Shown here: piece by piece, positions 1-64,000 of the stretch
Layout: each line of letters begins with the position of its first letter
Position numbering within the stretch: the stretch's first letter is position 1
Origin: Acidimicrobiia bacterium
Lineage (GTDB): Bacteria > Acidobacteriota > Terriglobia > Bryobacterales > Bryobacteraceae
Assembly: GCA_016871315.1 (NCBI GenBank)
Contig: VFZE01000003.1
Coordinates: forward strand, 124,001-188,000
Direction: 5' to 3'
Length of the DNA stretch: 64,000 nucleotides
Translations under genes and position numbers: made by a program
Notes under the pieces: model-generated
What the model was told of the DNA's origin: nothing
The model's database searches: none
What the model saw: the letters and a program-made list of their open reading frames with translations, nothing else

Positions 1-1186
1 ACCCCGCCTGTTCGGCTTCCGCCGCGGCGAAACCGACTTCCGCTTCTCCGCCATCCTGTTCGGCGGCTACGTCAAAATGGCCGGTGAGCAGCCCGGTGAG
101 GAATCCACCGATCCCCGCTCCTTCCTCGCCAAGCCGCGCTGGCAACGCCTCATCATCGCCTTCGCCGGACCCTGGATGAACATCCTGCTTGCCGTCGCCA
201 TCCTCACCGGCCTCTACATGCACCAGTTCCCCAAGCTCCCGGAAGCCTCCGTGCCCGGCGTCGTCGGCCTCGTGCTTCCCGATTCGGCCGCCGCCAAGGC
301 CGGCATCCAGGAGGGCGACCGCATCGTCGCCATCGACGGCAAGCGCAACCCAACCTGGGAAGACATCACGCTGAAGGAAATCAGCTCCGCCAGCCTGCCC
401 ATCCAGGTTTCCGTCATCCGCAGCGGCTCGGAAATCACCCTCACCGTCACTCCTGAGCTCGACGACCGCAACGGCATTGGCAAGGCCGGTTGGGCCGAGC
501 AGGCCGACATCCAGGTCGGTGGCGTCATGGCTGGCCTTGACGCCGAAAAGAAGGGCCTCCGCCGCGGCGACATCCTCGTCAGCGTCAACGGCCACCCCAT
601 CCGCTCCACCTATCGTCTCCGCGAGCTCATCAAGGCCTCCGAAGGCCGCCCCGTCGAACTCGTCTATAGCCGCGAAGGCGCCGAGAACTCCATTGAAGTC
701 ACTCCCCGCCTCCATGAAGTGGAAGGCCAGAAATCCTGGATGATCGGCGTCAATCTCGAGCCGCGCATCACCTTCGTACAACTCGGCTTTGGCGACGCCA
801 TCGTCGAATCGGTCCGCGCCAACGTCCGCGGAGCCACACTCATCTTCCAGCTACTGAAGGGCATCGTCGAGCAGCGCATGTCCGCCAAGACTCTCGAAGG
901 CCCCATCCGCATCGCCCAGCTCTCCGGCGACGCCGCACGCGAAGGCCTGCCCACCTTCCTTGCCTTGATGGCCATGATCAGCCTCAACCTCGCCATCTTC
1001 AACCTTCTCCCCATCCCTGTCCTCGACGGCGGCACCATCGTCGTCCTGCTTCTGGAAATGACCATCGGCCGCGACCTCTCCCTCCGCTTCAAGGAACGCG
1101 TCATCCAGCTCGGCTTCGTCTTCCTCATGATGGTCGTCGTCTTTGTCATCTACAACGACATCTCCAAAATCATGCCCCCCGGCTAA
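1..1186 (+). CDS. rseP: RIP metalloprotease RseP (site-2 protease), 5' truncated by window edge
   Basis: Intramembrane zinc protease of the site-2 family, expected in the inner membrane, where it cleaves membrane-anchored regulators such as anti-sigma factors. The reading frame is open from base 2 to the stop, so the start and the N-terminal HExxH helix lie upstream of the window. Visible are FGGYVKMAGE just before the first ATG at 77 (family signature after the active-site helix), a membrane segment, two PDZ domains (about residues 60-130 and 145-215 counted from that ATG), and the C-terminal PVLDGG motif that supplies the third zinc ligand, followed by a last membrane helix. It is convergent with the aminotransferase gene, 12 bases away. 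The assignment is firm; the substrate is unknown. Confidence 0.95.
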   Translation, partial: PRLFGFRRGETDFRFSAILFGGYVKMAGEQPGEESTDPRSFLAKPRWQRLIIAFAGPWMNILLAVAILTGLYMHQFPKLPEASVPGVVGLVLPDSAAAKAGIQEGDRIVAIDGKRNPTWEDITLKEISSASLPIQVSVIRSGSEITLTVTPELDDRNGIGKAGWAEQADIQVGGVMAGLDAEKKGLRRGDILVSVNGHPIRSTYRLRELIKASEGRPVELVYSREGAENSIEVTPRLHEVEGQKSWMIGVNLEPRITFVQLGFGDAIVESVRANVRGATLIFQLLKGIVEQRMSAKTLEGPIRIAQLSGDAAREGLPTFLALMAMISLNLAIFNLLPIPVLDGGTIVVLLLEMTIGRDLSLRFKERVIQLGFVFLMMVVVFVIYNDISKIMPPG

Positions 1187-1198
1187 CCGTGGGGCGCC

Positions 1199-2302
1199 CT
1201 AGCTTCGGTAGAAGGCGCGAACCTGCTCGGCGACGTACTGCACCATGGATTCCGGCATGTAGGGCCAAAGCGGCAGGGAAACGATCTCGCGGCACGCCTT
1301 CTCGGCATGCGGAAGGTCGCCGCGCCGCAACCCGCTATCCCGGAAGGCGGGCATCAGGTGCAGCGGAACCGGATAATGTACGCCCGTGCCGATGCCTTTC
1401 TTGGCCAGATGCTCGCGCAGCCGGTTGCGCCGAGCCGCACGGATCACGTAAAGGTGATGCACCGCTTCCCCGTTCGTGCCGACGCGCCGCACCGCCTCGC
1501 AACCCGACAGCAGCACATCGTAGCTGGCCGCCGTTCTTGCGCGGTCCGCGTTCCATTCCTCGAGGCTTGGCAGGAACGCGCGCAGGTAGCAGCACTGCAT
1601 CTCGTCCAGCCGCGAGTTGATCCCCGTTACATAGGAGACCTGTCCGCCACGCCGGCCCCCGTCACGCAGCATCCGCAGCCGCTTGGCAACGCCCGCCTGA
1701 TTCGTCAGCACCGCTCCGCCGTCACCCAGGCAGCCCAGATTCTTGGTGGGATAAAAGCTGTAGCAGACGTAGGGTGAGTAGCGCGTCAGCGGCTTGCCCT
1801 TGTGCTGCGCCCCATGCGCCTGGCAGGCGTCCTGGATCAACACCGCCCTCAGTGTCCGGGCCACGGCGCGGAGGCGCGTCATCTCGCAGGGCTGGCCATA
1901 GAGATGCACCGGCACGATGGCGGCTGTCTTGCGCGACGCGCGGTTGCCGGCGTCGTCGGCATCCAGCAGCAGCGTCTCGGGATCCACATCGGCCAGCCGC
2001 AGTTTCGGTCCCGCTCCCGCAATCCCAATGCCGGTGAACGGCGCCGTCAGCGCCGACGTGATCACCTCCTGCTGCGGGGTGCAGATTCGCGCCGCCCGCA
2101 GGCAGAGCTCAATCGCCGCCGTCCCTGTGCCGACCCCGATCGCCTCGCGGGCTCCGAAAGCCGCGGACAACTCCTCTTCGAATCCTTCCAGCTGCGGGCC
2201 CAATATGAAGTGCATGCGTGCGAATAGTTCGCTCAATCGCTCGCGCCACGCCGGCTCGGTGGCTTGGAGGATTGGTCTCAGGTTGACGGGAGGAACGTGC
2301 AT
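1199..2302 (-). CDS. DegT/DnrJ/EryC1/StrS family PLP-dependent sugar aminotransferase
   Basis: A 367-residue fold-type I aminotransferase of the DegT family, which usually transfers an amino group to a nucleotide-linked keto sugar for surface polysaccharide or glycosylation. The PLP lysine is expected at K187 in SFYPTKNLGCLGDGG, the pyridine-binding Asp at D158 in QDACQAHG, and a GTGTAA phosphate-binding segment lies near residue 58. Length is normal for the family. The ATG at 2302 sits inside an 11-bp tandem repeat, and a second out-of-frame ATG occurs 11 bases upstream. A TACAAT hexamer at 2329-2334 on the minus strand could be its own -10 box, although the preceding regulator gene ends only 45 bases upstream. 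The sugar substrate cannot be read from the sequence. Confidence 0.9.
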   Translation of the reverse strand: MHVPPVNLRPILQATEPAWRERLSELFARMHFILGPQLEGFEEELSAAFGAREAIGVGTGTAAIELCLRAARICTPQQEVITSALTAPFTGIGIAGAGPKLRLADVDPETLLLDADDAGNRASRKTAAIVPVHLYGQPCEMTRLRAVARTLRAVLIQDACQAHGAQHKGKPLTRYSPYVCYSFYPTKNLGCLGDGGAVLTNQAGVAKRLRMLRDGGRRGGQVSYVTGINSRLDEMQCCYLRAFLPSLEEWNADRARTAASYDVLLSGCEAVRRVGTNGEAVHHLYVIRAARRNRLREHLAKKGIGTGVHYPVPLHLMPAFRDSGLRRGDLPHAEKACREIVSLPLWPYMPESMVQYVAEQVRAFYRS

Positions 2303-2315
2303 CCAACGTGCATCC
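2294..2315. repeat. Perfect 11-bp tandem repeat over the aminotransferase start codon
   Basis: The unit aacgtgcatcc occurs twice in a row (2294-2304 and 2305-2315, plus strand). On the minus strand each copy carries an ATG; only the downstream one is in frame with the aminotransferase. The upstream ATG opens an overlapping reading frame of about 11 codons. Confidence 0.85.
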
Positions 2316-2347
2316 AGTGGGTTCCCCTATTGTAGCCGGGTTCACAC

Positions 2348-4477
2348 TCAGCGCAGTTGGAGCAGAAACAGGTTCCCCCGCGTCTCGGCATGCTCGAACA
2401 CGATCCGCCCCCCCGCCGGCGACCAATCCGGATAGCGCAGAAAAACGCGCATCTGCGTATTGTGAGTCAGCTGATGCTGGCGCCCCGTAGAAGGCTCCAG
2501 CCACGACAGGTTCCAGACTCCCTCGCGCTGCGCCGCCATGGCGATGCGCCTGCTGTCGGGCGACCAGCTGTAGGGCCAGTGCTGGCCCGGCTTTTGAGTC
2601 AGTTGCCGCGCCTCACCCCCGGCGGAGGGAATCACCACCACCTGCGCGTAATCTCCTGACATTCGCTCCGCCGCGATCCACGCTCCGTCGCGCGAGAAGT
2701 TCGGATAGCCCACGCTTTCCCCCTTCCCGCTCATCCGCACGGGCTCTCCGCCGCCGAGCTTTAGCTTCCATAGCGTGAGCAGACCCGCTTCCGCCCGGTG
2801 AAAGACAATCTCGCGTCCGTCCGCCGACAGCCGCGCCATCACTTTCTCGATCGGCGTATTCAGCACCGCCTGTTCCTGGCCCGTGTCGAGCCGCAGCCGC
2901 CACAGCGTGTTCGAGCCGCCGCGGCCGGAAGAATAGACCAGCGACTCGCCATCGGGCGTCCAGTTCGGCATCAAGTCCGGCTCCGGGTTTCGCGTCACCT
3001 GGGTCACCTGGGCGCCGTCGCTGTTCATCACGTACATGTCGGATGCCACGCCCTGCCGCCTCACGTGAAACGCGATGCGGCTGCCGTCGGGCGAGACCGC
3101 CGGAAACGTGTTCCGGAAACTCGTGTCCGCCGTCAGCATTTGCACGGCGCCCACCGTTTCCCCGCTCCGGTCCGCGACGGTGAGCGCCGCCAGGTTGCTG
3201 GTCATGCGGATCAACCCGTAGCTCAGCCTCCTCCCGTCTGCCGTGATCGCCAGGTTCACCGGCATCGCCACCCCGGTCCGTTGCAACTCCAGCGGCGGCT
3301 CTCCCCGGCCCGGCCGGTAACGCCAGATGCCGAACTCCAAATCCTGCGTGACGCCGGTATAGAAGATGCTGCCACTTCCATCGGGCGCGTAGATGGGATG
3401 AACGTAGACGCCCTCGCGCAGCCCCACGTTTTCCAGCTTCCCCGTCGCCACCTCCACGGTCCATAGCGTGGAGACGGGTCCGTAGCTGGCGAAGATCAGC
3501 TTGCGTCCGTCGGGACTCCAGGACGGCCTTCCATGTCTGCCCGGCGGCTGTCCGTCACGCGTCACCTGCACCGGCTTGCCACCCTTGGCCGGAACCACCC
3601 ACAGCCGCGAATTCGCCGGAGGCACGATCTCCGGCGTTCCCAGCGAAATGAAGCCGCCCGAGCGGAACGCGATCCGCTGCCCGTCCGGCGACCATGCCGG
3701 CTCGCATCCGAAATCGCTTACCATCCGCGCGAACCCGCCCAGCGCCGGCGTCACCAGGATCGCGTTCTTCCCCGCCGAATAGTAGGCGATCTCCTCGCCG
3801 CTCGGCGAAAAGCTCGGCTGAATATTCTGCCCCCCGTCGCGAGTCACCTGCAACTGCCGTCCACCGGCCGCGACCCCGCGCACGTAGATTTCAAAACTGC
3901 CGCCCGCATCCGACGCATAGGCCACGTTGCTTCCATCGGGCGAGAAGCTCGGACCGTGTTCCAGTCCCGCCGACGTGGTCAGCTGCAACGTCCGCAGCGT
4001 GCCCGGCAGCCGCGCGGGAACCATACGCCCGCTCGATCGCCAAATCACACCTCCCAGCATCAGCACCAGTGCCGGCACAACAATCAGCGCCGCCGCCACG
4101 CGCCGGTTCTTACGCACGTCCGCCTTCCCGCCGTTCCCCGCCCGACCCTCGGCTTCCGACACCTCGGCGATGAACCGGTAGCCCTGCGTCGGCACCGTTT
4201 CGATGTACCGGGCTTGTTTCGCGTTGTCGCCCAGCCCCTTTCTCAGTTGCGCGATCACCCGCGTCAGCGCATTGTCTGTAACAAAGGTTTCGCCCCAGAC
4301 CTTCTCGAACAGCTCCTCCTTGCTCACCATCCGGCCCCGCTGCTCGATCAGCAGTTGCAGGACCTGCACGGCGCGGGGCTCGAGCGAAACCGCCTTGCCC
4401 GATCGAAACACCTGAAACCCGGCAGGATCCAGCTCGCAGTCACCGAACCGGTACCGTTTGTGGGGAATACCAATCAT
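2348..4477 (-). CDS. Winged-helix DNA-binding / TolB-like beta-propeller membrane regulator
   Basis: A 709-residue one-component regulator of the CadC-like architecture common in Acidobacteria. Residues about 8-105 form an OmpR/PhoB-type winged helix (RYRFGDCELDP at the start, then SLEPRAVQVLQLLI and VPTQGYRFIAEV). A single membrane helix follows at about 128-148, then roughly ten PD40/WD40-like TolB repeats with the signature WSPDG.IAF (for example WSPDGQRIAF and WTPDGESLVY). The expected topology is cytoplasmic DNA binding with a periplasmic sensing propeller. A TATAGA hexamer lies 13 bases before the ATG and no ribosome-binding site is apparent. It is divergent from the retropepsin-like ORF. 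Ligand and target genes are unknown. Confidence 0.9.
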   Translation of the reverse strand: MIGIPHKRYRFGDCELDPAGFQVFRSGKAVSLEPRAVQVLQLLIEQRGRMVSKEELFEKVWGETFVTDNALTRVIAQLRKGLGDNAKQARYIETVPTQGYRFIAEVSEAEGRAGNGGKADVRKNRRVAAALIVVPALVLMLGGVIWRSSGRMVPARLPGTLRTLQLTTSAGLEHGPSFSPDGSNVAYASDAGGSFEIYVRGVAAGGRQLQVTRDGGQNIQPSFSPSGEEIAYYSAGKNAILVTPALGGFARMVSDFGCEPAWSPDGQRIAFRSGGFISLGTPEIVPPANSRLWVVPAKGGKPVQVTRDGQPPGRHGRPSWSPDGRKLIFASYGPVSTLWTVEVATGKLENVGLREGVYVHPIYAPDGSGSIFYTGVTQDLEFGIWRYRPGRGEPPLELQRTGVAMPVNLAITADGRRLSYGLIRMTSNLAALTVADRSGETVGAVQMLTADTSFRNTFPAVSPDGSRIAFHVRRQGVASDMYVMNSDGAQVTQVTRNPEPDLMPNWTPDGESLVYSSGRGGSNTLWRLRLDTGQEQAVLNTPIEKVMARLSADGREIVFHRAEAGLLTLWKLKLGGGEPVRMSGKGESVGYPNFSRDGAWIAAERMSGDYAQVVVIPSAGGEARQLTQKPGQHWPYSWSPDSRRIAMAAQREGVWNLSWLEPSTGRQHQLTHNTQMRVFLRYPDWSPAGGRIVFEHAETRGNLFLLQLR

Positions 4478-4554
4478 AGGCTGCTGGTTCTCTATACGAA
4501 AAACATCATGCTTCCGTCACGACCATCATCGCTCTTTCGCCCTACTGTCGCCTC

Positions 4555-4914
4555 ATGCACCTGCTGCTGCCGCTGCTGGCCTTCCTTTCGTTCCCGTTGG
4601 AGCGCGTGGGTCCTTATGCCGTCGTGGATGTAGTGCGTATCGATGGCCGCGGTCCCTTCCGCTTCCTCCTCGATACGGGCGCCCAGTCGTTCGGCTCGGC
4701 GCGGGCGCCGCTCATCCACCTCACGTTGGAACTCGGCGGCATCCGATTGGCCGGCCTCGAGGCTGCCGTGCTTCCCCGCCAGAACCGGGCCGAAGACGGC
4801 CTCCTGCCCGCTTCCCTGTTCGCACGGATCTACGTGAATCACCGCGAAGGCTACCTGATCCTCAACCCTTCTGTGGCCGGTCCGTCCATCGCCCCAGCAC
4901 CACCACCACGATGA
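4555..4914 (+). CDS. Short retropepsin-like aspartic protease ORF, internally compressed
   Basis: A 119-residue ORF with a hydrophobic N-terminus (about residues 2-14) that could be a signal peptide. FRFLLDTGAQS (D40-T-G) is the catalytic motif of retropepsin-like aspartyl proteases, and EDGLLPASLFARIYVNH matches the C-terminal DGLLG..F strand of the same fold. The flap segment normally found between DTG and the next beta strands is nearly absent, so the protein is shorter than usual members and may be a degenerated copy. Its last 53 bases overlap the convergent glycosyltransferase gene, and the tail after ILNPSVAG is proline-rich read-through. It could be a minimal protease or a decaying gene. 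Confidence 0.5.
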   Translation: MHLLLPLLAFLSFPLERVGPYAVVDVVRIDGRGPFRFLLDTGAQSFGSARAPLIHLTLELGGIRLAGLEAAVLPRQNRAEDGLLPASLFARIYVNHREGYLILNPSVAGPSIAPAPPPR

Positions 4915-5608
4915 ACAGCCGCGTCAGCTGATACAGCGTCTTCAGTAGGCTGCGGAACCGGAAAAACTGGCTGCTTCCGTGCTGCCGCGCGTAGTGATGC
5001 ACGCCCACTTCCTCGGTCCGGTAGGGGCTCAACTCCAGCTTGCGCACCAGCTCTACGCAGATCGTGCCGCTGGTGGAGGTAAGCCGGATCTTGTCCAGCA
5101 TCTCGCGCCGGATCAGCCGGAAGTCGCAATCCACATCCCGGATCCTTATCCGGAACAGGAACCGCGCGAACCGGTTGTACACGTTGCCGATCCAGATACG
5201 GTGCCACGGATCGTTCCGCTCCATCTTGTAGCCATTGACCAGTCCAACCCCTGGCTGCATCTTCGCGAGCAGCTTCGGCATTTCACCCACGTCGTACTGG
5301 CCGTCGCCGTCGGTATAAAAAACCAGTTCTTTGGTTGCCGCCGCGAAGCCGCTCCGCAGCGCCCCGCCGTAACCGCGGTTCTGCGGATGCGTCACCACCC
5401 GCAGCCGTTCCCCGAACCGGCTTTGCAACTCCGCCAGCACCTCGGCTGTGTTGTCCTGGCTGCCGTCGTTGACCACGATCACCTCATAGTCTTCGACACT
5501 TTTCGACAGTACCTCGAAGGTTTTGGAAATCAGACCGGGCAGGCTCGGCGCGTCGTTATACGCCGGGAAAAATACACTGAGGCTCTCTGTTTTTTCGTTA
5601 GCCATCAC
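4862..5608 (-). CDS. Glycosyltransferase family 2 (dolichyl-phosphate mannose synthase-like)
   Basis: A 248-residue GT-A enzyme that likely moves a sugar from a nucleotide donor to a lipid carrier at the inner membrane face. Motifs in order are SVFFPAYNDAPSLP (N-terminal strand and donor site), VIVVNDGSQDNT, the DxD-type metal site YTDGDGQYD, and a C-terminal amphipathic or hydrophobic stretch LTRLFIVVVVLG that may anchor it. The start is GTG at 5608 or the adjacent ATG at 5605; the choice changes one residue. Its 3' end overlaps the convergent retropepsin-like ORF by 53 bases. The length agrees with short DPM1/ArnC-like enzymes lacking C-terminal membrane pairs. The acceptor is unknown. Confidence 0.9.
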   Translation of the reverse strand: MMANEKTESLSVFFPAYNDAPSLPGLISKTFEVLSKSVEDYEVIVVNDGSQDNTAEVLAELQSRFGERLRVVTHPQNRGYGGALRSGFAAATKELVFYTDGDGQYDVGEMPKLLAKMQPGVGLVNGYKMERNDPWHRIWIGNVYNRFARFLFRIRIRDVDCDFRLIRREMLDKIRLTSTSGTICVELVRKLELSPYRTEEVGVHHYARQHGSSQFFRFRSLLKTLYQLTRLFIVVVVLGRWTDRPQKG

Positions 5609-5819
5609 CCATGCCGCATTCGAAAGTTAACCATCATCGCATAGTTCAGCGGCGCTTGGAGTCTTGCGTTCACAAAAGAGGCTAAAAAATTTTCACCTCG
5701 CCCTAGCCTATTGAAAACAAATTGCTAATCAGCCAGCTGATCGTTGATCGTTTCGCCCGATTCCCGGCGGTATTGCTTCCCCGAACCCTAGCCTCGTAGC
5801 CGGAGGGCAGACCAAACCG

Positions 5820-7433
5820 ATGCAATCACCAAGGCATCCTTCCCGAAAACTGACTATCATCGCTCAGGACCCGGGCGTTCGTGTCAAGGGAGAAATCCTC
5901 ACCGCGCAGGTGGATGTTCCCGCCGAACCGCTGCTGCCGGGACCCAGAGGCTACCGCGTCCAGGTCATCGACTACGACGCCTCCTCGGCCTCGTTCCACA
6001 CGCCTGCCCGGATTCCCTCCACCAAGGACCGCTTCCTCAACGCCTCCTCCTCGCGCCTGCTCAAGGATCCGGCCTTCCACGCCCAGAACGTCTACGCGAT
6101 CGCCATGCGCACGCTCGCGCGGTTTGAGTTCGCGCTCGGGCGCCGCGTCGGGTGGGGCTTCTCCGGTCACCAGCTCCAGATCGCCCCTCACGCCTTCGCC
6201 GGGCCCAATGCTTTCTATTCGCCACGTGACCGCATGCTGGCCTTCGGCTACTTTCCGGGGCGCAAAGGCACGGTCTACACTTGCCTGTCGCACGATGTTG
6301 TGGCGCACGAAACCGCGCATGCACTGCTTGACGGGCTGCGCCGGCGGTACATGGAGCCCTCCTCGCCCGACCAGGGCGCCTTTCATGAAGGCTTCTCCGA
6401 CCTGGTCGCCCTGCTCAGCGTCTTTTCCCTGCCGAGGGTTGTCGAATCGCTGCTCGGCCCCAAGCGCCTGCAGGCTTCGCGGCTTACGCCGGAGCGGCTG
6501 CGATCCTCGGTGCTCTTCTCTCTCGCCGAACAGATGGGCGAAGAGATCGCCGGCGCGCGCGGCATGCCATTACGCCGCTCGGCCACTCTTTCGCCATCGC
6601 CCCGCCTGCTCAAGGATCCCGAGTTTCAGGAGCCGCACCGGCGCGGCGAAATCCTGGTCGCTGCCGTGATGAATGCCTTTCTCGAGATCTGGCGCACCCG
6701 CATGCGCGGACTTGGGCGCACGTTCCTGGACCGCGAGCGCGTCGCCGAAGAAGCGGCCACTACTGCATCACACCTGCTCACCCTATGCATCCGTGGGCTC
6801 GACTACGCACCGCCCACCGACATTCTGTTCAGCGATTTCCTGAGCGCTATCCTGACGGCCGACCGCGAAATCCAGCCGGACGATTCGCGCTACCAGTACC
6901 GGGAAACACTGCGGCAAAGCTTCGCCTCCTACGGCATCAAGCCCACCTCCAAAGGCGACCACGGGGTTTGGGAGCCGCCCGAGAAAACGGTGTATACAAA
7001 ACAAACCCATTTTGAGAGTCTGCAGCGCTCCCCCGAGGAGGTGTTCGGTTTTCTTTGGGAGAACCGCGCCTCGCTCGGACTCTACCGCGATGCCCATACC
7101 GCGGTGCAAAGCGTCCGCCCATGCCTCCGCATCGGGCCAGACGGCTTCCTGTTGCGGGAAACCGTGGCCGAGTATGTCCAGAAGATCAAGCTACGCGCGG
7201 CCGAGCTGCGCAAGCTGAAGATCCGCCGCCCCAACGATATGCCACTGGGCCACGAGGTCACCCTGTACGGCGGCGGTGCGCTCATCTTCAACGAATTCGG
7301 CCAGCTGAAATTCCACGCACGCAACCGCATCGACAACGCGGGGCGGCAATCGGCACGCCTTGCCTATTTATGGGAGAACCCGCACCCCGGCTTCGCCGAG
7401 ATCCACCGCATGCGAGGTTCCATCGGCAAATGA
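5820..7433 (+). CDS. Gluzincin-like zinc metallopeptidase, uncharacterised family
   Basis: A 537-residue protein with a complete gluzincin zinc site: H163-E-T-A-H167 in VVAHETAHALLDG, and E190 in GAFHEGFSDL, which matches the EGxSD third-ligand motif of thermolysin-type enzymes. No signal peptide is visible, so the protein is probably cytoplasmic. The N-terminal 150 residues and the C-terminal 300 residues match no family I can name. A weak ribosome-binding site (ggaggg) lies about 12 bases before the ATG, and no other good start is in frame. Its stop codon overlaps the ATG of the metallo-beta-lactamase gene (ATGA), so the two are almost certainly co-translated. Substrate and pathway are unknown. 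Confidence 0.75.
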   Translation: MQSPRHPSRKLTIIAQDPGVRVKGEILTAQVDVPAEPLLPGPRGYRVQVIDYDASSASFHTPARIPSTKDRFLNASSSRLLKDPAFHAQNVYAIAMRTLARFEFALGRRVGWGFSGHQLQIAPHAFAGPNAFYSPRDRMLAFGYFPGRKGTVYTCLSHDVVAHETAHALLDGLRRRYMEPSSPDQGAFHEGFSDLVALLSVFSLPRVVESLLGPKRLQASRLTPERLRSSVLFSLAEQMGEEIAGARGMPLRRSATLSPSPRLLKDPEFQEPHRRGEILVAAVMNAFLEIWRTRMRGLGRTFLDRERVAEEAATTASHLLTLCIRGLDYAPPTDILFSDFLSAILTADREIQPDDSRYQYRETLRQSFASYGIKPTSKGDHGVWEPPEKTVYTKQTHFESLQRSPEEVFGFLWENRASLGLYRDAHTAVQSVRPCLRIGPDGFLLRETVAEYVQKIKLRAAELRKLKIRRPNDMPLGHEVTLYGGGALIFNEFGQLKFHARNRIDNAGRQSARLAYLWENPHPGFAEIHRMRGSIGK

Positions 7434-8455
7434 AACCGCACCTTTTTTCCCTGCGCGCCTACAACGTCGGCTTCGGCGACTGTTTCCTTCTGCGCTTTGA
7501 ATACGCGGAATTCCGCCGCCACGTGCTGATTGACTTCGGCGGCCTGCACGCCCCGGAGAGCCTGCTGCTGCGTATCGCGCACGACATCCGCCGCCACTCG
7601 GGCGGCAAGCTCGACGCCGTAGTCGCCACGCATCCGCATACCGACCACATTAACGGCTTTGCCGGCCTGCCGGGCTCCGTGATCGCTTCCTGCAACCCGG
7701 ATGTCGTGGTTCAGCCCTGGACGCTCGACAAGATGGAATTCTTCCGATCCATCAACAAGACGGCGCTCGGCAATCTGGCGCGGATGGGCCGCCACTATGA
7801 TTACGCCTGGCACGGATCGGAGTCAGGACTGCAAGCGGTGCTGCCCGGCGTGGTGACCACCGTTCTTGGTCCGCCCACGTTGAAACAATCCGGCGATATT
7901 TCCCGCCAGCGCACGCGCGACCCGGGCGAGTTCTGGCATTTGCACAAGAACAACGGCGTCTCCCAGATCCCTCCGCACGCACGCTGGCTGGCACGGCGGT
8001 TGGGGACCATCGCCGAGCGTGAGTCGCTGGAGACCTTCCAGCTGCTTGACCAGGCGGTGAACAACTCGAGCGTGATTCTGCTGTTTGAAGCCGGACGCCG
8101 CAAGCTCCTGTTCCCCGGCGATGCGCAGATCGAAAGCTGGCAGCACACGTTAAGGCAACCTGCACTGTGCAACCTGCTCCGCGGCGTGGACCTCTACAAG
8201 GTGGGCCACCACGGCAGTCTGAACGCCACACCGAAGTCGCTCTGGCGGCTCTTCTCCAAGCGCTCTTCCGAGGAGCATCCTGACCGCCTGATCTCGGTGC
8301 TTTCCACGCGCGAAGGCAAGCACGGCGACCCGCGCCTGGGAACGGAAGTGCCGCGCCGCAAATTGGTGGAGGAGCTTGCTTCGCAGAGCCGGCTCATCAG
8401 CACGGCCACGCTGGGCGACCGTCTGTACATGGACGTGGAACTCGCCCTCGAGTAG
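7430..8455 (+). CDS. ComEC/Rec2-like metallo-beta-lactamase-fold hydrolase
   Basis: A 341-residue stand-alone MBL-fold protein resembling the C-terminal hydrolase domain of ComEC. Early residues YNVGFGDCFLLRF and VLIDFGG form the first strands; H68-P-H70-T-D72-H73 is the HxHxDH metal motif; LLFPGDAQ provides the metal-bridging Asp; YKVGHHGSLNATP is the ComEC-type HHGS motif. There are no membrane segments or signal peptide. The start was chosen as the ATG at 7430 overlapping the upstream stop, because coding similarity begins there although the frame stays open further upstream. Relatives hydrolyse nucleic acids or phosphodiesters, but activity here is unproven. Tight coupling to the metallopeptidase points to one shared process. 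Confidence 0.85.
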   Translation: MKPHLFSLRAYNVGFGDCFLLRFEYAEFRRHVLIDFGGLHAPESLLLRIAHDIRRHSGGKLDAVVATHPHTDHINGFAGLPGSVIASCNPDVVVQPWTLDKMEFFRSINKTALGNLARMGRHYDYAWHGSESGLQAVLPGVVTTVLGPPTLKQSGDISRQRTRDPGEFWHLHKNNGVSQIPPHARWLARRLGTIAERESLETFQLLDQAVNNSSVILLFEAGRRKLLFPGDAQIESWQHTLRQPALCNLLRGVDLYKVGHHGSLNATPKSLWRLFSKRSSEEHPDRLISVLSTREGKHGDPRLGTEVPRRKLVEELASQSRLISTATLGDRLYMDVELALE

Positions 8456-10669
8456 CTACATGACCCAGTCGGCCGGTGTGCGCGCGGCGGCAACAGTTTG
8501 CGCCAGGCTTCGCAGTGCCTCGGCCAGGGGCGGTTGACCGGCTTCCTTCGCCAGAACATCCAGCAGATGCTCGAGTGCACCGGCGGTGGGCTCCAGCGGA
8601 TCGGCTCCGCCGCCATAGGCGCGCAGCCGGTCGCGCAGCCATTGCAGCCGCGCCGCGTTGTCAGCCTCGGCAAGTTTCCCGGCCGAGGCGAGCAAATCCT
8701 TGCGGACGCCGGTGTCGAACTCGGCCTTCAGATCCAGATCCACGGTATCCGGCAGGCGATGGGCGCTTTCGGAAAGCTGGAAGCCGATGCGGCCGATGCA
8801 TTCCTCCATCACTTGCGTCGAAAGCTTGCGAGCGAAAGCGGCGGCCTCCTGACGGCTGCGTTTGCCGCCTTCCACGTCGACGTAGATCTTCGCCTTAGGT
8901 TCGGTGCCGGAAGGGCGCACCACGATCTGCGCTTCGGCCGTTTCAAACACCAGCAGGTTGCGGCTGAGCCGCTCGGTCTCGGTCCGCAGCGGCCCGCACT
9001 CGGTGGTCAACAGATCGCGCCGCTTGAGCACTTCGAACTCGCCAAACCGCGCCGGCGGATTCTCGCGCAGGGAGCCCATCATGTCGGCCAGCAGCTTGGC
9101 GCCGCGGATGCCCCGCATCACCACGCCCCGCGCCAGGTTCTGATGATTGCCGCATTCCATGCTGAGCGCATCCAGATATTCGGGCAGGCGCCGGCCGCGG
9201 GCCCTCAGCTGCGCCGCAAGCTCGCACAGGATCAACGCGCCGCCGGCGGCGTCCTTGTCGCGGATCTTCGGCGTGAGCAGCACGCCGTGGCTTTCCTCCC
9301 CCGCCAGCACGAGATCGCCCGGCGAACCCTGGATGCCGTGGAATCGCCCTTCCCTTTCCAGGCACAGCAGCACGTTGGCAATGTACTTGAAGCCGACCAG
9401 CAGGTCGGAAACGATGCTGCATCCGGCCTTGGCGGCGATCTTTTCGATCGTCCGCGTCGTGACCAGCGTCTTGATGAGAACGCCCTTGCGGTGCGGGCCC
9501 AGTTCCGGATCGCCCACAAGATAATAAGCGAGAATCGAGGCGATCTCGTTGCCGTTCAGGTAACGCCACCTGCCGCCGGCGTCCTTGGCGAAGACTCCGA
9601 TGCGGTCCGCGTCCGGGTCTGTCGACAGCAGCAGGTCTGCGCCGGTTTCCTTGGCCAGCGCGAAGGCCGGGCTGGCCGCTTCCGGTACTTCCGGATTCGG
9701 CAGGCGGAAGGGAATGGCCGAGAAGCTGCCGTCATGATTGGCGTGCGGCTGATACAGGTGCACTTCGAAACCGGCCGCGCGCAGCACGTCGCCGACGGTG
9801 CCGTCGCCCGTTCCGCATAGCGGCGTGTAGACCACCGGGAGCGGCGCGGCAGGCTTGGATTGGAGCGCGAGGTTGGTCTCGATGTAGGCTTTATGCTGCC
9901 CGTCGGGCAGAGGCTTTATTAAGCCCTTGCCGCGCGCTTCCTCAAAGGCGATCCGCTTGATTTCGGTGACGCTGCCCATGTAGGTGGTCATTTCCTGGTC
10001 GGTGGGCGGGATGTCCTGAGCGCCCTGCTCGTTGAAGAATTTGAAGCCATTGTCGTCGGGCGGATTGTGCGACGCCGAAACGTTCATCCCGCCGAGCGCG
10101 TCGAGATGCCGGATGGCGAAGGAGAGCTCGGGCGTCGAGAGGTATTCGGTTTTCGCGTTGAGTCCGGCGAGCGTGACCTGGAAACCGTTGCCGGAGTAGA
10201 TCTCCGCGGCGTTTTGAGCAAGGCTGCGGGAAGTGACGCCGAGCAAGGTGTTGGATTCGCCCAGGAACGCGTAGGTCTTGGCGAGGTCGTTGAATTCGCG
10301 CGTGTCGAAGGCGATGACGATGCGCGCGTCCTTCAGGTCCGGGTTGGTTTTGCGGAGAAAGTCGCAGTGGCCTTGAACCGACATCGCTACCGTGATCGGG
10401 TTGATGCGGTTGGGGCCGAAGCCGACCCGGCCACGCCGGCCGCCCGTTCCGAACGGAACCAGCTGATAGAAGCAGTCAAGCAGCAGCGGGAACTGCTGGT
10501 GCTCGGCGTGGGCGAGGATAGACTCGCGCTGATCCTGATAAATGGGTTTGGAGAGCCACTCGTCGAGAAACTCCATCGCTTGGCCGGCGGCGGCGCCGGT
10601 GGGAGCCAGTTCGCGGAATTTCCGGCCTAGTTCATCGCGTAAAGAGGTCCATGCAGATGCCGATGACAA
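8456..10669 (-). CDS. Phosphoglucomutase/phosphomannomutase family protein with C-terminal extension
   Basis: An alpha-D-phosphohexomutase of about 737 residues, cytoplasmic, interconverting sugar 1- and 6-phosphates. Hallmarks in order are the phosphoserine loop SASHNPPDDNG, the metal site STDPDADRIG, the sugar-binding loop GEESHGVLL, and the phosphate-binding VRPSGTEPKAK. About 110 helical residues follow the last domain and are unusual. I place the start at TTG 10669 because AAAGGAG lies 8 bases upstream and a TACAAT -10 box (10698-10703) would put the transcript start downstream of the in-frame ATGs at 10711 and 10723. If those ATGs were used, up to 18 residues would be added. It is divergent from the TonB receptor gene. 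Confidence 0.88.
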   Translation of the reverse strand: MSSASAWTSLRDELGRKFRELAPTGAAAGQAMEFLDEWLSKPIYQDQRESILAHAEHQQFPLLLDCFYQLVPFGTGGRRGRVGFGPNRINPITVAMSVQGHCDFLRKTNPDLKDARIVIAFDTREFNDLAKTYAFLGESNTLLGVTSRSLAQNAAEIYSGNGFQVTLAGLNAKTEYLSTPELSFAIRHLDALGGMNVSASHNPPDDNGFKFFNEQGAQDIPPTDQEMTTYMGSVTEIKRIAFEEARGKGLIKPLPDGQHKAYIETNLALQSKPAAPLPVVYTPLCGTGDGTVGDVLRAAGFEVHLYQPHANHDGSFSAIPFRLPNPEVPEAASPAFALAKETGADLLLSTDPDADRIGVFAKDAGGRWRYLNGNEIASILAYYLVGDPELGPHRKGVLIKTLVTTRTIEKIAAKAGCSIVSDLLVGFKYIANVLLCLEREGRFHGIQGSPGDLVLAGEESHGVLLTPKIRDKDAAGGALILCELAAQLRARGRRLPEYLDALSMECGNHQNLARGVVMRGIRGAKLLADMMGSLRENPPARFGEFEVLKRRDLLTTECGPLRTETERLSRNLLVFETAEAQIVVRPSGTEPKAKIYVDVEGGKRSRQEAAAFARKLSTQVMEECIGRIGFQLSESAHRLPDTVDLDLKAEFDTGVRKDLLASAGKLAEADNAARLQWLRDRLRAYGGGADPLEPTAGALEHLLDVLAKEAGQPPLAEALRSLAQTVAAARTPADWVM

Positions 10670-10697
10670 TTCAATAACTCCTTTGCTTTCAAGCAGT

Positions 10698-10703
10698 ATT
10701 GTA
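10698..10703 (-). promoter_or_regulatory. Candidate -10 box for the phosphosugar mutase gene
   Basis: TACAAT on the minus strand (5 of 6 to TATAAT). It predicts a transcript start near 10691 and a leader of about 22 bases containing the AAAGGAG ribosome-binding site before TTG 10669. No convincing -35 hexamer at 16-18 bases was seen. Confidence 0.5.
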
Positions 10704-10730
10704 GCGCACATGCCGGAATGCAACTTTCTG

Positions 10731-10759
10731 TTGCCTTTGCCACTACTCCTTTATATACT
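10731..10759 (+). promoter_or_regulatory. Candidate sigma-70 promoter for the TonB-dependent receptor
   Basis: TTGCCT (10731-10736), a 17-base spacer, then TATACT (10754-10759, 5 of 6). The transcript would start near 10766, just ahead of the AAAAGGAG ribosome-binding site that precedes the ATG at 10787. This also argues against the in-frame ATG at 10718 being the start. Confidence 0.65.
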
Positions 10760-10786
10760 TTCAAGAAATCTGGAAAAGGAGTCTCC

Positions 10787-13700
10787 ATGCTTCAGTCTCT
10801 CTTGCTTGTTGTCCTGACTGCGGCTCTGTGCTGGTCCCAGTCCTATACGGCGGCGATTCGTGGCGTCGTGACCGATGCCACCGGCGCGGCTGTTCCGGAG
10901 GCCAAGGTGATCATCACCGAAGCCGACCGCAACGTGCAGCACACCACGGTGACCGATTCGGCGGGCCGCTACGCCCGTGGATCTCTGCTGCCGGGTAACT
11001 ACACCCTGATGGTGGAAGCGGCGGGCTTCAAGAAGCACACGCAGTCGAGCTTTCCGCTGGTTGTGCAACAGCAGGCGACGATCGACGTCCAACTGCAAGT
11101 AGGCGACGTGAATTCGACCGTCGATGTGCAAAGCGAGGCTCCGCTGCTGAACACGACCATCTCCTCGCTCGGGCAGGTGATTGACAACAAGTACATGGTG
11201 TCGCTGCCGAATATCGGGCGCAACCCGATGAGCTTTCTCTACCTGACGCCGGGCGTGGTGGGTTCTGCCGGGCGGCGCGGGGACTCGAGCACCAACTTCG
11301 TCGCCAACGGCGCGCGCAACTCCACCTCCGACGTGCTGCTGGACGGCGTGACGGTGACCACCGTGGAGCAGAACTCCGGCATCACGGACCTGAAGTACAG
11401 CCCGTCGGTGGACGCCGTGCAGGAGTTCAAAATGCAGGTGAACTTCTTCCCGGCCGAATACGGCCAAACTGGCGGCGCGGTCATCAACATGGTGACCAAG
11501 TCCGGCACCAACGATTTTCACGGGACGGGATTCTACTTCTTCCGGCACTCTGACCTCAACGCGAATAGCTGGAACGCCAACCGCGCCGGCAGCGCGCGGC
11601 CGTATTTCCGGCGCGATCAGCTCGGCGGCGTGCTGGGCGGTCCGATCGTGCGCAACAAGACATTCTTCTTTGCCAGCTATGAGTACACCAATTCGAAGAA
11701 TCCGAATTCGGCGACGGCGACCTTCCCCATGCCGGAGCAGCGCGTGGGCGACTTTACACAAACGCGCCAAACCAACGGGCAGATGATCCAGATGTTCGAT
11801 CCGTTCGACACGTTCGTAAACGCCACCGGTGCAGTGGAGCGGCGTCCCTTCCCCGGCAACCGGATTCCCCAGTCGAGATTCGACCCGATCGCGGTGAAGG
11901 CGCTTGCCTTCTTCCCGCTCCCGAATCAGGTGACCAATGCGGTCACCAACACCAACAACTGGTTCGCGCAGGATATCAACCTTTCCAGCGCGTATAAGTT
12001 CGACATCAAGGGCGACCATAACTTCTCCGACAAGAGCCGCATCATGGGCCGCTACAGCTACAACGACAGCACGGGCAATCCGCCCAATCTGTTCGGGAAG
12101 GGCAACCCGGCATTCACTTTCAACAACGGGCCAAGCGGTACGAAAACAACTTCCACGGTAGTGGACTTCACGCGGACACAGAGCGCGACCACTCTCTGGA
12201 CACTGCGCTACGGTCTTGTCTACTCGGACTTCTTCCGCAACCCGATGGAGTCGTTCGATCTGACCACGCTGGGCTTTCCGCAGTACATGAAGCAGAATGC
12301 CACCAACCTCGTGTTCCCGACGATCGCGCCGGACGGCTTCACCGACATCGGCGCCGAAGGCTGGATCCTGATGGACCGGCAGGAGGGCGTGCACCAGCTC
12401 TCCGGCTCGTTCACCAAGATCGCCGGCGGCCACACGATCAAGGCGGGCGGCGAGTTCCGGCAGTTCTTCCTGGACTACCTCCAACCTGGTTACCCGTCGG
12501 GCCAAGTCAGCTTCTCCGCGCAAGCGACGCGGCGGCTGATCAACGTCGGCGACAACTTCCAGGGCAACGGTCTGGCAACGATGCTGCTGGGCTGGGGCGG
12601 CGGCGGACAGTTCCATATCGACCCCAAGGTCTTCACGCGTTCGCGCTACATGGGTTACTTCATCCAGGACGACTGGAAGATCACGCCGAAGCTGACTTTG
12701 AACCTGAACCTGCGTTATGAGTTCGACATCCCGCGCTGGGAACTGCAGGACCGGATGAGCTACTGGGATCTTGACGCCAAGGCTCCGCTTAACGTTCCCG
12801 GCTTTGATTCACGGGGGGTGCTGAAGTTCGTGGACAGCAACCGGCGCTCGCCGTTCTTTGGCGATTACGACAACTTCAGCCCGCGTCTCGGCTTCGCTTA
12901 CGCGATGAACAACAAGACCTCCATCCGCGGCGGCTGGGGTCTGCTCTATCAACTGTCCCGTGCCACCGTCTACGGGCACACCGGCGCCGGCTTCCTCGCC
13001 AACGCGTCTCCCGTCTTCACGCTCGATTCCAACGCCACGCTCTACGCACGCCTGAACAACCCCTATCCGGACGGGATGCTGCTGCCCCCAGGCCGGTCCA
13101 AGGGCGACGCTACCTTCCTGGGCCTGGGCGCGGGGACGATTCTGCCCTCCAACAACCGCAATCCGGAATACTACACCTGGAACTTCTCGGTGCAGCGGGA
13201 AGTGGGCTGGCAGTCGGTGCTGGAGGTGAACTACACGGGCAGCCGCGGCGCTCACCTGTTTGTGCCGAACTCCAACCTCACCTTCCTTTATCCGCAGTTC
13301 TGGGGCGTCGGGCGCAACGCGCTTCAGGCGCAGGTGCCGAACCCTTTCTTTGGCCACATCACAGACCCGCTGGCGGTGAACCTCAACCGGCGCACCGCGC
13401 AGCAGTTCCGCCTGCTCCGCCCGATGACTCACTTTGACGGCGCCAACACCGGCACGGCGGAGCCGCCCGCAGGCGACTCCTACTACCATGGGCTGCAATT
13501 CAAGTGGGAAAAGAGGTTCAGCTCCGGGTTGACCTTCCTCGGCCACTACGTCTGGTCGAAGATGATCGACGACTCCTCGGTGAGCTCGGGCAACCTGACC
13601 TGGCTGGGCGGTTCCACTTCGATGCAGAATCCGCTCGACCGGTCGCAGGAGAAGTCCCTCTCGGCGCATGACATCGCCCATCGCGTGGTGCTGACCGGCG

Positions 13701-14215
13701 CTTATCAGCTGCCCGTCGGCCGCGGCAAGAGGCTGGCGGGAGGCTCCGGCCGCCTGCTGGACGCCTTTATCGGCGGCTGGGAGCTGAGCGGCTTCTTCAC
13801 CATGCAGGGCGGCAACCCACTGCAGACGGCCCTCAACGGCGGCAACATCTGGAACGGCACGCAACGGGCCAACCTGATCGGCGATCCGTCCACCACGGGT
13901 CCGGTGCATACCCGCCTGAACAACTACTTCAACTCGGCGGCTTTCTCGCGGCCGGATATCGACACCTTCGGCACCGCGCCGCGTTATCTGAACTATCGCG
14001 GACCGGGTATCACTTCGCTTGATGCGGCGCTTCTTAAGAGCGTCAGCTTCAAAGAAGGACAGCGGTTTGAGTTCCGGCTGGAGGCGACCAACGCAACCAA
14101 CACGCCGATCTTCGGCGATCCGGCCTCGACGTTCGGTTCCTCCAACTTCGGCCAGATCACCGGCACCAAGGTTGGTTCGCGCAACGTGCAGCTCGGCTTC
14201 AAGTACTATTTCTGA
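10787..14215 (+). CDS. Oar-like TonB-dependent receptor with carboxypeptidase-regulatory domain
   Basis: An outer-membrane TonB-dependent transporter of 1142 residues. A signal peptide (MLQSLLLVVLTAALCWSQ) is followed by a CarboxypepD_reg-like domain at about residues 22-105 (AAIRGVVTDATGAAVPEAKV), a plug domain (about 120-240, with AEYGQTGGAVINMVTKSG), and a long beta-barrel ending in the typical aromatic terminus FKYYF. The ATG at 10787 was chosen for its AAAAGGAG site and clean signal peptide. The architecture is the large Oar-type receptor expanded in Solibacter-like Acidobacteria, likely for importing oligosaccharides or other large substrates; the ligand cannot be told. It stands alone, followed by a strong terminator. 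Confidence 0.92.
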   Translation: MLQSLLLVVLTAALCWSQSYTAAIRGVVTDATGAAVPEAKVIITEADRNVQHTTVTDSAGRYARGSLLPGNYTLMVEAAGFKKHTQSSFPLVVQQQATIDVQLQVGDVNSTVDVQSEAPLLNTTISSLGQVIDNKYMVSLPNIGRNPMSFLYLTPGVVGSAGRRGDSSTNFVANGARNSTSDVLLDGVTVTTVEQNSGITDLKYSPSVDAVQEFKMQVNFFPAEYGQTGGAVINMVTKSGTNDFHGTGFYFFRHSDLNANSWNANRAGSARPYFRRDQLGGVLGGPIVRNKTFFFASYEYTNSKNPNSATATFPMPEQRVGDFTQTRQTNGQMIQMFDPFDTFVNATGAVERRPFPGNRIPQSRFDPIAVKALAFFPLPNQVTNAVTNTNNWFAQDINLSSAYKFDIKGDHNFSDKSRIMGRYSYNDSTGNPPNLFGKGNPAFTFNNGPSGTKTTSTVVDFTRTQSATTLWTLRYGLVYSDFFRNPMESFDLTTLGFPQYMKQNATNLVFPTIAPDGFTDIGAEGWILMDRQEGVHQLSGSFTKIAGGHTIKAGGEFRQFFLDYLQPGYPSGQVSFSAQATRRLINVGDNFQGNGLATMLLGWGGGGQFHIDPKVFTRSRYMGYFIQDDWKITPKLTLNLNLRYEFDIPRWELQDRMSYWDLDAKAPLNVPGFDSRGVLKFVDSNRRSPFFGDYDNFSPRLGFAYAMNNKTSIRGGWGLLYQLSRATVYGHTGAGFLANASPVFTLDSNATLYARLNNPYPDGMLLPPGRSKGDATFLGLGAGTILPSNNRNPEYYTWNFSVQREVGWQSVLEVNYTGSRGAHLFVPNSNLTFLYPQFWGVGRNALQAQVPNPFFGHITDPLAVNLNRRTAQQFRLLRPMTHFDGANTGTAEPPAGDSYYHGLQFKWEKRFSSGLTFLGHYVWSKMIDDSSVSSGNLTWLGGSTSMQNPLDRSQEKSLSAHDIAHRVVLTGAYQLPVGRGKRLAGGSGRLLDAFIGGWELSGFFTMQGGNPLQTALNGGNIWNGTQRANLIGDPSTTGPVHTRLNNYFNSAAFSRPDIDTFGTAPRYLNYRGPGITSLDAALLKSVSFKEGQRFEFRLEATNATNTPIFGDPASTFGSSNFGQITGTKVGSRNVQLGFKYYF

Positions 14216-14237
14216 GGCCGGTTAGAAACCGAAAGAC

Positions 14238-14271
14238 GCGGCCGCGTTCACCCCGAACGCGGCCGCTTTTT
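14238..14271 (+). terminator. Rho-independent terminator after the TonB receptor
   Basis: A perfect 12-bp stem (14238-14249 with 14255-14266), a 5-base loop and a run of five T followed by CTT. It separates the receptor from the PSD1 gene starting at 14300. Confidence 0.9.
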
Positions 14272-14299
14272 CTTGCACCGCCGCGCCATAATAGGAGCA

Positions 14300-17113
14300 A
14301 TGCTGGCTCGCTTCCTTGCCCCCCTCTTCACCACGGCCATTTGCGTCTGCGCGCAATCTCCCGCGTTTGACCGTGACATTCGCCCGATCCTCGAGTCCTC
14401 CTGCCACAACTGCCACGGCCCCAAACTCCAAATGGGGAATCTCCGGCTGGACTCCCGCGCTTCCGCGATGCAAGGCGGCGCCTCCGGCACCTCCATCAGG
14501 CCCGGCAAAGCAAGCGACAGCCTGCTCTATCAGCGCATCACCGGCGTGGGCGATCAGCCTCGCATGCCGATGGGGGCTGCCCCGCTCACCGATGCTCAAA
14601 TCGCGGCCATCGAGTCCTGGATTCATCACGGCGCCGTCTGGCCAGAAGCTGGCCCGGCCAAAACCACGGAAATCAAAAAGCACTGGGCCTACATCGCGCC
14701 GCAGCGCCCCGCGCTACCCGCCGTCTCCAACAAGAAATGGCCAGCCAATGCCATCGACCATTTCATCCTCGCCCGGCTCGATAAGGAGAAAATGAAACCC
14801 TCGCCGCAAGCGGAGAAGAGCACTCTGCTGCGCCGGCTTTCGCTCGACCTCACCGGCCTTCCCCCAACCATCGCCGAACTTGACGCCTTTCTCAACGACC
14901 GTTCTCCGAAAGCTTTCGCCAAGCAGGTGGTGCGCCTACTCGCCTCGCCGCATTATGGCGAGCGGTGGGCCCGCATCTGGCTCGACGCCGCTCGCTACGC
15001 CGATTCCGACGGCTTTGAGAAGGACAAGCCGCGTCAAGTATGGTTTTATCGCGACTGGGTCATCAACGCACTGAATCGCGACCTTCCCTACGACCAGTTC
15101 ATCATCCAGCAAATCGCCGGCGATCTTCTCCCCAACACGACCCAGGAGACACGCGTGGCCACAGGCTTCCTCCGCAATTCGATGATCAACGAGGAGGGCG
15201 GCATCGACCCCGAGCAGTTCCGCATGGAGGCGATGTTTGACCGCATGGACACCATCGGAAAATCGATCCTCGGCGTCACCATACAGTGCGCACAGTGCCA
15301 CAACCATAAGTACGATCCGCTCACGCAGCGCTCCTACTACCGCCTGTTTGCGTTCCTCAACAACTCTCACGAAGCCACCATCCCCGTTTATCGCGACGCC
15401 TCCTACCGCCCGCCGAAGCTGGCCGCTCCGCCGCCAACGGCCACCGCGTGGACTCCCGTCCTCCCCGGCGTGGAGGACATTTCCACCGGCGGCCAGCGCT
15501 ATCTTCCGCTGCCCGACAGCTCGCTCATCGCACAGGGCTACGCACCCACCAAGCACCGCGTCAAGCTCACGCTGAAGACGGCGCTCCCGAAAATCACCGC
15601 CGTCCGCCTGGAACTTCTCAACGATCCCAATCTTCCGCTGGGCGGCCCCGGCCGCTCCATCCAGGGAACCGGAGGCCTGACACAGATCGACATCGAGCAC
15701 AACGGGCGCAAGCTCTGCATCGCCCGCGCCGCCTCGGACCTGGATCTGCCTTCCCAGCCGATCCCGGAATTCGCCCGCGATAAGGACGAGCTGTCCGGTA
15801 AGAAGAAGCCGCGCATCACCGGCCCCGTCTCCTTCGCCATCGACGACGATGACCAGACCGCATGGGGCCACGACGCGGGACCCGCCCTCCGCAATCAGCC
15901 GCGTACGGCCGTCTTTTACCTGGAATCGCCCATCGATTCGCCTGGAGAAATCACCGTCTATTTATCCCAGCGCCACGGCGGCTGGAACTCCGACGATAAT
16001 CAGAACTACAATCTCGGCCGCTTCCGTCTCTCGCTGACGTCCGATCCCGATCCCGAACCGCCCATTGCGCTGCTGATCACGGCAGCGCTCCGCAAGCAAC
16101 TCGATCAAGCCCCCGAGCCCTTCTCTCAACTAGTGCTGATGGAACGCGACGTCCCGCGCCCCACCCATGTGCTCACCCGCGGCGACTTCCTGAAGCCAGG
16201 TGAAAATGTAGAGCCGGGTGTTCCCGAGTTCCTGCACCCGCTGCCGGAGAATGCGCCGCGTAACCGGCTCAGCTTCGCGCGCTGGATGGTGGACCGCCGT
16301 TCCCCAACTACGGCGCGCTCGATCGTCAACCGCGTGTGGCAGGCCTATTTCGGCGCCGGGTTTGTCTCGACATCGGAAGACCTCGGACGGCAGAGCGCCC
16401 CGCCCACGCACCCGTTGCTGCTCGACTGGCTGGCGGTCGAGTTCATGGAAAACGGGTGGAGCCTCAAGCATCTGCACCGCATCATCACCGGCTCGGCCAC
16501 CTACCGCCAGTCCTCCGTGGTGACGCGCGAAATGCGGGAGCGCGACCCCGCCAATACGCTGCTCGGCCGCGGCCCGCGCTTCCGCGTCGACGCCGAGATC
16601 GTCCGCGACATCGCACTGGCCGTCTCCGGCCTTCTCAACCCGGCCACCGGCGGCCCCAGCGTGTATCCGCCCGCGCCTGCGCTGCTCTTCCAACCGCCTG
16701 CCAGCTACGGCCCCAAGACGTGGCATCAGTCGACAGGCGCGGACCGCTACCGCCGCGCTCTCTACACCTTCCGCTACCGCTCCGTCCCGTATCCGGCCAT
16801 GGAAGCCTTCGACGCGCCCAACGGCGACACCTCCTGCGTCCGGCGCTCGCGTTCCAATACTCCGCTCCAGGCTCTCACCACTCTCAACGAACCGCTCTTC
16901 GTCGAAGCCGCCGAGGCTCTCGGCAAGCTCGCCTCCGAGCACGGGCTCAACGCCGCGTTCCGCCGCGTGCTGGCGCGCCTGCCCAATCAGGACGAATCAG
17001 CCCAAATGAACGCCTACCTCGCCAATCAGCGCGAGCGGATTGGCTCCGACGCCGCATGGCGCGCCCTGGCCCGCGTCCTGCTCAACCTCGACGAGACCAT
17101 CACCAAGGAGTAA
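14300..17113 (+). CDS. PSD1 (DUF1549/DUF1553) protein with planctomycete-type cytochrome c domain
   Basis: A 937-residue secreted protein. A signal peptide (MLARFLAPLFTTAICVCAQ) precedes a heme-binding CHNCH motif in a planctomycete-type cytochrome c domain (about residues 20-110). DUF1549 follows with a second conserved CAQCHNHKYDP, then a central jelly-roll-like region, then DUF1553 with SIVNRVWQAYFG and HPLLLDWLAVEF. The ATG at 14300 is preceded by AGGAG, and a CATAAT hexamer lies at 14287-14292. The next gene, DUF1501, starts 6 bases after the stop, the standard pairing in Planctomycetes and Solibacter. The family is thought to act in periplasmic polymer or sulfated-glycan breakdown, but biochemistry is poorly known. 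Confidence 0.9.
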   Translation: MLARFLAPLFTTAICVCAQSPAFDRDIRPILESSCHNCHGPKLQMGNLRLDSRASAMQGGASGTSIRPGKASDSLLYQRITGVGDQPRMPMGAAPLTDAQIAAIESWIHHGAVWPEAGPAKTTEIKKHWAYIAPQRPALPAVSNKKWPANAIDHFILARLDKEKMKPSPQAEKSTLLRRLSLDLTGLPPTIAELDAFLNDRSPKAFAKQVVRLLASPHYGERWARIWLDAARYADSDGFEKDKPRQVWFYRDWVINALNRDLPYDQFIIQQIAGDLLPNTTQETRVATGFLRNSMINEEGGIDPEQFRMEAMFDRMDTIGKSILGVTIQCAQCHNHKYDPLTQRSYYRLFAFLNNSHEATIPVYRDASYRPPKLAAPPPTATAWTPVLPGVEDISTGGQRYLPLPDSSLIAQGYAPTKHRVKLTLKTALPKITAVRLELLNDPNLPLGGPGRSIQGTGGLTQIDIEHNGRKLCIARAASDLDLPSQPIPEFARDKDELSGKKKPRITGPVSFAIDDDDQTAWGHDAGPALRNQPRTAVFYLESPIDSPGEITVYLSQRHGGWNSDDNQNYNLGRFRLSLTSDPDPEPPIALLITAALRKQLDQAPEPFSQLVLMERDVPRPTHVLTRGDFLKPGENVEPGVPEFLHPLPENAPRNRLSFARWMVDRRSPTTARSIVNRVWQAYFGAGFVSTSEDLGRQSAPPTHPLLLDWLAVEFMENGWSLKHLHRIITGSATYRQSSVVTREMRERDPANTLLGRGPRFRVDAEIVRDIALAVSGLLNPATGGPSVYPPAPALLFQPPASYGPKTWHQSTGADRYRRALYTFRYRSVPYPAMEAFDAPNGDTSCVRRSRSNTPLQALTTLNEPLFVEAAEALGKLASEHGLNAAFRRVLARLPNQDESAQMNAYLANQRERIGSDAAWRALARVLLNLDETITKE

Positions 17114-17119
17114 TCGCCG

Positions 17120-18475
<1,356 letters not shown>

Positions 18476-18535
18476 TCACTCGCTAGCGCATTCTCCGGGC
18501 CGAAGTTTGCAGCGGTGTGCGGATTCGCGGTTGAA

Positions 18536-19147
18536 TTAGAAGCCGATGGCGGAGAACAGGTCGCTGGGTTTGACTTCCAGCGCGCGGCTAATGGCGAGGA
18601 GGCTTTCCATGCTCGGCAGGTGCGCGCCGCGCTCGATGGAGCTGATTTGGGAAACGCTCAGATTTGTGAGCCCGGCGAGATCTTTCAACGACCAGTCGCG
18701 CTCGACGCGGAGCATTTTGATGCGGTGGCCGAGGCGTTCGCGCATCTGTTCCTGGGGGCTCTTGCCGAGGCCGAACGTCTCGACGGCATTCTTCAGCACG
18801 GCGCGGAGCTGAGCCAGGGAAAAGGGTTTGGCCAGGTAGTCGAAGACCTTCATCTTGAAGGTGGCGCGCATGTCCTCAAGCGAAGGATAGCCGGTGACGA
18901 CGATGATGCAGAGACCGGGCCAGCGGGACTGCAACTGTTCGAGGACTTTATCGCCGCTTTCCGGGCCCATCTTCATGTCGAGCAACACGACGCCCGGCTT
19001 TCGATCCTCACAGGCCTCATACAGCTTTGCGGGATGATCGAAGGCGCGTACGGTGTACAGCCCTTCATCGCGCAGCAGGTCCTCAATGTAATTCCGGAAG
19101 TCGAGATCATCATCAAGAACCGCGACATCCACCTTCGCCTCACTCAT
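18536..19147 (-). CDS. Response regulator with receiver domain and Cro/C1 (Xre) helix-turn-helix output
   Basis: A 203-residue protein. Residues about 6-120 form a CheY-like receiver: acidic pocket LDDD (11-14), phospho-acceptor D57 in VVLLDMKMG, the Thr in VVTGYP, and the Lys in YLAKPF. Residues about 132-195 form a Cro/C1-type helix-turn-helix (DLAGLTNLSVSQISSIERG). This output is uncommon; most response regulators use winged-helix, NarL or Fis-type outputs. The gene overlaps the upstream histidine kinase by 8 bases, so it is almost certainly the cognate partner. Target genes are unknown. A reading as an Xre repressor with a degenerate receiver is unlikely since the key receiver residues are present. 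Confidence 0.92.
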   Translation of the reverse strand: MSEAKVDVAVLDDDLDFRNYIEDLLRDEGLYTVRAFDHPAKLYEACEDRKPGVVLLDMKMGPESGDKVLEQLQSRWPGLCIIVVTGYPSLEDMRATFKMKVFDYLAKPFSLAQLRAVLKNAVETFGLGKSPQEQMRERLGHRIKMLRVERDWSLKDLAGLTNLSVSQISSIERGAHLPSMESLLAISRALEVKPSDLFSAIGF

Positions 19148-20264
19148 GAGGCAATCTTACCTCCAGCCGGGCGCCGCCGCCTTCGCGGTTGGAAGCGGAG
19201 ATGGTCCCTCCGTGCTGGTGAACGATTCCTTCGGCCACCGTCAGCCCGAGGCCCGTGCCGCGGGCGTCCAGACGCGTGGTGACAAACGCCTCAAAAATGT
19301 CGGGCACGAGGTTGACCGGTATGCCGGGGCCATTGTCATCCACCGCAACCAACAGCCAGCCTTGTTCCGCCTGCGCGGAGACGGCGATGTATCCGCCCGA
19401 TTCCACCGCATGCAGGGCGTTGCGCAGCAGGTTGACGAAGAGCTGAATGAGGCGGTCGGGGTTGCCGACCACGGTTTGCGATTCCGCGACGCGGTTGAGG
19501 AACTGAACGCGGCCGCCTTTCTCCTCCAGCGCGACGAGGCTCCAGCTTTCCTCTATTAGTGAATGAAGGGCGATCTGTTCCGGCTCGAACCGCCGTACGC
19601 GGGCGAAATCAAGCAGGCCGGCGCTCATGCGGCGCAGGCGTTCGGTTACGCGAAGCATACGCGCCAGCCGCTCCTGGCTGGGTTCGCCGTCAACGGTTTC
19701 GATGAGTTTTTCGATCGAGCCTTGCAGCACCGCCAGCGGCGTGTTCAATTCGTGGGCGATGCCCGCGCTGAGCATGCCGAGACTGACGAGGCGGTCCTGA
19801 TCGGCGATGTTGCGCTTGGCGGTTTCCAGCAGTTCGTTTTTTTCGCGCAGGTGGCGGTTCAGTTCTTCCAGTTCCGATTCGTGCCTGCGCAACTGCTTGA
19901 GCGTCTCGTTGCGGGAGCGCATGATCTGGCCGATCTCGTCCCCTGGGATCAGAGCTTGGTCGATAAACTCGCTCTCGCGGTCCCCGCTGCGGGCAGCTTC
20001 ATCGGCCGACAGCATCAGGCGCAACGGGCGGTAGACGTACAGCGGCAGGATCACCCACTCCAGCGCGGCCACGGCGAGCAGGTAGATGACGGCCAGCGCT
20101 GCAAACAGCGCGCTGCGCGCCTCCCCGGCACGTTCGTCGAACAGTGGCGCCACGGCGAAATAGACCGCCAGGCTCAGCAGCAGGAAGAAGATATTGTGCA
20201 GCACCATCAGCTTCAGGCGGACCTTGAGGTCGCCGAAGCGGCGGAGGCGCAATCTCACGGGCAT
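19140..20264 (-). CDS. Membrane sensor histidine kinase
   Basis: A 374-residue inner-membrane kinase. Two membrane helices (about residues 20-41 and 55-78) flank a very short periplasmic loop, so it may sense the membrane or an internal signal. A HAMP-like linker and coiled coil (about 80-155) lead to the HisKA box with H171 in AGIAHELNTPLAVL, then HATPase_c with an N box (LLRNALHAVE), G1 (VDDNGPGIP) and G2 (GTGLGLTVAEGI). It overlaps the response regulator start by 8 bases. A 10-bp GC-only hairpin lies 17 bases before its ATG and no ribosome-binding site is obvious, so translation may be weak or coupled. Confidence 0.93.
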   Translation of the reverse strand: MPVRLRLRRFGDLKVRLKLMVLHNIFFLLLSLAVYFAVAPLFDERAGEARSALFAALAVIYLLAVAALEWVILPLYVYRPLRLMLSADEAARSGDRESEFIDQALIPGDEIGQIMRSRNETLKQLRRHESELEELNRHLREKNELLETAKRNIADQDRLVSLGMLSAGIAHELNTPLAVLQGSIEKLIETVDGEPSQERLARMLRVTERLRRMSAGLLDFARVRRFEPEQIALHSLIEESWSLVALEEKGGRVQFLNRVAESQTVVGNPDRLIQLFVNLLRNALHAVESGGYIAVSAQAEQGWLLVAVDDNGPGIPVNLVPDIFEAFVTTRLDARGTGLGLTVAEGIVHQHGGTISASNREGGGARLEVRLPHE

Positions 20265-20280
20265 CGTACCAGCCAGGATA

Positions 20281-20305
20281 CTCCCGCGCGGCGCGCGCGC
20301 GGGAG
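20281..20305. other. Strong GC-rich inverted repeat between dinB-like and kinase genes
   Basis: The perfect palindrome CTCCCGCGCG with CGCGCGGGAG around a 5-base loop. There is no T-run on either strand, so it is not a classical intrinsic terminator. It sits 17 bases upstream of the histidine kinase ATG and could affect translation, mRNA stability or protein binding. Confidence 0.7.
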
Positions 20306-20318
20306 CGGGCCGGTGCGT

Positions 20319-20921
20319 TTACTGTTTGGGGAAGGTCGGTTCGGCCTTCACTTCCAGGATCTGCAATGTGTGGCGCTCGGAGTGGCCGCTGAGCAACAGC
20401 AGCCACTGGTAGCCGTCCATTTCCTTGAAGACGGGATGCGGGGCGGCGTGGCTGCGCAGATCGTCGGTCGATGTTTTGGCGTAGTCGAGCGTCTGCTGGC
20501 GGCTCTTGCCAAAGTGCGCGACAGCTTCCTGCAAAGTGGCGAAGCGCCGCGTGGGCTGCAGCATTTCCGGCGCCTTGAACTTCTGGCTGCGGTCGGTAAG
20601 ACCGGTTAGGATCATCGCATCGTTCTTCACGCGCACGGCGATGTTGTCGGGCGACGCGGGCGTTTTCAGCACGCGATCGGTGACCAGCGAACGGATCATA
20701 TCCTCGCTGACGGCGATGTGTTCGGCGCATTCGGCGATGGACCAGCGTTCCGGCGCCGCCTTGAAGTTGTACTGCGCTTCGCTGAGACCCGCCACGGCGG
20801 CGTGGAACTTGGCCTTGGTCTTGTTGAGGTGATCAATCAGCGAGGCCCGCTCGCTGTCGGAAATGCCTCCGGCCAGGATGGGCGCGGCGGTGAGAATCAG
20901 AACTACGGCTGCGTGTTTCAT
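20319..20921 (-). CDS. DinB-family protein with signal peptide
   Basis: A 200-residue DinB/YfiT-like four-helix bundle protein. The start at 20921 gives a clear signal peptide (MKHAAVVLILTAAPILAGG); upstream codons in frame are arginine-rich and not protein-like. Conserved elements are WSIAECAEHIAVSE near residue 60, HFGKS and the C-terminal HSERH, which together can supply the metal-binding histidine triad of the superfamily. Most DinB proteins are cytoplasmic thiol transferases or unknown, so an exported copy is of some interest, though common in Acidobacteria. It follows the AHSA1 fragment by 10 bases. The function is not known. Confidence 0.85.
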   Translation of the reverse strand: MKHAAVVLILTAAPILAGGISDSERASLIDHLNKTKAKFHAAVAGLSEAQYNFKAAPERWSIAECAEHIAVSEDMIRSLVTDRVLKTPASPDNIAVRVKNDAMILTGLTDRSQKFKAPEMLQPTRRFATLQEAVAHFGKSRQQTLDYAKTSTDDLRSHAAPHPVFKEMDGYQWLLLLSGHSERHTLQILEVKAEPTFPKQ

Positions 20922-20931
20922 ATTCCGGTTG

Positions 20932-21219
20932 TTATCCCCTTTCGGTGAGCAGAAGTTGCAGACGGTCAAAGCTGGCGCCCCAACCCTGCCCATGGCCCTC
21001 GCTCTTTTCCTGAGCGCACAGTTCATGAGTCAGCACCAGTTCGGTTTCCTTGTTTCTCTCGAGTAATTCCATGGTAACCCGTGTTGGGCCACGCGGCATC
21101 TCGGAGTTGCTCCAAGCCCAGGTGTAGACGAGTTTGCGGTTCGGAACCACTTCCAGGTATTCCCCGGAAACGTGGAACAGGTTACGGGCGCGATTCTTGT
21201 CAATCCCCTGGCCGCGCCG
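20932..21219 (-). pseudogene. Truncated AHSA1/SRPBCC-domain gene (C-terminal half only)
   Basis: The minus strand encodes FHVSGEYLEVVPNRKLVYTW followed by TRVTMELLERNKETELVLTH and GWGASFDRLQLLL, which is the second half of an AHSA1 (activator of Hsp90 ATPase-like, START/SRPBCC fold) protein. An in-frame TAG at 21220-21222 closes the frame, and no N-terminal AHSA1 sequence is found in any frame upstream, where the TPR gene begins on the other strand. A GTG at 21150 could start a 72-residue product lacking half the ligand-binding fold. I read this as a remnant left by a rearrangement; a short functional protein is less likely. Confidence 0.7.
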
Positions 21220-21234
21220 CTACGATGTTTGTTG

Positions 21235-22629
21235 ATGATTCGATGGGCGATCTGCGCGGGGATGCTGGTGCTCCATTCCTGCGCGCCGAAGGCCGCGCTG
21301 CCCGGGATGCCGGCGCTGAAGCTGGAGGATTTCCAGCCGACGGTGCGGGCGGAGGTGGACAAGGCGCTGGAAGCAGTGAACCAGTCGCCCCGTGACGCGG
21401 GCGCCAACGGGCGGCTGGGCATGGTACTCCATGCGCACGACCAGTTCGCCTCGGCGCGAACCATGTATCTGCGGGCGGAGGCCTTGGACACGAAATCCTT
21501 CCAGTGGCCGTACTACCTGGCTGTGGTGGAAAGCCAGATGGGCAACTATGATGCGGCGCTTCTGGCGCTGGACCGTGCCTCGAGGATCAGCGCAGATTAT
21601 CTGCCGGCGCGGCTGCGGCGTGCCGAGGTGCTGTTCGACTTAGGGAGGCTGGAGGAAAGCGGGCGGCTGTATGATGCGTTGACGGAGAAGCAGCCGGAAC
21701 TGGCGGCGGCATGGTACGGGAAAGGGCGGGTGCAGGCGGCGTTGGGGGAACCGGATGCGGTGGAGTCGTTGCGCAAGGCGTGCGAGTTGTTCCCCCACTA
21801 TGGTTCGGCGCACTACGCGCTGGCGCAGGCGCTGCGCAAGCAGGGCAAGGAGGCGGAAGCGCACAAACATCTGGAGCAGTCCGAAATCCACAAGACGTCG
21901 GTCCCTCCGTCAAGCGACGACTGGATGGCCCAGGTGCAGCAGCTCAGCCGCGGCGCGGCCTACCTGCTGCGGCTGGCAAAGGATGCCGAAGAAAGCGGGC
22001 GCGCGGAACAGGCGATGACCTACACGTTGCAGGCACTGGCGGCGGACCCGAAATCGGTGCAGGCGCATACCAACCTGATCTCTGTCTATGCCCGCGTCAA
22101 CCAGGCGGAGAAGGCGGTGGCGCATTACCGGGAAGCGGTCGCGTTGAACCCGAATCATCCGGAGGCGCACTACAATTACGGCGTGCTGATGTTCGATCAG
22201 AGGACGATGGGAGAAGCGAAAGCGGCTTTCCAGCGGGCGCTGGAGAACAACCCATATTATGCGGACGCGCACAACAACCTGGGCTACCTGCTGGAGATGG
22301 AAGGCAAAATGGCGGAGGCGGCGGCCAGCTACCGCAAGGCGATCGAGATCCGGCCCAGCTACCGGCTGGCCCATTTTCACATGGGGAGGATGATGGCCAA
22401 CCAGCGGCGCTACAGGGAGGCGATTGACCATCTGGAGAAGACACTGGAGCCGGAGGACGCCTCGACGCCGGGGTATTTGTATGCGTTGGGAGCCGTCTAT
22501 GGGCGGTCCGGGCAGCGGGTGCGATCGGTTGATCTAATGAAGCAGGCACGGGAGAAGGCAGCATCGCTGGGGCAGACGCAACTGGTGGCGAGCATCGACA
22601 AAGACCTGCGGATTCTGGAGCGGCGATGA
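21235..22629 (+). CDS. TPR-repeat lipoprotein-like protein
   Basis: A 464-residue tetratricopeptide-repeat protein. I chose the ATG at 21235 since it gives a short hydrophobic N-terminus (MIRWAICAGMLVLHSC) with Cys at residue 16; the lipobox LHSC is imperfect. About nine to ten TPR units cover most of the length, clearest in the second half (AEKAVAHYREAVALNPNHPE, YADAHNNLGYLLEMEGK). TPRs mediate protein-protein contact. The stop overlaps the ATG of the CRTAC1 gene (ATGA), so the two are translationally coupled; this pairing recurs in Acidobacteria. The role is probably an envelope scaffold for the CRTAC1 partner. That role is inference. Confidence 0.85.
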   Translation: MIRWAICAGMLVLHSCAPKAALPGMPALKLEDFQPTVRAEVDKALEAVNQSPRDAGANGRLGMVLHAHDQFASARTMYLRAEALDTKSFQWPYYLAVVESQMGNYDAALLALDRASRISADYLPARLRRAEVLFDLGRLEESGRLYDALTEKQPELAAAWYGKGRVQAALGEPDAVESLRKACELFPHYGSAHYALAQALRKQGKEAEAHKHLEQSEIHKTSVPPSSDDWMAQVQQLSRGAAYLLRLAKDAEESGRAEQAMTYTLQALAADPKSVQAHTNLISVYARVNQAEKAVAHYREAVALNPNHPEAHYNYGVLMFDQRTMGEAKAAFQRALENNPYYADAHNNLGYLLEMEGKMAEAAASYRKAIEIRPSYRLAHFHMGRMMANQRRYREAIDHLEKTLEPEDASTPGYLYALGAVYGRSGQRVRSVDLMKQAREKAASLGQTQLVASIDKDLRILERR

Positions 22630-24281
22630 GAGCGATCGCCGTTGGTTGCGCGGCGCTGCTTCTAGCCGGCTGTTCACGGGAAGAGAGATCCGCGGGGACG
22701 GCCGAGCTGTTTCGCGACGTGGCGGCGGAAACGGGATTACAGTTTCAGCACCAGCCGTATCCAAGCGGCAAGTTCTACATGCCGGAGATCATGGGCGCGG
22801 GCGTGGCGCTGCTGGACTACGACAACGACGGGGACCTGGATGTCTACCTCATCCAGGGCATGGCGCTGGATGGCGGCGGCAAAGGCGAAGGCAACCGGCT
22901 GTTCCGGAATGAACTGGTTCCCTCCGGTACGCTCCGGTTTACCGATGTGACGGCTGCATCGCGCACGGGCAAGGTGATGTACGGGATGGGTGCGGCGACG
23001 GGTGACTTTGACGGCGACGGGCATGTCGACCTATACATCACCGGGTTTGGGAAGAACGTGCTGTACCGCAACAACGGCGACGGTACGTTCAGCGACGTGA
23101 CGGAGAAGGCGGGAGTGCAGGATGAACGCTGGTCGACCAGCGCGGCGTTTCTGGACTACGACCGGGACGGCGACCTGGACCTGATGGTGCTCAACTACAT
23201 CGACTTCACGCTGCGCGGCAACAAGGCGTGCTTTGCGGCATCCGGCGAGCCGGACTACTGCACACCGAAAGCTTATCGCCCTGTGTCGGCGAAGCTGTTC
23301 CGCAACGAAGGCAGTGGACGATTCACCGATGCAACAGTGGCAAGCGGGATCGCGAAGGCATACGGACCGGGTTTGGGCATCACCTGTTCGGACGTCAACG
23401 GCGACGGCTGGATCGACGTCTACGTGGCCAATGACACGGCGGCGAATCTGCTGTGGATCAACCAGCGTAACGGAACGTTCGCCGAACAGGGGCTGGTGTC
23501 AGGCGCGGCTTACAGTGAAGACGGGCTGCCGAAGGCAGGGATGGGAGTGTCGGCGGGCGATTTCGACAACGACGGCGACGACGACATGGTGGTGGTCAAC
23601 CTGACACGCGAAGGCGCGACGCTGTTTCAAAACGATGGCCGCGGCGCGTTTCAGGATGTGAGCCTGCGGTACGGCGTGCGGCCCCTTACATTTCCTTACA
23701 CCGGTTTCGGCGTCGACTGGTTTGACTACGACAACGACGGCTGGCTGGACCTGTTCATCGCCAACGGCGCCGTTACATTGATGGAAGAGTGGCGCGGCCA
23801 GCCATGGCCGTTTCAGCAGGCAAACACGCTGTTGCGCAACGAGGCCGGGAGGCGATTCCGGGATGTAACGGCCGGCGCCGGCGCGGCGATGAGGCTGAAA
23901 GAGGTGACGCGTGGGTCGGCGTTCGGCGACATCGACAACGATGGCGGCATCGACATCGTGATCACGAACAACCGGGGCGCGGCGCGGCTGCTCTTGAACC
24001 GGACCAAGGGGCGGAACTGGCTGCGGGTGAAACTGGAGGGGTTGGCGGCAGGGGCTCGCGTGGGGGTGGTGCTGGAGGGTGGCCAGGAGATCTGGCGGCG
24101 CGCACACACCGATTCCAGTTACCTGAGCGCCAACGATCCACGAGTGCATTTCGGGCTTGGGCGGCAGACTAGGGTTCGAAGAATCCGCGTCGCATGGCCT
24201 GACGGCGGCAAGGAGGAGTTTGCCGGTGTAAACTCAAATCGCCAGCTCCTTCTGAAGCGCGGTGAGGGCAAGCCTTTTTGA
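22626..24281 (+). CDS. CRTAC1-type lipoprotein: FG-GAP/VCBS calcium repeats plus ASPIC/UnbV domain
   Basis: A 551-residue exported protein. The signal peptide ends in a good lipobox (LLAGC), predicting a lipoprotein. At least seven DxDxDG-type calcium-binding loops follow (YDNDGDLDVY, FDGDGHVDLY, YDRDGDLDLM, DVNGDGWIDVY, FDNDGDDDMV, YDNDGWLDLF, IDNDGGIDIV), the pattern of an integrin-like beta-propeller. The last about 90 residues are the ASPIC/UnbV domain (HFGLG, VAWPDGGKEEF). It is likely a surface or periplasmic adhesion or binding protein requiring calcium. It starts on the stop codon of the TPR gene and is followed after 160 bases by a TonB receptor with its own promoter. Confidence 0.9.
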   Translation: MRAIAVGCAALLLAGCSREERSAGTAELFRDVAAETGLQFQHQPYPSGKFYMPEIMGAGVALLDYDNDGDLDVYLIQGMALDGGGKGEGNRLFRNELVPSGTLRFTDVTAASRTGKVMYGMGAATGDFDGDGHVDLYITGFGKNVLYRNNGDGTFSDVTEKAGVQDERWSTSAAFLDYDRDGDLDLMVLNYIDFTLRGNKACFAASGEPDYCTPKAYRPVSAKLFRNEGSGRFTDATVASGIAKAYGPGLGITCSDVNGDGWIDVYVANDTAANLLWINQRNGTFAEQGLVSGAAYSEDGLPKAGMGVSAGDFDNDGDDDMVVVNLTREGATLFQNDGRGAFQDVSLRYGVRPLTFPYTGFGVDWFDYDNDGWLDLFIANGAVTLMEEWRGQPWPFQQANTLLRNEAGRRFRDVTAGAGAAMRLKEVTRGSAFGDIDNDGGIDIVITNNRGAARLLLNRTKGRNWLRVKLEGLAAGARVGVVLEGGQEIWRRAHTDSSYLSANDPRVHFGLGRQTRVRRIRVAWPDGGKEEFAGVNSNRQLLLKRGEGKPF

Positions 24282-24340
24282 ATCAGCTTGTTGCTAACAA
24301 TATTTTATGCTTGTAACCCTGCCGCCAGGCCAGTTTTCAT

Positions 24341-24370
24341 TTGACAGTCTACGTCGCTGCAAAGCAGAAT
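24341..24370 (+). promoter_or_regulatory. Candidate sigma-70 promoter for the second TonB receptor
   Basis: A perfect -35 TTGACA (24341-24346), an 18-base spacer and CAGAAT (24365-24370, 4 of 6). The predicted leader is about 65 bases and ends in a purine-rich GGAAAGGGG ribosome-binding region before the ATG at 24442. Confidence 0.6.
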
Positions 24371-24441
24371 GGATTGACTGGGGAAATCAGCCCTGTCCGA
24401 GGGGCAATATCAAGTCTTTTTGGAAGGAAAGGGGTGTATAC

Positions 24442-27400
24442 ATGAAGCGTTACCAAGTCGTATTCGCAGCGATAGCAACCTTGATCGTGGGGATCGCAGT
24501 GAGCCAGCCCGCCGCGGCTCAGGTGCTCTACGGATCTATTGTGGGGTCCGTGTCCGATGCAACCGGCGCAATTGTTCCTGGGGCGACGGTCAATGTGACG
24601 AACACCAACACCAATGCCACACGCGACACCAGGACCGACGCGGGCGGCAGGTACACCATATCCAACGTTCAGGCAGGCACCTATGATCTGAAGGTATCAT
24701 CGAGCGGTTTCCGCGCACAGGTGCGTACTGGTGTGGCGGTCACCATCAACAGCGTGACGCGCATGGACTTCGTCATGGAAGTAGGCCAGGTGACCGAGCA
24801 GGTGACGGTGGAAGCCAGCGCGCTGGTGCTCCAAACCGACAAATCCGACGTGCACGTGGAGTTGTCAACGAAAGAGATCGCCCAACTTCCGCTGGCCAAA
24901 TACCGCAACTATCAGTCGCTGATCAACCTGGTACCCGGCGCGACCCCGGGCAGGTTCCAGAACGCCAACACGGACACGCCGGCGCGTGCGCTGACCACCA
25001 ATATCAACGGAACCAACCGCAACAACAACAATACGAAGCTGGACGGGGCCGCCAACGTCTTCGTATGGCTGCCTCACCACACCGTCTACGTGGCTCCGGC
25101 GGAATCGATCGAAACGGTGAATATCTCGACGAACAATTTCGACGCGGAACAGGGGCTGGCCGGCGGCGCGGCGATCACGGTATCGACCAAGAGCGGCACC
25201 AATGATCTTCATGGATCGGCCTTCATGTTCCATGAGAACAGCAAATGGGGGGCCAAGAACTTCTTCTTCCGCGATCCAAAGACGCCGAAGAGCCTGGTGA
25301 CCATCCCCGGCTTCACTATCGGCGGGCCCATCAAGAAGGACAAGCTGTTCTTCTTCGGTGATTGGGAAGGGCTCCGCGAGCGCGTCAACCGCAACCGCCA
25401 GTTGACGGTGGCCCCGGCCGACATGCGCGCCGGCAACTTCTCCGCGTACAACTTCAATATCTTTGACCCGCTCACCGGTAACCCGGATGGCAGCGGACGC
25501 ACGCCTTTCGCCAATAAGATCGTGCCGATGTCGCGGCACAGCGCGACGATGCGCCGGCTACAGGACATGGTTCCGGCGTCGAACTTCGGCGCGGGCCAGA
25601 CGGCCACCGGCACCGGCGGCGCCAACTTCTTCAACGCCGACAGCCAGGTGATGGATCGCGACAACGCGGACGTCAAGATCAACTACAACCGCACGCAGAA
25701 ACACATGATCTGGGGCAAGTACTCCCGGATGAGCGCGGTAGTTACTGGACAGCCTGCTCTCGGCCAGGCAATCGGCACCTGTCTCTGCGACGGTGGCATC
25801 GGCACCGGCGACACTGCGGTGCAGCTGGCGACGATCGGGCAAACCTACACCATCAGCCCGACGTTCCTGTTCGACACGACGGTTGGATTTTCGCGCCTGG
25901 GCCACTTTACCACCGGCCCCGACTTCGGCCAGAACATCGGCCTGGACGTGCTGCGGATTCCCGGCACGAATGGTCCCGATCCGCGGCAGGGCGGATTCCC
26001 GATTTTCAACATCTCCGGTTTCGATTCGCTCGGTAACATCAACGGCTGGTCTCCGGCGTTCCGCAACGACCAGAGCTGGACGGTGGACCAGAACTTCAGC
26101 AAGCTGCACGGCGCGCACGAGCTGCGGTTCGGATACAACGGCGTGCGCCACCTGCTCAACCACTGGCAACCTGAGCTGGGCGCAGGCCCACGCGGCACCA
26201 TCGGCTACAGCAACCAGACCACGGGCGCGGCCGGCCAGACCGTTGGCCAGTCCAATGCCTGGGCCTCGTTCCTGCTGGGCCTGCCCAACTCCATGGGCAA
26301 GAGCGTGCAGTTCATCAAAATGAACGTGCAGGAATACCAGCACGGCTTCTACTTCCGCGACCGGTGGCAAGTGAACCGCATGCTCACTTTGAACCTAGGT
26401 GTCCGTTATGAACTATTCCCGCTGTTCACGCGCGCCGGCGCTGGGGGCATCGAGAAGTACGATCCCACCAACAACACCGTCCTGCTCGGCAACCTCGGCG
26501 GCAATTCCACGCATCTCGGCGTCGGCACCAGCAAGGGGCTGTTCGCGCCTCGCGTGGGACTCGCCTTTCGCGTGAACGACGACACGGTCATCCGCACCGG
26601 CTACGGCATCACCTACAACCCGATGCCGCTGGCGCGGCCTTTGCGCGGTTTCTATCCGCTGACGGTCTCGCAGAATTTCGTGCCCACCTCGACGGCCGCC
26701 GGCTTCAACCCGAGCTTCGCCTTCTTCCGCCCGGTGGAGCAGGGCATTCCTGAGGTGCCGCTGCCGGATATCTCCTCCGGACGCATCCCGCTGCCGGTAA
26801 CCGCCGACATGCGGACCATCGACACCGATAGCCTGGTACGCGGCTACATCCAGAGTTGGAACTTCTTTATCCAGCGCAAGGCGCCGGGCGGGTTCTTCCT
26901 CGACATCGGCTACGTCGGCACGCGCACGGTGCACAGCTTCGGCGACCTGAACGGCAACGCCGCCGCCGCCGGCGCAGGCCAGGCGGGCCAGCCGCTGTTT
27001 GCGCAATTCCGCCGCGCCATCTCCATCCTCAACTGGAACGGGCGGATGAACGCCCACTACCACGGGCTGCAGGTCGCGGTGAACCGCAAGGTTGCCAATG
27101 GCCTCTTCCTGAAAGGCGCATACACCTACTCGAAGGCGATGAATCAGACCGATGACGATGGATGGGCCGGCGTCAGCTGGAACCATCCGGAAGTCTACGC
27201 ACGCAACTATGCGCAGGCCGGTTACAACATCCCGCACATGTTCCAACTCGGCTACGCCTACGACCTGCCGTTCGGAAAGGGTAAGCAATTCGCCAACTCC
27301 AGCGCGGTCGCACACCACATTCTCGGCAACTGGACCCTGAACGGCGGCACTTCCCTGATTCAGGGACGGCCTTTCACCGTGGGTTCTCCCGGCGGTGACC

Positions 27401-27762
27401 TGAATGCTCCTGGCAACACGCAGACGGCGGACCAGGTGAGTTCGGTCAGCAAGGTAGGCGACTTGAACGAGTTCTACAGGAAGAGCTCCTTCTCGCAGCC
27501 GCGTGACCGTGGCCGCTACGGCACCACGGGCCGCAACCTGTTGCGCGGTCCCGGCATCGTCAACTTCGATGTCTCGCTGTTTAAGGGAATTCCCATCAGC
27601 GAGGGTCACAAACTGGAGTTCCGGGCGGAAGCCTTCAACTTCGCCAACACGCCGCATTTCAATAATCCGAATGCGGATGTCTCCAGCGGCAACTTCATGC
27701 GCATTCTCGGCGCGGACGCGACGCAACGCACCATCCGCTTCGGTCTGCGCTACAGCTTCTGA
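24442..27762 (+). CDS. Oar-like TonB-dependent receptor with carboxypeptidase-regulatory domain
   Basis: An outer-membrane receptor of 1106 residues. The signal peptide (MKRYQVVFAAIATLIVG to PAAAQ) leads into a CarboxypepD_reg domain (GSIVGSVSDATGAIVPGATV), a plug with VSTKSGTNDLHGSAF, and a barrel ending in IRFGLRYSF. The ATG at 24442 was chosen over upstream in-frame codons for its signal peptide and purine-rich site. It has the same family and size as the receptor at 10.8 kb, but the two differ throughout, so this is not a recent duplication. The gene lies between the TPR/CRTAC1 pair and another TPR gene, suggesting a combined envelope uptake or attachment locus. The ligand is unknown. Confidence 0.92.
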   Translation: MKRYQVVFAAIATLIVGIAVSQPAAAQVLYGSIVGSVSDATGAIVPGATVNVTNTNTNATRDTRTDAGGRYTISNVQAGTYDLKVSSSGFRAQVRTGVAVTINSVTRMDFVMEVGQVTEQVTVEASALVLQTDKSDVHVELSTKEIAQLPLAKYRNYQSLINLVPGATPGRFQNANTDTPARALTTNINGTNRNNNNTKLDGAANVFVWLPHHTVYVAPAESIETVNISTNNFDAEQGLAGGAAITVSTKSGTNDLHGSAFMFHENSKWGAKNFFFRDPKTPKSLVTIPGFTIGGPIKKDKLFFFGDWEGLRERVNRNRQLTVAPADMRAGNFSAYNFNIFDPLTGNPDGSGRTPFANKIVPMSRHSATMRRLQDMVPASNFGAGQTATGTGGANFFNADSQVMDRDNADVKINYNRTQKHMIWGKYSRMSAVVTGQPALGQAIGTCLCDGGIGTGDTAVQLATIGQTYTISPTFLFDTTVGFSRLGHFTTGPDFGQNIGLDVLRIPGTNGPDPRQGGFPIFNISGFDSLGNINGWSPAFRNDQSWTVDQNFSKLHGAHELRFGYNGVRHLLNHWQPELGAGPRGTIGYSNQTTGAAGQTVGQSNAWASFLLGLPNSMGKSVQFIKMNVQEYQHGFYFRDRWQVNRMLTLNLGVRYELFPLFTRAGAGGIEKYDPTNNTVLLGNLGGNSTHLGVGTSKGLFAPRVGLAFRVNDDTVIRTGYGITYNPMPLARPLRGFYPLTVSQNFVPTSTAAGFNPSFAFFRPVEQGIPEVPLPDISSGRIPLPVTADMRTIDTDSLVRGYIQSWNFFIQRKAPGGFFLDIGYVGTRTVHSFGDLNGNAAAAGAGQAGQPLFAQFRRAISILNWNGRMNAHYHGLQVAVNRKVANGLFLKGAYTYSKAMNQTDDDGWAGVSWNHPEVYARNYAQAGYNIPHMFQLGYAYDLPFGKGKQFANSSAVAHHILGNWTLNGGTSLIQGRPFTVGSPGGDLNAPGNTQTADQVSSVSKVGDLNEFYRKSSFSQPRDRGRYGTTGRNLLRGPGIVNFDVSLFKGIPISEGHKLEFRAEAFNFANTPHFNNPNADVSSGNFMRILGADATQRTIRFGLRYSF

Positions 27763-27764
27763 CC

Positions 27765-29195
27765 TTGTTTTCGTTACGCAGATGGGGCAGGCTTTCCGGC
27801 CTGCCCCTTTGCTTTTACGCCGCCCTGCTGCTGGCACAGGAGGATCCTGCCGTCAAGGCGCAGCGCGCCAAGGCGCTGCTCGGCCAAGGACGCTTTGCGG
27901 AGGCGGCGCTGGTGTACGGCCAGTTGGTGAAGCAGGTGCCGGGCAATCCGGGGCTGCTTCTGAATCTAGGCATGGCGCAGCACATGGCCGGCCAACACGC
28001 CGCGGCGGTGTCGAACCTGGACGCCGCCCTCAAGATCGATCCGAACATTCTTCCCGCCAACCTGTTTCTGGGCGGTTCGCTGATGAAGCTCGGCCAGCCG
28101 GCGCGCGCCGTTGCGCCGCTGCGGCGGGTGGTGGGAGTGCAGCCGGAGTTGAAAGACGCGCGGCAGTTGCTGGCCGATGCGCTGCTCGGCAGCGGGCGAC
28201 CACGCGAGGCGATCGAGCATTACCGGAAATGGACGGAACTGGAGCCGTCCAGCCCGCAGGCATGGATGGGATTGGGCAGCAGTAACGAAGGCGCCGCGCA
28301 GGCTGCATTCGATCAGATGGAGAAGCTCGAGCCGGAGTCTGCCTGGGGGCTGCTGCTGGTGGGCGAGGTGAGGGAACGCCAGCGTCAGCATTCCAGCGCC
28401 TATTACCTGTACCGCGAAGCGCTCAAGAAGAACCCGAACCTGCCCGGCGCGCACGCGGCCATTGCGCGCATATACAAAGAAACAGGCCGGCCTGAGTGGG
28501 CCGCCCAGGAGCTAAAGAAACAACGGCCGGCGCCGGTTTCCAAACCCGGCGCTCTGGAGGCACATTACCGGCAATGGAAAACCTACACCGAGCAGGCACG
28601 GCGCGCATACGCGAAGCTCGGCGAGCTGCCGCCGTCGGTGGAGATTTTCCGCTTTCTGGCCGAATCGCACCGCACGCAAGGCCAACACAGGGAAGAGGCC
28701 GCGCAGTGGCGTCAGGCCTTGAAGCTTGCGCCGGGAGACACCTCGCTGCAAGTGGAACTGGCCGTCGCGTTGCATTTCGCCCGTGACGATGCCGCGGCAC
28801 AAAAGATCCTGGAGCCGCTGGTAAAGGCGCAGCCAGATTCGGCGCGGCTGAATTTCATGTTGGGTGACACACTCCTCAGCCAGCAGCAGCCGGAGAAGGC
28901 CATCCCGTATCTGCAGAAGGCGGTGAAGGGCGATCCGAAACTCGTGGCGGCCCGCTCTTCATTGGGGCGCGCGCTCCTGCAGGCAGGTCAAGGCGAGGCG
29001 GCGATTATACACCTGAAAGCCGCGCTCGGCGTGGATAAGGACGGAAGCCTGCATTTTCAGCTTGCCCGCGCCTATCAGCAAGCCGGCCAAAGCCAGGAGG
29101 CTCGCGCGATGACAGCGCGTTACCAGGAGATTCGGAGCAAGCTGGAGGCCGACAAGCGGGCGGCGGAGGAGGAAGTGAGAATCACGCCGCCATAG
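27765..29195 (+). CDS. TPR-repeat exported protein
   Basis: A 476-residue tetratricopeptide protein. The only reasonable in-frame start near the signal-like N-terminus is TTG 27765, two bases after the receptor stop; it gives MFSLRRWGRLSGLPLC followed by FYAALLLAQ. No ribosome-binding site is visible, so translation probably relies on coupling to the receptor. About ten TPR units follow, e.g. AEAALVYGQLVKQVPGNPGL and AIPYLQKAVKGDPKLV. A perfect terminator-like hairpin lies inside codons 7-18. The role is likely an envelope scaffold associated with the receptor; this is inference. Confidence 0.82.
   Translation: MFSLRRWGRLSGLPLCFYAALLLAQEDPAVKAQRAKALLGQGRFAEAALVYGQLVKQVPGNPGLLLNLGMAQHMAGQHAAAVSNLDAALKIDPNILPANLFLGGSLMKLGQPARAVAPLRRVVGVQPELKDARQLLADALLGSGRPREAIEHYRKWTELEPSSPQAWMGLGSSNEGAAQAAFDQMEKLEPESAWGLLLVGEVRERQRQHSSAYYLYREALKKNPNLPGAHAAIARIYKETGRPEWAAQELKKQRPAPVSKPGALEAHYRQWKTYTEQARRAYAKLGELPPSVEIFRFLAESHRTQGQHREEAAQWRQALKLAPGDTSLQVELAVALHFARDDAAAQKILEPLVKAQPDSARLNFMLGDTLLSQQQPEKAIPYLQKAVKGDPKLVAARSSLGRALLQAGQGEAAIIHLKAALGVDKDGSLHFQLARAYQQAGQSQEARAMTARYQEIRSKLEADKRAAEEEVRITPP
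27784..27816 (+). terminator. Terminator-like hairpin inside the TPR signal-peptide codons
   Basis: A perfect 9-bp stem GGGGCAGGC/GCCTGCCCC with a 6-base loop, followed by TTTGCTTTT. It lies 22 bases after the receptor stop, where a receptor terminator would be expected, yet it is within the coding region of the following TPR gene. Confidence 0.65.
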
Positions 29196-29225
29196 GCGGG
29201 CCTCCGTGGTTGCTATAGTTGGACC

Positions 29226-29597
29226 ATGGACGTCGAACGGACCATGGACTTCATTCTGCAAACGCAGGCCAAGACAGAGGCCATCCTGCAGGAAATGGCC
29301 GCCGAGCAGAAGGGACTTGCCGCTGAGCAGAAGGGACTTGCCGCCGAGCAGAAGAAGCTTGCTGCCCAACAGGCAAAGACAGAGAGGCAGGTCAATGCCC
29401 TGGCCAAGCTAGTCCAGACGGGGATGAAAATGCTGGTGCAGATGGAAAAGCGCTCGACAGCGCGCGAAAAGCGTACCGATGAGCGCATTCAGGCGCTCGT
29501 CGACTCTCAGCTTCGCATGGACCAGCGCATGGATCGTTTCTTGGCGGCCTTCGAAAAACGCTGGCCCAACGGCGGCTCACGGCCCGCACGGCCCTGA
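29226..29597 (+). CDS. Small coiled-coil protein with heptad tandem repeats
   Basis: A 123-residue, highly charged, almost wholly helical protein without signal or membrane segment. It carries three copies of the heptad AEQKGLA (the last AEQKKLA) and continues with heptad-like spacing (LAKLVQTGMKMLVQMEK), so a long parallel coiled coil is expected. The repeat is also exact at DNA level. The ATG at 29226 begins MDVERTMDF; it lies 30 bases after the TPR gene. Similar small coiled-coil proteins occur in Solibacter-type genomes without known role. I do not assign a function. Confidence 0.65.
   Translation: MDVERTMDFILQTQAKTEAILQEMAAEQKGLAAEQKGLAAEQKKLAAQQAKTERQVNALAKLVQTGMKMLVQMEKRSTAREKRTDERIQALVDSQLRMDQRMDRFLAAFEKRWPNGGSRPARP
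29301..29363 (+). repeat. 21-bp tandem repeat, three units, within the coiled-coil gene
   Basis: Units at 29301-29321, 29322-29342 and 29343-29363. The first two differ by one base and the third has a few changes. Each encodes one heptad, so copy number changes would extend or shorten the coiled coil in register. Confidence 0.9.
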
Positions 29598-29607
29598 TCG
29601 ATTTCCT

Positions 29608-30675
29608 TTATTTCGACGCGACCGAAGAACCTTCGCGGATCTCATCGGAGGCCCGGCGCAGAATCGTGTCGCCTGCGGCGAGTTCGCCGAACACCTCGAT
29701 CCTCTCCCCGGCGGGCATGCCCTTGCTGACGTTCACCCATTCCGCCTTGCCGTTCCGTACGCGGATCACGAAGGAGCGTTCCGTGTTGGTGGCGACAGCG
29801 GTGGGCGGCACTAGCAGCGACGGCCTCGTGCGTTTCACCGGCCAGTCGGCCTCCGGGTACATACCCGGCGCCAGTTGGCCGCCTGAGTTTGCCACGTCAA
29901 GCTCCACCATCATCGAGCGCGTCTTGGGGTCCATCGAGCGCGGGATGCGCGCCACGGTGGCGGAGAAATTTTGGCCGGGATGGGCGGGAACCTTGAACGA
30001 GACGCGCGCGCCGCGTGCGAGGCCGGCGACAATCGGCTCCGGCACGGGCACAACCAGGCGAAGGCGGGAGACCTGTTCGAGAGTAAGCAGCGGGGCAGTG
30101 TTCGGACCGGCCAGCGCGCCGGGATGCACCCCGCGGCGCGTGATGACGCCGTCAAACGGCGCTCGGATCTCCAGGTAGCCTTGCAGCTCACGCAGCGGTT
30201 TGACCGAGGTGCGCGCCGCCGCGGCGGCCGCTTCCAGCGACTTCACCAGCGCGCGGGCGGCCTCTACGGCCTTCTCTGCAAGAATGAGTTCGTTGACGGC
30301 GACCACGCCCGGCGTAGACGAGGCCGCCTTCAGCCGGTCATAGCTGCTTTGCGCGGCGGCAAGCTTGGCTTCCGCTTCGGCGCGCTGCGATTCCACGGCC
30401 TGCACCTTGGCCTCGGACTCGGCGATCTGCGCGGCCAACTCCGGCGCAGACAGTTTCACCAGCAGGTCGTCCTTTTTCACCATGCTCCCGACATCCACCT
30501 CTACCGAATCGACAAACGCCGTCACGCGTGCTTGCAGGTCCACTTGCAAGTACGGGAGCAGTTCGCCGGGCAGACGAGCGCTGCGCGAAACCGTCTCGGA
30601 AACCACTTGCACGGTTTCCACAGCCTGCGCCGGCAACAGAGCAGGTATCAAGAAGAGGATCTTAAGAAGCTTCAT
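29608..30675 (-). CDS. RND efflux periplasmic adaptor (membrane fusion protein)
   Basis: A 355-residue HlyD/AcrA-type adaptor linking the inner-membrane pump to the outer-membrane channel. A signal peptide (MKLLKILFLIPALLPAQA) is followed by the first barrel-sandwich half (LQARVTAFVDSVEVDVGSMV), an alpha-hairpin rich in Ala/Glu (about residues 80-150), the second sandwich half (LEIRAPFDGVITRRGVHPG), a beta-barrel domain and a membrane-proximal domain. There is no lipobox Cys. The start at 30675 overlaps the pump gene stop by 14 bases, showing translational coupling. Substrates are unknown. Confidence 0.92.
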   Translation of the reverse strand: MKLLKILFLIPALLPAQAVETVQVVSETVSRSARLPGELLPYLQVDLQARVTAFVDSVEVDVGSMVKKDDLLVKLSAPELAAQIAESEAKVQAVESQRAEAEAKLAAAQSSYDRLKAASSTPGVVAVNELILAEKAVEAARALVKSLEAAAAAARTSVKPLRELQGYLEIRAPFDGVITRRGVHPGALAGPNTAPLLTLEQVSRLRLVVPVPEPIVAGLARGARVSFKVPAHPGQNFSATVARIPRSMDPKTRSMMVELDVANSGGQLAPGMYPEADWPVKRTRPSLLVPPTAVATNTERSFVIRVRNGKAEWVNVSKGMPAGERIEVFGELAAGDTILRRASDEIREGSSVASK

Positions 30676-33600
30676 AGTATCGACTCGCGGGATCATTGGG
30701 GTCGAGCGATCGGCTCGTTATGGTGGCGCGGCGCTGGAGGATGGCGTAAAAAGCGGGAACCGCGGTCAGCGTCGCGAAGGTCGCAAGCAGCAGCCCGCCG
30801 ATGACGGCCCGGCCAAGCGGGGCAGTTTGTTCGGCGCCTTCCCCGAAACCGATGGCGATGGGCAGCATGCCGGCGATCATCGCGAAAGCGGTCATCAGCA
30901 CCGCGCGCAAGCGGCCCTGCCCGCCTTCCACGGTGGCGTCATGGATCCCCGCTCCTGCGCGGCGCGCGATCTCCATAAACGTGACCATGAGAATCGAGTT
31001 GGCCACAGCGATGCCGACCGCCATGATGGCGCCCATAAAACTTTGCACGTTGAGCGTGGTGCCGGTGACGAGCAGCGCCACCGCCACGCCGCACAGCACC
31101 GCAGGCGCGGTCAGCACGACGGCGAAGGCAAGACGGAACGACTGAAAGTTGGCCGACAGCAACAGGAAGATGAACGCGATCGAAAGCAGCAGTCCGGTCT
31201 CCAGGCCATCGATTGTCTCCTCCAGCGGCGGCACCTGGCCGCGCACGGCCACCGTCACGCCGCGCGGCGGTTCGCCCACGCGCGACAGCGCCTGCCGCAG
31301 CTCGGCCGCCACCGCCCCCAGCGGAGCGCCGTGGATGTTGGCCGTGTAGCTGATGACGCGCTGCATGTTGTAGCGCTCCACCAGCCCGAACGCCTTGCTG
31401 AACTGGAGGTCCGCGACATCGCCGAGCAAAGGCCGGCCCGTGCCATTGGCCATGATCGGCACTTCACGGACGTCTTCAAGCGACTGCACGCGATGCTGCG
31501 GAATCTCCACCTGAATCTGGAACGCGTTGCCCGAGTTCGGGTCGCGCCAGAAGTTCGGCTCAATGAAACGTGACGACGAGGTAGCCGCCACCAGCGACTT
31601 CACCACGCCCGAGGTGGTGAGTCCGAACTGCCCGGCGCGGTCCCGATCCACGCGCACGTCGATGGAGGGATAGTCCAGCGGCTGCGCCTGTTGCAGGTCG
31701 CGCAGGGAGGTGATCTTGGCCAGTTCGGCGTAGACCTTCTGCGCATGCGCGATATTCGCCGGCATCGCCGGCCCCTGGATGCCCACCTCGATCGTCGTTG
31801 GCGAGCCGAAGCTCATCACCTGCCCGACGATATCGGCGGCCTCAAAGCTGAACCGCACGTCCGGGATCTCTCGGGCGATTTCCTGGCGCAGACGCTCCTT
31901 CAGCCGCTCGCCGCGGAGCGTGGCCCCGGGCTTTAGCGCCACCTTCATCACCGCCTCATGCGGTCCGCTGGTCCAGAGATAAATCGTGTTGATCGGATAG
32001 CTGGCCGGCTGGATGCCGATGAACGCCGTGCTGATATCGACGTTATTCTCTCCCACCAGGCGCTTGATGGTGTCCAGCACGCGGAGCGCGTAGAGTTCGG
32101 TGCGCTCAATGCGCGTGCCGGTGGGCGCGCGCAGGCGCAATTGAAACTGACCGGAGTCGACGGTCGGGAAAATCTCCACGCCCAAGCGTGGAATCAGCAG
32201 AAAGAGAATCAGCGCGGTTCCCGCCAGGTAGCTGCCGGCAACCACCCAGCGCAGTCGCACCACCCAGTCCAGGTAAGCGCGGTAAAGATTGCGGAGGCCG
32301 CTCTGTTCACCGGCATGGCTCGATCGCATGACCCAGACGCTCAGCACCGGCACCAGCGTGGAGGAAAGCAGATAGGAGCCGATCATCGCGAAAGTCACGG
32401 CCAGCGAGAGCGGCACGAACAGTTGACGCCCGACACCGGCCATGAAGAATGAAGGCAGGAAGACGCTGAGGATCGAGGCCATGGCAAGCAGCCGCGGCAA
32501 GGCGGTCTTCTGGCACGCGTCAAGCACCGCGCGCGGACGCGAGAGCCCTTCGGCCATGTGCGTGTGGATGTTTTCGATTTCGACGGTGGCCTCGTCCACC
32601 AGCACGCCTACGGCGAGCGCCATGCCCGCCAGGGTCATGATGTTGAGCGTCTGCCCGGCGGCCCAAAGGCCAACTGTGGCGCCGAGAAGGGCAAACGGAA
32701 TGGTGGCGACAACAATCAACGCGCTGCGCCAATCGCGCAAAAACAGCAGCACCATCAGGCCCGTAAGCAGCGCACCGAGCATGCCTTCATTCACCAGCCC
32801 TTGCAAGGAGCGCGCGACGTAGCCGGACTGGTCGAACTCCAGCCGTACGTCGACATCCTCCGGCACCACCGCCTTAAACGCCGGCAGCGATTCCTTCACG
32901 CGGCGGATGACATCGAGCGTGGAGGCGTCGCTGCGCTTGGTGACCTGAATATAGACCGTGCGCTTGCCGTTGACGTGCGCGTAGCCGGTGATGATGTCAG
33001 TGCCGTTTTCGACCACCGCCACATCTCGCAAATAGACCGACGGCCCGGAACCGGTGCGCACCGGCGCGTCCATCAGCTCGCCGAGATTGCCGCCGATTAC
33101 CGAGTTCGTGTTGGCGATGTAGGCCTTGTCGCCGATGCGCACGTTGCCGGATGGCAGTACGGCCGAGGCGCGATTCACCGCGCCGATCGCTTCTTCCGGC
33201 GACATGTGGAAGGAGCGCATGCGCTCCGGATTCAGCCGCACAACGATGGTCCGCTGGTTGCCTCCAAACGGCGGCGGCGCCGATACCCCGGGCAACGTGG
33301 CAAACAGCGGCCGGACCCGGTTGATGGCGAAATCCTGCATCTCGCCGGGCGAGCGCGTCGCGCTGGAGAAAACCAGCTGCCCCACCGGAACGCTGCCCGC
33401 ATCGAAGCGCACGATGAAAGGCGGCACGGCGCCCGGCGGCATGAAGGCGCGCGAGCGGTTCACCTGCGCCACCGTCTCGGCGATCGCCTGGTTCATGTCG
33501 GTGCCTTCGTGAAACACCAGCTTCATCAGCGCCACGCCCTGGATGCTTTTTGATTCGACGTGCTCGATTCCGGTGATGTAGAGGAAGTGATACTCGTAGT

Positions 33601-33796
33601 AGTAAGTGAGGAAGCCCTCCATCTGCGAGGGATCCATGCCACCGTAAGGCTGCGCGACGTAGATGGTGGGCGAGCCGAGATTGGGGAAAATGTCGACGCG
33701 CATGCGGCGCACCGCGAGCGTGGCGGCCAAAAGCAGCGCGAGCACGGCAACCAGCACGCTCACGGGACGGCGAAGGGCGGTGAGCACTAACCACAT
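30662..33796 (-). CDS. RND-family efflux pump inner-membrane permease
   Basis: A 1044-residue AcrB/MexB/CusA-superfamily transporter with the duplicated six-helix layout: first helix at about 10-30, periplasmic porter domain to about 335, helices 2-6 to about 540, a second porter domain, then the last helices. The intramembrane segment GVLVDEATVEIENI carries acidic residues at the usual proton-relay position, though with DE rather than the DD typical of drug pumps. It lies between tolC (8 bases upstream) and the adaptor (14-base overlap), so a full tripartite pump is encoded. Drug versus metal specificity cannot be decided by eye. Confidence 0.93.
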   Translation of the reverse strand: MWLVLTALRRPVSVLVAVLALLLAATLAVRRMRVDIFPNLGSPTIYVAQPYGGMDPSQMEGFLTYYYEYHFLYITGIEHVESKSIQGVALMKLVFHEGTDMNQAIAETVAQVNRSRAFMPPGAVPPFIVRFDAGSVPVGQLVFSSATRSPGEMQDFAINRVRPLFATLPGVSAPPPFGGNQRTIVVRLNPERMRSFHMSPEEAIGAVNRASAVLPSGNVRIGDKAYIANTNSVIGGNLGELMDAPVRTGSGPSVYLRDVAVVENGTDIITGYAHVNGKRTVYIQVTKRSDASTLDVIRRVKESLPAFKAVVPEDVDVRLEFDQSGYVARSLQGLVNEGMLGALLTGLMVLLFLRDWRSALIVVATIPFALLGATVGLWAAGQTLNIMTLAGMALAVGVLVDEATVEIENIHTHMAEGLSRPRAVLDACQKTALPRLLAMASILSVFLPSFFMAGVGRQLFVPLSLAVTFAMIGSYLLSSTLVPVLSVWVMRSSHAGEQSGLRNLYRAYLDWVVRLRWVVAGSYLAGTALILFLLIPRLGVEIFPTVDSGQFQLRLRAPTGTRIERTELYALRVLDTIKRLVGENNVDISTAFIGIQPASYPINTIYLWTSGPHEAVMKVALKPGATLRGERLKERLRQEIAREIPDVRFSFEAADIVGQVMSFGSPTTIEVGIQGPAMPANIAHAQKVYAELAKITSLRDLQQAQPLDYPSIDVRVDRDRAGQFGLTTSGVVKSLVAATSSSRFIEPNFWRDPNSGNAFQIQVEIPQHRVQSLEDVREVPIMANGTGRPLLGDVADLQFSKAFGLVERYNMQRVISYTANIHGAPLGAVAAELRQALSRVGEPPRGVTVAVRGQVPPLEETIDGLETGLLLSIAFIFLLLSANFQSFRLAFAVVLTAPAVLCGVAVALLVTGTTLNVQSFMGAIMAVGIAVANSILMVTFMEIARRAGAGIHDATVEGGQGRLRAVLMTAFAMIAGMLPIAIGFGEGAEQTAPLGRAVIGGLLLATFATLTAVPAFYAILQRRATITSRSLDPNDPASRYYEAS

Positions 33797-33804
33797 AGGC
33801 TCAT

Positions 33805-35172
33805 CTACCTCCGGGACGCGCCGGCGGCGAGTGAGTCCATTTCGCCTTGCGCCACCGCCACGGCAAACAGCGCGCGCCAGATCTGCAAACGCGCGAGCGA
33901 ATCGTCAATTTCGGTTTGCGTGAGCAGGCGCTGCGCTTCCGCTACCTCCACCAGGTTCCCCAGCCCCGCTTTGTATCGCGCGGTGGCCTGTGTCTCGGCC
34001 GCGCGCGCCGCGTCAAGCTGAAAAGGAATGTTGGCAGCCACCCTGCGCGAGCCTTCCAGCATCGCCTTGGCCCTCTCCAGTTGCCCGTTGAGCTCCTGGC
34101 GGATCAGCTCCAGCCTGTGTTCTTCCGCGCGAACGCGCGAGGATTCGGCCTGCTTCTTCGCCCTGCTCGAGGCGTAGTCAAAGAAGGGAAACGTGACCGT
34201 AAATCCAACCCCCCAGTTGTAAATGTTCGGGCCCAGGCCGGAAGCGCCCCCGCCGGTCGTGAAGTCGGGATTGGCGCCTGTGCCACGCGCGTAAGTGGCG
34301 GCCTGTACATTGAACTTGGGGTAGTAGGAACGGTCAATTGTCAGCAGCCGGGCCTTGCTTTCCTCGATCGCGGCCTGCTGCTCCTTCAGCGCGGGGTGCG
34401 CGTCCGTTGAGGCAGTGCTTGGTTCCGCGGGCGATTCCAGCAGCCGGCCCGGGCTGAGCGCAATTTCCGGCGGCGTGACGCCGAGCATCTGCGCCAGCGC
34501 GGCCCGCGCGACAGCGGTTGCCTGCTCCGCCTGGATCTGCTGCGTCTCGGCCATCGCCAACTCGGCGCGCGCCCGCGAGGCTTCCACGCCGGGCCTGAGT
34601 TCCGCCTTCACCATCGCGCTGACGACGTCGTGAAAGACCTTCGCCCGTTCGACGCCCGCCTGCGCGGAGGCGGCCGTCTGCTGCGCGGCAAGAATCGTTA
34701 GAAATGCGTCGGCGGTGGTCACCGCCACTTCAAAGCGCGTCCGCTCCAGCGCCATTTCCGCGCGCCGGCGCGATGCCTCCGCCGATTCAATGCCCGCCTT
34801 GCGCAATCCGAAATCAAACGGCTCCCAGCTGATCAGAATGCCTGTGGCTGTGCCCCAGACGTTAGTGCCTGCATTAGTCGGGTTGGGCGGACCGGAGATT
34901 GGAGCGATCGTCGATTGCGGCAGCAGCATGCCGTAGATGTTGTTCCGCGTGGCGCGATTGATCTGCGCCAGCAAATCCGCTTTCGGCAAATACGAGGTTC
35001 GCGCCAGCTGTATGCCGGCACTAGCGGCCGACACCTGCTCGGCGTTCATCCGGATGGTAGGATACTTCTCCAGCGACCGCTTTACGGCCTCTTCCAGTGT
35101 GATCGGCGACGTCTGAGAATAGAGCAGCGCGGGCAGAACTAGCGCCGCCAGGCAGCGCGGGAGGGGAAACAT
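33805..35172 (-). CDS. TolC-family outer membrane efflux channel
   Basis: A 455-residue outer-membrane factor. The signal peptide (MFPLPRCLAALVLPALLYSQ) is followed by two structural repeats of long alpha-helices and beta strands: first from PITLEEAVKRSLEKYPTI, second beginning near SPAEPSTASTDAHPALKEQQ. The C-terminal repeat includes RYKAGLGNLVEVAEAQRLL, typical of the family. I chose the ATG at 35172 because it gives the signal peptide; upstream codons overlap lpxA. A perfect TATAAT at 35182-35187 overlaps the lpxA stop, so the efflux genes may also have their own start of transcription. It is the first gene of tolC-pump-adaptor. Confidence 0.92.
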   Translation of the reverse strand: MFPLPRCLAALVLPALLYSQTSPITLEEAVKRSLEKYPTIRMNAEQVSAASAGIQLARTSYLPKADLLAQINRATRNNIYGMLLPQSTIAPISGPPNPTNAGTNVWGTATGILISWEPFDFGLRKAGIESAEASRRRAEMALERTRFEVAVTTADAFLTILAAQQTAASAQAGVERAKVFHDVVSAMVKAELRPGVEASRARAELAMAETQQIQAEQATAVARAALAQMLGVTPPEIALSPGRLLESPAEPSTASTDAHPALKEQQAAIEESKARLLTIDRSYYPKFNVQAATYARGTGANPDFTTGGGASGLGPNIYNWGVGFTVTFPFFDYASSRAKKQAESSRVRAEEHRLELIRQELNGQLERAKAMLEGSRRVAANIPFQLDAARAAETQATARYKAGLGNLVEVAEAQRLLTQTEIDDSLARLQIWRALFAVAVAQGEMDSLAAGASRR

Positions 35173-35181
35173 AGAAGGCTC

Positions 35182-35187
35182 ATTATA
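35182..35187 (-). promoter_or_regulatory. Perfect -10 box (TATAAT) overlapping the lpxA stop codon
   Basis: TATAAT on the minus strand, 9 bases before the tolC ATG. The TAA stop of lpxA is part of it. No -35 match at 16-18 bases. If used, the tolC transcript would be nearly leaderless. Confidence 0.45.
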
Positions 35188-35989
35188 CCGGAGCCTTTCC
35201 GCGGGGGCGTGCAATCCCGCGTTCGCAGCCACGGATGAAACGCACCAGGTGAAGCGTGTGCGGATTCGGTATCTCCTGCTCTATGCGCCGGAGCGCCTCC
35301 TCCAGCTTCAACCCGCATTGATAGAGCAGCCGGTACGCCTGGCGCAGGGACAGAATCTCTTCCCGCGTGAATCCCGCGCGCCGCAGCCCCACAAGGTTCA
35401 ATCCGTGCGGCTCGATATCGGACTCCCCGTACAGGAAATAGGGAGGCACGTCGCGATTGACGCGCACGTTTCCGCTGATCATGACGTTCCGCCCGATGCG
35501 GGAAAACTGATGGATCAGCGTCCCGCCGGAGATGAACGCGTTGTCTTCAATCAGCACGTGTCCGGCCACCAGCGTGCAGCTCGCGATCACGATGCGGCTG
35601 CCGAGCGTGCAGTTGTGCGCGATGTGGCCGCTCGTCATGATGTAGTTGTCGTCGCCGATGCTGGTGACCGATTCCGGCTTCGTGCCGCGGGAGATCGTGT
35701 AATGCTCCCGGATCCGGTTCCGGTTGCCGATGCGCAGGTAGCTGCGCTCGCCCGTGAAATCCTTGTCCAGCGGATCGGTGCCCAGCGCCGTGCCCGCGGA
35801 GATCTCGTTGCCGTCGCCCATCGTGGTCCACCGCTTCACGAACACGTAGGGCTCCAGCCGGCAATGCGCGCCGATGACGACGTCGGATTCGATCACGCAG
35901 TACTCGCCGACAATGGTCCCGCGGCCGACCACCGCGTCAGGATGCACGCGGGCCGTGGGCGCGATCATCACCGAATCGTCAACGGGCAT
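35183..35989 (-). CDS. lpxA: UDP-N-acetylglucosamine acyltransferase LpxA
   Basis: First enzyme of lipid A biosynthesis: transfers a 3-hydroxyacyl chain from ACP to UDP-GlcNAc in the cytoplasm. The 268-residue length is normal. The N-terminal left-handed beta-helix hexapeptides start at APTARVHPDAVVG. The catalytic histidine is H125 in GHIAHNCTLG, with H122 also conserved, in line with E. coli numbering. The C-terminal helical domain follows (GLRRAGFTREEILSLRQAYR). It is the mirror-image neighbour of lpxD, with 46 bases between their starts, and is 10 bases from tolC. A TATGAT hexamer at 35998-36003 lies 8 bases before its ATG with no ribosome-binding site, suggesting a leaderless transcript. 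Confidence 0.95.
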   Translation of the reverse strand: MPVDDSVMIAPTARVHPDAVVGRGTIVGEYCVIESDVVIGAHCRLEPYVFVKRWTTMGDGNEISAGTALGTDPLDKDFTGERSYLRIGNRNRIREHYTISRGTKPESVTSIGDDNYIMTSGHIAHNCTLGSRIVIASCTLVAGHVLIEDNAFISGGTLIHQFSRIGRNVMISGNVRVNRDVPPYFLYGESDIEPHGLNLVGLRRAGFTREEILSLRQAYRLLYQCGLKLEEALRRIEQEIPNPHTLHLVRFIRGCERGIARPRGKAPV

Positions 35990-36035
35990 GAGATTTCATC
36001 ATAGCGGCGTACGATACTGAAAAGCAGGAGGTGTG

Positions 36036-37070
36036 GTGAGAGTCAAAGAACTGGCCGAGTGGCTGGGCGCTACTTTTGAAGGCGACGGCGAACGGGAAAT
36101 CGCCGGTGTATCTTCGCTGGACCGTGCCGGCGCGGAAGACGTCGCATTCGCCGTAGGCAAGAAAGGCGAGGATCTGGCGTCCTCTTCGGCGGCCGGCTGC
36201 CTGCTTGTCGGGCAAGCCTTCGCCAATCCCAACGGCCGCACCTTGATCCGCGTTCAGGATCCGCGCGCCGCGGTGGCGCGGACGATTCACCGCCTTCACC
36301 CGCCGCTCACCCATGACGCCGGCATTCATCCCTCCGCCGTAGTGGCGGATTCGGCCGTGCTTGGCGAGGGTGTCTCCATCGGGCCGCTGGCCGGCGTTGG
36401 AAAGGGCGCCCGGATCGGAGCGGAAACCCGCATCGGCCCCGGCTGCATGATCGGCGAGCGGGTGCAAATCGGCGCGCGCTGCCTGCTGCATTCCCATGTC
36501 ACCGTGTATGAGAACGTGGATATCGGCGACCGCGCGGTGCTGCACTCGGGTTGCGTGATCGGCGCCGACGGCTTCGGTTTCGTGCTGGAAGGGGAACGCT
36601 ACCAGAAGTTCCCGCAGATCGGCAGCGTCATCATCGGCGATGACGTCGAGATCGGCGCCAACAGCTGCGTCGACCGTGCCGCGCTGGGCGTGACATGGAT
36701 CGGCGAAGGCACCAAGCTCGACAACATGGTCCACGTGGGCCATAACTGCCGCATCGGACGCCACGTTGTGGTGGCCGCGCAGACCGGCTTCTCCGGCGGT
36801 GTCGTGGTCGAGGATTACGCGGTGATCGGCGGCCAGGTCGGCATCGGCGACAAGGTGCGCATCGAATCGCGCGCCGTGATCGGTTCCGGCGCCGGCATTC
36901 TCACCAGCAAGATCGTGCGCGGCGGCCAGGTTGTCTGGGGCACGCCGGCTCGCCCGCTCAAGGAACACCTGGAGCAACTGGCGAACCTGGCACGCCTGCC
37001 CGAGCTGCGCCGCCAGGTGCGCCAGCTGAAACAAACCATCGATCAGATGCGGAACCGCCAGGAGAAGTAG
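36036..37070 (+). CDS. lpxD: UDP-3-O-acylglucosamine N-acyltransferase LpxD
   Basis: Third enzyme of lipid A synthesis: adds a second acyl chain to UDP-3-O-acyl-GlcN. About 344 residues. The N-terminal uridine-binding domain (VKELAEWLGATFEGDGE to about residue 95) is followed by a left-handed beta-helix (IHPSAVVADSAVLGEGVSIG) and a C-terminal helix (QLKQTIDQMRNRQE). The catalytic His lies in DNMVHVGHNCRIG (about residue 236). Start is one of two consecutive GTG codons, 36033 or 36036; I favour 36036 because AGGAGGT ends at 36032. It is divergent from lpxA and followed 2 bases later by a P-loop gene. Confidence 0.94.
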   Translation: MRVKELAEWLGATFEGDGEREIAGVSSLDRAGAEDVAFAVGKKGEDLASSSAAGCLLVGQAFANPNGRTLIRVQDPRAAVARTIHRLHPPLTHDAGIHPSAVVADSAVLGEGVSIGPLAGVGKGARIGAETRIGPGCMIGERVQIGARCLLHSHVTVYENVDIGDRAVLHSGCVIGADGFGFVLEGERYQKFPQIGSVIIGDDVEIGANSCVDRAALGVTWIGEGTKLDNMVHVGHNCRIGRHVVVAAQTGFSGGVVVEDYAVIGGQVGIGDKVRIESRAVIGSGAGILTSKIVRGGQVVWGTPARPLKEHLEQLANLARLPELRRQVRQLKQTIDQMRNRQEK

Positions 37071-37072
37071 CG

Positions 37073-37693
37073 ATGCTGGTTGTCGTCGGCGGCCATACGC
37101 GCAACATCGGAAAGACGTCGGTCGCCGCAGGCCTGATCGCCGCGCTGCCGGAAGCCCGTTGGACGGCGATGAAGATCACCCAGCACGGCCATGGCATCTG
37201 CTCCGCCGCCGGCGAGCCTTGCGACTGCGCCATCGAGTATGAGCACCCCTTCGCGCTCAGCCAGGAAACCGCTCCTAGCTCTACCGACAGCGGACGTTTC
37301 CTCGCGGCTGGCGCGGAGCGGGCCTACTGGCTAAGGACGCCCATCGGCCATTTGGGCCAGGCGATGACACAGGTACGCAGCATCCTCGCAAGCAGCGAGA
37401 ATGCCGTCTTTGAGTCCAACAGCATTCTGAATTTTCTCCGGCCCGATCTCTTTCTTGCCGTGTTGGATTATTCCTCCACCGACATGAAGGACTCCGCACG
37501 GCGGTTCCTCAGCCGCGCAGACGCGCTGGTGATTGTGGAACGTAATCATCAGGCCATTTCCTGGGAGGGTGTGCCGGAGCGATGGCTCACCGGCAAACCG
37601 CAATTCCACGCCAAACCTCCGCGCTACGTGACTCGGGAACTGGCTGAATTCGTGGCCGGGCGGCTGGGCATCAAGCCGGCGGCAGCGAGATGA
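37073..37693 (+). CDS. P-loop NTPase (SIMIBI-like, MobB/BioD-type Walker A), function unknown
   Basis: A 206-residue soluble protein with an N-terminal strand and P-loop LVVVGGHTRNIGKTS. The spacing G-x5-GKT matches the dethiobiotin-synthase-like subgroup of SIMIBI NTPases more than the classic G-x4-GKT. CSAAGEPCDCAIEYEH holds three cysteines within ten residues, a possible metal site. ENAVFESNSILNFLRPDLFL carries a Glu/Asn patch seen in MobB-like proteins. It starts 2 bases after lpxD, so it is in the same operon, and its 3' end overlaps the convergent kinase by 23 bases. Candidate roles are a GTPase or ATPase in cofactor or lipid A work; I do not assign one. Confidence 0.7.
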   Translation: MLVVVGGHTRNIGKTSVAAGLIAALPEARWTAMKITQHGHGICSAAGEPCDCAIEYEHPFALSQETAPSSTDSGRFLAAGAERAYWLRTPIGHLGQAMTQVRSILASSENAVFESNSILNFLRPDLFLAVLDYSSTDMKDSARRFLSRADALVIVERNHQAISWEGVPERWLTGKPQFHAKPPRYVTRELAEFVAGRLGIKPAAAR

Positions 37694-38372
37694 TTACGCG
37701 CAGACCGCGCAGCGGCTCCGAATGCGCTTCCATGCGGCCACCGGCGTTTTCGACGATGCGCCGGGCACTGGCCATCGCAAGCCCCGATCCGGCCGGCGCC
37801 TGCGGATGGAATGGTTCGAACATTCGCTCCATCTGGTCCAGACTCACGGCGAAGCCGGGAGCTCCCACCTCCAGCCGCGCAGTGCCTCCGGCGGTGCAGG
37901 CATGCACATGAATCGCCGATTTGCCCCTGGTGATCTGATCAAACCAGACATAGAGACTTCTCATCAGGTGCCGCGCCTGCCCAGGATCCATTCTCACCAC
38001 CAGCGGGCCATCCGTGACGGTGATGCGGAACAGGGCAGGATCGAGCCCGGATTCCTTGATTGCTTCGGTGATGCCCTCAGCCAGATCGATAGGCTGCCGG
38101 CACACGGCAGCCGCTTGAAGATAGTTCACCGCGTCGGACAGGATCCAGTTCATCTGGTCCACCAGCTGTTCCAGCTTTTCCAGCTGTTGGCGCGTCCGCT
38201 CATCTTGCCGCGGCACGACCATTCTCAGGTAATAGGAGATCGACTCCACCGCGCTCAGCGGCTGGCGCAATTCGTGGGCAAGATGACCCACCACTTCGGA
38301 TGCCTCCGGAGCGGCGGATTCTCTCGTGGTCGAATCAAACTTCAGAACTAGGGCTTGAGCGGCGTCTGGCAT
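37671..38372 (-). CDS. Soluble histidine kinase (HisKA/HATPase), orphan
   Basis: A 233-residue kinase core with no membrane helices or sensory domain: only about 28 residues precede the HisKA box VVGHLAHELRQPLSAVES (phospho-His in LAHELRQP). The HATPase region is compact; the C-terminal GSGLAMASARRIVENAGG matches the G2 box, but the N and G1 boxes are weak (SLYVWFDQ, EVGAPGF), so ATP binding may be reduced. No response regulator adjoins it. Its 3' end overlaps the P-loop gene. It may be a phosphotransfer component or a degenerate kinase. Confidence 0.8.
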   Translation of the reverse strand: MPDAAQALVLKFDSTTRESAAPEASEVVGHLAHELRQPLSAVESISYYLRMVVPRQDERTRQQLEKLEQLVDQMNWILSDAVNYLQAAAVCRQPIDLAEGITEAIKESGLDPALFRITVTDGPLVVRMDPGQARHLMRSLYVWFDQITRGKSAIHVHACTAGGTARLEVGAPGFAVSLDQMERMFEPFHPQAPAGSGLAMASARRIVENAGGRMEAHSEPLRGLRVIISLPPA

Positions 38373-38453
38373 CGGAACTTTAGCACTCGGATTATAAACA
38401 CAGTTTGCAGCCGGCGGGGACGCTTCCGTTCTAGCCGCGTTCGGGCAAAAGGG

Positions 38454-38696
38454 TCAGTAAGGCGAGCTCAACAAGGTGAACTCGAAACGCCGCGCATCCA
38501 ACCCGCGCGAGTTGAGCTGCTGGATGCATCCGGCCGGCGATTCTGCGATCGCTTCAATTCTGCGCAACGGCAGCGTCGCCGGAGAATACAGCTCCAGCGC
38601 GATCCAACTTCCCGCAACCTGCTTGCGCTCCTCCAGATCGAGCCGCTCCGGCTCCCGCCCTATGAACCGCGTCAGGTCCGCTGCTGTCGTTGGCAT
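38454..38696 (-). CDS. Small hypothetical protein
   Basis: An 80-residue protein beginning MPTTAADLTRFIGREPERLD. No known domain recognised; no signal peptide. ALELYSPATLPLRRIEAIAE and IQQLNSRGLDARRFEFTLL look like a compact alpha/beta protein. The frame could start 15 residues earlier at 38741, but the ATG at 38696 gives a more protein-like N-terminus. It lies between the kinase and the lactate permease, divergent from the latter. The gene is plausible from composition but not proven. Confidence 0.55.
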   Translation of the reverse strand: MPTTAADLTRFIGREPERLDLEERKQVAGSWIALELYSPATLPLRRIEAIAESPAGCIQQLNSRGLDARRFEFTLLSSPY

Positions 38697-38758
38697 AAGA
38701 GTAAAGATTCTACCGCAATTACACCCTTGCCGGCCGGTCAAGTCAGCCTACCCCTCAG

Positions 38759-38788
38759 TTGACAGCCACCCCTGAGATCGACTATGAA
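38759..38788 (+). promoter_or_regulatory. Candidate sigma-70 promoter for the lactate permease
   Basis: A perfect -35 TTGACA (38759-38764), an 18-base spacer and TATGAA (38783-38788, 4 of 6). The transcript would start about 5 bases before the ATG at 38800, so it would be nearly leaderless. Confidence 0.55.
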
Positions 38789-38799
38789 GGTCAATCACC

Positions 38800-40407
38800 A
38801 TGTGGCAACAAAACTACACCCCCGTCGCCGACAGCCTCGCCGTTTCGACGCTCCTGGCTTCCCTCCCCATTTTCGTCCTGCTGCTTTTGATCGGCATCAT
38901 CCGCAAGCCGGCCTGGATCGCCGCGCTTAGCGGACTCGGTGCCGCGATGGTCGTCGCCCTCGGCGTTTACCAGATGCCGGTCGAAACCATGCTCAGCGCC
39001 GTCGGATTCGGCGCGGCGTTCGGATTGTTCCCCATCGGCTGGATTGTTTACTGGGCCATCGTGCTCTACCGCATGACCGTCGACACCGGCAAGTTCGAAA
39101 TCATCAAGGACTCCATCGGCGGCCTCACCGATGACCGGCGTCTCCAGGCGCTCCTCATCGCCTTCGCCCTCGGCGCTTTCATCGAAGGCGCCGCCGGCTT
39201 CGGCACTCCCGTCGCCGTCGCAGCCGCGATGATGACCGGCCTCGGCTTCTCCCCGTTCTATTCCGCCGGCATCTGCCTGCTGGCCAACACCGCCCCGGTG
39301 GCGTTCGGCTCCATTGGCATTCCGATCTTCACACTCGCCGGCATCACCGGACTGCCCCTGCTGGATCTCAGCGCCTGGGTGGGCCGCATCTGCGCGCCGG
39401 TTTCGCTGTTCGTCCCGGCATACCTGATCCTTGTGATGGGCGGCTGGAAAGCGCTGCGCGGCGTGATGCCCGCGGCGGCGATTTGCGGCGTCGCCTTCGC
39501 CGGAACCCAGTTCTACGTATCCAACTACATCGGCCCGCAGCTCACCGACATCCTCAGCGCCCTGGCTGCCATCATCTCCCTTGTCATTCTGTTCAAAATC
39601 TGGAAGCCGGCCGATGTTTACGTGCTCGAAGGCGCCGAAGCCAGCGTCACGCCCAAGCGCCACAGCGCCGCCGCAACCCTGCAAGCCTGGTCTCCCTATC
39701 TCTTTCTGGTCTTGTTCGTCCTGCTGTGGGGTAACGACGCGATCAAGGCATTCCTGAATCAGGCCACAACCATCATCGCCTGGCCCGGCCTTCACAACCT
39801 GGTCGAGCGCATCCCTCCGGTGGTCGGCGCTGCGGCGCCTTACAAGGCGGAGTTCGCCTTCAATCTCTTCTCCGCCGCCGGAACCGCCTGCCTGTTCGCA
39901 ACGCTCGCCTCTATGATCACCCTGAAGATCTCGCCCGCGAAATACGTCAGCATCCTCGCCGCCACCTGGCGCCAGCTGTTCCTCAGCATGGTCACCATCG
40001 CCAGCGTTCTCGGTCTCGCCTTTCTCATGAACTACTGCGGCGCCACCGCGACCCTTGGCTTGGCCTTCGCCGCCACCGGCGTGCTATTCCCCTACTTCAG
40101 CGCCATGCTTGGCTGGCTCGGCGTATTCCTCACCGGCAGCGACACCTCCGCCAATGCCCTCTTCGGCAACCTGCAAGTGGTCACCGCCAACAGGCTCAAC
40201 CTGGATCCCATTCTGATGGCTGCCTCCAATTCCAGCGGCGGCGTCATGGGTAAGATGATCAGCTTGCAGAGCATCGCCGTGGCTGCCGCCGCCACCGCCA
40301 TGGCCACCTCTGAAGAAGCCAAGCTGTTCCGCTTCACCATGCGCCACAGCATTTTTCTCGCTTCGGTCCTCGGTTTAGTCACCACTTTCTACGCCTATGT
40401 CCTCTAG
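38800..40407 (+). CDS. lctP: L-lactate permease (LctP/LldP family)
   Basis: A 535-residue inner-membrane transporter with about 12-14 hydrophobic helices, importing lactate or glycolate with protons. Family signatures are WQQNYTPVADSLAVSTLLAS at the start, FALGAFIEGAAGFGTPVA, and TGSDTSANALFGNLQV near the end. Length is normal. A TTGACA promoter precedes it. The stop lies 11 bases inside the next gene (TIM-barrel protein), so the two are translationally coupled; this suggests uptake and metabolism of a small hydroxy acid or related carbon source. Confidence 0.93.
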   Translation: MWQQNYTPVADSLAVSTLLASLPIFVLLLLIGIIRKPAWIAALSGLGAAMVVALGVYQMPVETMLSAVGFGAAFGLFPIGWIVYWAIVLYRMTVDTGKFEIIKDSIGGLTDDRRLQALLIAFALGAFIEGAAGFGTPVAVAAAMMTGLGFSPFYSAGICLLANTAPVAFGSIGIPIFTLAGITGLPLLDLSAWVGRICAPVSLFVPAYLILVMGGWKALRGVMPAAAICGVAFAGTQFYVSNYIGPQLTDILSALAAIISLVILFKIWKPADVYVLEGAEASVTPKRHSAAATLQAWSPYLFLVLFVLLWGNDAIKAFLNQATTIIAWPGLHNLVERIPPVVGAAAPYKAEFAFNLFSAAGTACLFATLASMITLKISPAKYVSILAATWRQLFLSMVTIASVLGLAFLMNYCGATATLGLAFAATGVLFPYFSAMLGWLGVFLTGSDTSANALFGNLQVVTANRLNLDPILMAASNSSGGVMGKMISLQSIAVAAAATAMATSEEAKLFRFTMRHSIFLASVLGLVTTFYAYVL

Positions 40408-41320
40408 AAAACTTGGCCCCGCCATCCTGCACTCGGTAAGCTACTCCGGCAGCTGGGGGCAAGCGTTCCTTTCCCTCGATGAGTTCCTTGCTAGAGCCGC
40501 CGGACTCGGCTTCCAAGGGGTGATGCTGATGGCCAAGCGCCCTCACCTGAGCCCCCTCGACTACGACGCCGCGGCCCGCGAACGCCTGCGCAACCGCCTG
40601 GACTCCCTCGGCCTGCGCACGATCTGCCTGGCCGGCTACACCAATTTCACTTGCGATCTGCAGCATACCGAAATCCCGCACCGCGAAATCCAGATTCAGT
40701 ACGTCGTGGAGCTGGCGCGCCTCACCGCCGGTATCGGCGGCAACCTCGTCCGCGTTTTCACCGGCTACGATCACCCGGCCTCCTCTCACCTGCCCCAGTG
40801 GAACATGGTGGTCGCCGCGCTGAAGGAATGCGCCCAGCGCACCGCCCACCTCGGCGTCACCATCGGCGTTCAGAACCACCACGACGTCGGCGTCGATTAC
40901 CAAAGCATGTTCGACCTCATCCAGGCCATCGGCGAACCCAACTGCCGCGCGCTCTACGACGCCTGGGCTCCGGCTCTGCAAGAGCAGGATCTCGTGGCCG
41001 CCGCCGCCCTCATGGCCCCCGTCACCGCCCACACCACCATCGCCGATTACCAGTTGCGCCCGCGCTACCGCTACAACGCCCCGGTGATCAACTATGTACC
41101 GCAGACGCCCTATGCGCAGGCTGTTCCCATGGGCGAGGGCTTCATCGACTACGAAGGTTTCCTTCGATCGATGCTCGAGCACGGCTTCTCCGGCTCCCTC
41201 GCTTACGAGATGTGCTCTCCGCTGCTCGGCGGCGGTAGCCTCGAGAACCTCGACCGTTACGCGCGCAAGTTCCTGGAATACATGGAACGGTTCCGCGCCC
41301 GAACCATGGCTGCCGGTTGA
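40397..41320 (+). CDS. Sugar phosphate isomerase/epimerase family (TIM barrel) protein
   Basis: A 307-residue AP-endonuclease-2-like TIM barrel (xylose isomerase-like), cytoplasmic. Recognisable are GFQGVMLMAKRPHLSPLDYD, the LAGYTNFTCD strand, the IGVQNHHDVGVDY metal-site region (Gln where many members have Glu), YDAWAPAL and the C-terminal YEMCSPLLGG Glu. It overlaps the lactate permease by 11 bases. The enzyme probably isomerises or epimerises a sugar or inositol-like compound, but the family is broad and the substrate cannot be read off. Confidence 0.85.
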   Translation: MSSRKLGPAILHSVSYSGSWGQAFLSLDEFLARAAGLGFQGVMLMAKRPHLSPLDYDAAARERLRNRLDSLGLRTICLAGYTNFTCDLQHTEIPHREIQIQYVVELARLTAGIGGNLVRVFTGYDHPASSHLPQWNMVVAALKECAQRTAHLGVTIGVQNHHDVGVDYQSMFDLIQAIGEPNCRALYDAWAPALQEQDLVAAAALMAPVTAHTTIADYQLRPRYRYNAPVINYVPQTPYAQAVPMGEGFIDYEGFLRSMLEHGFSGSLAYEMCSPLLGGGSLENLDRYARKFLEYMERFRARTMAAG

Positions 41321-41447
41321 GCCACAAGAAATTTTCCGGTTTCCCCGCACCCCACCTCTTGACCGGAGACCTCTGTTTGGATTAGCCTTCAATCATTCTC
41401 CGGAGACGAAGCGCCAGCCCAGTCCACGGAAAACTTTGGAACCACCG

Positions 41448-42116
41448 GTGGTCATACTCTTATTCGGCCCGCCAGGTAGCGGGAAGGGAACGCAGTCGCG
41501 ACTGCTCAGCCAATGGCTGGGCATCCCCTCCATCTCCACCGGCGACCTGCTGCGCGCAGAAGCCGAATCCGACACCCCGCCGGGCCGGGAATTGGCGCGG
41601 CTTCTCAAGGCTGGCCAGTTGGCCGGTGACGGCTTGGTGAATCAGATTGTCGCGCGGAGCCTGGACAGCCTCAACGGCTCCGGAGTCATCCTGGACGGCT
41701 ACCCGCGGACTCCTCAACAAGCCGTCTTTCTCGAGGACGTCCTCCACAAACGCGGCCAGGCCGCCCCTGTGGTCATCCACCTTCGCGTCCCCAACGAAGT
41801 CCTCGTCCAGCGTCTGGCTACCCGTCGCCAGTGCCCGTCCTGCGGCCGTGGCTATAATCTGAACGAGCATCGTCCAACCCGCGATGGCCTCTGCGACGAT
41901 TGCGGCGCTTCACTCATCGCCCGTGATGATGATGAAGCCGGCGTCATCGTCCGCCGCCTCGCCGATCACCATAGCCGCACCGAAGCCGTCCTGCAACACT
42001 ACGCCAAGGGAAACTACTACCTCTTGGACGGCGACCGCCCCACAGCGGAGGTCTTTGCGGAAATCCGCGCGATCGTGGAGTCGGAACTCGCTTCCGATGC
42101 CAACCAGCCCCATTAG
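41448..42116 (+). CDS. adk: Adenylate kinase, zinc-type LID
   Basis: Catalyses ATP + AMP to 2 ADP in the cytoplasm. 222 residues from GTG 41448. P-loop FGPPGSGKGTQ, AMP-site STGDLLR and DGYPRTPQQA are present. The LID carries CPSCG and CDDCG (C-x2-C ... C-x2-C), the four-cysteine zinc site found in many Gram-positive enzymes and some others, where E. coli has none. The start is uncertain: the frame stays open upstream across the preceding gene, but the protein family begins at the P-loop strand VVILLFGPPG, so GTG 41448 (or TTG a few codons earlier) fits. This may be a second copy, since adk normally lies in a ribosomal operon. Confidence 0.9.
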   Translation: MVILLFGPPGSGKGTQSRLLSQWLGIPSISTGDLLRAEAESDTPPGRELARLLKAGQLAGDGLVNQIVARSLDSLNGSGVILDGYPRTPQQAVFLEDVLHKRGQAAPVVIHLRVPNEVLVQRLATRRQCPSCGRGYNLNEHRPTRDGLCDDCGASLIARDDDEAGVIVRRLADHHSRTEAVLQHYAKGNYYLLDGDRPTAEVFAEIRAIVESELASDANQPH

Positions 42117-42253
42117 CTGGGAAACGTGGGTGTGCGGATTCACCCAACAGGGTGATATTCCCCTGCTCCCCGCCAGCACAGCTCCTCCAACCTATTGAAA
42201 ATACAATAATCGGAGTTTGGTATCTCATTTGCGCTTTTTGCTAGCATCATAGT

Positions 42254-42342
42254 CGTCATCGACTAACCCCAGGCGACGAGGCCCAGCTCGTCGTCAGCCC
42301 CTCTGAGCGAGGCCCCGGGTCCCCAAAAACCCGGGGCCTTTT
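42254..42342 (+). ncRNA. Candidate small RNA or attenuator
   Basis: The predicted span runs from the start expected for the extended -10 TGCTAGCAT to the end of the terminator. It contains the hairpin CGACGAG/CTCGTCG (42274-42280 with 42287-42293) and ends in the GC-rich terminator. No known RNA family was recognised. There is no ORF of note inside. Confidence 0.35.
42311..42342 (+). terminator. Rho-independent terminator
   Basis: A perfect 10-bp stem GGCCCCGGGT/ACCCGGGGCC (42311-42320 with 42329-42338) with an 8-base loop, followed by TTTT. It is 195 bases after the adk stop and 85 bases before the PilZ ATG. Confidence 0.85.
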
Positions 42343-42426
42343 CGATTGTCTTCCCCCTTCCATCCATTAAGCCCTAATGAACACTTACTTTGTGCCGATC
42401 CAGATCTACGAGGGCTTCGCCTCCCC

Positions 42427-42762
42427 ATGAGCATTCGACGCGACTTGCGCCGCCACAAACGGGAAATCTTGGAGGCTCGCGTCAGCCTCAGCTGGACCGA
42501 CCCCCTCGGTGTCACCCGCTTTGCCCTGGGCCGCGGCCTCGACATCTCCTCATCCGGCATGCGCCTGGAACTGGACGAACCCATTCCCGCCAGAACCTAC
42601 GTCAACTTCAAGCTGGTTGGGATCCGCTTTGAGGGATCTGGTTCGGTGCGTCATTGCCGCCGCATCGGCATGCGCCACCAAGTGGGTCTGGAGTTCACCG
42701 GCGGGTTGCAGTGGCGATTCACCAACCTCACGGCCCCAAGCTACGAACTGGTTCAGGCCTGA
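42427..42762 (+). CDS. PilZ-domain protein
   Basis: A 111-residue stand-alone PilZ domain. RRDLRRHKRE near the N-terminus resembles the RxxxR arginine motif that binds cyclic di-GMP, and GLDISSSGMRLELD matches the D/NxSxxG motif. The fold is completed by VNFKLVGIRFEGSGSVRHCR and HQVGLEF. It is probably a cytoplasmic cyclic di-GMP receptor affecting motility or surface polysaccharide, which fits a genome with flagella about 10 kb downstream; that link is inference. The ATG at 42427 was chosen because the domain begins there. Its last 10 bases overlap the convergent small gene. Confidence 0.85.
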   Translation: MSIRRDLRRHKREILEARVSLSWTDPLGVTRFALGRGLDISSSGMRLELDEPIPARTYVNFKLVGIRFEGSGSVRHCRRIGMRHQVGLEFTGGLQWRFTNLTAPSYELVQA

Positions 42763-43070
42763 GCCCGCCGCCGCGACAGCGGAACTGAACTGCTGAAGTC
42801 CAGTTGCAACTGGCGCTGCCGGTAGAAATACTGCTCCGACTTGCCTGAAGCAGACTTCAAATACAACACCACGCGCCCGCCGAACCGCCCGGCAATCTCC
42901 TTGGCCACCGTGCGCTCCTGGTCGGCGGCATGAATCGGGGGGCCTCCGGTTTCGCTGATCCACCGCGATGTTTCTTCGTTCAACTGGCTCTCCAACTCGC
43001 GGTCCGAACACACCCAACGGCCGGCCCGCAGAATCGCTTTCCGGTTGTCCACGCGAACCAGCACGCTCAT
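42753..43070 (-). CDS. Hypothetical protein, 105 residues
   Basis: A short soluble protein starting MSVLVRVDNRKAILRAGRWV. No domain recognised; a central DQERTVAKEIAGRFGGRVVL and LKSASGKSEQYFYRQRQL suggest a small alpha/beta fold. It has no signal peptide or membrane segment. Its ATG is preceded 11 bases upstream by TATTAT (43082-43087, minus strand) and no ribosome-binding site, so it may be leaderless. It is divergent from the OFA transporter and overlaps the PilZ gene by 10 bases at its 3' end. Confidence 0.6.
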   Translation of the reverse strand: MSVLVRVDNRKAILRAGRWVCSDRELESQLNEETSRWISETGGPPIHAADQERTVAKEIAGRFGGRVVLYLKSASGKSEQYFYRQRQLQLDFSSSVPLSRRRAQA

Positions 43071-43081
43071 ATCGATCCATC

Positions 43082-43106
43082 ATAATACCGGATGACGGAA
43101 TATAAT
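43082..43106. promoter_or_regulatory. Divergent pair of -10 boxes
   Basis: TATTAT on the minus strand (43082-43087) faces the 105-residue gene, and a perfect TATAAT on the plus strand (43101-43106) faces the OFA transporter. Each lies 10-11 bases from its start codon. Confidence 0.5.
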
Positions 43107-43116
43107 GCCTGTACTC

Positions 43117-44400
43117 ATGTCTGTTTCAGGTAACACACGCTGGAAGATCGCCGCCGCCGCCATCCTCATGCAGGTCTGCCTGGGGGTTATCTATTCTTGG
43201 GCCGTCTTCCGCGGACCGCTCACCGAACTCTACGGCTGGCCGAAAACCGTCACCATCGCCCCTTACCGCTGGTCGATTCTGTTCTTCACCATCGGCATGG
43301 TCGTGGCCGGATTCTGGCAGGACAGGGCGGGCCCCAGGCTGGTCGGATCCACCGGCGGAATCCTCCTCGGCACCGGTTGCCTGCTGGCCGCCCTCATCGG
43401 CAACACGCCGGAAGGACTGATCGTCTCCTACGGTGTCATCGGCGGTCTCGGCGTCGGCTTCGCCTATGTCACCCCCATCGCCACCTGCATCAAGTGGTTT
43501 CCCGACAAGCGAGGCATGCTGGTGGGCCTGGCGGTGATGGGCTTCGGCGTCGGCTCGCTGGTCTTCGCCCCGCTGCTGGAAGCCTTGATGGGATCCGATC
43601 CCACGCGGCTCGCCGTCACCATTCCGAACACCTTTCTCATTCTCGCGGCGACCTTTTACATCTTTGTGACCGGCGCCGCGCAGTGGTTCCGTGTTCCGCC
43701 GCCTGGCTGGCGGCCCGAGGGCTGGAATCCGGCCGCATCTAAGCTCGGCAGCCTGCATGACTACCGGCCTGCTCAGATGCTTTCCAGTCCGCAGTTCTAT
43801 CTGCTGTGGCTGCTCTACTTCCTCGGCACTTCCGTGGGACTGACCGTGATCGGCGAAGCCGCACCCCTGGTGCGGGAACTGGCCGGCGCCACGGCTGTGC
43901 TTTCCGGCGGCGCCGCGCTAGGCCTGATGTCGCTGTTCAATGGAGTTGGGCGGCTGGCCTGGGGCACGGTATCGGACCGCGCCGGCCGAAAGGCGGCCGT
44001 GCTTGCGATGTGCGCCGTGTCGGCCGCCACATGCGCCGCTCTGCTTCCCGGCACGGATAGCTTCTGGCGCGTGCTGGCCGGCATCTGCCTGGTCGGTTTC
44101 ACTTACGGCGGCTACCTGGCCATCATGCCTTCCCTCACCGCCGACTATTACGGCACGGCCCACATCGGCGCCAACTACGGCATTCTGTTTTCCGCATGGG
44201 GCGCCGCCGGCTTCATCATCCCAGGACGCTTCGCCGCCATCATCGAACAGGCGAAGCAGGCAGGCAACTTGGCCGCTGGTTACGATCAGGTCTTCTTCTG
44301 GCTCGCCGGATTGTCCGTGGCCGGAGCCGCCGTTGCCGCACTCAGCCGCAAACCCGCGCCCGTGGCAACGGAGCCCGAGCCGGCCGGGGTGGCCCGCTAG
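43117..44400 (+). CDS. OFA-family major facilitator (oxalate/formate antiporter-like)
   Basis: A 427-residue inner-membrane MFS carrier with 12 predicted helices. The first helix ILMQVCLGVIYSWAVFRGPL and the loop-2/3 segment FWQDRAGPRLVG (equivalent of the MFS GXXXDR motif) are typical of the OFA group, as is CIKWFPDKRGMLVGLAVMGFG. The ATG at 43117 was chosen since the in-frame ATG at 43105 overlaps a perfect -10 TATAAT. The substrate is probably a small organic acid anion; oxalate/formate specificity is not certain. The M48-like gene begins 1 base after its stop. Confidence 0.9.
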   Translation: MSVSGNTRWKIAAAAILMQVCLGVIYSWAVFRGPLTELYGWPKTVTIAPYRWSILFFTIGMVVAGFWQDRAGPRLVGSTGGILLGTGCLLAALIGNTPEGLIVSYGVIGGLGVGFAYVTPIATCIKWFPDKRGMLVGLAVMGFGVGSLVFAPLLEALMGSDPTRLAVTIPNTFLILAATFYIFVTGAAQWFRVPPPGWRPEGWNPAASKLGSLHDYRPAQMLSSPQFYLLWLLYFLGTSVGLTVIGEAAPLVRELAGATAVLSGGAALGLMSLFNGVGRLAWGTVSDRAGRKAAVLAMCAVSAATCAALLPGTDSFWRVLAGICLVGFTYGGYLAIMPSLTADYYGTAHIGANYGILFSAWGAAGFIIPGRFAAIIEQAKQAGNLAAGYDQVFFWLAGLSVAGAAVAALSRKPAPVATEPEPAGVAR

Positions 44401-44401
44401 C

Positions 44402-45472
44402 ATGTGGACGGCAACCTATCGCCGCGCCGCCGAAAACAGCAAGCACCTGGTCACTCTGCAAGCCACCGCGGGCGGTCTGGCGATCACCCGCCGGAGCGGA
44501 GAGATTGTTCACTGGCCTTACTCGGTACTGCGGCGGCGCGCCGGTAGGGACGGCAAAGTCCTCTTCGAGCGCGGCAAGGGCGGCAGCCGCGAGATCCTGA
44601 GCGTTGGCGACCCCGCCGCCGTCGATGCCATTTGCCGCCACGCCCCTCACTTGCATTGGACCAGCTGGACTGAGAGCCGCTGGAAGAAGTGCATCGTGCT
44701 CTTCGGCGGGCTCCTGGCGCTGTCGGTTTCCGGCTACATCTGGGGGGTTCCGGCCGCCGCCGGCGCCGCCGTCAGCTACGTGCCGCCTCAGGTCATCTAC
44801 AAGCTCAGTGAGGCAATGCTGAATGAGACTGTCCCACCGAAGCTGCGTTGCCTGGACCCGAAACTTGTCGCCGTGCAAAAGCTGGCAGACAAGCTTTCCG
44901 CCGCCAGGCCCGGAGCCCGCGCCCAGATCGTCGTCGGTGATTTTGCTTACGCCCACTCGTTTCCCTTGCCCGGCGCCGTGGTTGTCATCACGCGCGGTAT
45001 GCTGGCGCGTGCGGGCACACCGGAGAACTTGGCGGGAATCATCGCTCATGACCTGCACCATATTCGCGCCGCTGACCCGGCCCGCCTCGTCGTCACTCCG
45101 CTTGCCTACGTGGCACTGAAGAGTCTCATCACTCGGGATTTCACGGGCAAGATGGCCAGCCTGGCCGCTTCACTGGGCACGCCCAGCTTCCAGCCCGCCG
45201 AAGAGTTGGCCGCCGACGCCGCGGCCATCGAATCCCTGCTCGCGGCTGGCATTGATCCGGCGCCGGCCATCGACTTTTTCCGGTCGCTGGAAACCGACGC
45301 CGAAAATCAGCCCGGCGCCTCCAACTATCGCCTGGCCCATCCGCGCTTCGAGGACCGTGCCGAGAGGATGAAGCAACAGGTGCGCCCAGCCCGCTTCCAG
45401 CCCATCGATTTGGGAAACGCCGTCCCTTGGCGTCAAGTGACGCTTAGCTGCGCATCCGGCGTTTCGCCCTAA
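44402..45472 (+). CDS. M48-like membrane metallopeptidase with altered HDLHH motif
   Basis: A 356-residue protein with an N-terminal cytoplasmic domain of about 92 residues, a membrane helix at about 95-118, and a peptidase-like domain. The expected HExxH is H216-D-L-H-H220 in AGIIAHDLHHIRAAD, i.e. both zinc histidines are kept but the catalytic Glu is Asp. The third ligand region PAEELAADAAAIESL has the ExxxD pattern (E268, D272) of M48 enzymes. VVVITRGMLARAGTPENLAGI before the motif also fits M48. It may be a slow enzyme or an inactive scaffold. It starts 1 base after the OFA transporter stop, suggesting co-expression. Confidence 0.75.
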   Translation: MWTATYRRAAENSKHLVTLQATAGGLAITRRSGEIVHWPYSVLRRRAGRDGKVLFERGKGGSREILSVGDPAAVDAICRHAPHLHWTSWTESRWKKCIVLFGGLLALSVSGYIWGVPAAAGAAVSYVPPQVIYKLSEAMLNETVPPKLRCLDPKLVAVQKLADKLSAARPGARAQIVVGDFAYAHSFPLPGAVVVITRGMLARAGTPENLAGIIAHDLHHIRAADPARLVVTPLAYVALKSLITRDFTGKMASLAASLGTPSFQPAEELAADAAAIESLLAAGIDPAPAIDFFRSLETDAENQPGASNYRLAHPRFEDRAERMKQQVRPARFQPIDLGNAVPWRQVTLSCASGVSP

Positions 45473-45479
45473 GACCTGC

Positions 45480-46676
45480 ATGAACCGCCGGTTCTTTTTC
45501 GCTTCCCTGCTTCCTCCCGCGTTTTCTCCGGGCGCATCTGCTCTCGTAAACCGGCTGGAGCGGTTCACCATCTGGGAACGCCGCCAATCCGCGCCTTGCT
45601 GGTTCCATCCCCGCGCCTGCCTTTTGCCGGACGGCAGCCTGTTCATGACGCTGCAAACCATCTCCGGTTCCGATTTCTTCGGGCCCGTGCACTGGAGCCT
45701 TTCCCGCGATGGCGGCATGCGTTGGAGCGACCCGCAGCCCGTCCCCGGACTCGGGCGCCGGCCGTTGGAAGACGGCCTCGAGGAGGCCGTCAGTGATGTC
45801 GTCCCCCAATATCACGCCCGTTCGCGCACGCTGCTTGCCATTGGCCACAACCTCTACTACAAGGACGGAAAGCTGACCATGCCGGCCGAGCGGCGTTGGC
45901 CTGTCTACTGCGTCCGCCGCGGAGATGACTCCTGGGATCCGCCGCGGAGGCTCGAGTGGGGGAACCCGGACGCCGATGGCATTTACACCAGCGGCTGCGC
46001 CCAGCGCATTCACCTCGACAATGGCGGCATTCTGCTGCCTCTGAGCTTCGGATCCAAGCGCCGCGAGGATCGCGCCGTCGCCACGGCGTTGTGTTCGTTC
46101 GACGGCAGCCGTCTCGCCTTCAAGCGGCACGGCCCCGCGCTGCGGCTGCCGGTGAAGCGCGGATTGCTGGAGCCGGCGCTGGCCCGCTTCCGGCACCGCT
46201 TCTATATGACCATCCGCGCCGAGGACGGCCGAGGCTACCTCACCCATTCCCGCGATGGGCTCCATTGGAGCCCTATCCAGCCCTGGTGCTTCCACGACGG
46301 CGAAGAACTGGTGATGTCCACCACCCAGCAGCGATGGCTGGCCCATAGCGACGGGCTCTTCCTCGTCTACACGCGCAAAAGGGCGGAGAACCTCAACGTG
46401 ACGCGCTGGCGCGCTCCCCTGTTGATGGCGCAGCTCGACACCGAATCGCTCACCTTGCGCCGCGATACGGAAATGGTCGTCTTCCCCATGCTCGGCGACG
46501 GCATCGCCCGCCCTCAAGAAGTGGCGCTGATGGGCAACTTCCACACCTCACCGGCCACGCCCGCGTTTTCCCTCATCACCGTCGGCGAAAACCTCGCCTC
46601 CAACGGCTTCCGCGGCAATACCCTCGCCGCCCGCGTCTACTGGAACCGCCCCAACCGCCTCGCTGGCCGCGCTTAA
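45480..46676 (+). CDS. Sialidase-like (BNR-repeat) exported protein
   Basis: A 398-residue protein of the six-bladed sialidase fold. The N-terminus (MNRRFFFASLLPPAF) looks like a signal peptide with twin Arg. Asp-box motifs are SRDGGMRWSDP (about residue 78) and SRDGLHWSP (about 258). LLPDGSLFMTLQT, DNGGILLPLSFGS and the HTSPATPAF end fit BNR-family exo-sialidase-like proteins found widely in Acidobacteria and Planctomycetes, most of which act on unknown glycans or not as sialidases. It lies 7 bases after the M48-like gene and overlaps the convergent amidohydrolase by 4 bases. Confidence 0.75.
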   Translation: MNRRFFFASLLPPAFSPGASALVNRLERFTIWERRQSAPCWFHPRACLLPDGSLFMTLQTISGSDFFGPVHWSLSRDGGMRWSDPQPVPGLGRRPLEDGLEEAVSDVVPQYHARSRTLLAIGHNLYYKDGKLTMPAERRWPVYCVRRGDDSWDPPRRLEWGNPDADGIYTSGCAQRIHLDNGGILLPLSFGSKRREDRAVATALCSFDGSRLAFKRHGPALRLPVKRGLLEPALARFRHRFYMTIRAEDGRGYLTHSRDGLHWSPIQPWCFHDGEELVMSTTQQRWLAHSDGLFLVYTRKRAENLNVTRWRAPLLMAQLDTESLTLRRDTEMVVFPMLGDGIARPQEVALMGNFHTSPATPAFSLITVGENLASNGFRGNTLAARVYWNRPNRLAGRA

Positions 46677-47842
46677 CTCAGCCCCAGCAGCCGGGCCGCA
46701 TTCTCCCAATACACCTTCCGCAGAATCCGCTCCGGCAACTGAATCCCGTAGATCCTCCAACGCCCCTGCGGCGGCACGGCCGCCGGCGCATAGTCGAAAT
46801 ACTCGTCATCGGTCTCCAGGAACCGGAAGTAGATCTCGTAAAGCTCCTCGCCGAACACCTGCTGCGGATACTGGTGCCCGTGCGGCACCGCGTCGGTGCC
46901 AAACAGGATCCGGTCCTGGTACCGCTCAAAGAAGCGCCTCGTCGCGCGCGGCTGCCGGCCCAGCTCGCCAATGCGCGCGCCGAACTCGACATGCATGTTC
47001 GGGTAGCGCTGCATCGCTTCGGCAATGTAGCCGAGATTCTCCGAGTTGCCCACATGCAGCACCACGAACGTCGTCTTCGGATGCCGCGCCAGCACCCGGA
47101 ACCGCGCCTCCTGCAACTCCCGGTCGCTTGGATGATCTTTGCCGTAAAAAGACCAGTCCGGATGCGCATTCAGCTCCTCGAACCGCTCATTGAACCGGTC
47201 AATCGGCGTAAAGAATGCTTCCGGATCAGAGGTGTGTATCGCCACCGGCATCTTCAGCGCCCCGCATGCCTCCCACATCGGATCGAACCGCTTGTCATCC
47301 ACCTTGATCAGCGGCCCGGTGGTGAAGTTTTCCCGCACCACCAGCCCTAGCGACTTCAGCACCTTCAGCCCCCGCGCGCCGGCCGCGTGCGCCCGGCGGA
47401 TCTCCTCGCCCTGCCAGGCCGCGTAGCCCGCCTCGGCCACCTTCGGAAACCACGGCTGCGTGAAAACAATAAACCGGTCCCGATGCGGTTTTGCCAGCAG
47501 CCGCACGCTCTCCTCCAGCGTCTTGCCATATCCGCCGGTCAGGTGCACCATGATGCGGATGTTTTTCCGGTCCATCACCTCCAGCAGTTCCTTCGGCTCC
47601 ATCAGCAGCTTGTTGGTTTCCCCCTTCGGATCGCCCCAGCTCAGATGCGTGTGGAAATCGATCACCGGAAATCGCGCCCGCGGCACGCGCGTCTCTTTCC
47701 CATGCAGCATGCTCTTGGGCTGGAACTCGGTCAGATCAAGCGGCGCAGGCTTCGGCTCCGCCTGCCGCCGTTGAGCTAACGCAACCGCCGGAAAAACCCC
47801 TGCCAGCAGGCCTCTGCGCGTCGTTTTCCGTTCCGCCATCAC
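46673..47842 (-). CDS. Amidohydrolase family 2 (ACMSD-like) TIM-barrel hydrolase, exported
   Basis: A 389-residue protein with a Tat-type signal (TTRRGLLAGVFPAVALA). The metal-ligand motifs of the amidohydrolase-2 family are visible: IDFHTHLSWGD (HxH), VAIHTSDPEAFF (His on strand 5), FVVLHVGNSENL (His on strand 6) and ILFGTDAVPHG (Asp on strand 8). The lineage includes decarboxylases and hydrolases acting on aromatic or lactone compounds; the substrate is unknown. Start is GTG 47842 or the following ATG 47839, with GAGGTGA just upstream. It is divergent from the PQQ-like propeller gene. Confidence 0.85.
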   Translation of the reverse strand: MMAERKTTRRGLLAGVFPAVALAQRRQAEPKPAPLDLTEFQPKSMLHGKETRVPRARFPVIDFHTHLSWGDPKGETNKLLMEPKELLEVMDRKNIRIMVHLTGGYGKTLEESVRLLAKPHRDRFIVFTQPWFPKVAEAGYAAWQGEEIRRAHAAGARGLKVLKSLGLVVRENFTTGPLIKVDDKRFDPMWEACGALKMPVAIHTSDPEAFFTPIDRFNERFEELNAHPDWSFYGKDHPSDRELQEARFRVLARHPKTTFVVLHVGNSENLGYIAEAMQRYPNMHVEFGARIGELGRQPRATRRFFERYQDRILFGTDAVPHGHQYPQQVFGEELYEIYFRFLETDDEYFDYAPAAVPPQGRWRIYGIQLPERILRKVYWENAARLLGLS

Positions 47843-47889
47843 ATCACCTCGGTAACCTTAAAAGTTGAGATGTCATCATAGCAAGAGAT

Positions 47890-49158
47890 ATGCTGCAAAC
47901 TATGAACGTGAGATTCCTCTTGCTGGGCGCGCTGGGTTTGAATCTGGGATTGGCTGAGAACTGGCCTCAGTGGCGCGGCCCGCAGATGAACGGTATCAGC
48001 AATGAAAAGAATCTTCCGGTGAAATGGGACACCCAGACCAACGTCACCTGGAAACTCGCCTTGCCCGACGTAAGCGGCTCCACGCCGATCATCTGGGGCG
48101 ATCATCTTTTTCTGAGTATCGCCGAAGGCGGCAACCTTTATCTCTGGAACGTCGATCGCAACAACGGCAACGTCCGCTGGAAGCAGCTGGTCGGCGAAGG
48201 CGACACGAAAGTCCGCAAGGGGAACATGAGCTCTCCTTCCCCGGTCACCGACGGCAACTCCGTTTGGATCCTCACCGGCAACGGCTTGGTGGCCGCCTTC
48301 GACTTCTCAGGCAGGAAGCTGTGGGACCGCAATCTGTGGAAGGATTACGGACGGTTCGGACTGAATCACGGCTACGGCTCCTCGCCGCTGCTGTTCCGCG
48401 ACGGCCTCTACATTCAAGTTCTGCACGGCTTCAAGACCGACGATCCCTCCTACGTTCTGCGCCTCGACACAAAAACCGGCCGCACCGTCTGGAAGGTGGA
48501 GCGGCCCACCGATGCCGTCACCGAATCTCCGGACAGCTACACCACTCCGGCCATTGCCTATCACAGCGGCAAGCCGGAGCTGATCATCACCGGCGGCGAT
48601 TACGTCACCGGCCACGATCTGGATCACGGCAAGGAGCTGTGGCGCGGCGGCGGCTTGAATCCCCGCAATAACCCGATGAACCGCATCGTTGCATCACCCG
48701 TCGTCAATTCCGGCCTCATCTACGTGCCCACGCGCGTCAACCCGCTGCAAGCCTACAAGCCCGGCGGCAGCGGCAACGTCAGCTCCTCTCACATGGTCTG
48801 GGCCACTCCGAACGGACCCGACGTGCCCAGCCCCGTCAGCGACGGCAGGTATCTCTACATCGTCAATGACCGCGGCATCATTTACTGCTTTGACGCATTG
48901 ACCGGTAAGGAGATCTACGGCGGCCAGCGCATCAAGCCGGCCATCTACAGCTCCTCGCCCGTGCTCGCCGACGGCAAGATCTACATCTCCAATGAGGAGG
49001 GCCTCACCACGGTCTTCAAGTCCGGACCTGAGTTCGAGTTGCTGGCCGAGAATCCGCTGGACGACTACATGCTCAGCTCCCCGGCCATCTCCGAAGGCCA
49101 GATTTTTCTCCGCACACGCGGCTGGCTCTACTCTATCGGCAAGCGCAACGCCAACTAA
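47890..49158 (+). CDS. PQQ-like beta-propeller repeat protein, exported
   Basis: A 422-residue protein with a signal peptide ([16 protein letters not shown]) and then a propeller of PQQ-enzyme-type repeats, starting with the [13 protein letters not shown] motif common in Planctomycetes and Acidobacteria. Blades repeat the pattern of a Trp/Tyr-rich strand then [13 protein letters not shown] or [11 protein letters not shown]. It lacks the catalytic features of quinoprotein dehydrogenases, so it is probably a binding or scaffold protein. The first ATG is 47890; an alternative at 47902 gives a cleaner signal peptide. Its 3' end overlaps the convergent methyltransferase by 4 bases. Confidence 0.85.
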
Positions 49159-49886
49159 GGCCGCAGCCGCCGCGGCCAATAGGCCGCCACGCGCCTCATG
49201 TAGCTCTCATAGACGGAACCGTGGTCCCGTCTCAGGTCCCGCTCTTCCAGCTTCCGCGCCGCTACAACGTAGAGCGTCAGAAAGCCGGCCAGCATCAGGT
49301 GGCCTTGGCTCATCTCCGGTGTCGACCAGAATCCCGCCACCATCCCCACCATCATCGGGTGGCGGAGGTAACGGTAGAATCCGGGCGCATGGAACGCGGG
49401 CGGCGTGTAAGGCTTCCCGCGCGCGTAGAGCCACACCTGCCGCAGCCCGAAAAGTTCCGCGTGTCCGATCTGCACGCTGGCCGCCACCACCATCGCCCAG
49501 CCTGCCCAGAACAAGACGTGCAGCGCCATCACTGCCGCCGGGTTCTGCGTGAACCAGACCAGATCCGGCATCGGCTCCCAATAGCGGAAGATCGCCGCCA
49601 GCGTCACCGACGATGCCATTACGTAGGTGGTGCGCTCCACCGGCGCCGGAACAATCCGCCTCCAGTATTTCTTAAAGCCGCGCCGCGCCATGATGCTGTG
49701 CTGCATCGCGAATCCGGCCAGCAAAGCCAGGTTCACCAGGAACGCCTCGCCGGCGGGAATCTGCAACCCGGAATCCACCGTCGAGAAGGTGTAACGATTC
49801 CCAACGAACCCGATCAGGTAAAGGAACGCGCCAAGAAACACCACGTAGCCGATCAGCCCGTAAAGAAGCGCCAACAGCCGCAACAT
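49155..49886 (-). CDS. mddA: Probable methanethiol S-methyltransferase (MddA-like membrane protein)
   Basis: A 243-residue integral membrane protein of the NnrU/isoprenylcysteine methyltransferase fold with about five helices. FLYLIGFVGNRYT near the start, FAMQHSIMARRGFKKYW and IVPAPVERTTYV are characteristic of MddA, which methylates methanethiol to dimethyl sulfide using SAM. The C-terminal SAM pocket has YLRHPMMVGMVAGFW and ERDLRRDHGSVYESYMRRV. It begins 2 bases after the malQ stop, with GGAGG inside the malQ end, so the two are co-transcribed. If right, the organism can make DMS; another small thiol or isoprenoid acceptor is possible. Confidence 0.75.
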   Translation of the reverse strand: MLRLLALLYGLIGYVVFLGAFLYLIGFVGNRYTFSTVDSGLQIPAGEAFLVNLALLAGFAMQHSIMARRGFKKYWRRIVPAPVERTTYVMASSVTLAAIFRYWEPMPDLVWFTQNPAAVMALHVLFWAGWAMVVAASVQIGHAELFGLRQVWLYARGKPYTPPAFHAPGFYRYLRHPMMVGMVAGFWSTPEMSQGHLMLAGFLTLYVVAARKLEERDLRRDHGSVYESYMRRVAAYWPRRLRP

Positions 49887-49888
49887 GA

Positions 49889-52144
49889 CTATCCTCCGCC
49901 GGGTATGGCGCGCTGCTCCCGGGCCAGCCAGTGCCGGAACATCGCCGCAAAGTCGGACGCCTCTTTGGACTCATGGAGCTGCTCCAGGCTGAACCGCATT
50001 TTCCGCCGCCAGTTCGGATACTCCTCGGTTGTGCCCGGCAGATTTTGCTGTTCGGCCTCCTTGGTGAGATCCTCCTGGTTCAGCGTCATCAGCAGCGAGG
50101 GCGTGGAAACCAGAAACCCGGCAATCGCGTTGTGCAGCTCCCCGGTCAGCTCGTCGCTTTGCGCCGCCGCCTCGGACAGTTCCCCGGCAAGCAGCCCGGC
50201 ATGAACCAGCGCCTCCACCAGTTTCCGCTTGTCCTCCCGCCGGCCTTCTTGCCACCGCCGGCTTCCCTCCTCGTCCAGCAACCCAAGCCCTGCGCGCAGC
50301 TCGATGTCCCGGCCGCTCCAGAATCCGGCCAGCGTCGGCAGGTCGTGCGTTGTCGAGGAAACCAGCGCCTGCACGGGGTATTCATGCGGGGGGCGGAAGC
50401 GCCCGTTCTCGCCGCGTTCAAAGTACAGCAGCCGGTAGCTCAAAATGCCGAAACGCCGCAGCGCATCGCGCATGTATGGTTCCACCGTGCCCAGGTCTTC
50501 GCCCACGATGAGAATCTTTTCCCGCACGCTTTCCAGCGCCAGCACACCCAACAGCTCTTCGTAGTTGTCCCGCACGTAGGTCCCCTCGGTGGCGTCGAAA
50601 CCGTCGGGAATCCAGTACAGCCGGAACAGCCGCATCACGTGGTCGATCCGCAGCGCGCCGCCGTGCCGTGCGCTGTGTCGGATCGCTTGCGCGAACAGCC
50701 GGTACCCTCCCGCCTTGTGCTGCTCTGTGTTCGGCGGCGGGAAGGACCAGTCCTGGCCCTTCGGCGCAAAGTCGTCCGGCGGCGCCCCCACACGGCATCC
50801 GTCCACATAATAAGGCCGGTGCGCCCACAGCTCGAATCCGTAGCGGTCCGTCGCCAACGGCAGATCGTGGAACAGCCCGATCTCCATGCCCGACTCTAGG
50901 GCGTGTCGCTGCGCCTGCCTGCCCTGCTCATCCAACAGCCACTGCACGTATTTGTGGAACTGTACGGACCGCCGCTTCTCCCGCGCGAACTCGCCCACCG
51001 CCTCCGACTCCGGCTCGCGGTACTCGGCCGGCCAGTCCGCCCATGTCCACACTTCCGGATTCTGCCGGTGCAGATGTTCATCCAGCGCGCTATAAACGGC
51101 GTAGCGCTCCAGCAATTCACCCTCTTCTTCCACCCAGGCAAGAAACTGTGCGGCCCTGGCCGTGCCTTGCTTGAGCTCGCGCTGCCGGAAGTGCCGGAAC
51201 GCGACCTTTAAGAAACGGCGCTTCAGCCCATGCACCCCTTCGTAATCCACCAGCTCCGCAGCGTTCAGTCCGGCGATCTCATCGCGGATCTTCTCGCTTG
51301 CCAGCAGTCTCTGCGCCAGACGCGAATCCTGGATCTCCGGGATCCGTTCCATGTCGAGGTAGATGGGATTCCGGTAAAAGAGCGTGTTCGGCAGGTACGG
51401 GCTCGTGTTGAACGGAAGCCGGTTGTGGATGGCGTGCAGGGGGTTCAGCGCGATGTAGCTGCCCTGGAGTTGATCGGCCACCCAGTCGATCAGTGCTGCC
51501 AGCGCCGTGAAGTCGCCGCAGCCCCAGGTCCGCTCCGAGCGCAGCCCGTAGAGGCTCACCGCCAGCCCCGCGCGACGCTGGTTCTCCCGCAGCGGCTCCG
51601 GTAGCCACGCCTTCTCCGGACACACGATGAGCTGCGTCTTGCACCGCTCGCCTCCGTCCAGGCTCACCTCCAGCTCGTGGTAGCCGAGCGGGATCGGATC
51701 CTCGATCTCGAGCCGCCTCAGCGTGTATCGGTACCCTTCCACCTCGGCTTCACCCGTCCGCGCGCAGCTCTCCACCTTCGATCGCCATTGCCGTTGCCTG
51801 CCGTCTTCCAGCGTTACTTGTAACGCCAGCTCGGCGGTGCTGCTGCCCTCCGGCAGCCGTAGCTCGATGGCCAACGGTTTCTTTTCGGCCGCCACCACCG
51901 TTTGCGGGGCAAGCCTTCCCCAAATGGCGCGTTCCCGTGATGCAATCGCCCGCCGCAGTTCCTGCTCGCTCCTGCTGGCGACCCCCAGCGAGCCCAATAT
52001 GGCCAGGCACACCTCTGCGGAGGTTTCATGCCGCCGGCCCCATATATCCCAATAACCGTCTTCCACCTGATGGGAAGAGGAGACCTCGCCTAGCAGGCGC
52101 CGGTATTCTGCCGATGAGGGTACTGCAGTGCTGTATGGGGACAT
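49889..52144 (-). CDS. malQ: 4-alpha-glucanotransferase (GH77 amylomaltase)
   Basis: A 751-residue cytoplasmic enzyme that moves alpha-1,4-glucan segments between acceptors in maltodextrin or glycogen metabolism. An N-terminal extension of about 170 residues (carbohydrate-binding-like) precedes the GH77 barrel. Catalytic residues are recognisable: the nucleophile Asp in LRIDHVMRLFR, the acid/base Glu in LIVGEDLGTVEP and the third Asp in STTHDLPTLAGFW. GLRSERTWGCGDFTAL is the family signature at barrel entry. Its length fits the longer E. coli-like MalQ type. It is upstream of, and coupled to, the MddA-like gene. Confidence 0.93.
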   Translation of the reverse strand: MSPYSTAVPSSAEYRRLLGEVSSSHQVEDGYWDIWGRRHETSAEVCLAILGSLGVASRSEQELRRAIASRERAIWGRLAPQTVVAAEKKPLAIELRLPEGSSTAELALQVTLEDGRQRQWRSKVESCARTGEAEVEGYRYTLRRLEIEDPIPLGYHELEVSLDGGERCKTQLIVCPEKAWLPEPLRENQRRAGLAVSLYGLRSERTWGCGDFTALAALIDWVADQLQGSYIALNPLHAIHNRLPFNTSPYLPNTLFYRNPIYLDMERIPEIQDSRLAQRLLASEKIRDEIAGLNAAELVDYEGVHGLKRRFLKVAFRHFRQRELKQGTARAAQFLAWVEEEGELLERYAVYSALDEHLHRQNPEVWTWADWPAEYREPESEAVGEFAREKRRSVQFHKYVQWLLDEQGRQAQRHALESGMEIGLFHDLPLATDRYGFELWAHRPYYVDGCRVGAPPDDFAPKGQDWSFPPPNTEQHKAGGYRLFAQAIRHSARHGGALRIDHVMRLFRLYWIPDGFDATEGTYVRDNYEELLGVLALESVREKILIVGEDLGTVEPYMRDALRRFGILSYRLLYFERGENGRFRPPHEYPVQALVSSTTHDLPTLAGFWSGRDIELRAGLGLLDEEGSRRWQEGRREDKRKLVEALVHAGLLAGELSEAAAQSDELTGELHNAIAGFLVSTPSLLMTLNQEDLTKEAEQQNLPGTTEEYPNWRRKMRFSLEQLHESKEASDFAAMFRHWLAREQRAIPGGG

Positions 52145-52245
52145 CAGGAAGCTATCTTTGGCGTAAGAAGGACCATCTTTGATGATAGCCTCCCGGAGAC
52201 TTCCCAGGCGCGCACCCTTCGTCCCGGCCGTGGGATAATGACAAG

Positions 52246-52806
52246 GTGAGCATCGAGTTGCAAGAGTACCGGCCCGGCCTGGAACCCGTCGAAGGCTTGT
52301 TTGAGCGCATCGATTCCACCAAGGATCAGCCTTTTCCAGGCACCATCTTCACCACCACCGTCGATAGTGTCATCAACTGGGGGCGCAAGAACTCGATCTG
52401 GCCCATGACCTTCGGCTTGGCCTGCTGCGCCATTGAGATGATGTCGATGAGCGCTTCGCGCTTCGACATCTCCCGCTTCGGGGCCGAGGTTTTCCGCGGC
52501 TCTCCCCGCCAGGCCGATCTGATGATCATTGCGGGCCGTGTTTCCAACAAAATGGCTCCCGTTGTCCGGCGCCTTTACCAGCAGATGCCGGAACCCAGGT
52601 GGGTCATCTCCATGGGCGCCTGCGCCACTTCCACCGGCGTCTTCTCCAACTACGCCCTCATCCCGGTGAACCAGGTAATTCCCGTGGATGTTTACGTGCC
52701 CGGCTGCCCACCCCGGCCCGAACAGCTGATCTATGCCATCATGCTGCTGCAAAAGAAAATCGAGCAGCAAAAGGGTACTCTCCGTCAGGTCCTCAATCTC
52801 GACTAA
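52246..52806 (+). CDS. nuoB: NADH-quinone oxidoreductase subunit B (NuoB-like), stand-alone
   Basis: A 186-residue Fe-S subunit carrying the N2 [4Fe-4S] cluster next to the quinone site of respiratory complex I. The four expected ligands are present: C60 and C61 (GLACCAIEM), C126 (MGACATS) and C154 (VPGCPPRPE). Length is normal. The start is GTG 52246; a GATAAT hexamer (52234-52239) lies 6 bases before it, suggesting a leaderless transcript. No other nuo gene is present nearby: malQ is on one side and flagellar flaG on the other. It may be an extra copy or a scattered nuo arrangement. Confidence 0.9.
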
Positions 52807-52889
52807 GGTCTTTTTTCCTCCTCTTCCAGCCCTCTCTGCCGATGAGTCTGTTTGTAAGGTGATGGCATTCACCCTCAAGGAGGTCCAAG

Positions 52890-53171
52890 ATGGAGATCTC
52901 AGCCGTTAATTCGATAATCGCTGCGTCGGTCGCCCCGTCCCCGGTGAAGTCGCCCGAGGCGCAGGCCGAGTCCAGACAACTGATTCGGGCATTGAAGAAG
53001 CTGAACGAGTCGGAATTGCTTGGCAACAATCATGAGCTGACTTTTGTGATGGATCGGGAAACGCGCCGGCCGCTGGTTCGCATCATTAACCGCGAAACCA
53101 AGGAAATCGTTCAGCAGATTCCGCCCGAATACGTCCTGCGGATGGCCGAGGAGCTCAACTCCCGCCGCTGA
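52890..53171 (+). CDS. flaG: Flagellar protein FlaG
   Basis: A 93-residue FlaG-family protein thought to limit filament length or aid FliD. The N-terminal half is variable and low in complexity; the conserved core is LTFVMDRETRRPLVRIINRE followed by KEIVQQIPPEYVLRMAEEL, diagnostic of FlaG. A strong AAGGAGG site lies 8 bases before the ATG. It is followed 70 bases later by fliS in the same direction, a usual late-flagellar pairing; fliC and fliD are not in the window. Confidence 0.9.
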   Translation: MEISAVNSIIAASVAPSPVKSPEAQAESRQLIRALKKLNESELLGNNHELTFVMDRETRRPLVRIINRETKEIVQQIPPEYVLRMAEELNSRR

Positions 53172-53241
53172 CAAAACGCCATACCGGCGATCGCGCATCA
53201 ACGAATTCTATCAGTGTGAAACATCGGAGGAAGACCAATTC

Positions 53242-53667
53242 ATGTCCATCCAAGCGCGGCAGGCCTATCTGGAGGGCGAGATCCTCAACGCCAGTCCTTT
53301 GCAGTTGGTTCAAATGCTGTACCGCGCGGCCCTGGATTCGGTCGCCTCTGCCCGTCATCACCTCCGCTCCCGCGATATTGCCGCTCGCAGCCGCCAGATT
53401 TCTCGCGCCGGAGAAATCCTCAATGAACTTTCCATCTCCGTGAACCGCGACCAGGGCGGCCCGATCGCCCAGAACCTCGTCGAACTCTACGATTACATGC
53501 AGCGACTCCTCATGGACGCCAATTTCCGCCAGGCCGACGCCCCCCTCGAGGAGCTCGAACGGCTTCTCTCCGTGCTCTTGGATGCTTGGGAGAAGGCCGC
53601 CGCCCTGCAGCCCCCCCTGATCCCGGATTCCGATCCCGCACTCACGCTCCAGGAAGCATCGGCCTAG
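53242..53667 (+). CDS. fliS: Flagellar export chaperone FliS
   Basis: A 141-residue cytoplasmic chaperone that binds flagellin and prevents early polymerisation. The start ARQAYLEGEILNASPLQLVQ and the LYRAALDSVASARHHLRSRD helix are typical, as is GGPIAQNLVELYDYMQRLL (the YxYM-like segment). Helical bundle length is normal. The ATG is preceded by GGAGGAAGACC. The last 26 bases overlap the convergent FlgJ-like gene. Confidence 0.92.
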   Translation: MSIQARQAYLEGEILNASPLQLVQMLYRAALDSVASARHHLRSRDIAARSRQISRAGEILNELSISVNRDQGGPIAQNLVELYDYMQRLLMDANFRQADAPLEELERLLSVLLDAWEKAAALQPPLIPDSDPALTLQEASA

Positions 53668-53986
53668 GCCCGCCGCCTTTGGACTGCCCGTCCTTCGTCA
53701 AGCTTTCTCGCACCATCGTCGCCATCCCTAGCCCGCCGCCGGCCGCCAACGCCTGCGCCAGCTGTTCCTCGGCCAGCTCCATCATCCGGCTCCCCGCTTC
53801 CTTCTCCTCCCCCGCCATCCACCCGCTGCCCGACTCCCGGATGTGACGCAGCATCTGCGCCACCATCAGCGCTTCAAACTGGCTTGCCGATTCCGCCAGC
53901 CGCTGCGGCGAATCGGAAACTCCTCCTCCCCCTGCTTCTCTGCCCTCCAAGACTCCCATACCGCCTCTCACTGCCGTGATCTCCAT
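53642..53986 (-). CDS. flgJ: FlgJ-like rod-binding (rod cap) protein, no muramidase domain
   Basis: A 114-residue protein equal to the N-terminal rod-binding domain of FlgJ: SASQFEALMVAQMLRHIRES, then MMELAEEQLAQALAAGGGLGM. It acts as a scaffold under the flagellar rod in the periplasm. The C-terminal peptidoglycan-hydrolase domain of enterobacterial FlgJ is absent, a common state in other phyla, where a separate lytic enzyme is used. It is the last gene of the minus-strand flagellar run after flgI (15 bases), and its 3' end overlaps fliS. Confidence 0.85.
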   Translation of the reverse strand: MEITAVRGGMGVLEGREAGGGGVSDSPQRLAESASQFEALMVAQMLRHIRESGSGWMAGEEKEAGSRMMELAEEQLAQALAAGGGLGMATMVRESLTKDGQSKGGGPRPMLPGA

Positions 53987-54001
53987 GGTCCGTTTTCCCT
54001 C

Positions 54002-55153
54002 TCAGATGACTTCGATTTCCGCGTCCAGTGCTCCGGCCGCTTGCAGGTTCTGCAGAATCGCGATCACGTCGCGCGGCGTGGAGCCGATTGCCATCAGCGC
54101 CCGCACCAATTCCTCCACCGTCGCTCCCTCCTTCAGGTCCAGGTGGCGCGCCTTTTCCTCCTTCACGCCCACCCCGATCTGCGGCACCACCGCCGTTTCC
54201 CCGCCCGACAGTGCCGGAGGTTGCGATACGGCGAAGCTCGTCTCCACCTCCACCGTCAGATTCCCATGCAGGATCGAGACCGGCCCGATGCGCACCTCCT
54301 TGCCCATCGCGATCGTCCCCGTTCGCTCGTTGATCACGATCTTCGCCATGCGGTCCACATCGATCGCCAACGATTCCAGGTGAGCCAGGAACTCCACCGG
54401 CCGGTGCTTGTAGGCGGGCGGCACGTCCACCACCACAAGTGACGGATTCTCAGCCCGCGCCACGTCGCCATCGTTGCCGGCGAATTGCCGGTTGATTGTG
54501 TGCGTGATCCGGGAAGCGTTGCTGAAGTCGCTCCGTTTCAATTGCAGCCGGAAGTGATCCGAGGCAAGTGTCATCGGAGGCGACAGTTCCACAATGGCGC
54601 CGTTGGGAATCCTGCCCGTCGTCGGATGGTTCACCGTCTGGTTGTTCCCGCCTCCGCGTCCTGCCACGAAACCTCCGGTCACCACCGGTCCCTGAGCCAC
54701 CGCGTAGACCTGCCCGTTCGCGCCCTTGAGCGGCGTCATGATCAGCAGCCCTCCCTGCAGGGTCGTCGCGTCGCCCATCGCCGCCACCGTCGTATCGATC
54801 CTCGTCCCTGCCTGCGCAAATGGCCCCAGCGTCGCCGTCACCATCACCGCCGCCGTGTTCTTGGCCTGCAAGGCAGTCGGAGGAACCGAGACGCCCATCC
54901 GCTCCAGCATGTTGCTCAAAGTCTGTGCGGAAAACACCGTTTGCCGCTTGTCGCCGGCCCCGGCCAGTCCCACCACCAGCCCGTAGCCCACCAGCTGGTT
55001 TTCCCGCACACCCTCCAGCGCAATCAGCTCCTTCAGCCGCGTCCGCGCCGGGGCAACATCGGTCTCAGCGCCCATTAGCCCCGGAGCCGCACATACAGCA
55101 AGCAGCAGACTGCCTTTCCCCAACCTCGCCAAAACAGCCATTCTCCGCTTCAA
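54002..55153 (-). CDS. flgI: Flagellar P-ring protein FlgI
   Basis: A 383-residue periplasmic ring protein surrounding the rod in the peptidoglycan layer. The signal peptide lies within residues 5-29 (ARLGKGSLLLAVCAAPGLMG). Family motifs are IALEGVRENQLVGYGLVVGL, SNMLERMGVSVP, AAVMVTATLGPFAQAGTRID and the C-terminal LVRALMAIGSTPRDVIAILQ. Length fits the family. It lies 13 bases downstream of flgH in the same direction. Presence of both P and L rings supports a diderm envelope. Confidence 0.95.
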   Translation of the reverse strand: MKRRMAVLARLGKGSLLLAVCAAPGLMGAETDVAPARTRLKELIALEGVRENQLVGYGLVVGLAGAGDKRQTVFSAQTLSNMLERMGVSVPPTALQAKNTAAVMVTATLGPFAQAGTRIDTTVAAMGDATTLQGGLLIMTPLKGANGQVYAVAQGPVVTGGFVAGRGGGNNQTVNHPTTGRIPNGAIVELSPPMTLASDHFRLQLKRSDFSNASRITHTINRQFAGNDGDVARAENPSLVVVDVPPAYKHRPVEFLAHLESLAIDVDRMAKIVINERTGTIAMGKEVRIGPVSILHGNLTVEVETSFAVSQPPALSGGETAVVPQIGVGVKEEKARHLDLKEGATVEELVRALMAIGSTPRDVIAILQNLQAAGALDAEIEVI

Positions 55154-55166
55154 TCCACACTCTCCC

Positions 55167-55841
55167 CTAAATCGGCAGGATGCCCGTCAGCAGCCGGAAC
55201 AGAATATTCGGGCGCCGGATCGCGTCTCCCACCAGACCCTTGCCCTGAATCCTCACCTCCAGGTTCGCCAGCCGGTCCGAGCGCAGCATGTTCCCTGCTC
55301 CGACATCATTCCAGCGCGCCACACCACGCACGACAACCTGCTGCCGCTCGCTGTTGACGATCACGTCTTTCACTCCCTCCAGCACCAGGTATCCGTTCGG
55401 AAGCACGTGCGTCACCCGCGCCGACAGTGTCGTCGTCAGAACCGTTTCCCGGCTCGTTTCCCCCGCCCCCTGTAACTGCTGGTTGCTGTCGAATCCGCCG
55501 AGATTGGCCAGCGGCGTTCCCGCGCCGATCGGTCCCAGCACCGCGCTCACCCCGCTCTTCAGCGAGGACTTGCGGTTGGAATTCGACGTCCCCTTCGCCA
55601 GCGCCGAGGCCCGGTCCGATACCAGTATCGTCACCAGGTCGTCCACCTGCGCGCTACGCAGGTCGCGCGAAAGATCCCCCAGCCTGGCGTTGGGAGAGTA
55701 GAGCGATCCCGGGCTTGCCAGGCTTTCGGCTCCGCGCCGTGTCGCCTCTTCCACGTACTGGTCCAGTGCGCTGGGCTTTTGCCCGAATGCGGCCAGCGCC
55801 AGCATACATGTCATTCCTGCGGTTCTCATCATTGTCCTCAT
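55167..55841 (-). CDS. flgH: Flagellar L-ring protein FlgH
   Basis: A 224-residue outer-membrane ring protein. The core is recognisable from SLYSPNARLGDLSRDLRSAQ through DDLVTILVSDRASALAKGTS to the end GDAIRRPNILFRLLTGILPI. FlgH is usually a lipoprotein, but no proper lipobox is seen: MRTAGMTCMLALAAFGQ reads as an ordinary signal peptide with the Cys too early. The start is 55841 or the third Met at 55829, which would leave a normal signal. It overlaps the flgA stop by 4 bases, so the two are coupled. Confidence 0.92.
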   Translation of the reverse strand: MRTMMRTAGMTCMLALAAFGQKPSALDQYVEEATRRGAESLASPGSLYSPNARLGDLSRDLRSAQVDDLVTILVSDRASALAKGTSNSNRKSSLKSGVSAVLGPIGAGTPLANLGGFDSNQQLQGAGETSRETVLTTTLSARVTHVLPNGYLVLEGVKDVIVNSERQQVVVRGVARWNDVGAGNMLRSDRLANLEVRIQGKGLVGDAIRRPNILFRLLTGILPI

Positions 55842-56740
55842 CTTGCCGGTTCCACCTCCACTTGCGCCTTCCCCGGTCCGGAGACTCTTGCCGGAATCCT
55901 CCTGCCCGATGTTGCATTCTTCACCAGAATCCGGTCCCCCAGCCGTCCGCCGGACTCCGCACGCGCCTTCAGGCTGATTCGCGCCGCGCCGCTGGCCGCC
56001 ACCAGTTGAATCTCATCGCCAGGCTCCACAAGGCGCGGAGCCTGCAACTGGGAAGCAAGAATCGCAGCCCCCGCCTCCAGCTTCCGCCGCGGCGCCTTGC
56101 CCACTGCCGCCGATGGCTCTACGAGCGCTTTCTCTCCAGTTCTCATTCCAGGGCCGCTCTCCACTCGCACCTGACCCGGCTGGATCTGCTTCCCCGCGGC
56201 CAGAGGCTCCACCGCCACCAGCCGGGTTTCCACGCTCTCTACCTTTGCTCTTACCCAGAACGGGACGCTCCGTCCCTCCCCGTAGCGCACCACGCCGCGG
56301 AACCGCATCGCGCCGGTATGATCAGGCACAGCTCTTTCGGCGCCCAGCAAATGCAGCGTTCCCTGCGGAGCCGGCCATTTGCTGTAGTCGACGATCTCGA
56401 TGCGCCCCTCCTTTTCTCCTAGCTCTTCCCGCAACGCCTTTTCCAGCGCCTCCCGCTCCAGCGGCGCCGTCCGGTATCGGAAACAGACCGCATCGAGAGG
56501 TATCGCTTCCATGTGGAACTTCGTGGCCAGCCGCTGCAACTCCTCCCCGCGCACAATCCGCTCGGCGCCCGGATACGGCGCAAATCCGATCCGCGTCTCC
56601 GGCGGAATCCCCGCGAACAGTCTGTGCGCGCGCGCCAGGTCCGAGCCGAGAATGTGACGCCCTTCGACGTCGATGCATTCTCCCGCCGCCGCCATCGGCA
56701 AGGCCAGCAAGAACCCGCCCATCTTCCTCAGTATCGCCAT
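55838..56740 (-). CDS. flgA: Flagellar P-ring assembly chaperone FlgA
   Basis: A 300-residue periplasmic chaperone for P-ring formation. The signal peptide is MAILRKMGGFLLALPMAAAG. The C-terminal SAF-like domain gives the assignment: VEPLAAGKQIQPGQVRVESG, then AILASQLQAPRLVEPGDEIQ and the closing RILVKNATSGRRIPARVSGP. The N-terminal half is less conserved, as usual. It sits between flgG (2 bases upstream) and flgH (4-base overlap), a compact operon order flgF-flgG-flgA-flgH-flgI-flgJ. Confidence 0.9.
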   Translation of the reverse strand: MAILRKMGGFLLALPMAAAGECIDVEGRHILGSDLARAHRLFAGIPPETRIGFAPYPGAERIVRGEELQRLATKFHMEAIPLDAVCFRYRTAPLEREALEKALREELGEKEGRIEIVDYSKWPAPQGTLHLLGAERAVPDHTGAMRFRGVVRYGEGRSVPFWVRAKVESVETRLVAVEPLAAGKQIQPGQVRVESGPGMRTGEKALVEPSAAVGKAPRRKLEAGAAILASQLQAPRLVEPGDEIQLVAASGAARISLKARAESGGRLGDRILVKNATSGRRIPARVSGPGKAQVEVEPAR

Positions 56741-56742
56741 AT

Positions 56743-57534
56743 CTATCGCGTCAGGTTATTCACCTGCTGGTACATTTCATCCGCCGCCCGCACCACTTTT
56801 GTGTTCGCCTCATAGGCCCGCTGGCTGACGATCAGGTTGATGAATTCCTCAACCACGCTCACGTTGGACGCCTCGACGAATCCTTGTTGCAGCGTGCCCA
56901 GACCCTCCTGCCCGCCGGGGTTGCCGACCGTCGGCTCTCCGCTCGCGTCGGTGGGCACAAACAGGTTCCGGCCGATGCTGTTCAGTCCGGCCGGATTGGT
57001 GAAGTTGGCCAGCTGGATCTGTCCGGCCAGCTGCGCCGCCGACTGGCCCGGCTGAATGAAGCTCACCGTGCCATCCTGCGCGATCGTCACCGATTGCGCC
57101 TCCGGCGGAATCGTCACTTGCGGCTCGATCGGGTCGCCGTCGCCGGTCACGATATTGCCGTCGCGGTCCAGGTGAAAGTTGCCGGCGCGCGTGTAGGCCA
57201 GCTCCCCGGTTGCTCTCCGCACCTGAAAGAATCCCCGGCCCTCAATCACCATGTCCAGCGGATTCCCGGTGGACTGGAAATTACCCTGGGAAAAGATGAT
57301 CTCGTTCGAACTCGCCTTTGTCCCAAGCCCGAGTTGCAGGCCCGTCGGCACCACCGTCTGCGCTCCCGCCGCCGCGCCCGGCTGCACCAGGCTCTGGTAG
57401 AGTAAGTCCTGAAATTGCGCGCGCCGCTGCTTGAATCCGACCGTGTTGGCGTTGGCCAGATTATGCGCGATATTGTCCACGTTCATCTGCTGTGCCGTCA
57501 GTCCGCTGGCGGCGCTGAATAATGCTCGTATCAT
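56743..57534 (-). CDS. flgG: Flagellar distal rod protein FlgG
   Basis: A 263-residue distal rod subunit. The N-terminal rod motif is MIRALFSAASGLTAQQMNVD followed by NIAHNLANANTVGFKQRRA; the middle has FSQGNFQSTGNPLDMVIEGR; the C-terminal helix is EASNVSVVEEFINLIVSQRA and YEANTKVVRAADEMYQQVN. These are all standard for FlgG with its normal length of about 260. It follows flgF by 27 bases on the same strand and precedes flgA. Confidence 0.95.
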   Translation of the reverse strand: MIRALFSAASGLTAQQMNVDNIAHNLANANTVGFKQRRAQFQDLLYQSLVQPGAAAGAQTVVPTGLQLGLGTKASSNEIIFSQGNFQSTGNPLDMVIEGRGFFQVRRATGELAYTRAGNFHLDRDGNIVTGDGDPIEPQVTIPPEAQSVTIAQDGTVSFIQPGQSAAQLAGQIQLANFTNPAGLNSIGRNLFVPTDASGEPTVGNPGGQEGLGTLQQGFVEASNVSVVEEFINLIVSQRAYEANTKVVRAADEMYQQVNNLTR

Positions 57535-57561
57535 GCCTGTTGTGACTCTCCTTAAGCTGAT

Positions 57562-58311
57562 TTACGACCCGACACGGGCCACCTCTTCCGACTTCCGGCT
57601 CATCTCCGAGCTGATCTGTATCGCCTTCTGCAGCATTTCAAACTGCCGCATCACCGTCACCAGCCGCACCGCCGATTCGGCCGGCGTGAAGTTGGCTCCC
57701 TCCAGCTTTCCCTGGTGCGCCACCGCATCCGGCGCCGCCTGCGGAGTGATCCCCGGATCGCTCAGCTGGAAATATGTTCCCGAATGTTTCGCCAGATGGT
57801 CCGGCTGCTGAAACTCGACGATGGCAAGCTGCGCCACCGCCGCTCCACCCTGCCGGATCGCCCCGGTTGCCGTGATCTCCACCGTCTGCGCAGGATTCAG
57901 CTGGATTGGCTGGCCGCCGGTCCCCTGAACCGCAAAGCCGTCCAGCGTCTGTAGCTGTCCGGCGCGCGACAATTGAAAACTTCCGTTGCGCGTGTAGAGC
58001 GGTCCGGCGGGTCCGGCGACGGTAAAAAATCCTTTCCCCTGGATCGCCACATGCAACGGATTACCCGTGGTCTGCAGACTCCCTTGCGTGAAATCGGTCC
58101 AGTGGCGTTCAATCACCGGCGCCGTCGGCGGCAGCGGCGCCACGCTGGCATCCACCGAGGCCAGCGCTTCCGGCGATATATATAGGCTGTAAAATTCCCG
58201 GTCTGCTTTGTAGCCCGCGCTTGCCTGGTTGGCGATGTTGTTGGCCAGCATCTCCAGGGCTTCCATGCGGGCTTTCATTCCGCTGGCTGCGGAAATCGTC
58301 AGCGCATCCAT
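57562..58311 (-). CDS. flgF: Flagellar proximal rod protein FlgF
   Basis: A 249-residue rod protein of the FlgE/F/G family. It begins MDALTISAASGMKARMEALE then MLANNIANQASAGYKADRE; GSLQTTGNPLHVAIQGKGFF is the shared mid-motif. The C-terminal helix is shorter and less conserved than in FlgG (VRLVTVMRQFEMLQKAIQIS), which together with its position before flgG points to FlgF. It is the first gene of the minus-strand flagellar operon, preceded by GAGAGGG and divergent from fliK. Confidence 0.88.
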   Translation of the reverse strand: MDALTISAASGMKARMEALEMLANNIANQASAGYKADREFYSLYISPEALASVDASVAPLPPTAPVIERHWTDFTQGSLQTTGNPLHVAIQGKGFFTVAGPAGPLYTRNGSFQLSRAGQLQTLDGFAVQGTGGQPIQLNPAQTVEITATGAIRQGGAAVAQLAIVEFQQPDHLAKHSGTYFQLSDPGITPQAAPDAVAHQGKLEGANFTPAESAVRLVTVMRQFEMLQKAIQISSEMSRKSEEVARVGS

Positions 58312-58480
58312 GCCCTCTCCTATGCAATCTCACCGCCATCCAACCTCCTTCCTAAATCCCTTGCAATTCTGCCGATATGCGCGGAAGAGGGACAGTTGCG
58401 TGCGCCATTTTCCCGTCACCGCCGACCATTCCTCGCCGCTCCTCTCCTTCCCAACCTCATGATTTTTCTGCCGCCACTCT

Positions 58481-60139
58481 TTGGCCCCATTCTTGCTCCA
58501 TTCCTCCGCAGTGATTTCGACCTCTCTGTTTCCCGCAGACTCGCTGCCCATGACCGCGCCCGGCTCCCCGGAGCTTGGCAGCACGCAGCTGACCCCGCAG
58601 TTTGCTAATCCCCAACTCCCCACTTTTGAATCCGGTAGCCAGACTGGCTGGTTCCGGCATCTGGTCGAGTTCGAGATCGATTCCAGCATCGCTTTGGAGG
58701 AGATTCCCGCCGAAGAGGCTGACCATTCCGCCGGCGAAATCGCGGTTTCTCTCCTTTTGTCCCGCATTCCGGTGCTCCTGCAGGTTCCCGGAATGCAAGC
58801 GGATGTTCCAATTCGGGACTTCGTTCCCGAGTTCGGTTCTCAGTTCCATGCCCGGATCGATACCGAACCGTCTCCGGCTGCCGATCTGGCCCAAGTGCTT
58901 ATCGACAGCATGATGATGGAGCCGCCGCCGCAGGAGGAGCAGCCTGTCCAGCCCCCCCAACGCCAGTCTATGGATGGACCTGTCCCCGTTCCCCAACCTT
59001 CTCCCTCTGAGCCTCCCACAAACGTAGAACCGGGGGAACCGGCCGCGGCTATCCGCCCGGAGCCTCCTCCGCCTCTCTTTGTTCAGGAGCTGAATCCGCA
59101 GAAGCCGGAAACGCCCCCCCATCCGCCTTCTCTGGCTCCGCCCGCGCCATCTCCGCATCCGCCACAGGAATCGGCCGCCACACCCGCTTCCACTCCGCCC
59201 CACTCGCGAAACGTCGATTCCGTTCCCGGCCCCTTTCACCAAGCCGTCATGACCACCGAAAATCCACCGGCTCAGCAGGTCGCCTTCGCTCTCGACATCT
59301 CCTCCGATCCACAGGAACAGCCACTCCATGCTTCAACGCCCGCCAGCCAGAGCTCTCCGTTGCCTGCCGCGCGGCCGCGGTCCTCAGAGCCCCCTTCTTC
59401 CCGCGAACTCACCGCAAAGGCTCCATCCGTTGCCGCCGAACCAGCCGCCGGCACCGCCGCTCCGGAGCTTGGTGAAACCTCCACGGCGACCGGCGGCGGG
59501 AGTCAACAGGAAGCCTCTGCTGACCCGCGCGCCGTCCGCCCGGATCATCCTCCTCTTCCACGGGCGGCAGCTTCGCAGCAGCCCAACCAGTTTGTACTCG
59601 CCGCACAGCCCGATACCGCCGCGCCATCTTCCTTGCAGGCCGCCCCGGCCATGCGCAGCCAGGTAACGCAGACCTCCGAACATGCCCAGGCTCCACTGCC
59701 GCTGGAGCCCGGCTCTGTCCACGGCCCGGTTTCCAGTATTCGCATCCGCCTTGCCGGGGACACGGCGCAACCTGTTGATGTGAACCTCGCCGGCCGCGGC
59801 GCCGGGATCCGCGTCTCGGTCCACAGCGGGGACCTTCAGCTGAACGACCGGCTTCGTGGTCAGGTTGCCGATCTTGTCGCCGGCATGGAACGCGGAGGCT
59901 TCCGCGCCGCCGTCGCTGCCGACAACTCCTCTTCCATGAGCTCCTCCCACGAGTTTTCTCATAACCAACAGGCTCGCGATGGCTCGCCCGGGCAGCATGC
60001 GCAGCAGCAGTCCCGCCAGCAGCAACACGCCGACGACGCGTTTCCGAACTTCACCCACCAGCAACGGCGGAACTCCCCCGGCTCCACCTGGGCCGGCATG
60101 TGGGAGACCCAATTCCAGGACACGCAATTCACCAACTAG
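58481..60139 (+). CDS. fliK: FliK-like flagellar hook-length control protein
   Basis: A protein of up to 552 residues. Most of it (about residues 140-440) is Pro/Ala/Ser/Gln-rich and disordered, as expected for the molecular ruler part. The conserved C-terminal Flg_hook domain is at about 410-490: SSIRIRLAGDTAQPVDVNLA, then RVSVHSGDLQLNDRLRGQVA and LVAGMERGGFRAAV. A Gln/His-rich tail follows. The start is unresolved: TTG 58481, GTG 58511 and ATG 58550 are possible and none has a good ribosome-binding site. It lies 8 bases before flgD, the usual fliK-flgD-flgE order. Confidence 0.8.
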   Translation: MAPFLLHSSAVISTSLFPADSLPMTAPGSPELGSTQLTPQFANPQLPTFESGSQTGWFRHLVEFEIDSSIALEEIPAEEADHSAGEIAVSLLLSRIPVLLQVPGMQADVPIRDFVPEFGSQFHARIDTEPSPAADLAQVLIDSMMMEPPPQEEQPVQPPQRQSMDGPVPVPQPSPSEPPTNVEPGEPAAAIRPEPPPPLFVQELNPQKPETPPHPPSLAPPAPSPHPPQESAATPASTPPHSRNVDSVPGPFHQAVMTTENPPAQQVAFALDISSDPQEQPLHASTPASQSSPLPAARPRSSEPPSSRELTAKAPSVAAEPAAGTAAPELGETSTATGGGSQQEASADPRAVRPDHPPLPRAAASQQPNQFVLAAQPDTAAPSSLQAAPAMRSQVTQTSEHAQAPLPLEPGSVHGPVSSIRIRLAGDTAQPVDVNLAGRGAGIRVSVHSGDLQLNDRLRGQVADLVAGMERGGFRAAVAADNSSSMSSSHEFSHNQQARDGSPGQHAQQQSRQQQHADDAFPNFTHQQRRNSPGSTWAGMWETQFQDTQFTN

Positions 60140-60147
60140 GAGACGAA

Positions 60148-60459
60148 ATGGCTTCCTTCGCAATACCGGCTTCCCCCTCCGCCGCCGCGGCCTCGCTGCC
60201 GCAGTCGGCTTCTCAAGCCGCCGCTGCCGAGGCGCAGCAAAACAAGGAGATTTTTCTCAAGCTGCTTGTCGCGCAACTACAGAATCAAAACCCCACAGAC
60301 CCGGCCGATCCCATCCAGTTTGTGACCCAGCTGGCCCAGTTCACCGGCCTCGAGCAGACCATCGCGATGCGGCAGGAGCTGGAGTCGATCAAGGCTCTTC
60401 TGGAGGTCGCCACCGCTCCGGTTGCGGTTCCTCCGGCAACCAGTCCCCGGCTCCCATGA
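60148..60459 (+). CDS. flgD: Hook-assembly scaffold FlgD, N-terminal domain only
   Basis: A 103-residue protein with the conserved FlgD N-terminus: NKEIFLKLLVAQLQNQNPTD then PIQFVTQLAQFTGLEQTIAM. FlgD caps the growing hook. Standard FlgD is about 220 residues with a C-terminal Ig-like/tudor region; here the protein ends soon after the N-terminal domain, with a Pro-rich tail and a clean stop, so no frameshift remnant is seen in the 44 bases before flgE. The ATG at 60148 follows AGGAGACGAA. Short FlgDs occur in several phyla, so it may be functional. Confidence 0.88.
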   Translation: MASFAIPASPSAAAASLPQSASQAAAAEAQQNKEIFLKLLVAQLQNQNPTDPADPIQFVTQLAQFTGLEQTIAMRQELESIKALLEVATAPVAVPPATSPRLP

Positions 60460-60503
60460 GATCAAATCAACATCAATAGACAAACGTGGAGGAACTCTAA
60501 GAA

Positions 60504-61751
60504 ATGTTCACATCCTTTTCAACGGCACTTTCCGCCCTCAGCGCCCACGCGACGGCCATCGACGTAGTGGGCAACAACCTGGCGAATCTCAATACGCCCA
60601 CCTTCAAAACGAGCGTCGTCTCCTTTTACGATCTGGTCACCCAGTCTCTCGGCGCAGGCCTGGGCGAAACCCAGGTCGGATTCGGCGTCGGCCGCCCCAC
60701 AACCTTGCGGCAATTCTCCCAGGGCGCCATCAAGACCTCCACGGGAGAGCTGGACGTTGCTGTGCAGGGTGACGGCTTCCTCGTGCTCCGCGATTCGGTC
60801 CGCGGCGGCATCGTCTATTCCCGCGGCGGCAATCTGCAGGTGGACAAGCAGGGTAATCTGCTTACCGTCACCGGGCAGCGCGTTCTCGGCTGGACCGAAT
60901 CGGGCGGCGTGCTCTCCACAAACGGTCCCATCGCCGAGATCAGCGTTCCCGTAGGCAGCCTCAAGCCGCCCATCGCCAGCACCAACTTCTCCTTCGACAT
61001 GAACCTCAATGCCGCCGCCACCGCCGGCCCTCCGCCGGACACCTTCTCCTCCTCCATCGAAGTCTTCGACTCCCTTGGCGGTTCCCACATCATTACCGTC
61101 GCCTTTACCAAGAACGCCACCGCCAATGTCTGGGACTATGCCTTGACCTTCCCCGATGCCGACGTGACCGCTCCCATCGCTCCCGTCACCGGCTCGCTCA
61201 CCTTCGGTTCCAACGGCCGGCTGACCGATCCCACCGCGGCTGGACCCATGCCTGCCATTACCATCACCGGCCTCGCCAACGGCGCCTCCGACATGACCCT
61301 CACCTGGGATATCTACAACGGCGCCACGCCGCGCCTCACGCAATTCGCACAGGCTTCCGCCGTCTCCGCAAACCAGCAGAACGGATTCCCGGCCGCCCAG
61401 CTGGTCCGCGTCGGGATCGGCAATGGCGGTGTCGTCCTGGCACAGTTTTCCAACGGCCAGCAGGTCATCGTCGGCCAGCTTGCCATGGCCTCCATTCGCA
61501 ACCCGGAATCGCTGCTCTCGGTCGGCAACAACAGCTATGCCTTGAGCGCCCGCTCGGCGCTGCCGGCCGTGGGCGTCCCCGGCACCGGCGGACGAGGCAC
61601 CATCCTCGGCGGCGCCGTCGAGAACTCCACCGTCGACATCGCCCGCGAGTTTACCAACCTCATCGTCCTGCAACGCGGCTACCAGGCCAACGCCCGCGTC
61701 GTCACCACCGTCGATGAGCTCAGCCAGGAGACCATCGCTCTGAAACGGTAG
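60504..61751 (+). CDS. flgE: Flagellar hook protein FlgE
   Basis: A 415-residue hook subunit. It has the N-terminal rod/hook motif FSTALSALSAHATAIDVVGN then NLANLNTPTFKTSVVSFYD, a FlgE-type middle domain with IEVFDSLGGSHIITVAFTK, and the C-terminal TVDIAREFTNLIVLQRGYQA and NARVVTTVDELSQETIALKR. Length and domain order fit FlgE rather than FlgG. GGAGG lies 13 bases before the ATG. It is followed 6 bases later by fliN. Confidence 0.95.
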   Translation: MFTSFSTALSALSAHATAIDVVGNNLANLNTPTFKTSVVSFYDLVTQSLGAGLGETQVGFGVGRPTTLRQFSQGAIKTSTGELDVAVQGDGFLVLRDSVRGGIVYSRGGNLQVDKQGNLLTVTGQRVLGWTESGGVLSTNGPIAEISVPVGSLKPPIASTNFSFDMNLNAAATAGPPPDTFSSSIEVFDSLGGSHIITVAFTKNATANVWDYALTFPDADVTAPIAPVTGSLTFGSNGRLTDPTAAGPMPAITITGLANGASDMTLTWDIYNGATPRLTQFAQASAVSANQQNGFPAAQLVRVGIGNGGVVLAQFSNGQQVIVGQLAMASIRNPESLLSVGNNSYALSARSALPAVGVPGTGGRGTILGGAVENSTVDIAREFTNLIVLQRGYQANARVVTTVDELSQETIALKR

Positions 61752-61757
61752 TTCTTT

Positions 61758-62006
61758 ATGACCCCCTTTGAACAAATCGCCCACTTGGCCGAGATTCCCC
61801 TTCCGATCGAAGTCGAACTCGACCGGGTCATCCTCACCGTGCGCCAGATCCTTGATCTCGACGCCGGCTCGGTTCTGAAGATGACCCGCTCGGCCGGCGA
61901 AAACATCGACATACGTGTCGGCGGCACCCTCATCGGCTTCGGCGAGATCGTCATCCTCGAGGAAAACATGGGGGTTCGCTTCACAGACTTTCATGGCCAG
62001 TTTTGA
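61758..62006 (+). CDS. fliN: Flagellar motor switch protein FliN
   Basis: An 82-residue SpoA-domain protein, the C-ring component that binds FliM and helps switch rotation and export. IPLPIEVELDRVILTVRQIL, VLKMTRSAGENIDIRVGG and LIGFGEIVILEENMGVRFTD cover the whole domain. It is shorter than E. coli FliN because the N-terminal extension is missing. Its position just upstream of fliO-fliP-fliQ-fliR is the usual order. fliG and fliM are not in the window. Confidence 0.92.
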   Translation: MTPFEQIAHLAEIPLPIEVELDRVILTVRQILDLDAGSVLKMTRSAGENIDIRVGGTLIGFGEIVILEENMGVRFTDFHGQF

Positions 62007-62036
62007 CCTCATCCTCCAAAGGAGCCATCCGTAAAC

Positions 62037-62324
62037 ATGGACCTCCTCAGACAATTGCTCGCCATCGCCTTTGTCTTTTCCCTTCTCGGCCTGCTGCTAT
62101 GGAAGTTCGGCCGCGGCCAGGCGCCTCGGCTGCTCCCCCGACGCTCCGCCATGATGTGCCGCGACCGGCTGCGCCTGACGCCGCAACATTCCATCCACGT
62201 CGTCGATCATGACGGACAATCCTGGCTGGTCGCCTGTTATCCGTCCGGCATGAGAATCCTCGCCAAACTCTCCGAGGCGGAAACCTCCCAGACGGCCTAT
62301 TCCTCCGGGAGAAGCTCCGCTTGA
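62037..62324 (+). CDS. fliO: Flagellar biosynthesis protein FliO
   Basis: A 95-residue protein with one N-terminal membrane helix (LLAIAFVFSLLGLLLWKFG) and a small cytoplasmic domain with RLRLTPQHSIHVVDHDGQSW and LLAK-type strand MRILAKL. FliO helps assemble the FliP/Q/R export gate and is often hard to detect by similarity; position between fliN and fliP and the fold support the call. Its TGA overlaps the fliP ATG, indicating coupling. AAAGGAG lies 10 bases upstream of the start. Confidence 0.85.
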   Translation: MDLLRQLLAIAFVFSLLGLLLWKFGRGQAPRLLPRRSAMMCRDRLRLTPQHSIHVVDHDGQSWLVACYPSGMRILAKLSEAETSQTAYSSGRSSA

Positions 62325-63049
62325 TGACCCGCCTCCTGCTTCCGCTTCTTGCCTGCCTCAATCTGGCGGCGGCTCCGGCCGGCAACGCCGGCGGCATCTT
62401 CGGCCCGGCATCGGCAAACGGCGGCTCCTTCGGCGTCCCCATGCAGATCGTTCTGATGCTGGCCGCTCTCACCCTGCTGCCGGCCTTTGTGATGTCGGTC
62501 ACGCCCTTTCTTCGCATCGTGCTTGTGCTCCACTTTCTGCGCCAGGCCTTGGGCACACAGACGGCGCCCTCCAATCAGGTCCTGGTCGGCCTCAGCCTCT
62601 TCCTCACCGTTCTTCTCATGCAGCCCGTCATCGGCCAGGTGCAGCAGCAGGCATGGACTCCGATGCAGAACGGCGAGATCGGCATCGCCGAGGCGGCCGA
62701 GCGCGCCGCCGTCCCGTTGCGGTCCTTTCTTCTCAAATACGCCCGTGAAAAAGACACCGCTCTCATGCTCGAACTCGCCAAGGCGCCGGCCCCCCGCTCC
62801 CCCGCCGATTTGGAATTGAAAGTCCTCATCCCTGCCTACGTGCTCTCCGAACTCAAAACCGGTTTCCAGATTGGAGCCGTCGTCTTCCTCCCGTTCCTGG
62901 TCATTGACCTCGTCGTCGCCTCCGTCACCCTCGCCATCGGCATGGTGCAGTTGCCTCCGGTTATGCTGTCGGCCCCATTCAAGGTCCTCCTGTTCGTGCT
63001 CGTCGATGGATGGAACCTCGTGGTCGGCTCCCTGGTAAAAAGTTTCTGA
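62324..63049 (+). CDS. fliP: Flagellar type III export gate protein FliP
   Basis: A 241-residue core export-gate protein. The N-terminal signal (MTRLLLPLLACLNLAAAPA) is cleaved in the family. FVMSVTPFLRIVLVLHFLRQ, LFLTVLLMQPVIGQVQQQ, then LKVLIPAYVLSELKTGFQIG and MVQLPPVMLSAPFKVLLFVL are signature stretches. The ATG at 62324 overlaps the fliO stop. It forms the pentameric ring with FliQ and FliR in the inner membrane, and fliQ starts 16 bases downstream. Confidence 0.95.
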   Translation: MTRLLLPLLACLNLAAAPAGNAGGIFGPASANGGSFGVPMQIVLMLAALTLLPAFVMSVTPFLRIVLVLHFLRQALGTQTAPSNQVLVGLSLFLTVLLMQPVIGQVQQQAWTPMQNGEIGIAEAAERAAVPLRSFLLKYAREKDTALMLELAKAPAPRSPADLELKVLIPAYVLSELKTGFQIGAVVFLPFLVIDLVVASVTLAIGMVQLPPVMLSAPFKVLLFVLVDGWNLVVGSLVKSF

Positions 63050-63065
63050 TTCGGAAAGGATCCTC

Positions 63066-63335
63066 ATGAACGCCCAAGCAGCCACGGAAATCATCCGCCA
63101 GGCCCTCGTCACCGCATTCTGGATCGGATTGCCGCTGCTGGCCATCGGCTTCTTCGTCGGCGCCGCTATCAGCCTGCTCCAGATCATCACCTCTATGCAG
63201 GACCCGGCCTTCGCCAGCATCCCGCGCCTGGTCGCTTTCCTGGCGGGCTTCCTCCTGTTCTTCCCCTGGATGCTCGTCAAGATGACGGCCTACGCCACCT
63301 CGATCCTCGGCAACCTCGGCCAGTATGCACGCTGA
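63066..63335 (+). CDS. fliQ: Flagellar type III export gate protein FliQ
   Basis: An 89-residue protein with two membrane helices: ALVTAFWIGLPLLAIGFFVG and LVAFLAGFLLFFPWMLVKM. The conserved VGAAISLLQIITSMQDPAFA between them is diagnostic. GGAAAGGATCC precedes the ATG. Its stop overlaps the fliR start by 11 bases, so fliP-fliQ-fliR are tightly packed and probably co-translated. Confidence 0.95.
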   Translation: MNAQAATEIIRQALVTAFWIGLPLLAIGFFVGAAISLLQIITSMQDPAFASIPRLVAFLAGFLLFFPWMLVKMTAYATSILGNLGQYAR

Positions 63336-64000
63336 CGCGCTGCACACTCTGCCGCCGTCATTGACCCTTCCTCTACCTCTGCTCCACGGATTCCTGTTGA
63401 TCCTCACACGCGTCGGCGGCGCGCTGGCCTTCGTCCCCATTCCCGGATTCCGCAACACCCCCGCCGTGGCCCGCATCGTTCTCATCCTCGCCGTCACTCT
63501 TTCGCTGCTTCCTGCCTGGCCGGACCTCGGTGCAACCTCCGCCGCCTTCAGCCCCTTCTGGCTGCTGTCGGAGCTGGCGCTCGGGCTCACCGCCGGGGTT
63601 CTGGTCGCCTGGCTCAACGAGGCCTTTCTATTGGCCATGCAGATTCTCGGACTGCAAGCCGGTTACGCCTACGCCTCCATGATCGACCCCACCACCCAGG
63701 CCGATTCCAGCACCCTGCAGATCATCGCCCAGCTCTGCGCCTCGCTGCTGTTTTTCGCCGCCGGCCTCGACCGCGAATTGCTCCGCGTCTTCTCCCTGAG
63801 TCTCGAAGCTCACCCTCCGGGCCTCTACCGCATCGAGGAACTCACCATGAGCCGCGTCATCGGCTTCACCGCCTCCATGCTCGCTCTCGCCACACGCCTC
63901 GCTCTGCCCCTCATCTCGCTGCTGATCCTGGTCGACGTCGCCCTCGCCCTCCTCGGCCGCATCAACGCCAGCCTCCAGATGCTCACTCTCGCTTTCCCGG
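63325..64000 (+). CDS. fliR: Flagellar type III export gate protein FliR, 3' truncated by window edge
   Basis: The first 225 residues of FliR are visible; the frame is open to the window end. The ATG at 63325 lies inside the fliQ end. LLHGFLLILTRVGGALAFVP, IPGFRNTPAVARIVLILAVT, LQAGYAYASMIDPTTQADSS and the later VIGFTASMLALATRLALPLI are FliR signatures. Several membrane helices are evident. FliR completes the export gate with FliP and FliQ; flhB and flhA would be expected next. Confidence 0.95.
   Translation, partial: MHADALHTLPPSLTLPLPLLHGFLLILTRVGGALAFVPIPGFRNTPAVARIVLILAVTLSLLPAWPDLGATSAAFSPFWLLSELALGLTAGVLVAWLNEAFLLAMQILGLQAGYAYASMIDPTTQADSSTLQIIAQLCASLLFFAAGLDRELLRVFSLSLEAHPPGLYRIEELTMSRVIGFTASMLALATRLALPLISLLILVDVALALLGRINASLQMLTLAFP

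Follow-up and report, generated by a model that had tools for sequence, protein, structure and literature searches.

We found that two adjacent genes in the 64,000-nt stretch of DNA analyzed here (the window), encoding a metallopeptidase and a metallo-β-lactamase (MBL) hydrolase, form a conserved two-gene module, and that the two genes occur together across at least ten phyla. The family they represent probably serves bacterial immunity as an effector cassette that combines a protease with a pro-nuclease. The features of the locus are collected in Table 1. Both ORFs were confirmed on the (+) strand, with ATGA common to both, and they are real rather than chance ORFs, since distant homologs exist and their GC3 values (0.78 and 0.81) are coding-like. 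The pair stands alone among ordinary genes: its left neighbor encodes a GT2 glycosyltransferase and its right neighbor a phosphoglucomutase-like protein (Pfam), and the two neighbors lie on the opposite strand. Thus, the ATGA junction and the unrelated neighbors described in the initial annotation were both confirmed, and, in line with that annotation, no export signal was seen by eye at the N-terminus of either protein. By analogy with published systems, both proteins would act inside the cell.

Table 1. Features of the peptidase–MBL locus (positions in the window).
Feature	Position	Strand	Basis
Thermolysin-fold (gluzincin) metallopeptidase, 537 aa, gene 1 of the pair	5820..7433	+	ORF, alignment, model, fold match
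Peptidase catalytic domain, residues 7–381, M4/M36 match Z 16–20	5838..6962	+	Fold search
Peptidase zinc site, H163-E-x-x-H167 (6306–6320) and E190 (6387–6389)	6306..6389	+	Sequence, homolog alignment
Peptidase C-terminal domain, residues 383–537	6966..7430	+	High pLDDT; NTF2-like fold match weak (Z 6.8, tentative)
ComEC-type metallo-β-lactamase hydrolase, 341 aa, predicted DNase, gene 2, ATGA overlap	7430..8455	+	ORF, family match, model
MBL metal motif HPHTDH, residues 68–73	7631..7648	+	Sequence, homolog alignment
Insert 1 site, 10 residues in the window copy (family median 65, minimum 49)	7724..7753	+	MBL alignment
Insert 2 region, residues 149–210, shortened	7874..8059	+	Model, MBL alignment
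MBL metal motif HHGS, residues 260–263	8207..8218	+	Sequence, homolog alignment

Analysis of the peptidase revealed a confident AlphaFold2 model (pLDDT 92.8; input of 71 aligned sequences), whose residues 7–381 matched M36 and M4 proteases with Z scores from 19.8 to 16.2 (best scores, 19.8 for M36 and 19.1 for M4), an rmsd of 4–5 and 11–16% identity. H163, E164, H167, E190 (within HEGFSD) and H273 showed no variation across the 71 homologs, which bears out the HExxH...EGFSD zinc site noted previously. From what is known of thermolysin, we take E190 to be the third zinc ligand, and H273 is presumably a candidate equivalent of thermolysin His231 (the transition-state histidine). On the model and the invariant residues, the window peptidase combines the thermolysin fold, HExxH and a downstream Glu, as gluzincins do. 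By sequence, no Pfam family scored above its cut-off (15.6 bits for Peptidase_M4 [PF01447] versus the 22.4 required), and NCBIfam, PADLOC, PHROGs and a sequence search of the PDB returned zero matches, consistent with the earlier view that the peptidase lies outside nameable sequence families. A full-length alignment with a characterized housekeeping family was also looked for in Pfam and the PDB and not found. Membership among housekeeping M4 proteases was dropped, the Pfam M4 score being below its cut-off, and M4 was retained as a fold only. The C-terminal domain possibly has a sensor or partner-binding role; its matches to orange carotenoid protein and PARC6 were too weak to assign a function.

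The architecture of the peptidase varies among its relatives. Long N-terminal extensions were seen in L144–L146, L166–L173, L030 and L213, several of which have an MBL gene downstream, and the extension is an S8 subtilase where tested (L144) and is annotated as such in L030 and L213, giving two protease classes per chain. On viral or phage contigs (L113–L135), distant peptidase relatives (23–37% identity, mostly 450–590 aa) have no MBL nearby. Two further peptidases without an MBL (L147 and L150) adjoin large proteins, of which the L147 neighbor carries amidase-2 and caspase domains and the L150 neighbor is alike, judging by its start.

The second protein matched Lactamase_B and, more weakly or partially, the LmuA, Avs1a, RTasMBL (DRT-associated MBL) and ComEC models (Pfam, NCBIfam and PADLOC). 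The closest solved structure to its model (pLDDT 88.0) was the ComEC nuclease domain (Z 25.2, rmsd 2.8 over 253 residues), with the phosphorylcholine esterase Pce as runner-up (Z 20.2). Residues H68-x-H70-x-D72-H73, D231 and H260-H261-G-S did not vary across 66 homologs, and the window MBL has a complete metal site of the ComEC-like type; the claim of a soluble ComEC-type MBL with HPHTDH and HHGS motifs therefore stands. The window genome's own ComEC is encoded at a separate site.

A species-level collection contained at least 542 related stretches; the module is thus common in this set, yet its peptidase went unmatched in all four family libraries. Among the best 80 of these stretches, taken as loci, 76 have the MBL gene directly after the peptidase gene and in the same orientation, and in 73 of the 76 the two genes are separated by −28 to +23 bp. 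Of the other four, L054 is cut off by the end of its contig, and L033, L034 and L061 have enough sequence for an MBL gene but lack one, so the peptidase may serve another use. A constant third gene was sought in the 80 loci; none was universal and the other neighbors vary. The pair is therefore conserved across phyla with varying flanks and is not confined to close relatives. Rows of the tree span 12 phyla, including one archaeal row, a metagenome bin that may be misbinned, and phylum labels change 18 times versus a minimum of 11, an excess that is no proof of transfer. Peptidase relatives are patchy, being found in 23 of 297 genomes in the phylum and 35 of 399 in the class, and one DNA search revealed no E. 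coli relatives. Plasmid-borne copies in Rhizobium, Agrobacterium, Hymenobacter, Deinococcus and Isosphaeraceae show that the pair is mobile. The peptidase and MBL trees correlated with r = 0.67 (5000 permutations reached 0.28 at most) and had 34 of 62 bipartitions in common, shared organismal history contributing to this correlation. The MBL gene is accordingly accompanied by an adjacent protease gene that co-evolves with it.

HamM and Avs1a have been described as ComEC-like MBL antiphage pro-nucleases, in which two inserts block the active site (Tuck 2025; PMC12799240). Cutting of these inserts by a partner trypsin-like protease activates the nuclease, the same gating operates in CanC with a caspase as the protease, and nuclease homologs are also found alongside proteases from "other diverse families" (PMC12799240). 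In our alignment, two hypervariable inserts were present in all 65 homologs of the window MBL, with insert 1 between T98 and N109 (median 65 residues) and insert 2 between P148 and W186 (median 57 residues; window numbering). Inserts occur at matching alignment positions in the Avs1a-like MBL of L174, which has a trypsin-like neighbor (called by eye); the genome's own ComEC is without both. Judged by alignment position, the two inserts of all 65 homologs are putative gates. Insert 1 contains LxxM in 82% of loops (14% when shuffled) and insert 2 contains [LPVI]FP in 65% (4% when shuffled), enrichments that are only indicative because the sequences are related. Thermolysin-like enzymes favor cutting before large hydrophobic residues, which makes these motifs at most candidate cleavage sites.

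By analogy with the gated nucleases, infection would trigger the thermolysin-fold protease via its own extra domains or a partner system, and the protease would then cut one or both of the disordered inserts of the ComEC-like MBL, which would lie over its active site. Released from its inserts, the MBL would degrade DNA, and the infected cell would die or halt growth, stopping phage spread. This account draws on the coupled and co-evolving genes, the two folds with their catalytic residues preserved and the gate-like inserts, and, for location, cleavage, DNase activity, trigger and defense, largely on the published analogs. Since most loci lack a constant sensor gene, the candidates for sensing are the protease itself, through its extra domains, and the neighboring systems. 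The initial annotation had proposed a conflict module in which the protease activates and the MBL degrades nucleic acid, and the data, read through published analogs, favor this for the family, although the window copy is atypical.

Specifically, the window MBL differs from all 65 homologs in its gates. Insert 1 is all but gone, insert 2 comprises 37 residues versus a minimum of 50 in the homologs, with residues 161–177 (7910–7960, within the insert 2 region) predicted to be disordered (pLDDT < 50), and neither insert retains its motif (LxxM in insert 1, LFP-like in insert 2). By insert length, the protein is an outlier among 66 MBLs. Its terminal branch is about twice the median (1.09 versus 0.49), and that of the window peptidase is 0.50 versus a median of 0.36. 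In the nearest relatives (L033 and L034, both Bryobacterales), the peptidase gene adjoins the same GT2 gene (~80% identical) and the MBL gene is absent. Upstream of the window pair, positions 5600–5644 hold what looks like the leftover of an older peptidase start (RKLTIIA followed by a stop), beside the GT2 start and ~220 bp before the present gene. This leftover aligns with the peptidase start of L033 and L034, which is located right at the GT2 start there; therefore, the peptidase locus appears to be old in this lineage, and the present peptidase start to have been displaced by ~220 bp, which suggests duplication or replacement at the locus.

The largely missing gates, the long branch and the MBL-less relatives imply that the nuclease is being lost or remodeled in the window lineage. 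It is quite possible, if short of probable, that the window pair is a decaying relic with little or no function, left behind as a Bryobacterales-like lineage loses its nuclease, and the leftover peptidase start fits this reading too. Against it, both frames are open, the insert deletions are in frame, every metal ligand of the MBL is retained and GC3 remains coding-like. With its gates mostly gone and no other system beside it, the copy could be loosely regulated, otherwise regulated or on its way out.

For the family as a whole, we compared the 110 nearest neighbors of the pair with 110 genes taken from other parts of similar genomes, a rough control, using PADLOC at an E-value of 1e-10. Neighbors matched 35 PADLOC families versus 18 in the control, with stronger best matches, but generic models (mad and DpdF) matched both sets, and the enrichment in defense genes is therefore modest only. 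On individual plasmids, the association is clear: pairs adjoin CBASS in individual cases, SIR2 genes lie beside some, and others adjoin an intact Hachiman. The HamA of that Hachiman retains its D...GESK nuclease motif, so the pair is not required as its effector. In Agrobacterium and Rhizobium plasmids (L209 and L210), the order patatin, peptidase, MBL, HamA and HamB recurs in two plasmid settings. In plasmids of two Hymenobacter species (L211 and L214), a gene for an SMC-like ATPase lies 15–24 bp upstream of the peptidase–MBL pair, and the ATPase is LmuB-like (PADLOC; tested on one of the two loci, L211). The suggested check for the pair in defense islands gave a clear association on individual plasmids and only a modest enrichment overall. 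Many pair loci, many of them chromosomal, sit among ordinary genes, and this, with the weak island enrichment, is what a housekeeping or stress pair devoted to protein quality control and nucleic-acid turnover, rather than immunity, would look like. We consider such a role improbable, given the patchy presence of the pair even within the family, the mixing of phyla in the tree and the many plasmid copies that adjoin defense genes.

Phospholipase genes were also found near the pair. A patatin gene lies within 8 kb in 14 of the 80 loci (adjacent and co-directional in 11 of these), a Tle1-like lipase gene is adjacent in five of the 80, and in Bradyrhizobium quebecense, a PLD-like gene precedes the pair, the peptidase there being annotated "peptidase M4". 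Patatin, Tle1-like and PLD proteins are unrelated phospholipase types that recur next to the pair (L040, L041, L048, L060, L084, L217 and others). In Mycobacterium sp. ACS1612 (L177), an Avs1a-related MBL stands beside a DUF2235/Tle1-like gene (by eye), with the peptidase absent. The recurrent phospholipases might be additional substrates of the protease and act as second effectors, and the presence of three kinds raises the question of whether two killing enzymes are under the control of a single protease. They are also compatible, as is the second rank of Pce in the fold search, with an MBL that is not a nuclease but works alongside these neighbors as a phosphodiesterase whose substrates are lipid headgroups, wall polymers or nucleotides. 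This is unlikely, as ComEC ranked clearly higher, the sequence models matched were those of defense MBLs and ComEC, and most pair loci are without a phospholipase. Finally, a toxin–antidote pair, in which the peptidase destroys a toxic MBL instead of activating it, would account for the tight coupling of the two genes and for the three loci with a peptidase alone, tolerable for an antidote, but is very improbable, since inserts with conserved motifs at the gate positions point to site-specific cutting and the published precedent is activation (PMC12799240).

Within the preferred reading of a protease plus pro-nuclease cassette, the pair could be a widespread, self-standing immune system: its thermolysin-fold protease, located inside the cell, would sense infection via its extra domains and activate a gated DNase and, at many loci, a phospholipase (patatin, Tle1-like or PLD). 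We advance this proposal tentatively and hold it to be rather doubtful. If true, its several pro-enzymes would make it a protease-driven death program without an NTPase sensor.

Comparison with known systems places the pair closest to HamM and Avs1a, which occur in Hachiman (HamMAB), AVAST type 1, Lamassu and DRT variants (PMC12799240). Both groups have a ComEC-like MBL with two inserts in matching places and a partner protease gene that is jointly inherited, and both lie near several unrelated defense systems. The HamM and Avs1a protease is a trypsin fused to a defense protein, whereas the present partner is a thermolysin-fold zinc enzyme, and the window contains neither a trypsin or caspase partner (with no C14 match) nor a protease fused to a defense protein. 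In addition, the MBL gene of the present pair is downstream, most loci lack a sensor gene and the window copy is without insert 1. Canu (KaeCanABC; PMC12799240) likewise has a stand-alone protease gene with a gated MBL gene downstream; its protease is a caspase (C14) with an Ig-like domain, accompanied by CanB, whereas the present pair lacks CanB and its protease is an HExxH zinc enzyme that ends in a different C-terminal domain. The Hymenobacter arrangement of SMC ATPase, peptidase and MBL resembles Lamassu with an MBL–protease effector, here with a zinc protease, but the SMC ATPase was found only in the Hymenobacter relatives, and no LmuB SMC ATPase lies beside the window pair.

The MBL shares its fold and metal motifs with the MBL domain of ComEC/Rec2, from which it differs in being a soluble single domain without the membrane channel domain and in belonging to a family that carries two inserts and has a partner protease. 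Similarly, the peptidase has the catalytic fold, HExxH and downstream Glu of M4/M36 enzymes (thermolysin and fungalysin), from which it is set apart by low identity, an extra C-terminal domain, an MBL partner and no visible export signal. The pair had initially been presented as a possible new two-gene system. In kind it is only partly new, as trypsin–MBL and caspase–MBL pairs with such a mechanism are already published (PMC12799240), and the novelty is narrower than first claimed, the principle having been reported with other proteases. In the literature searched for a metalloprotease–MBL defense pair, only that study was relevant, and its main text does not name this protease; as far as that literature goes, neither this class of protease nor its range has been described. 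If the proposed mechanism is true, zinc thermolysin-like enzymes would be a third protease class that unlocks gated nucleases in immunity, which suggests that the gated nuclease evolved with whatever protease was available.
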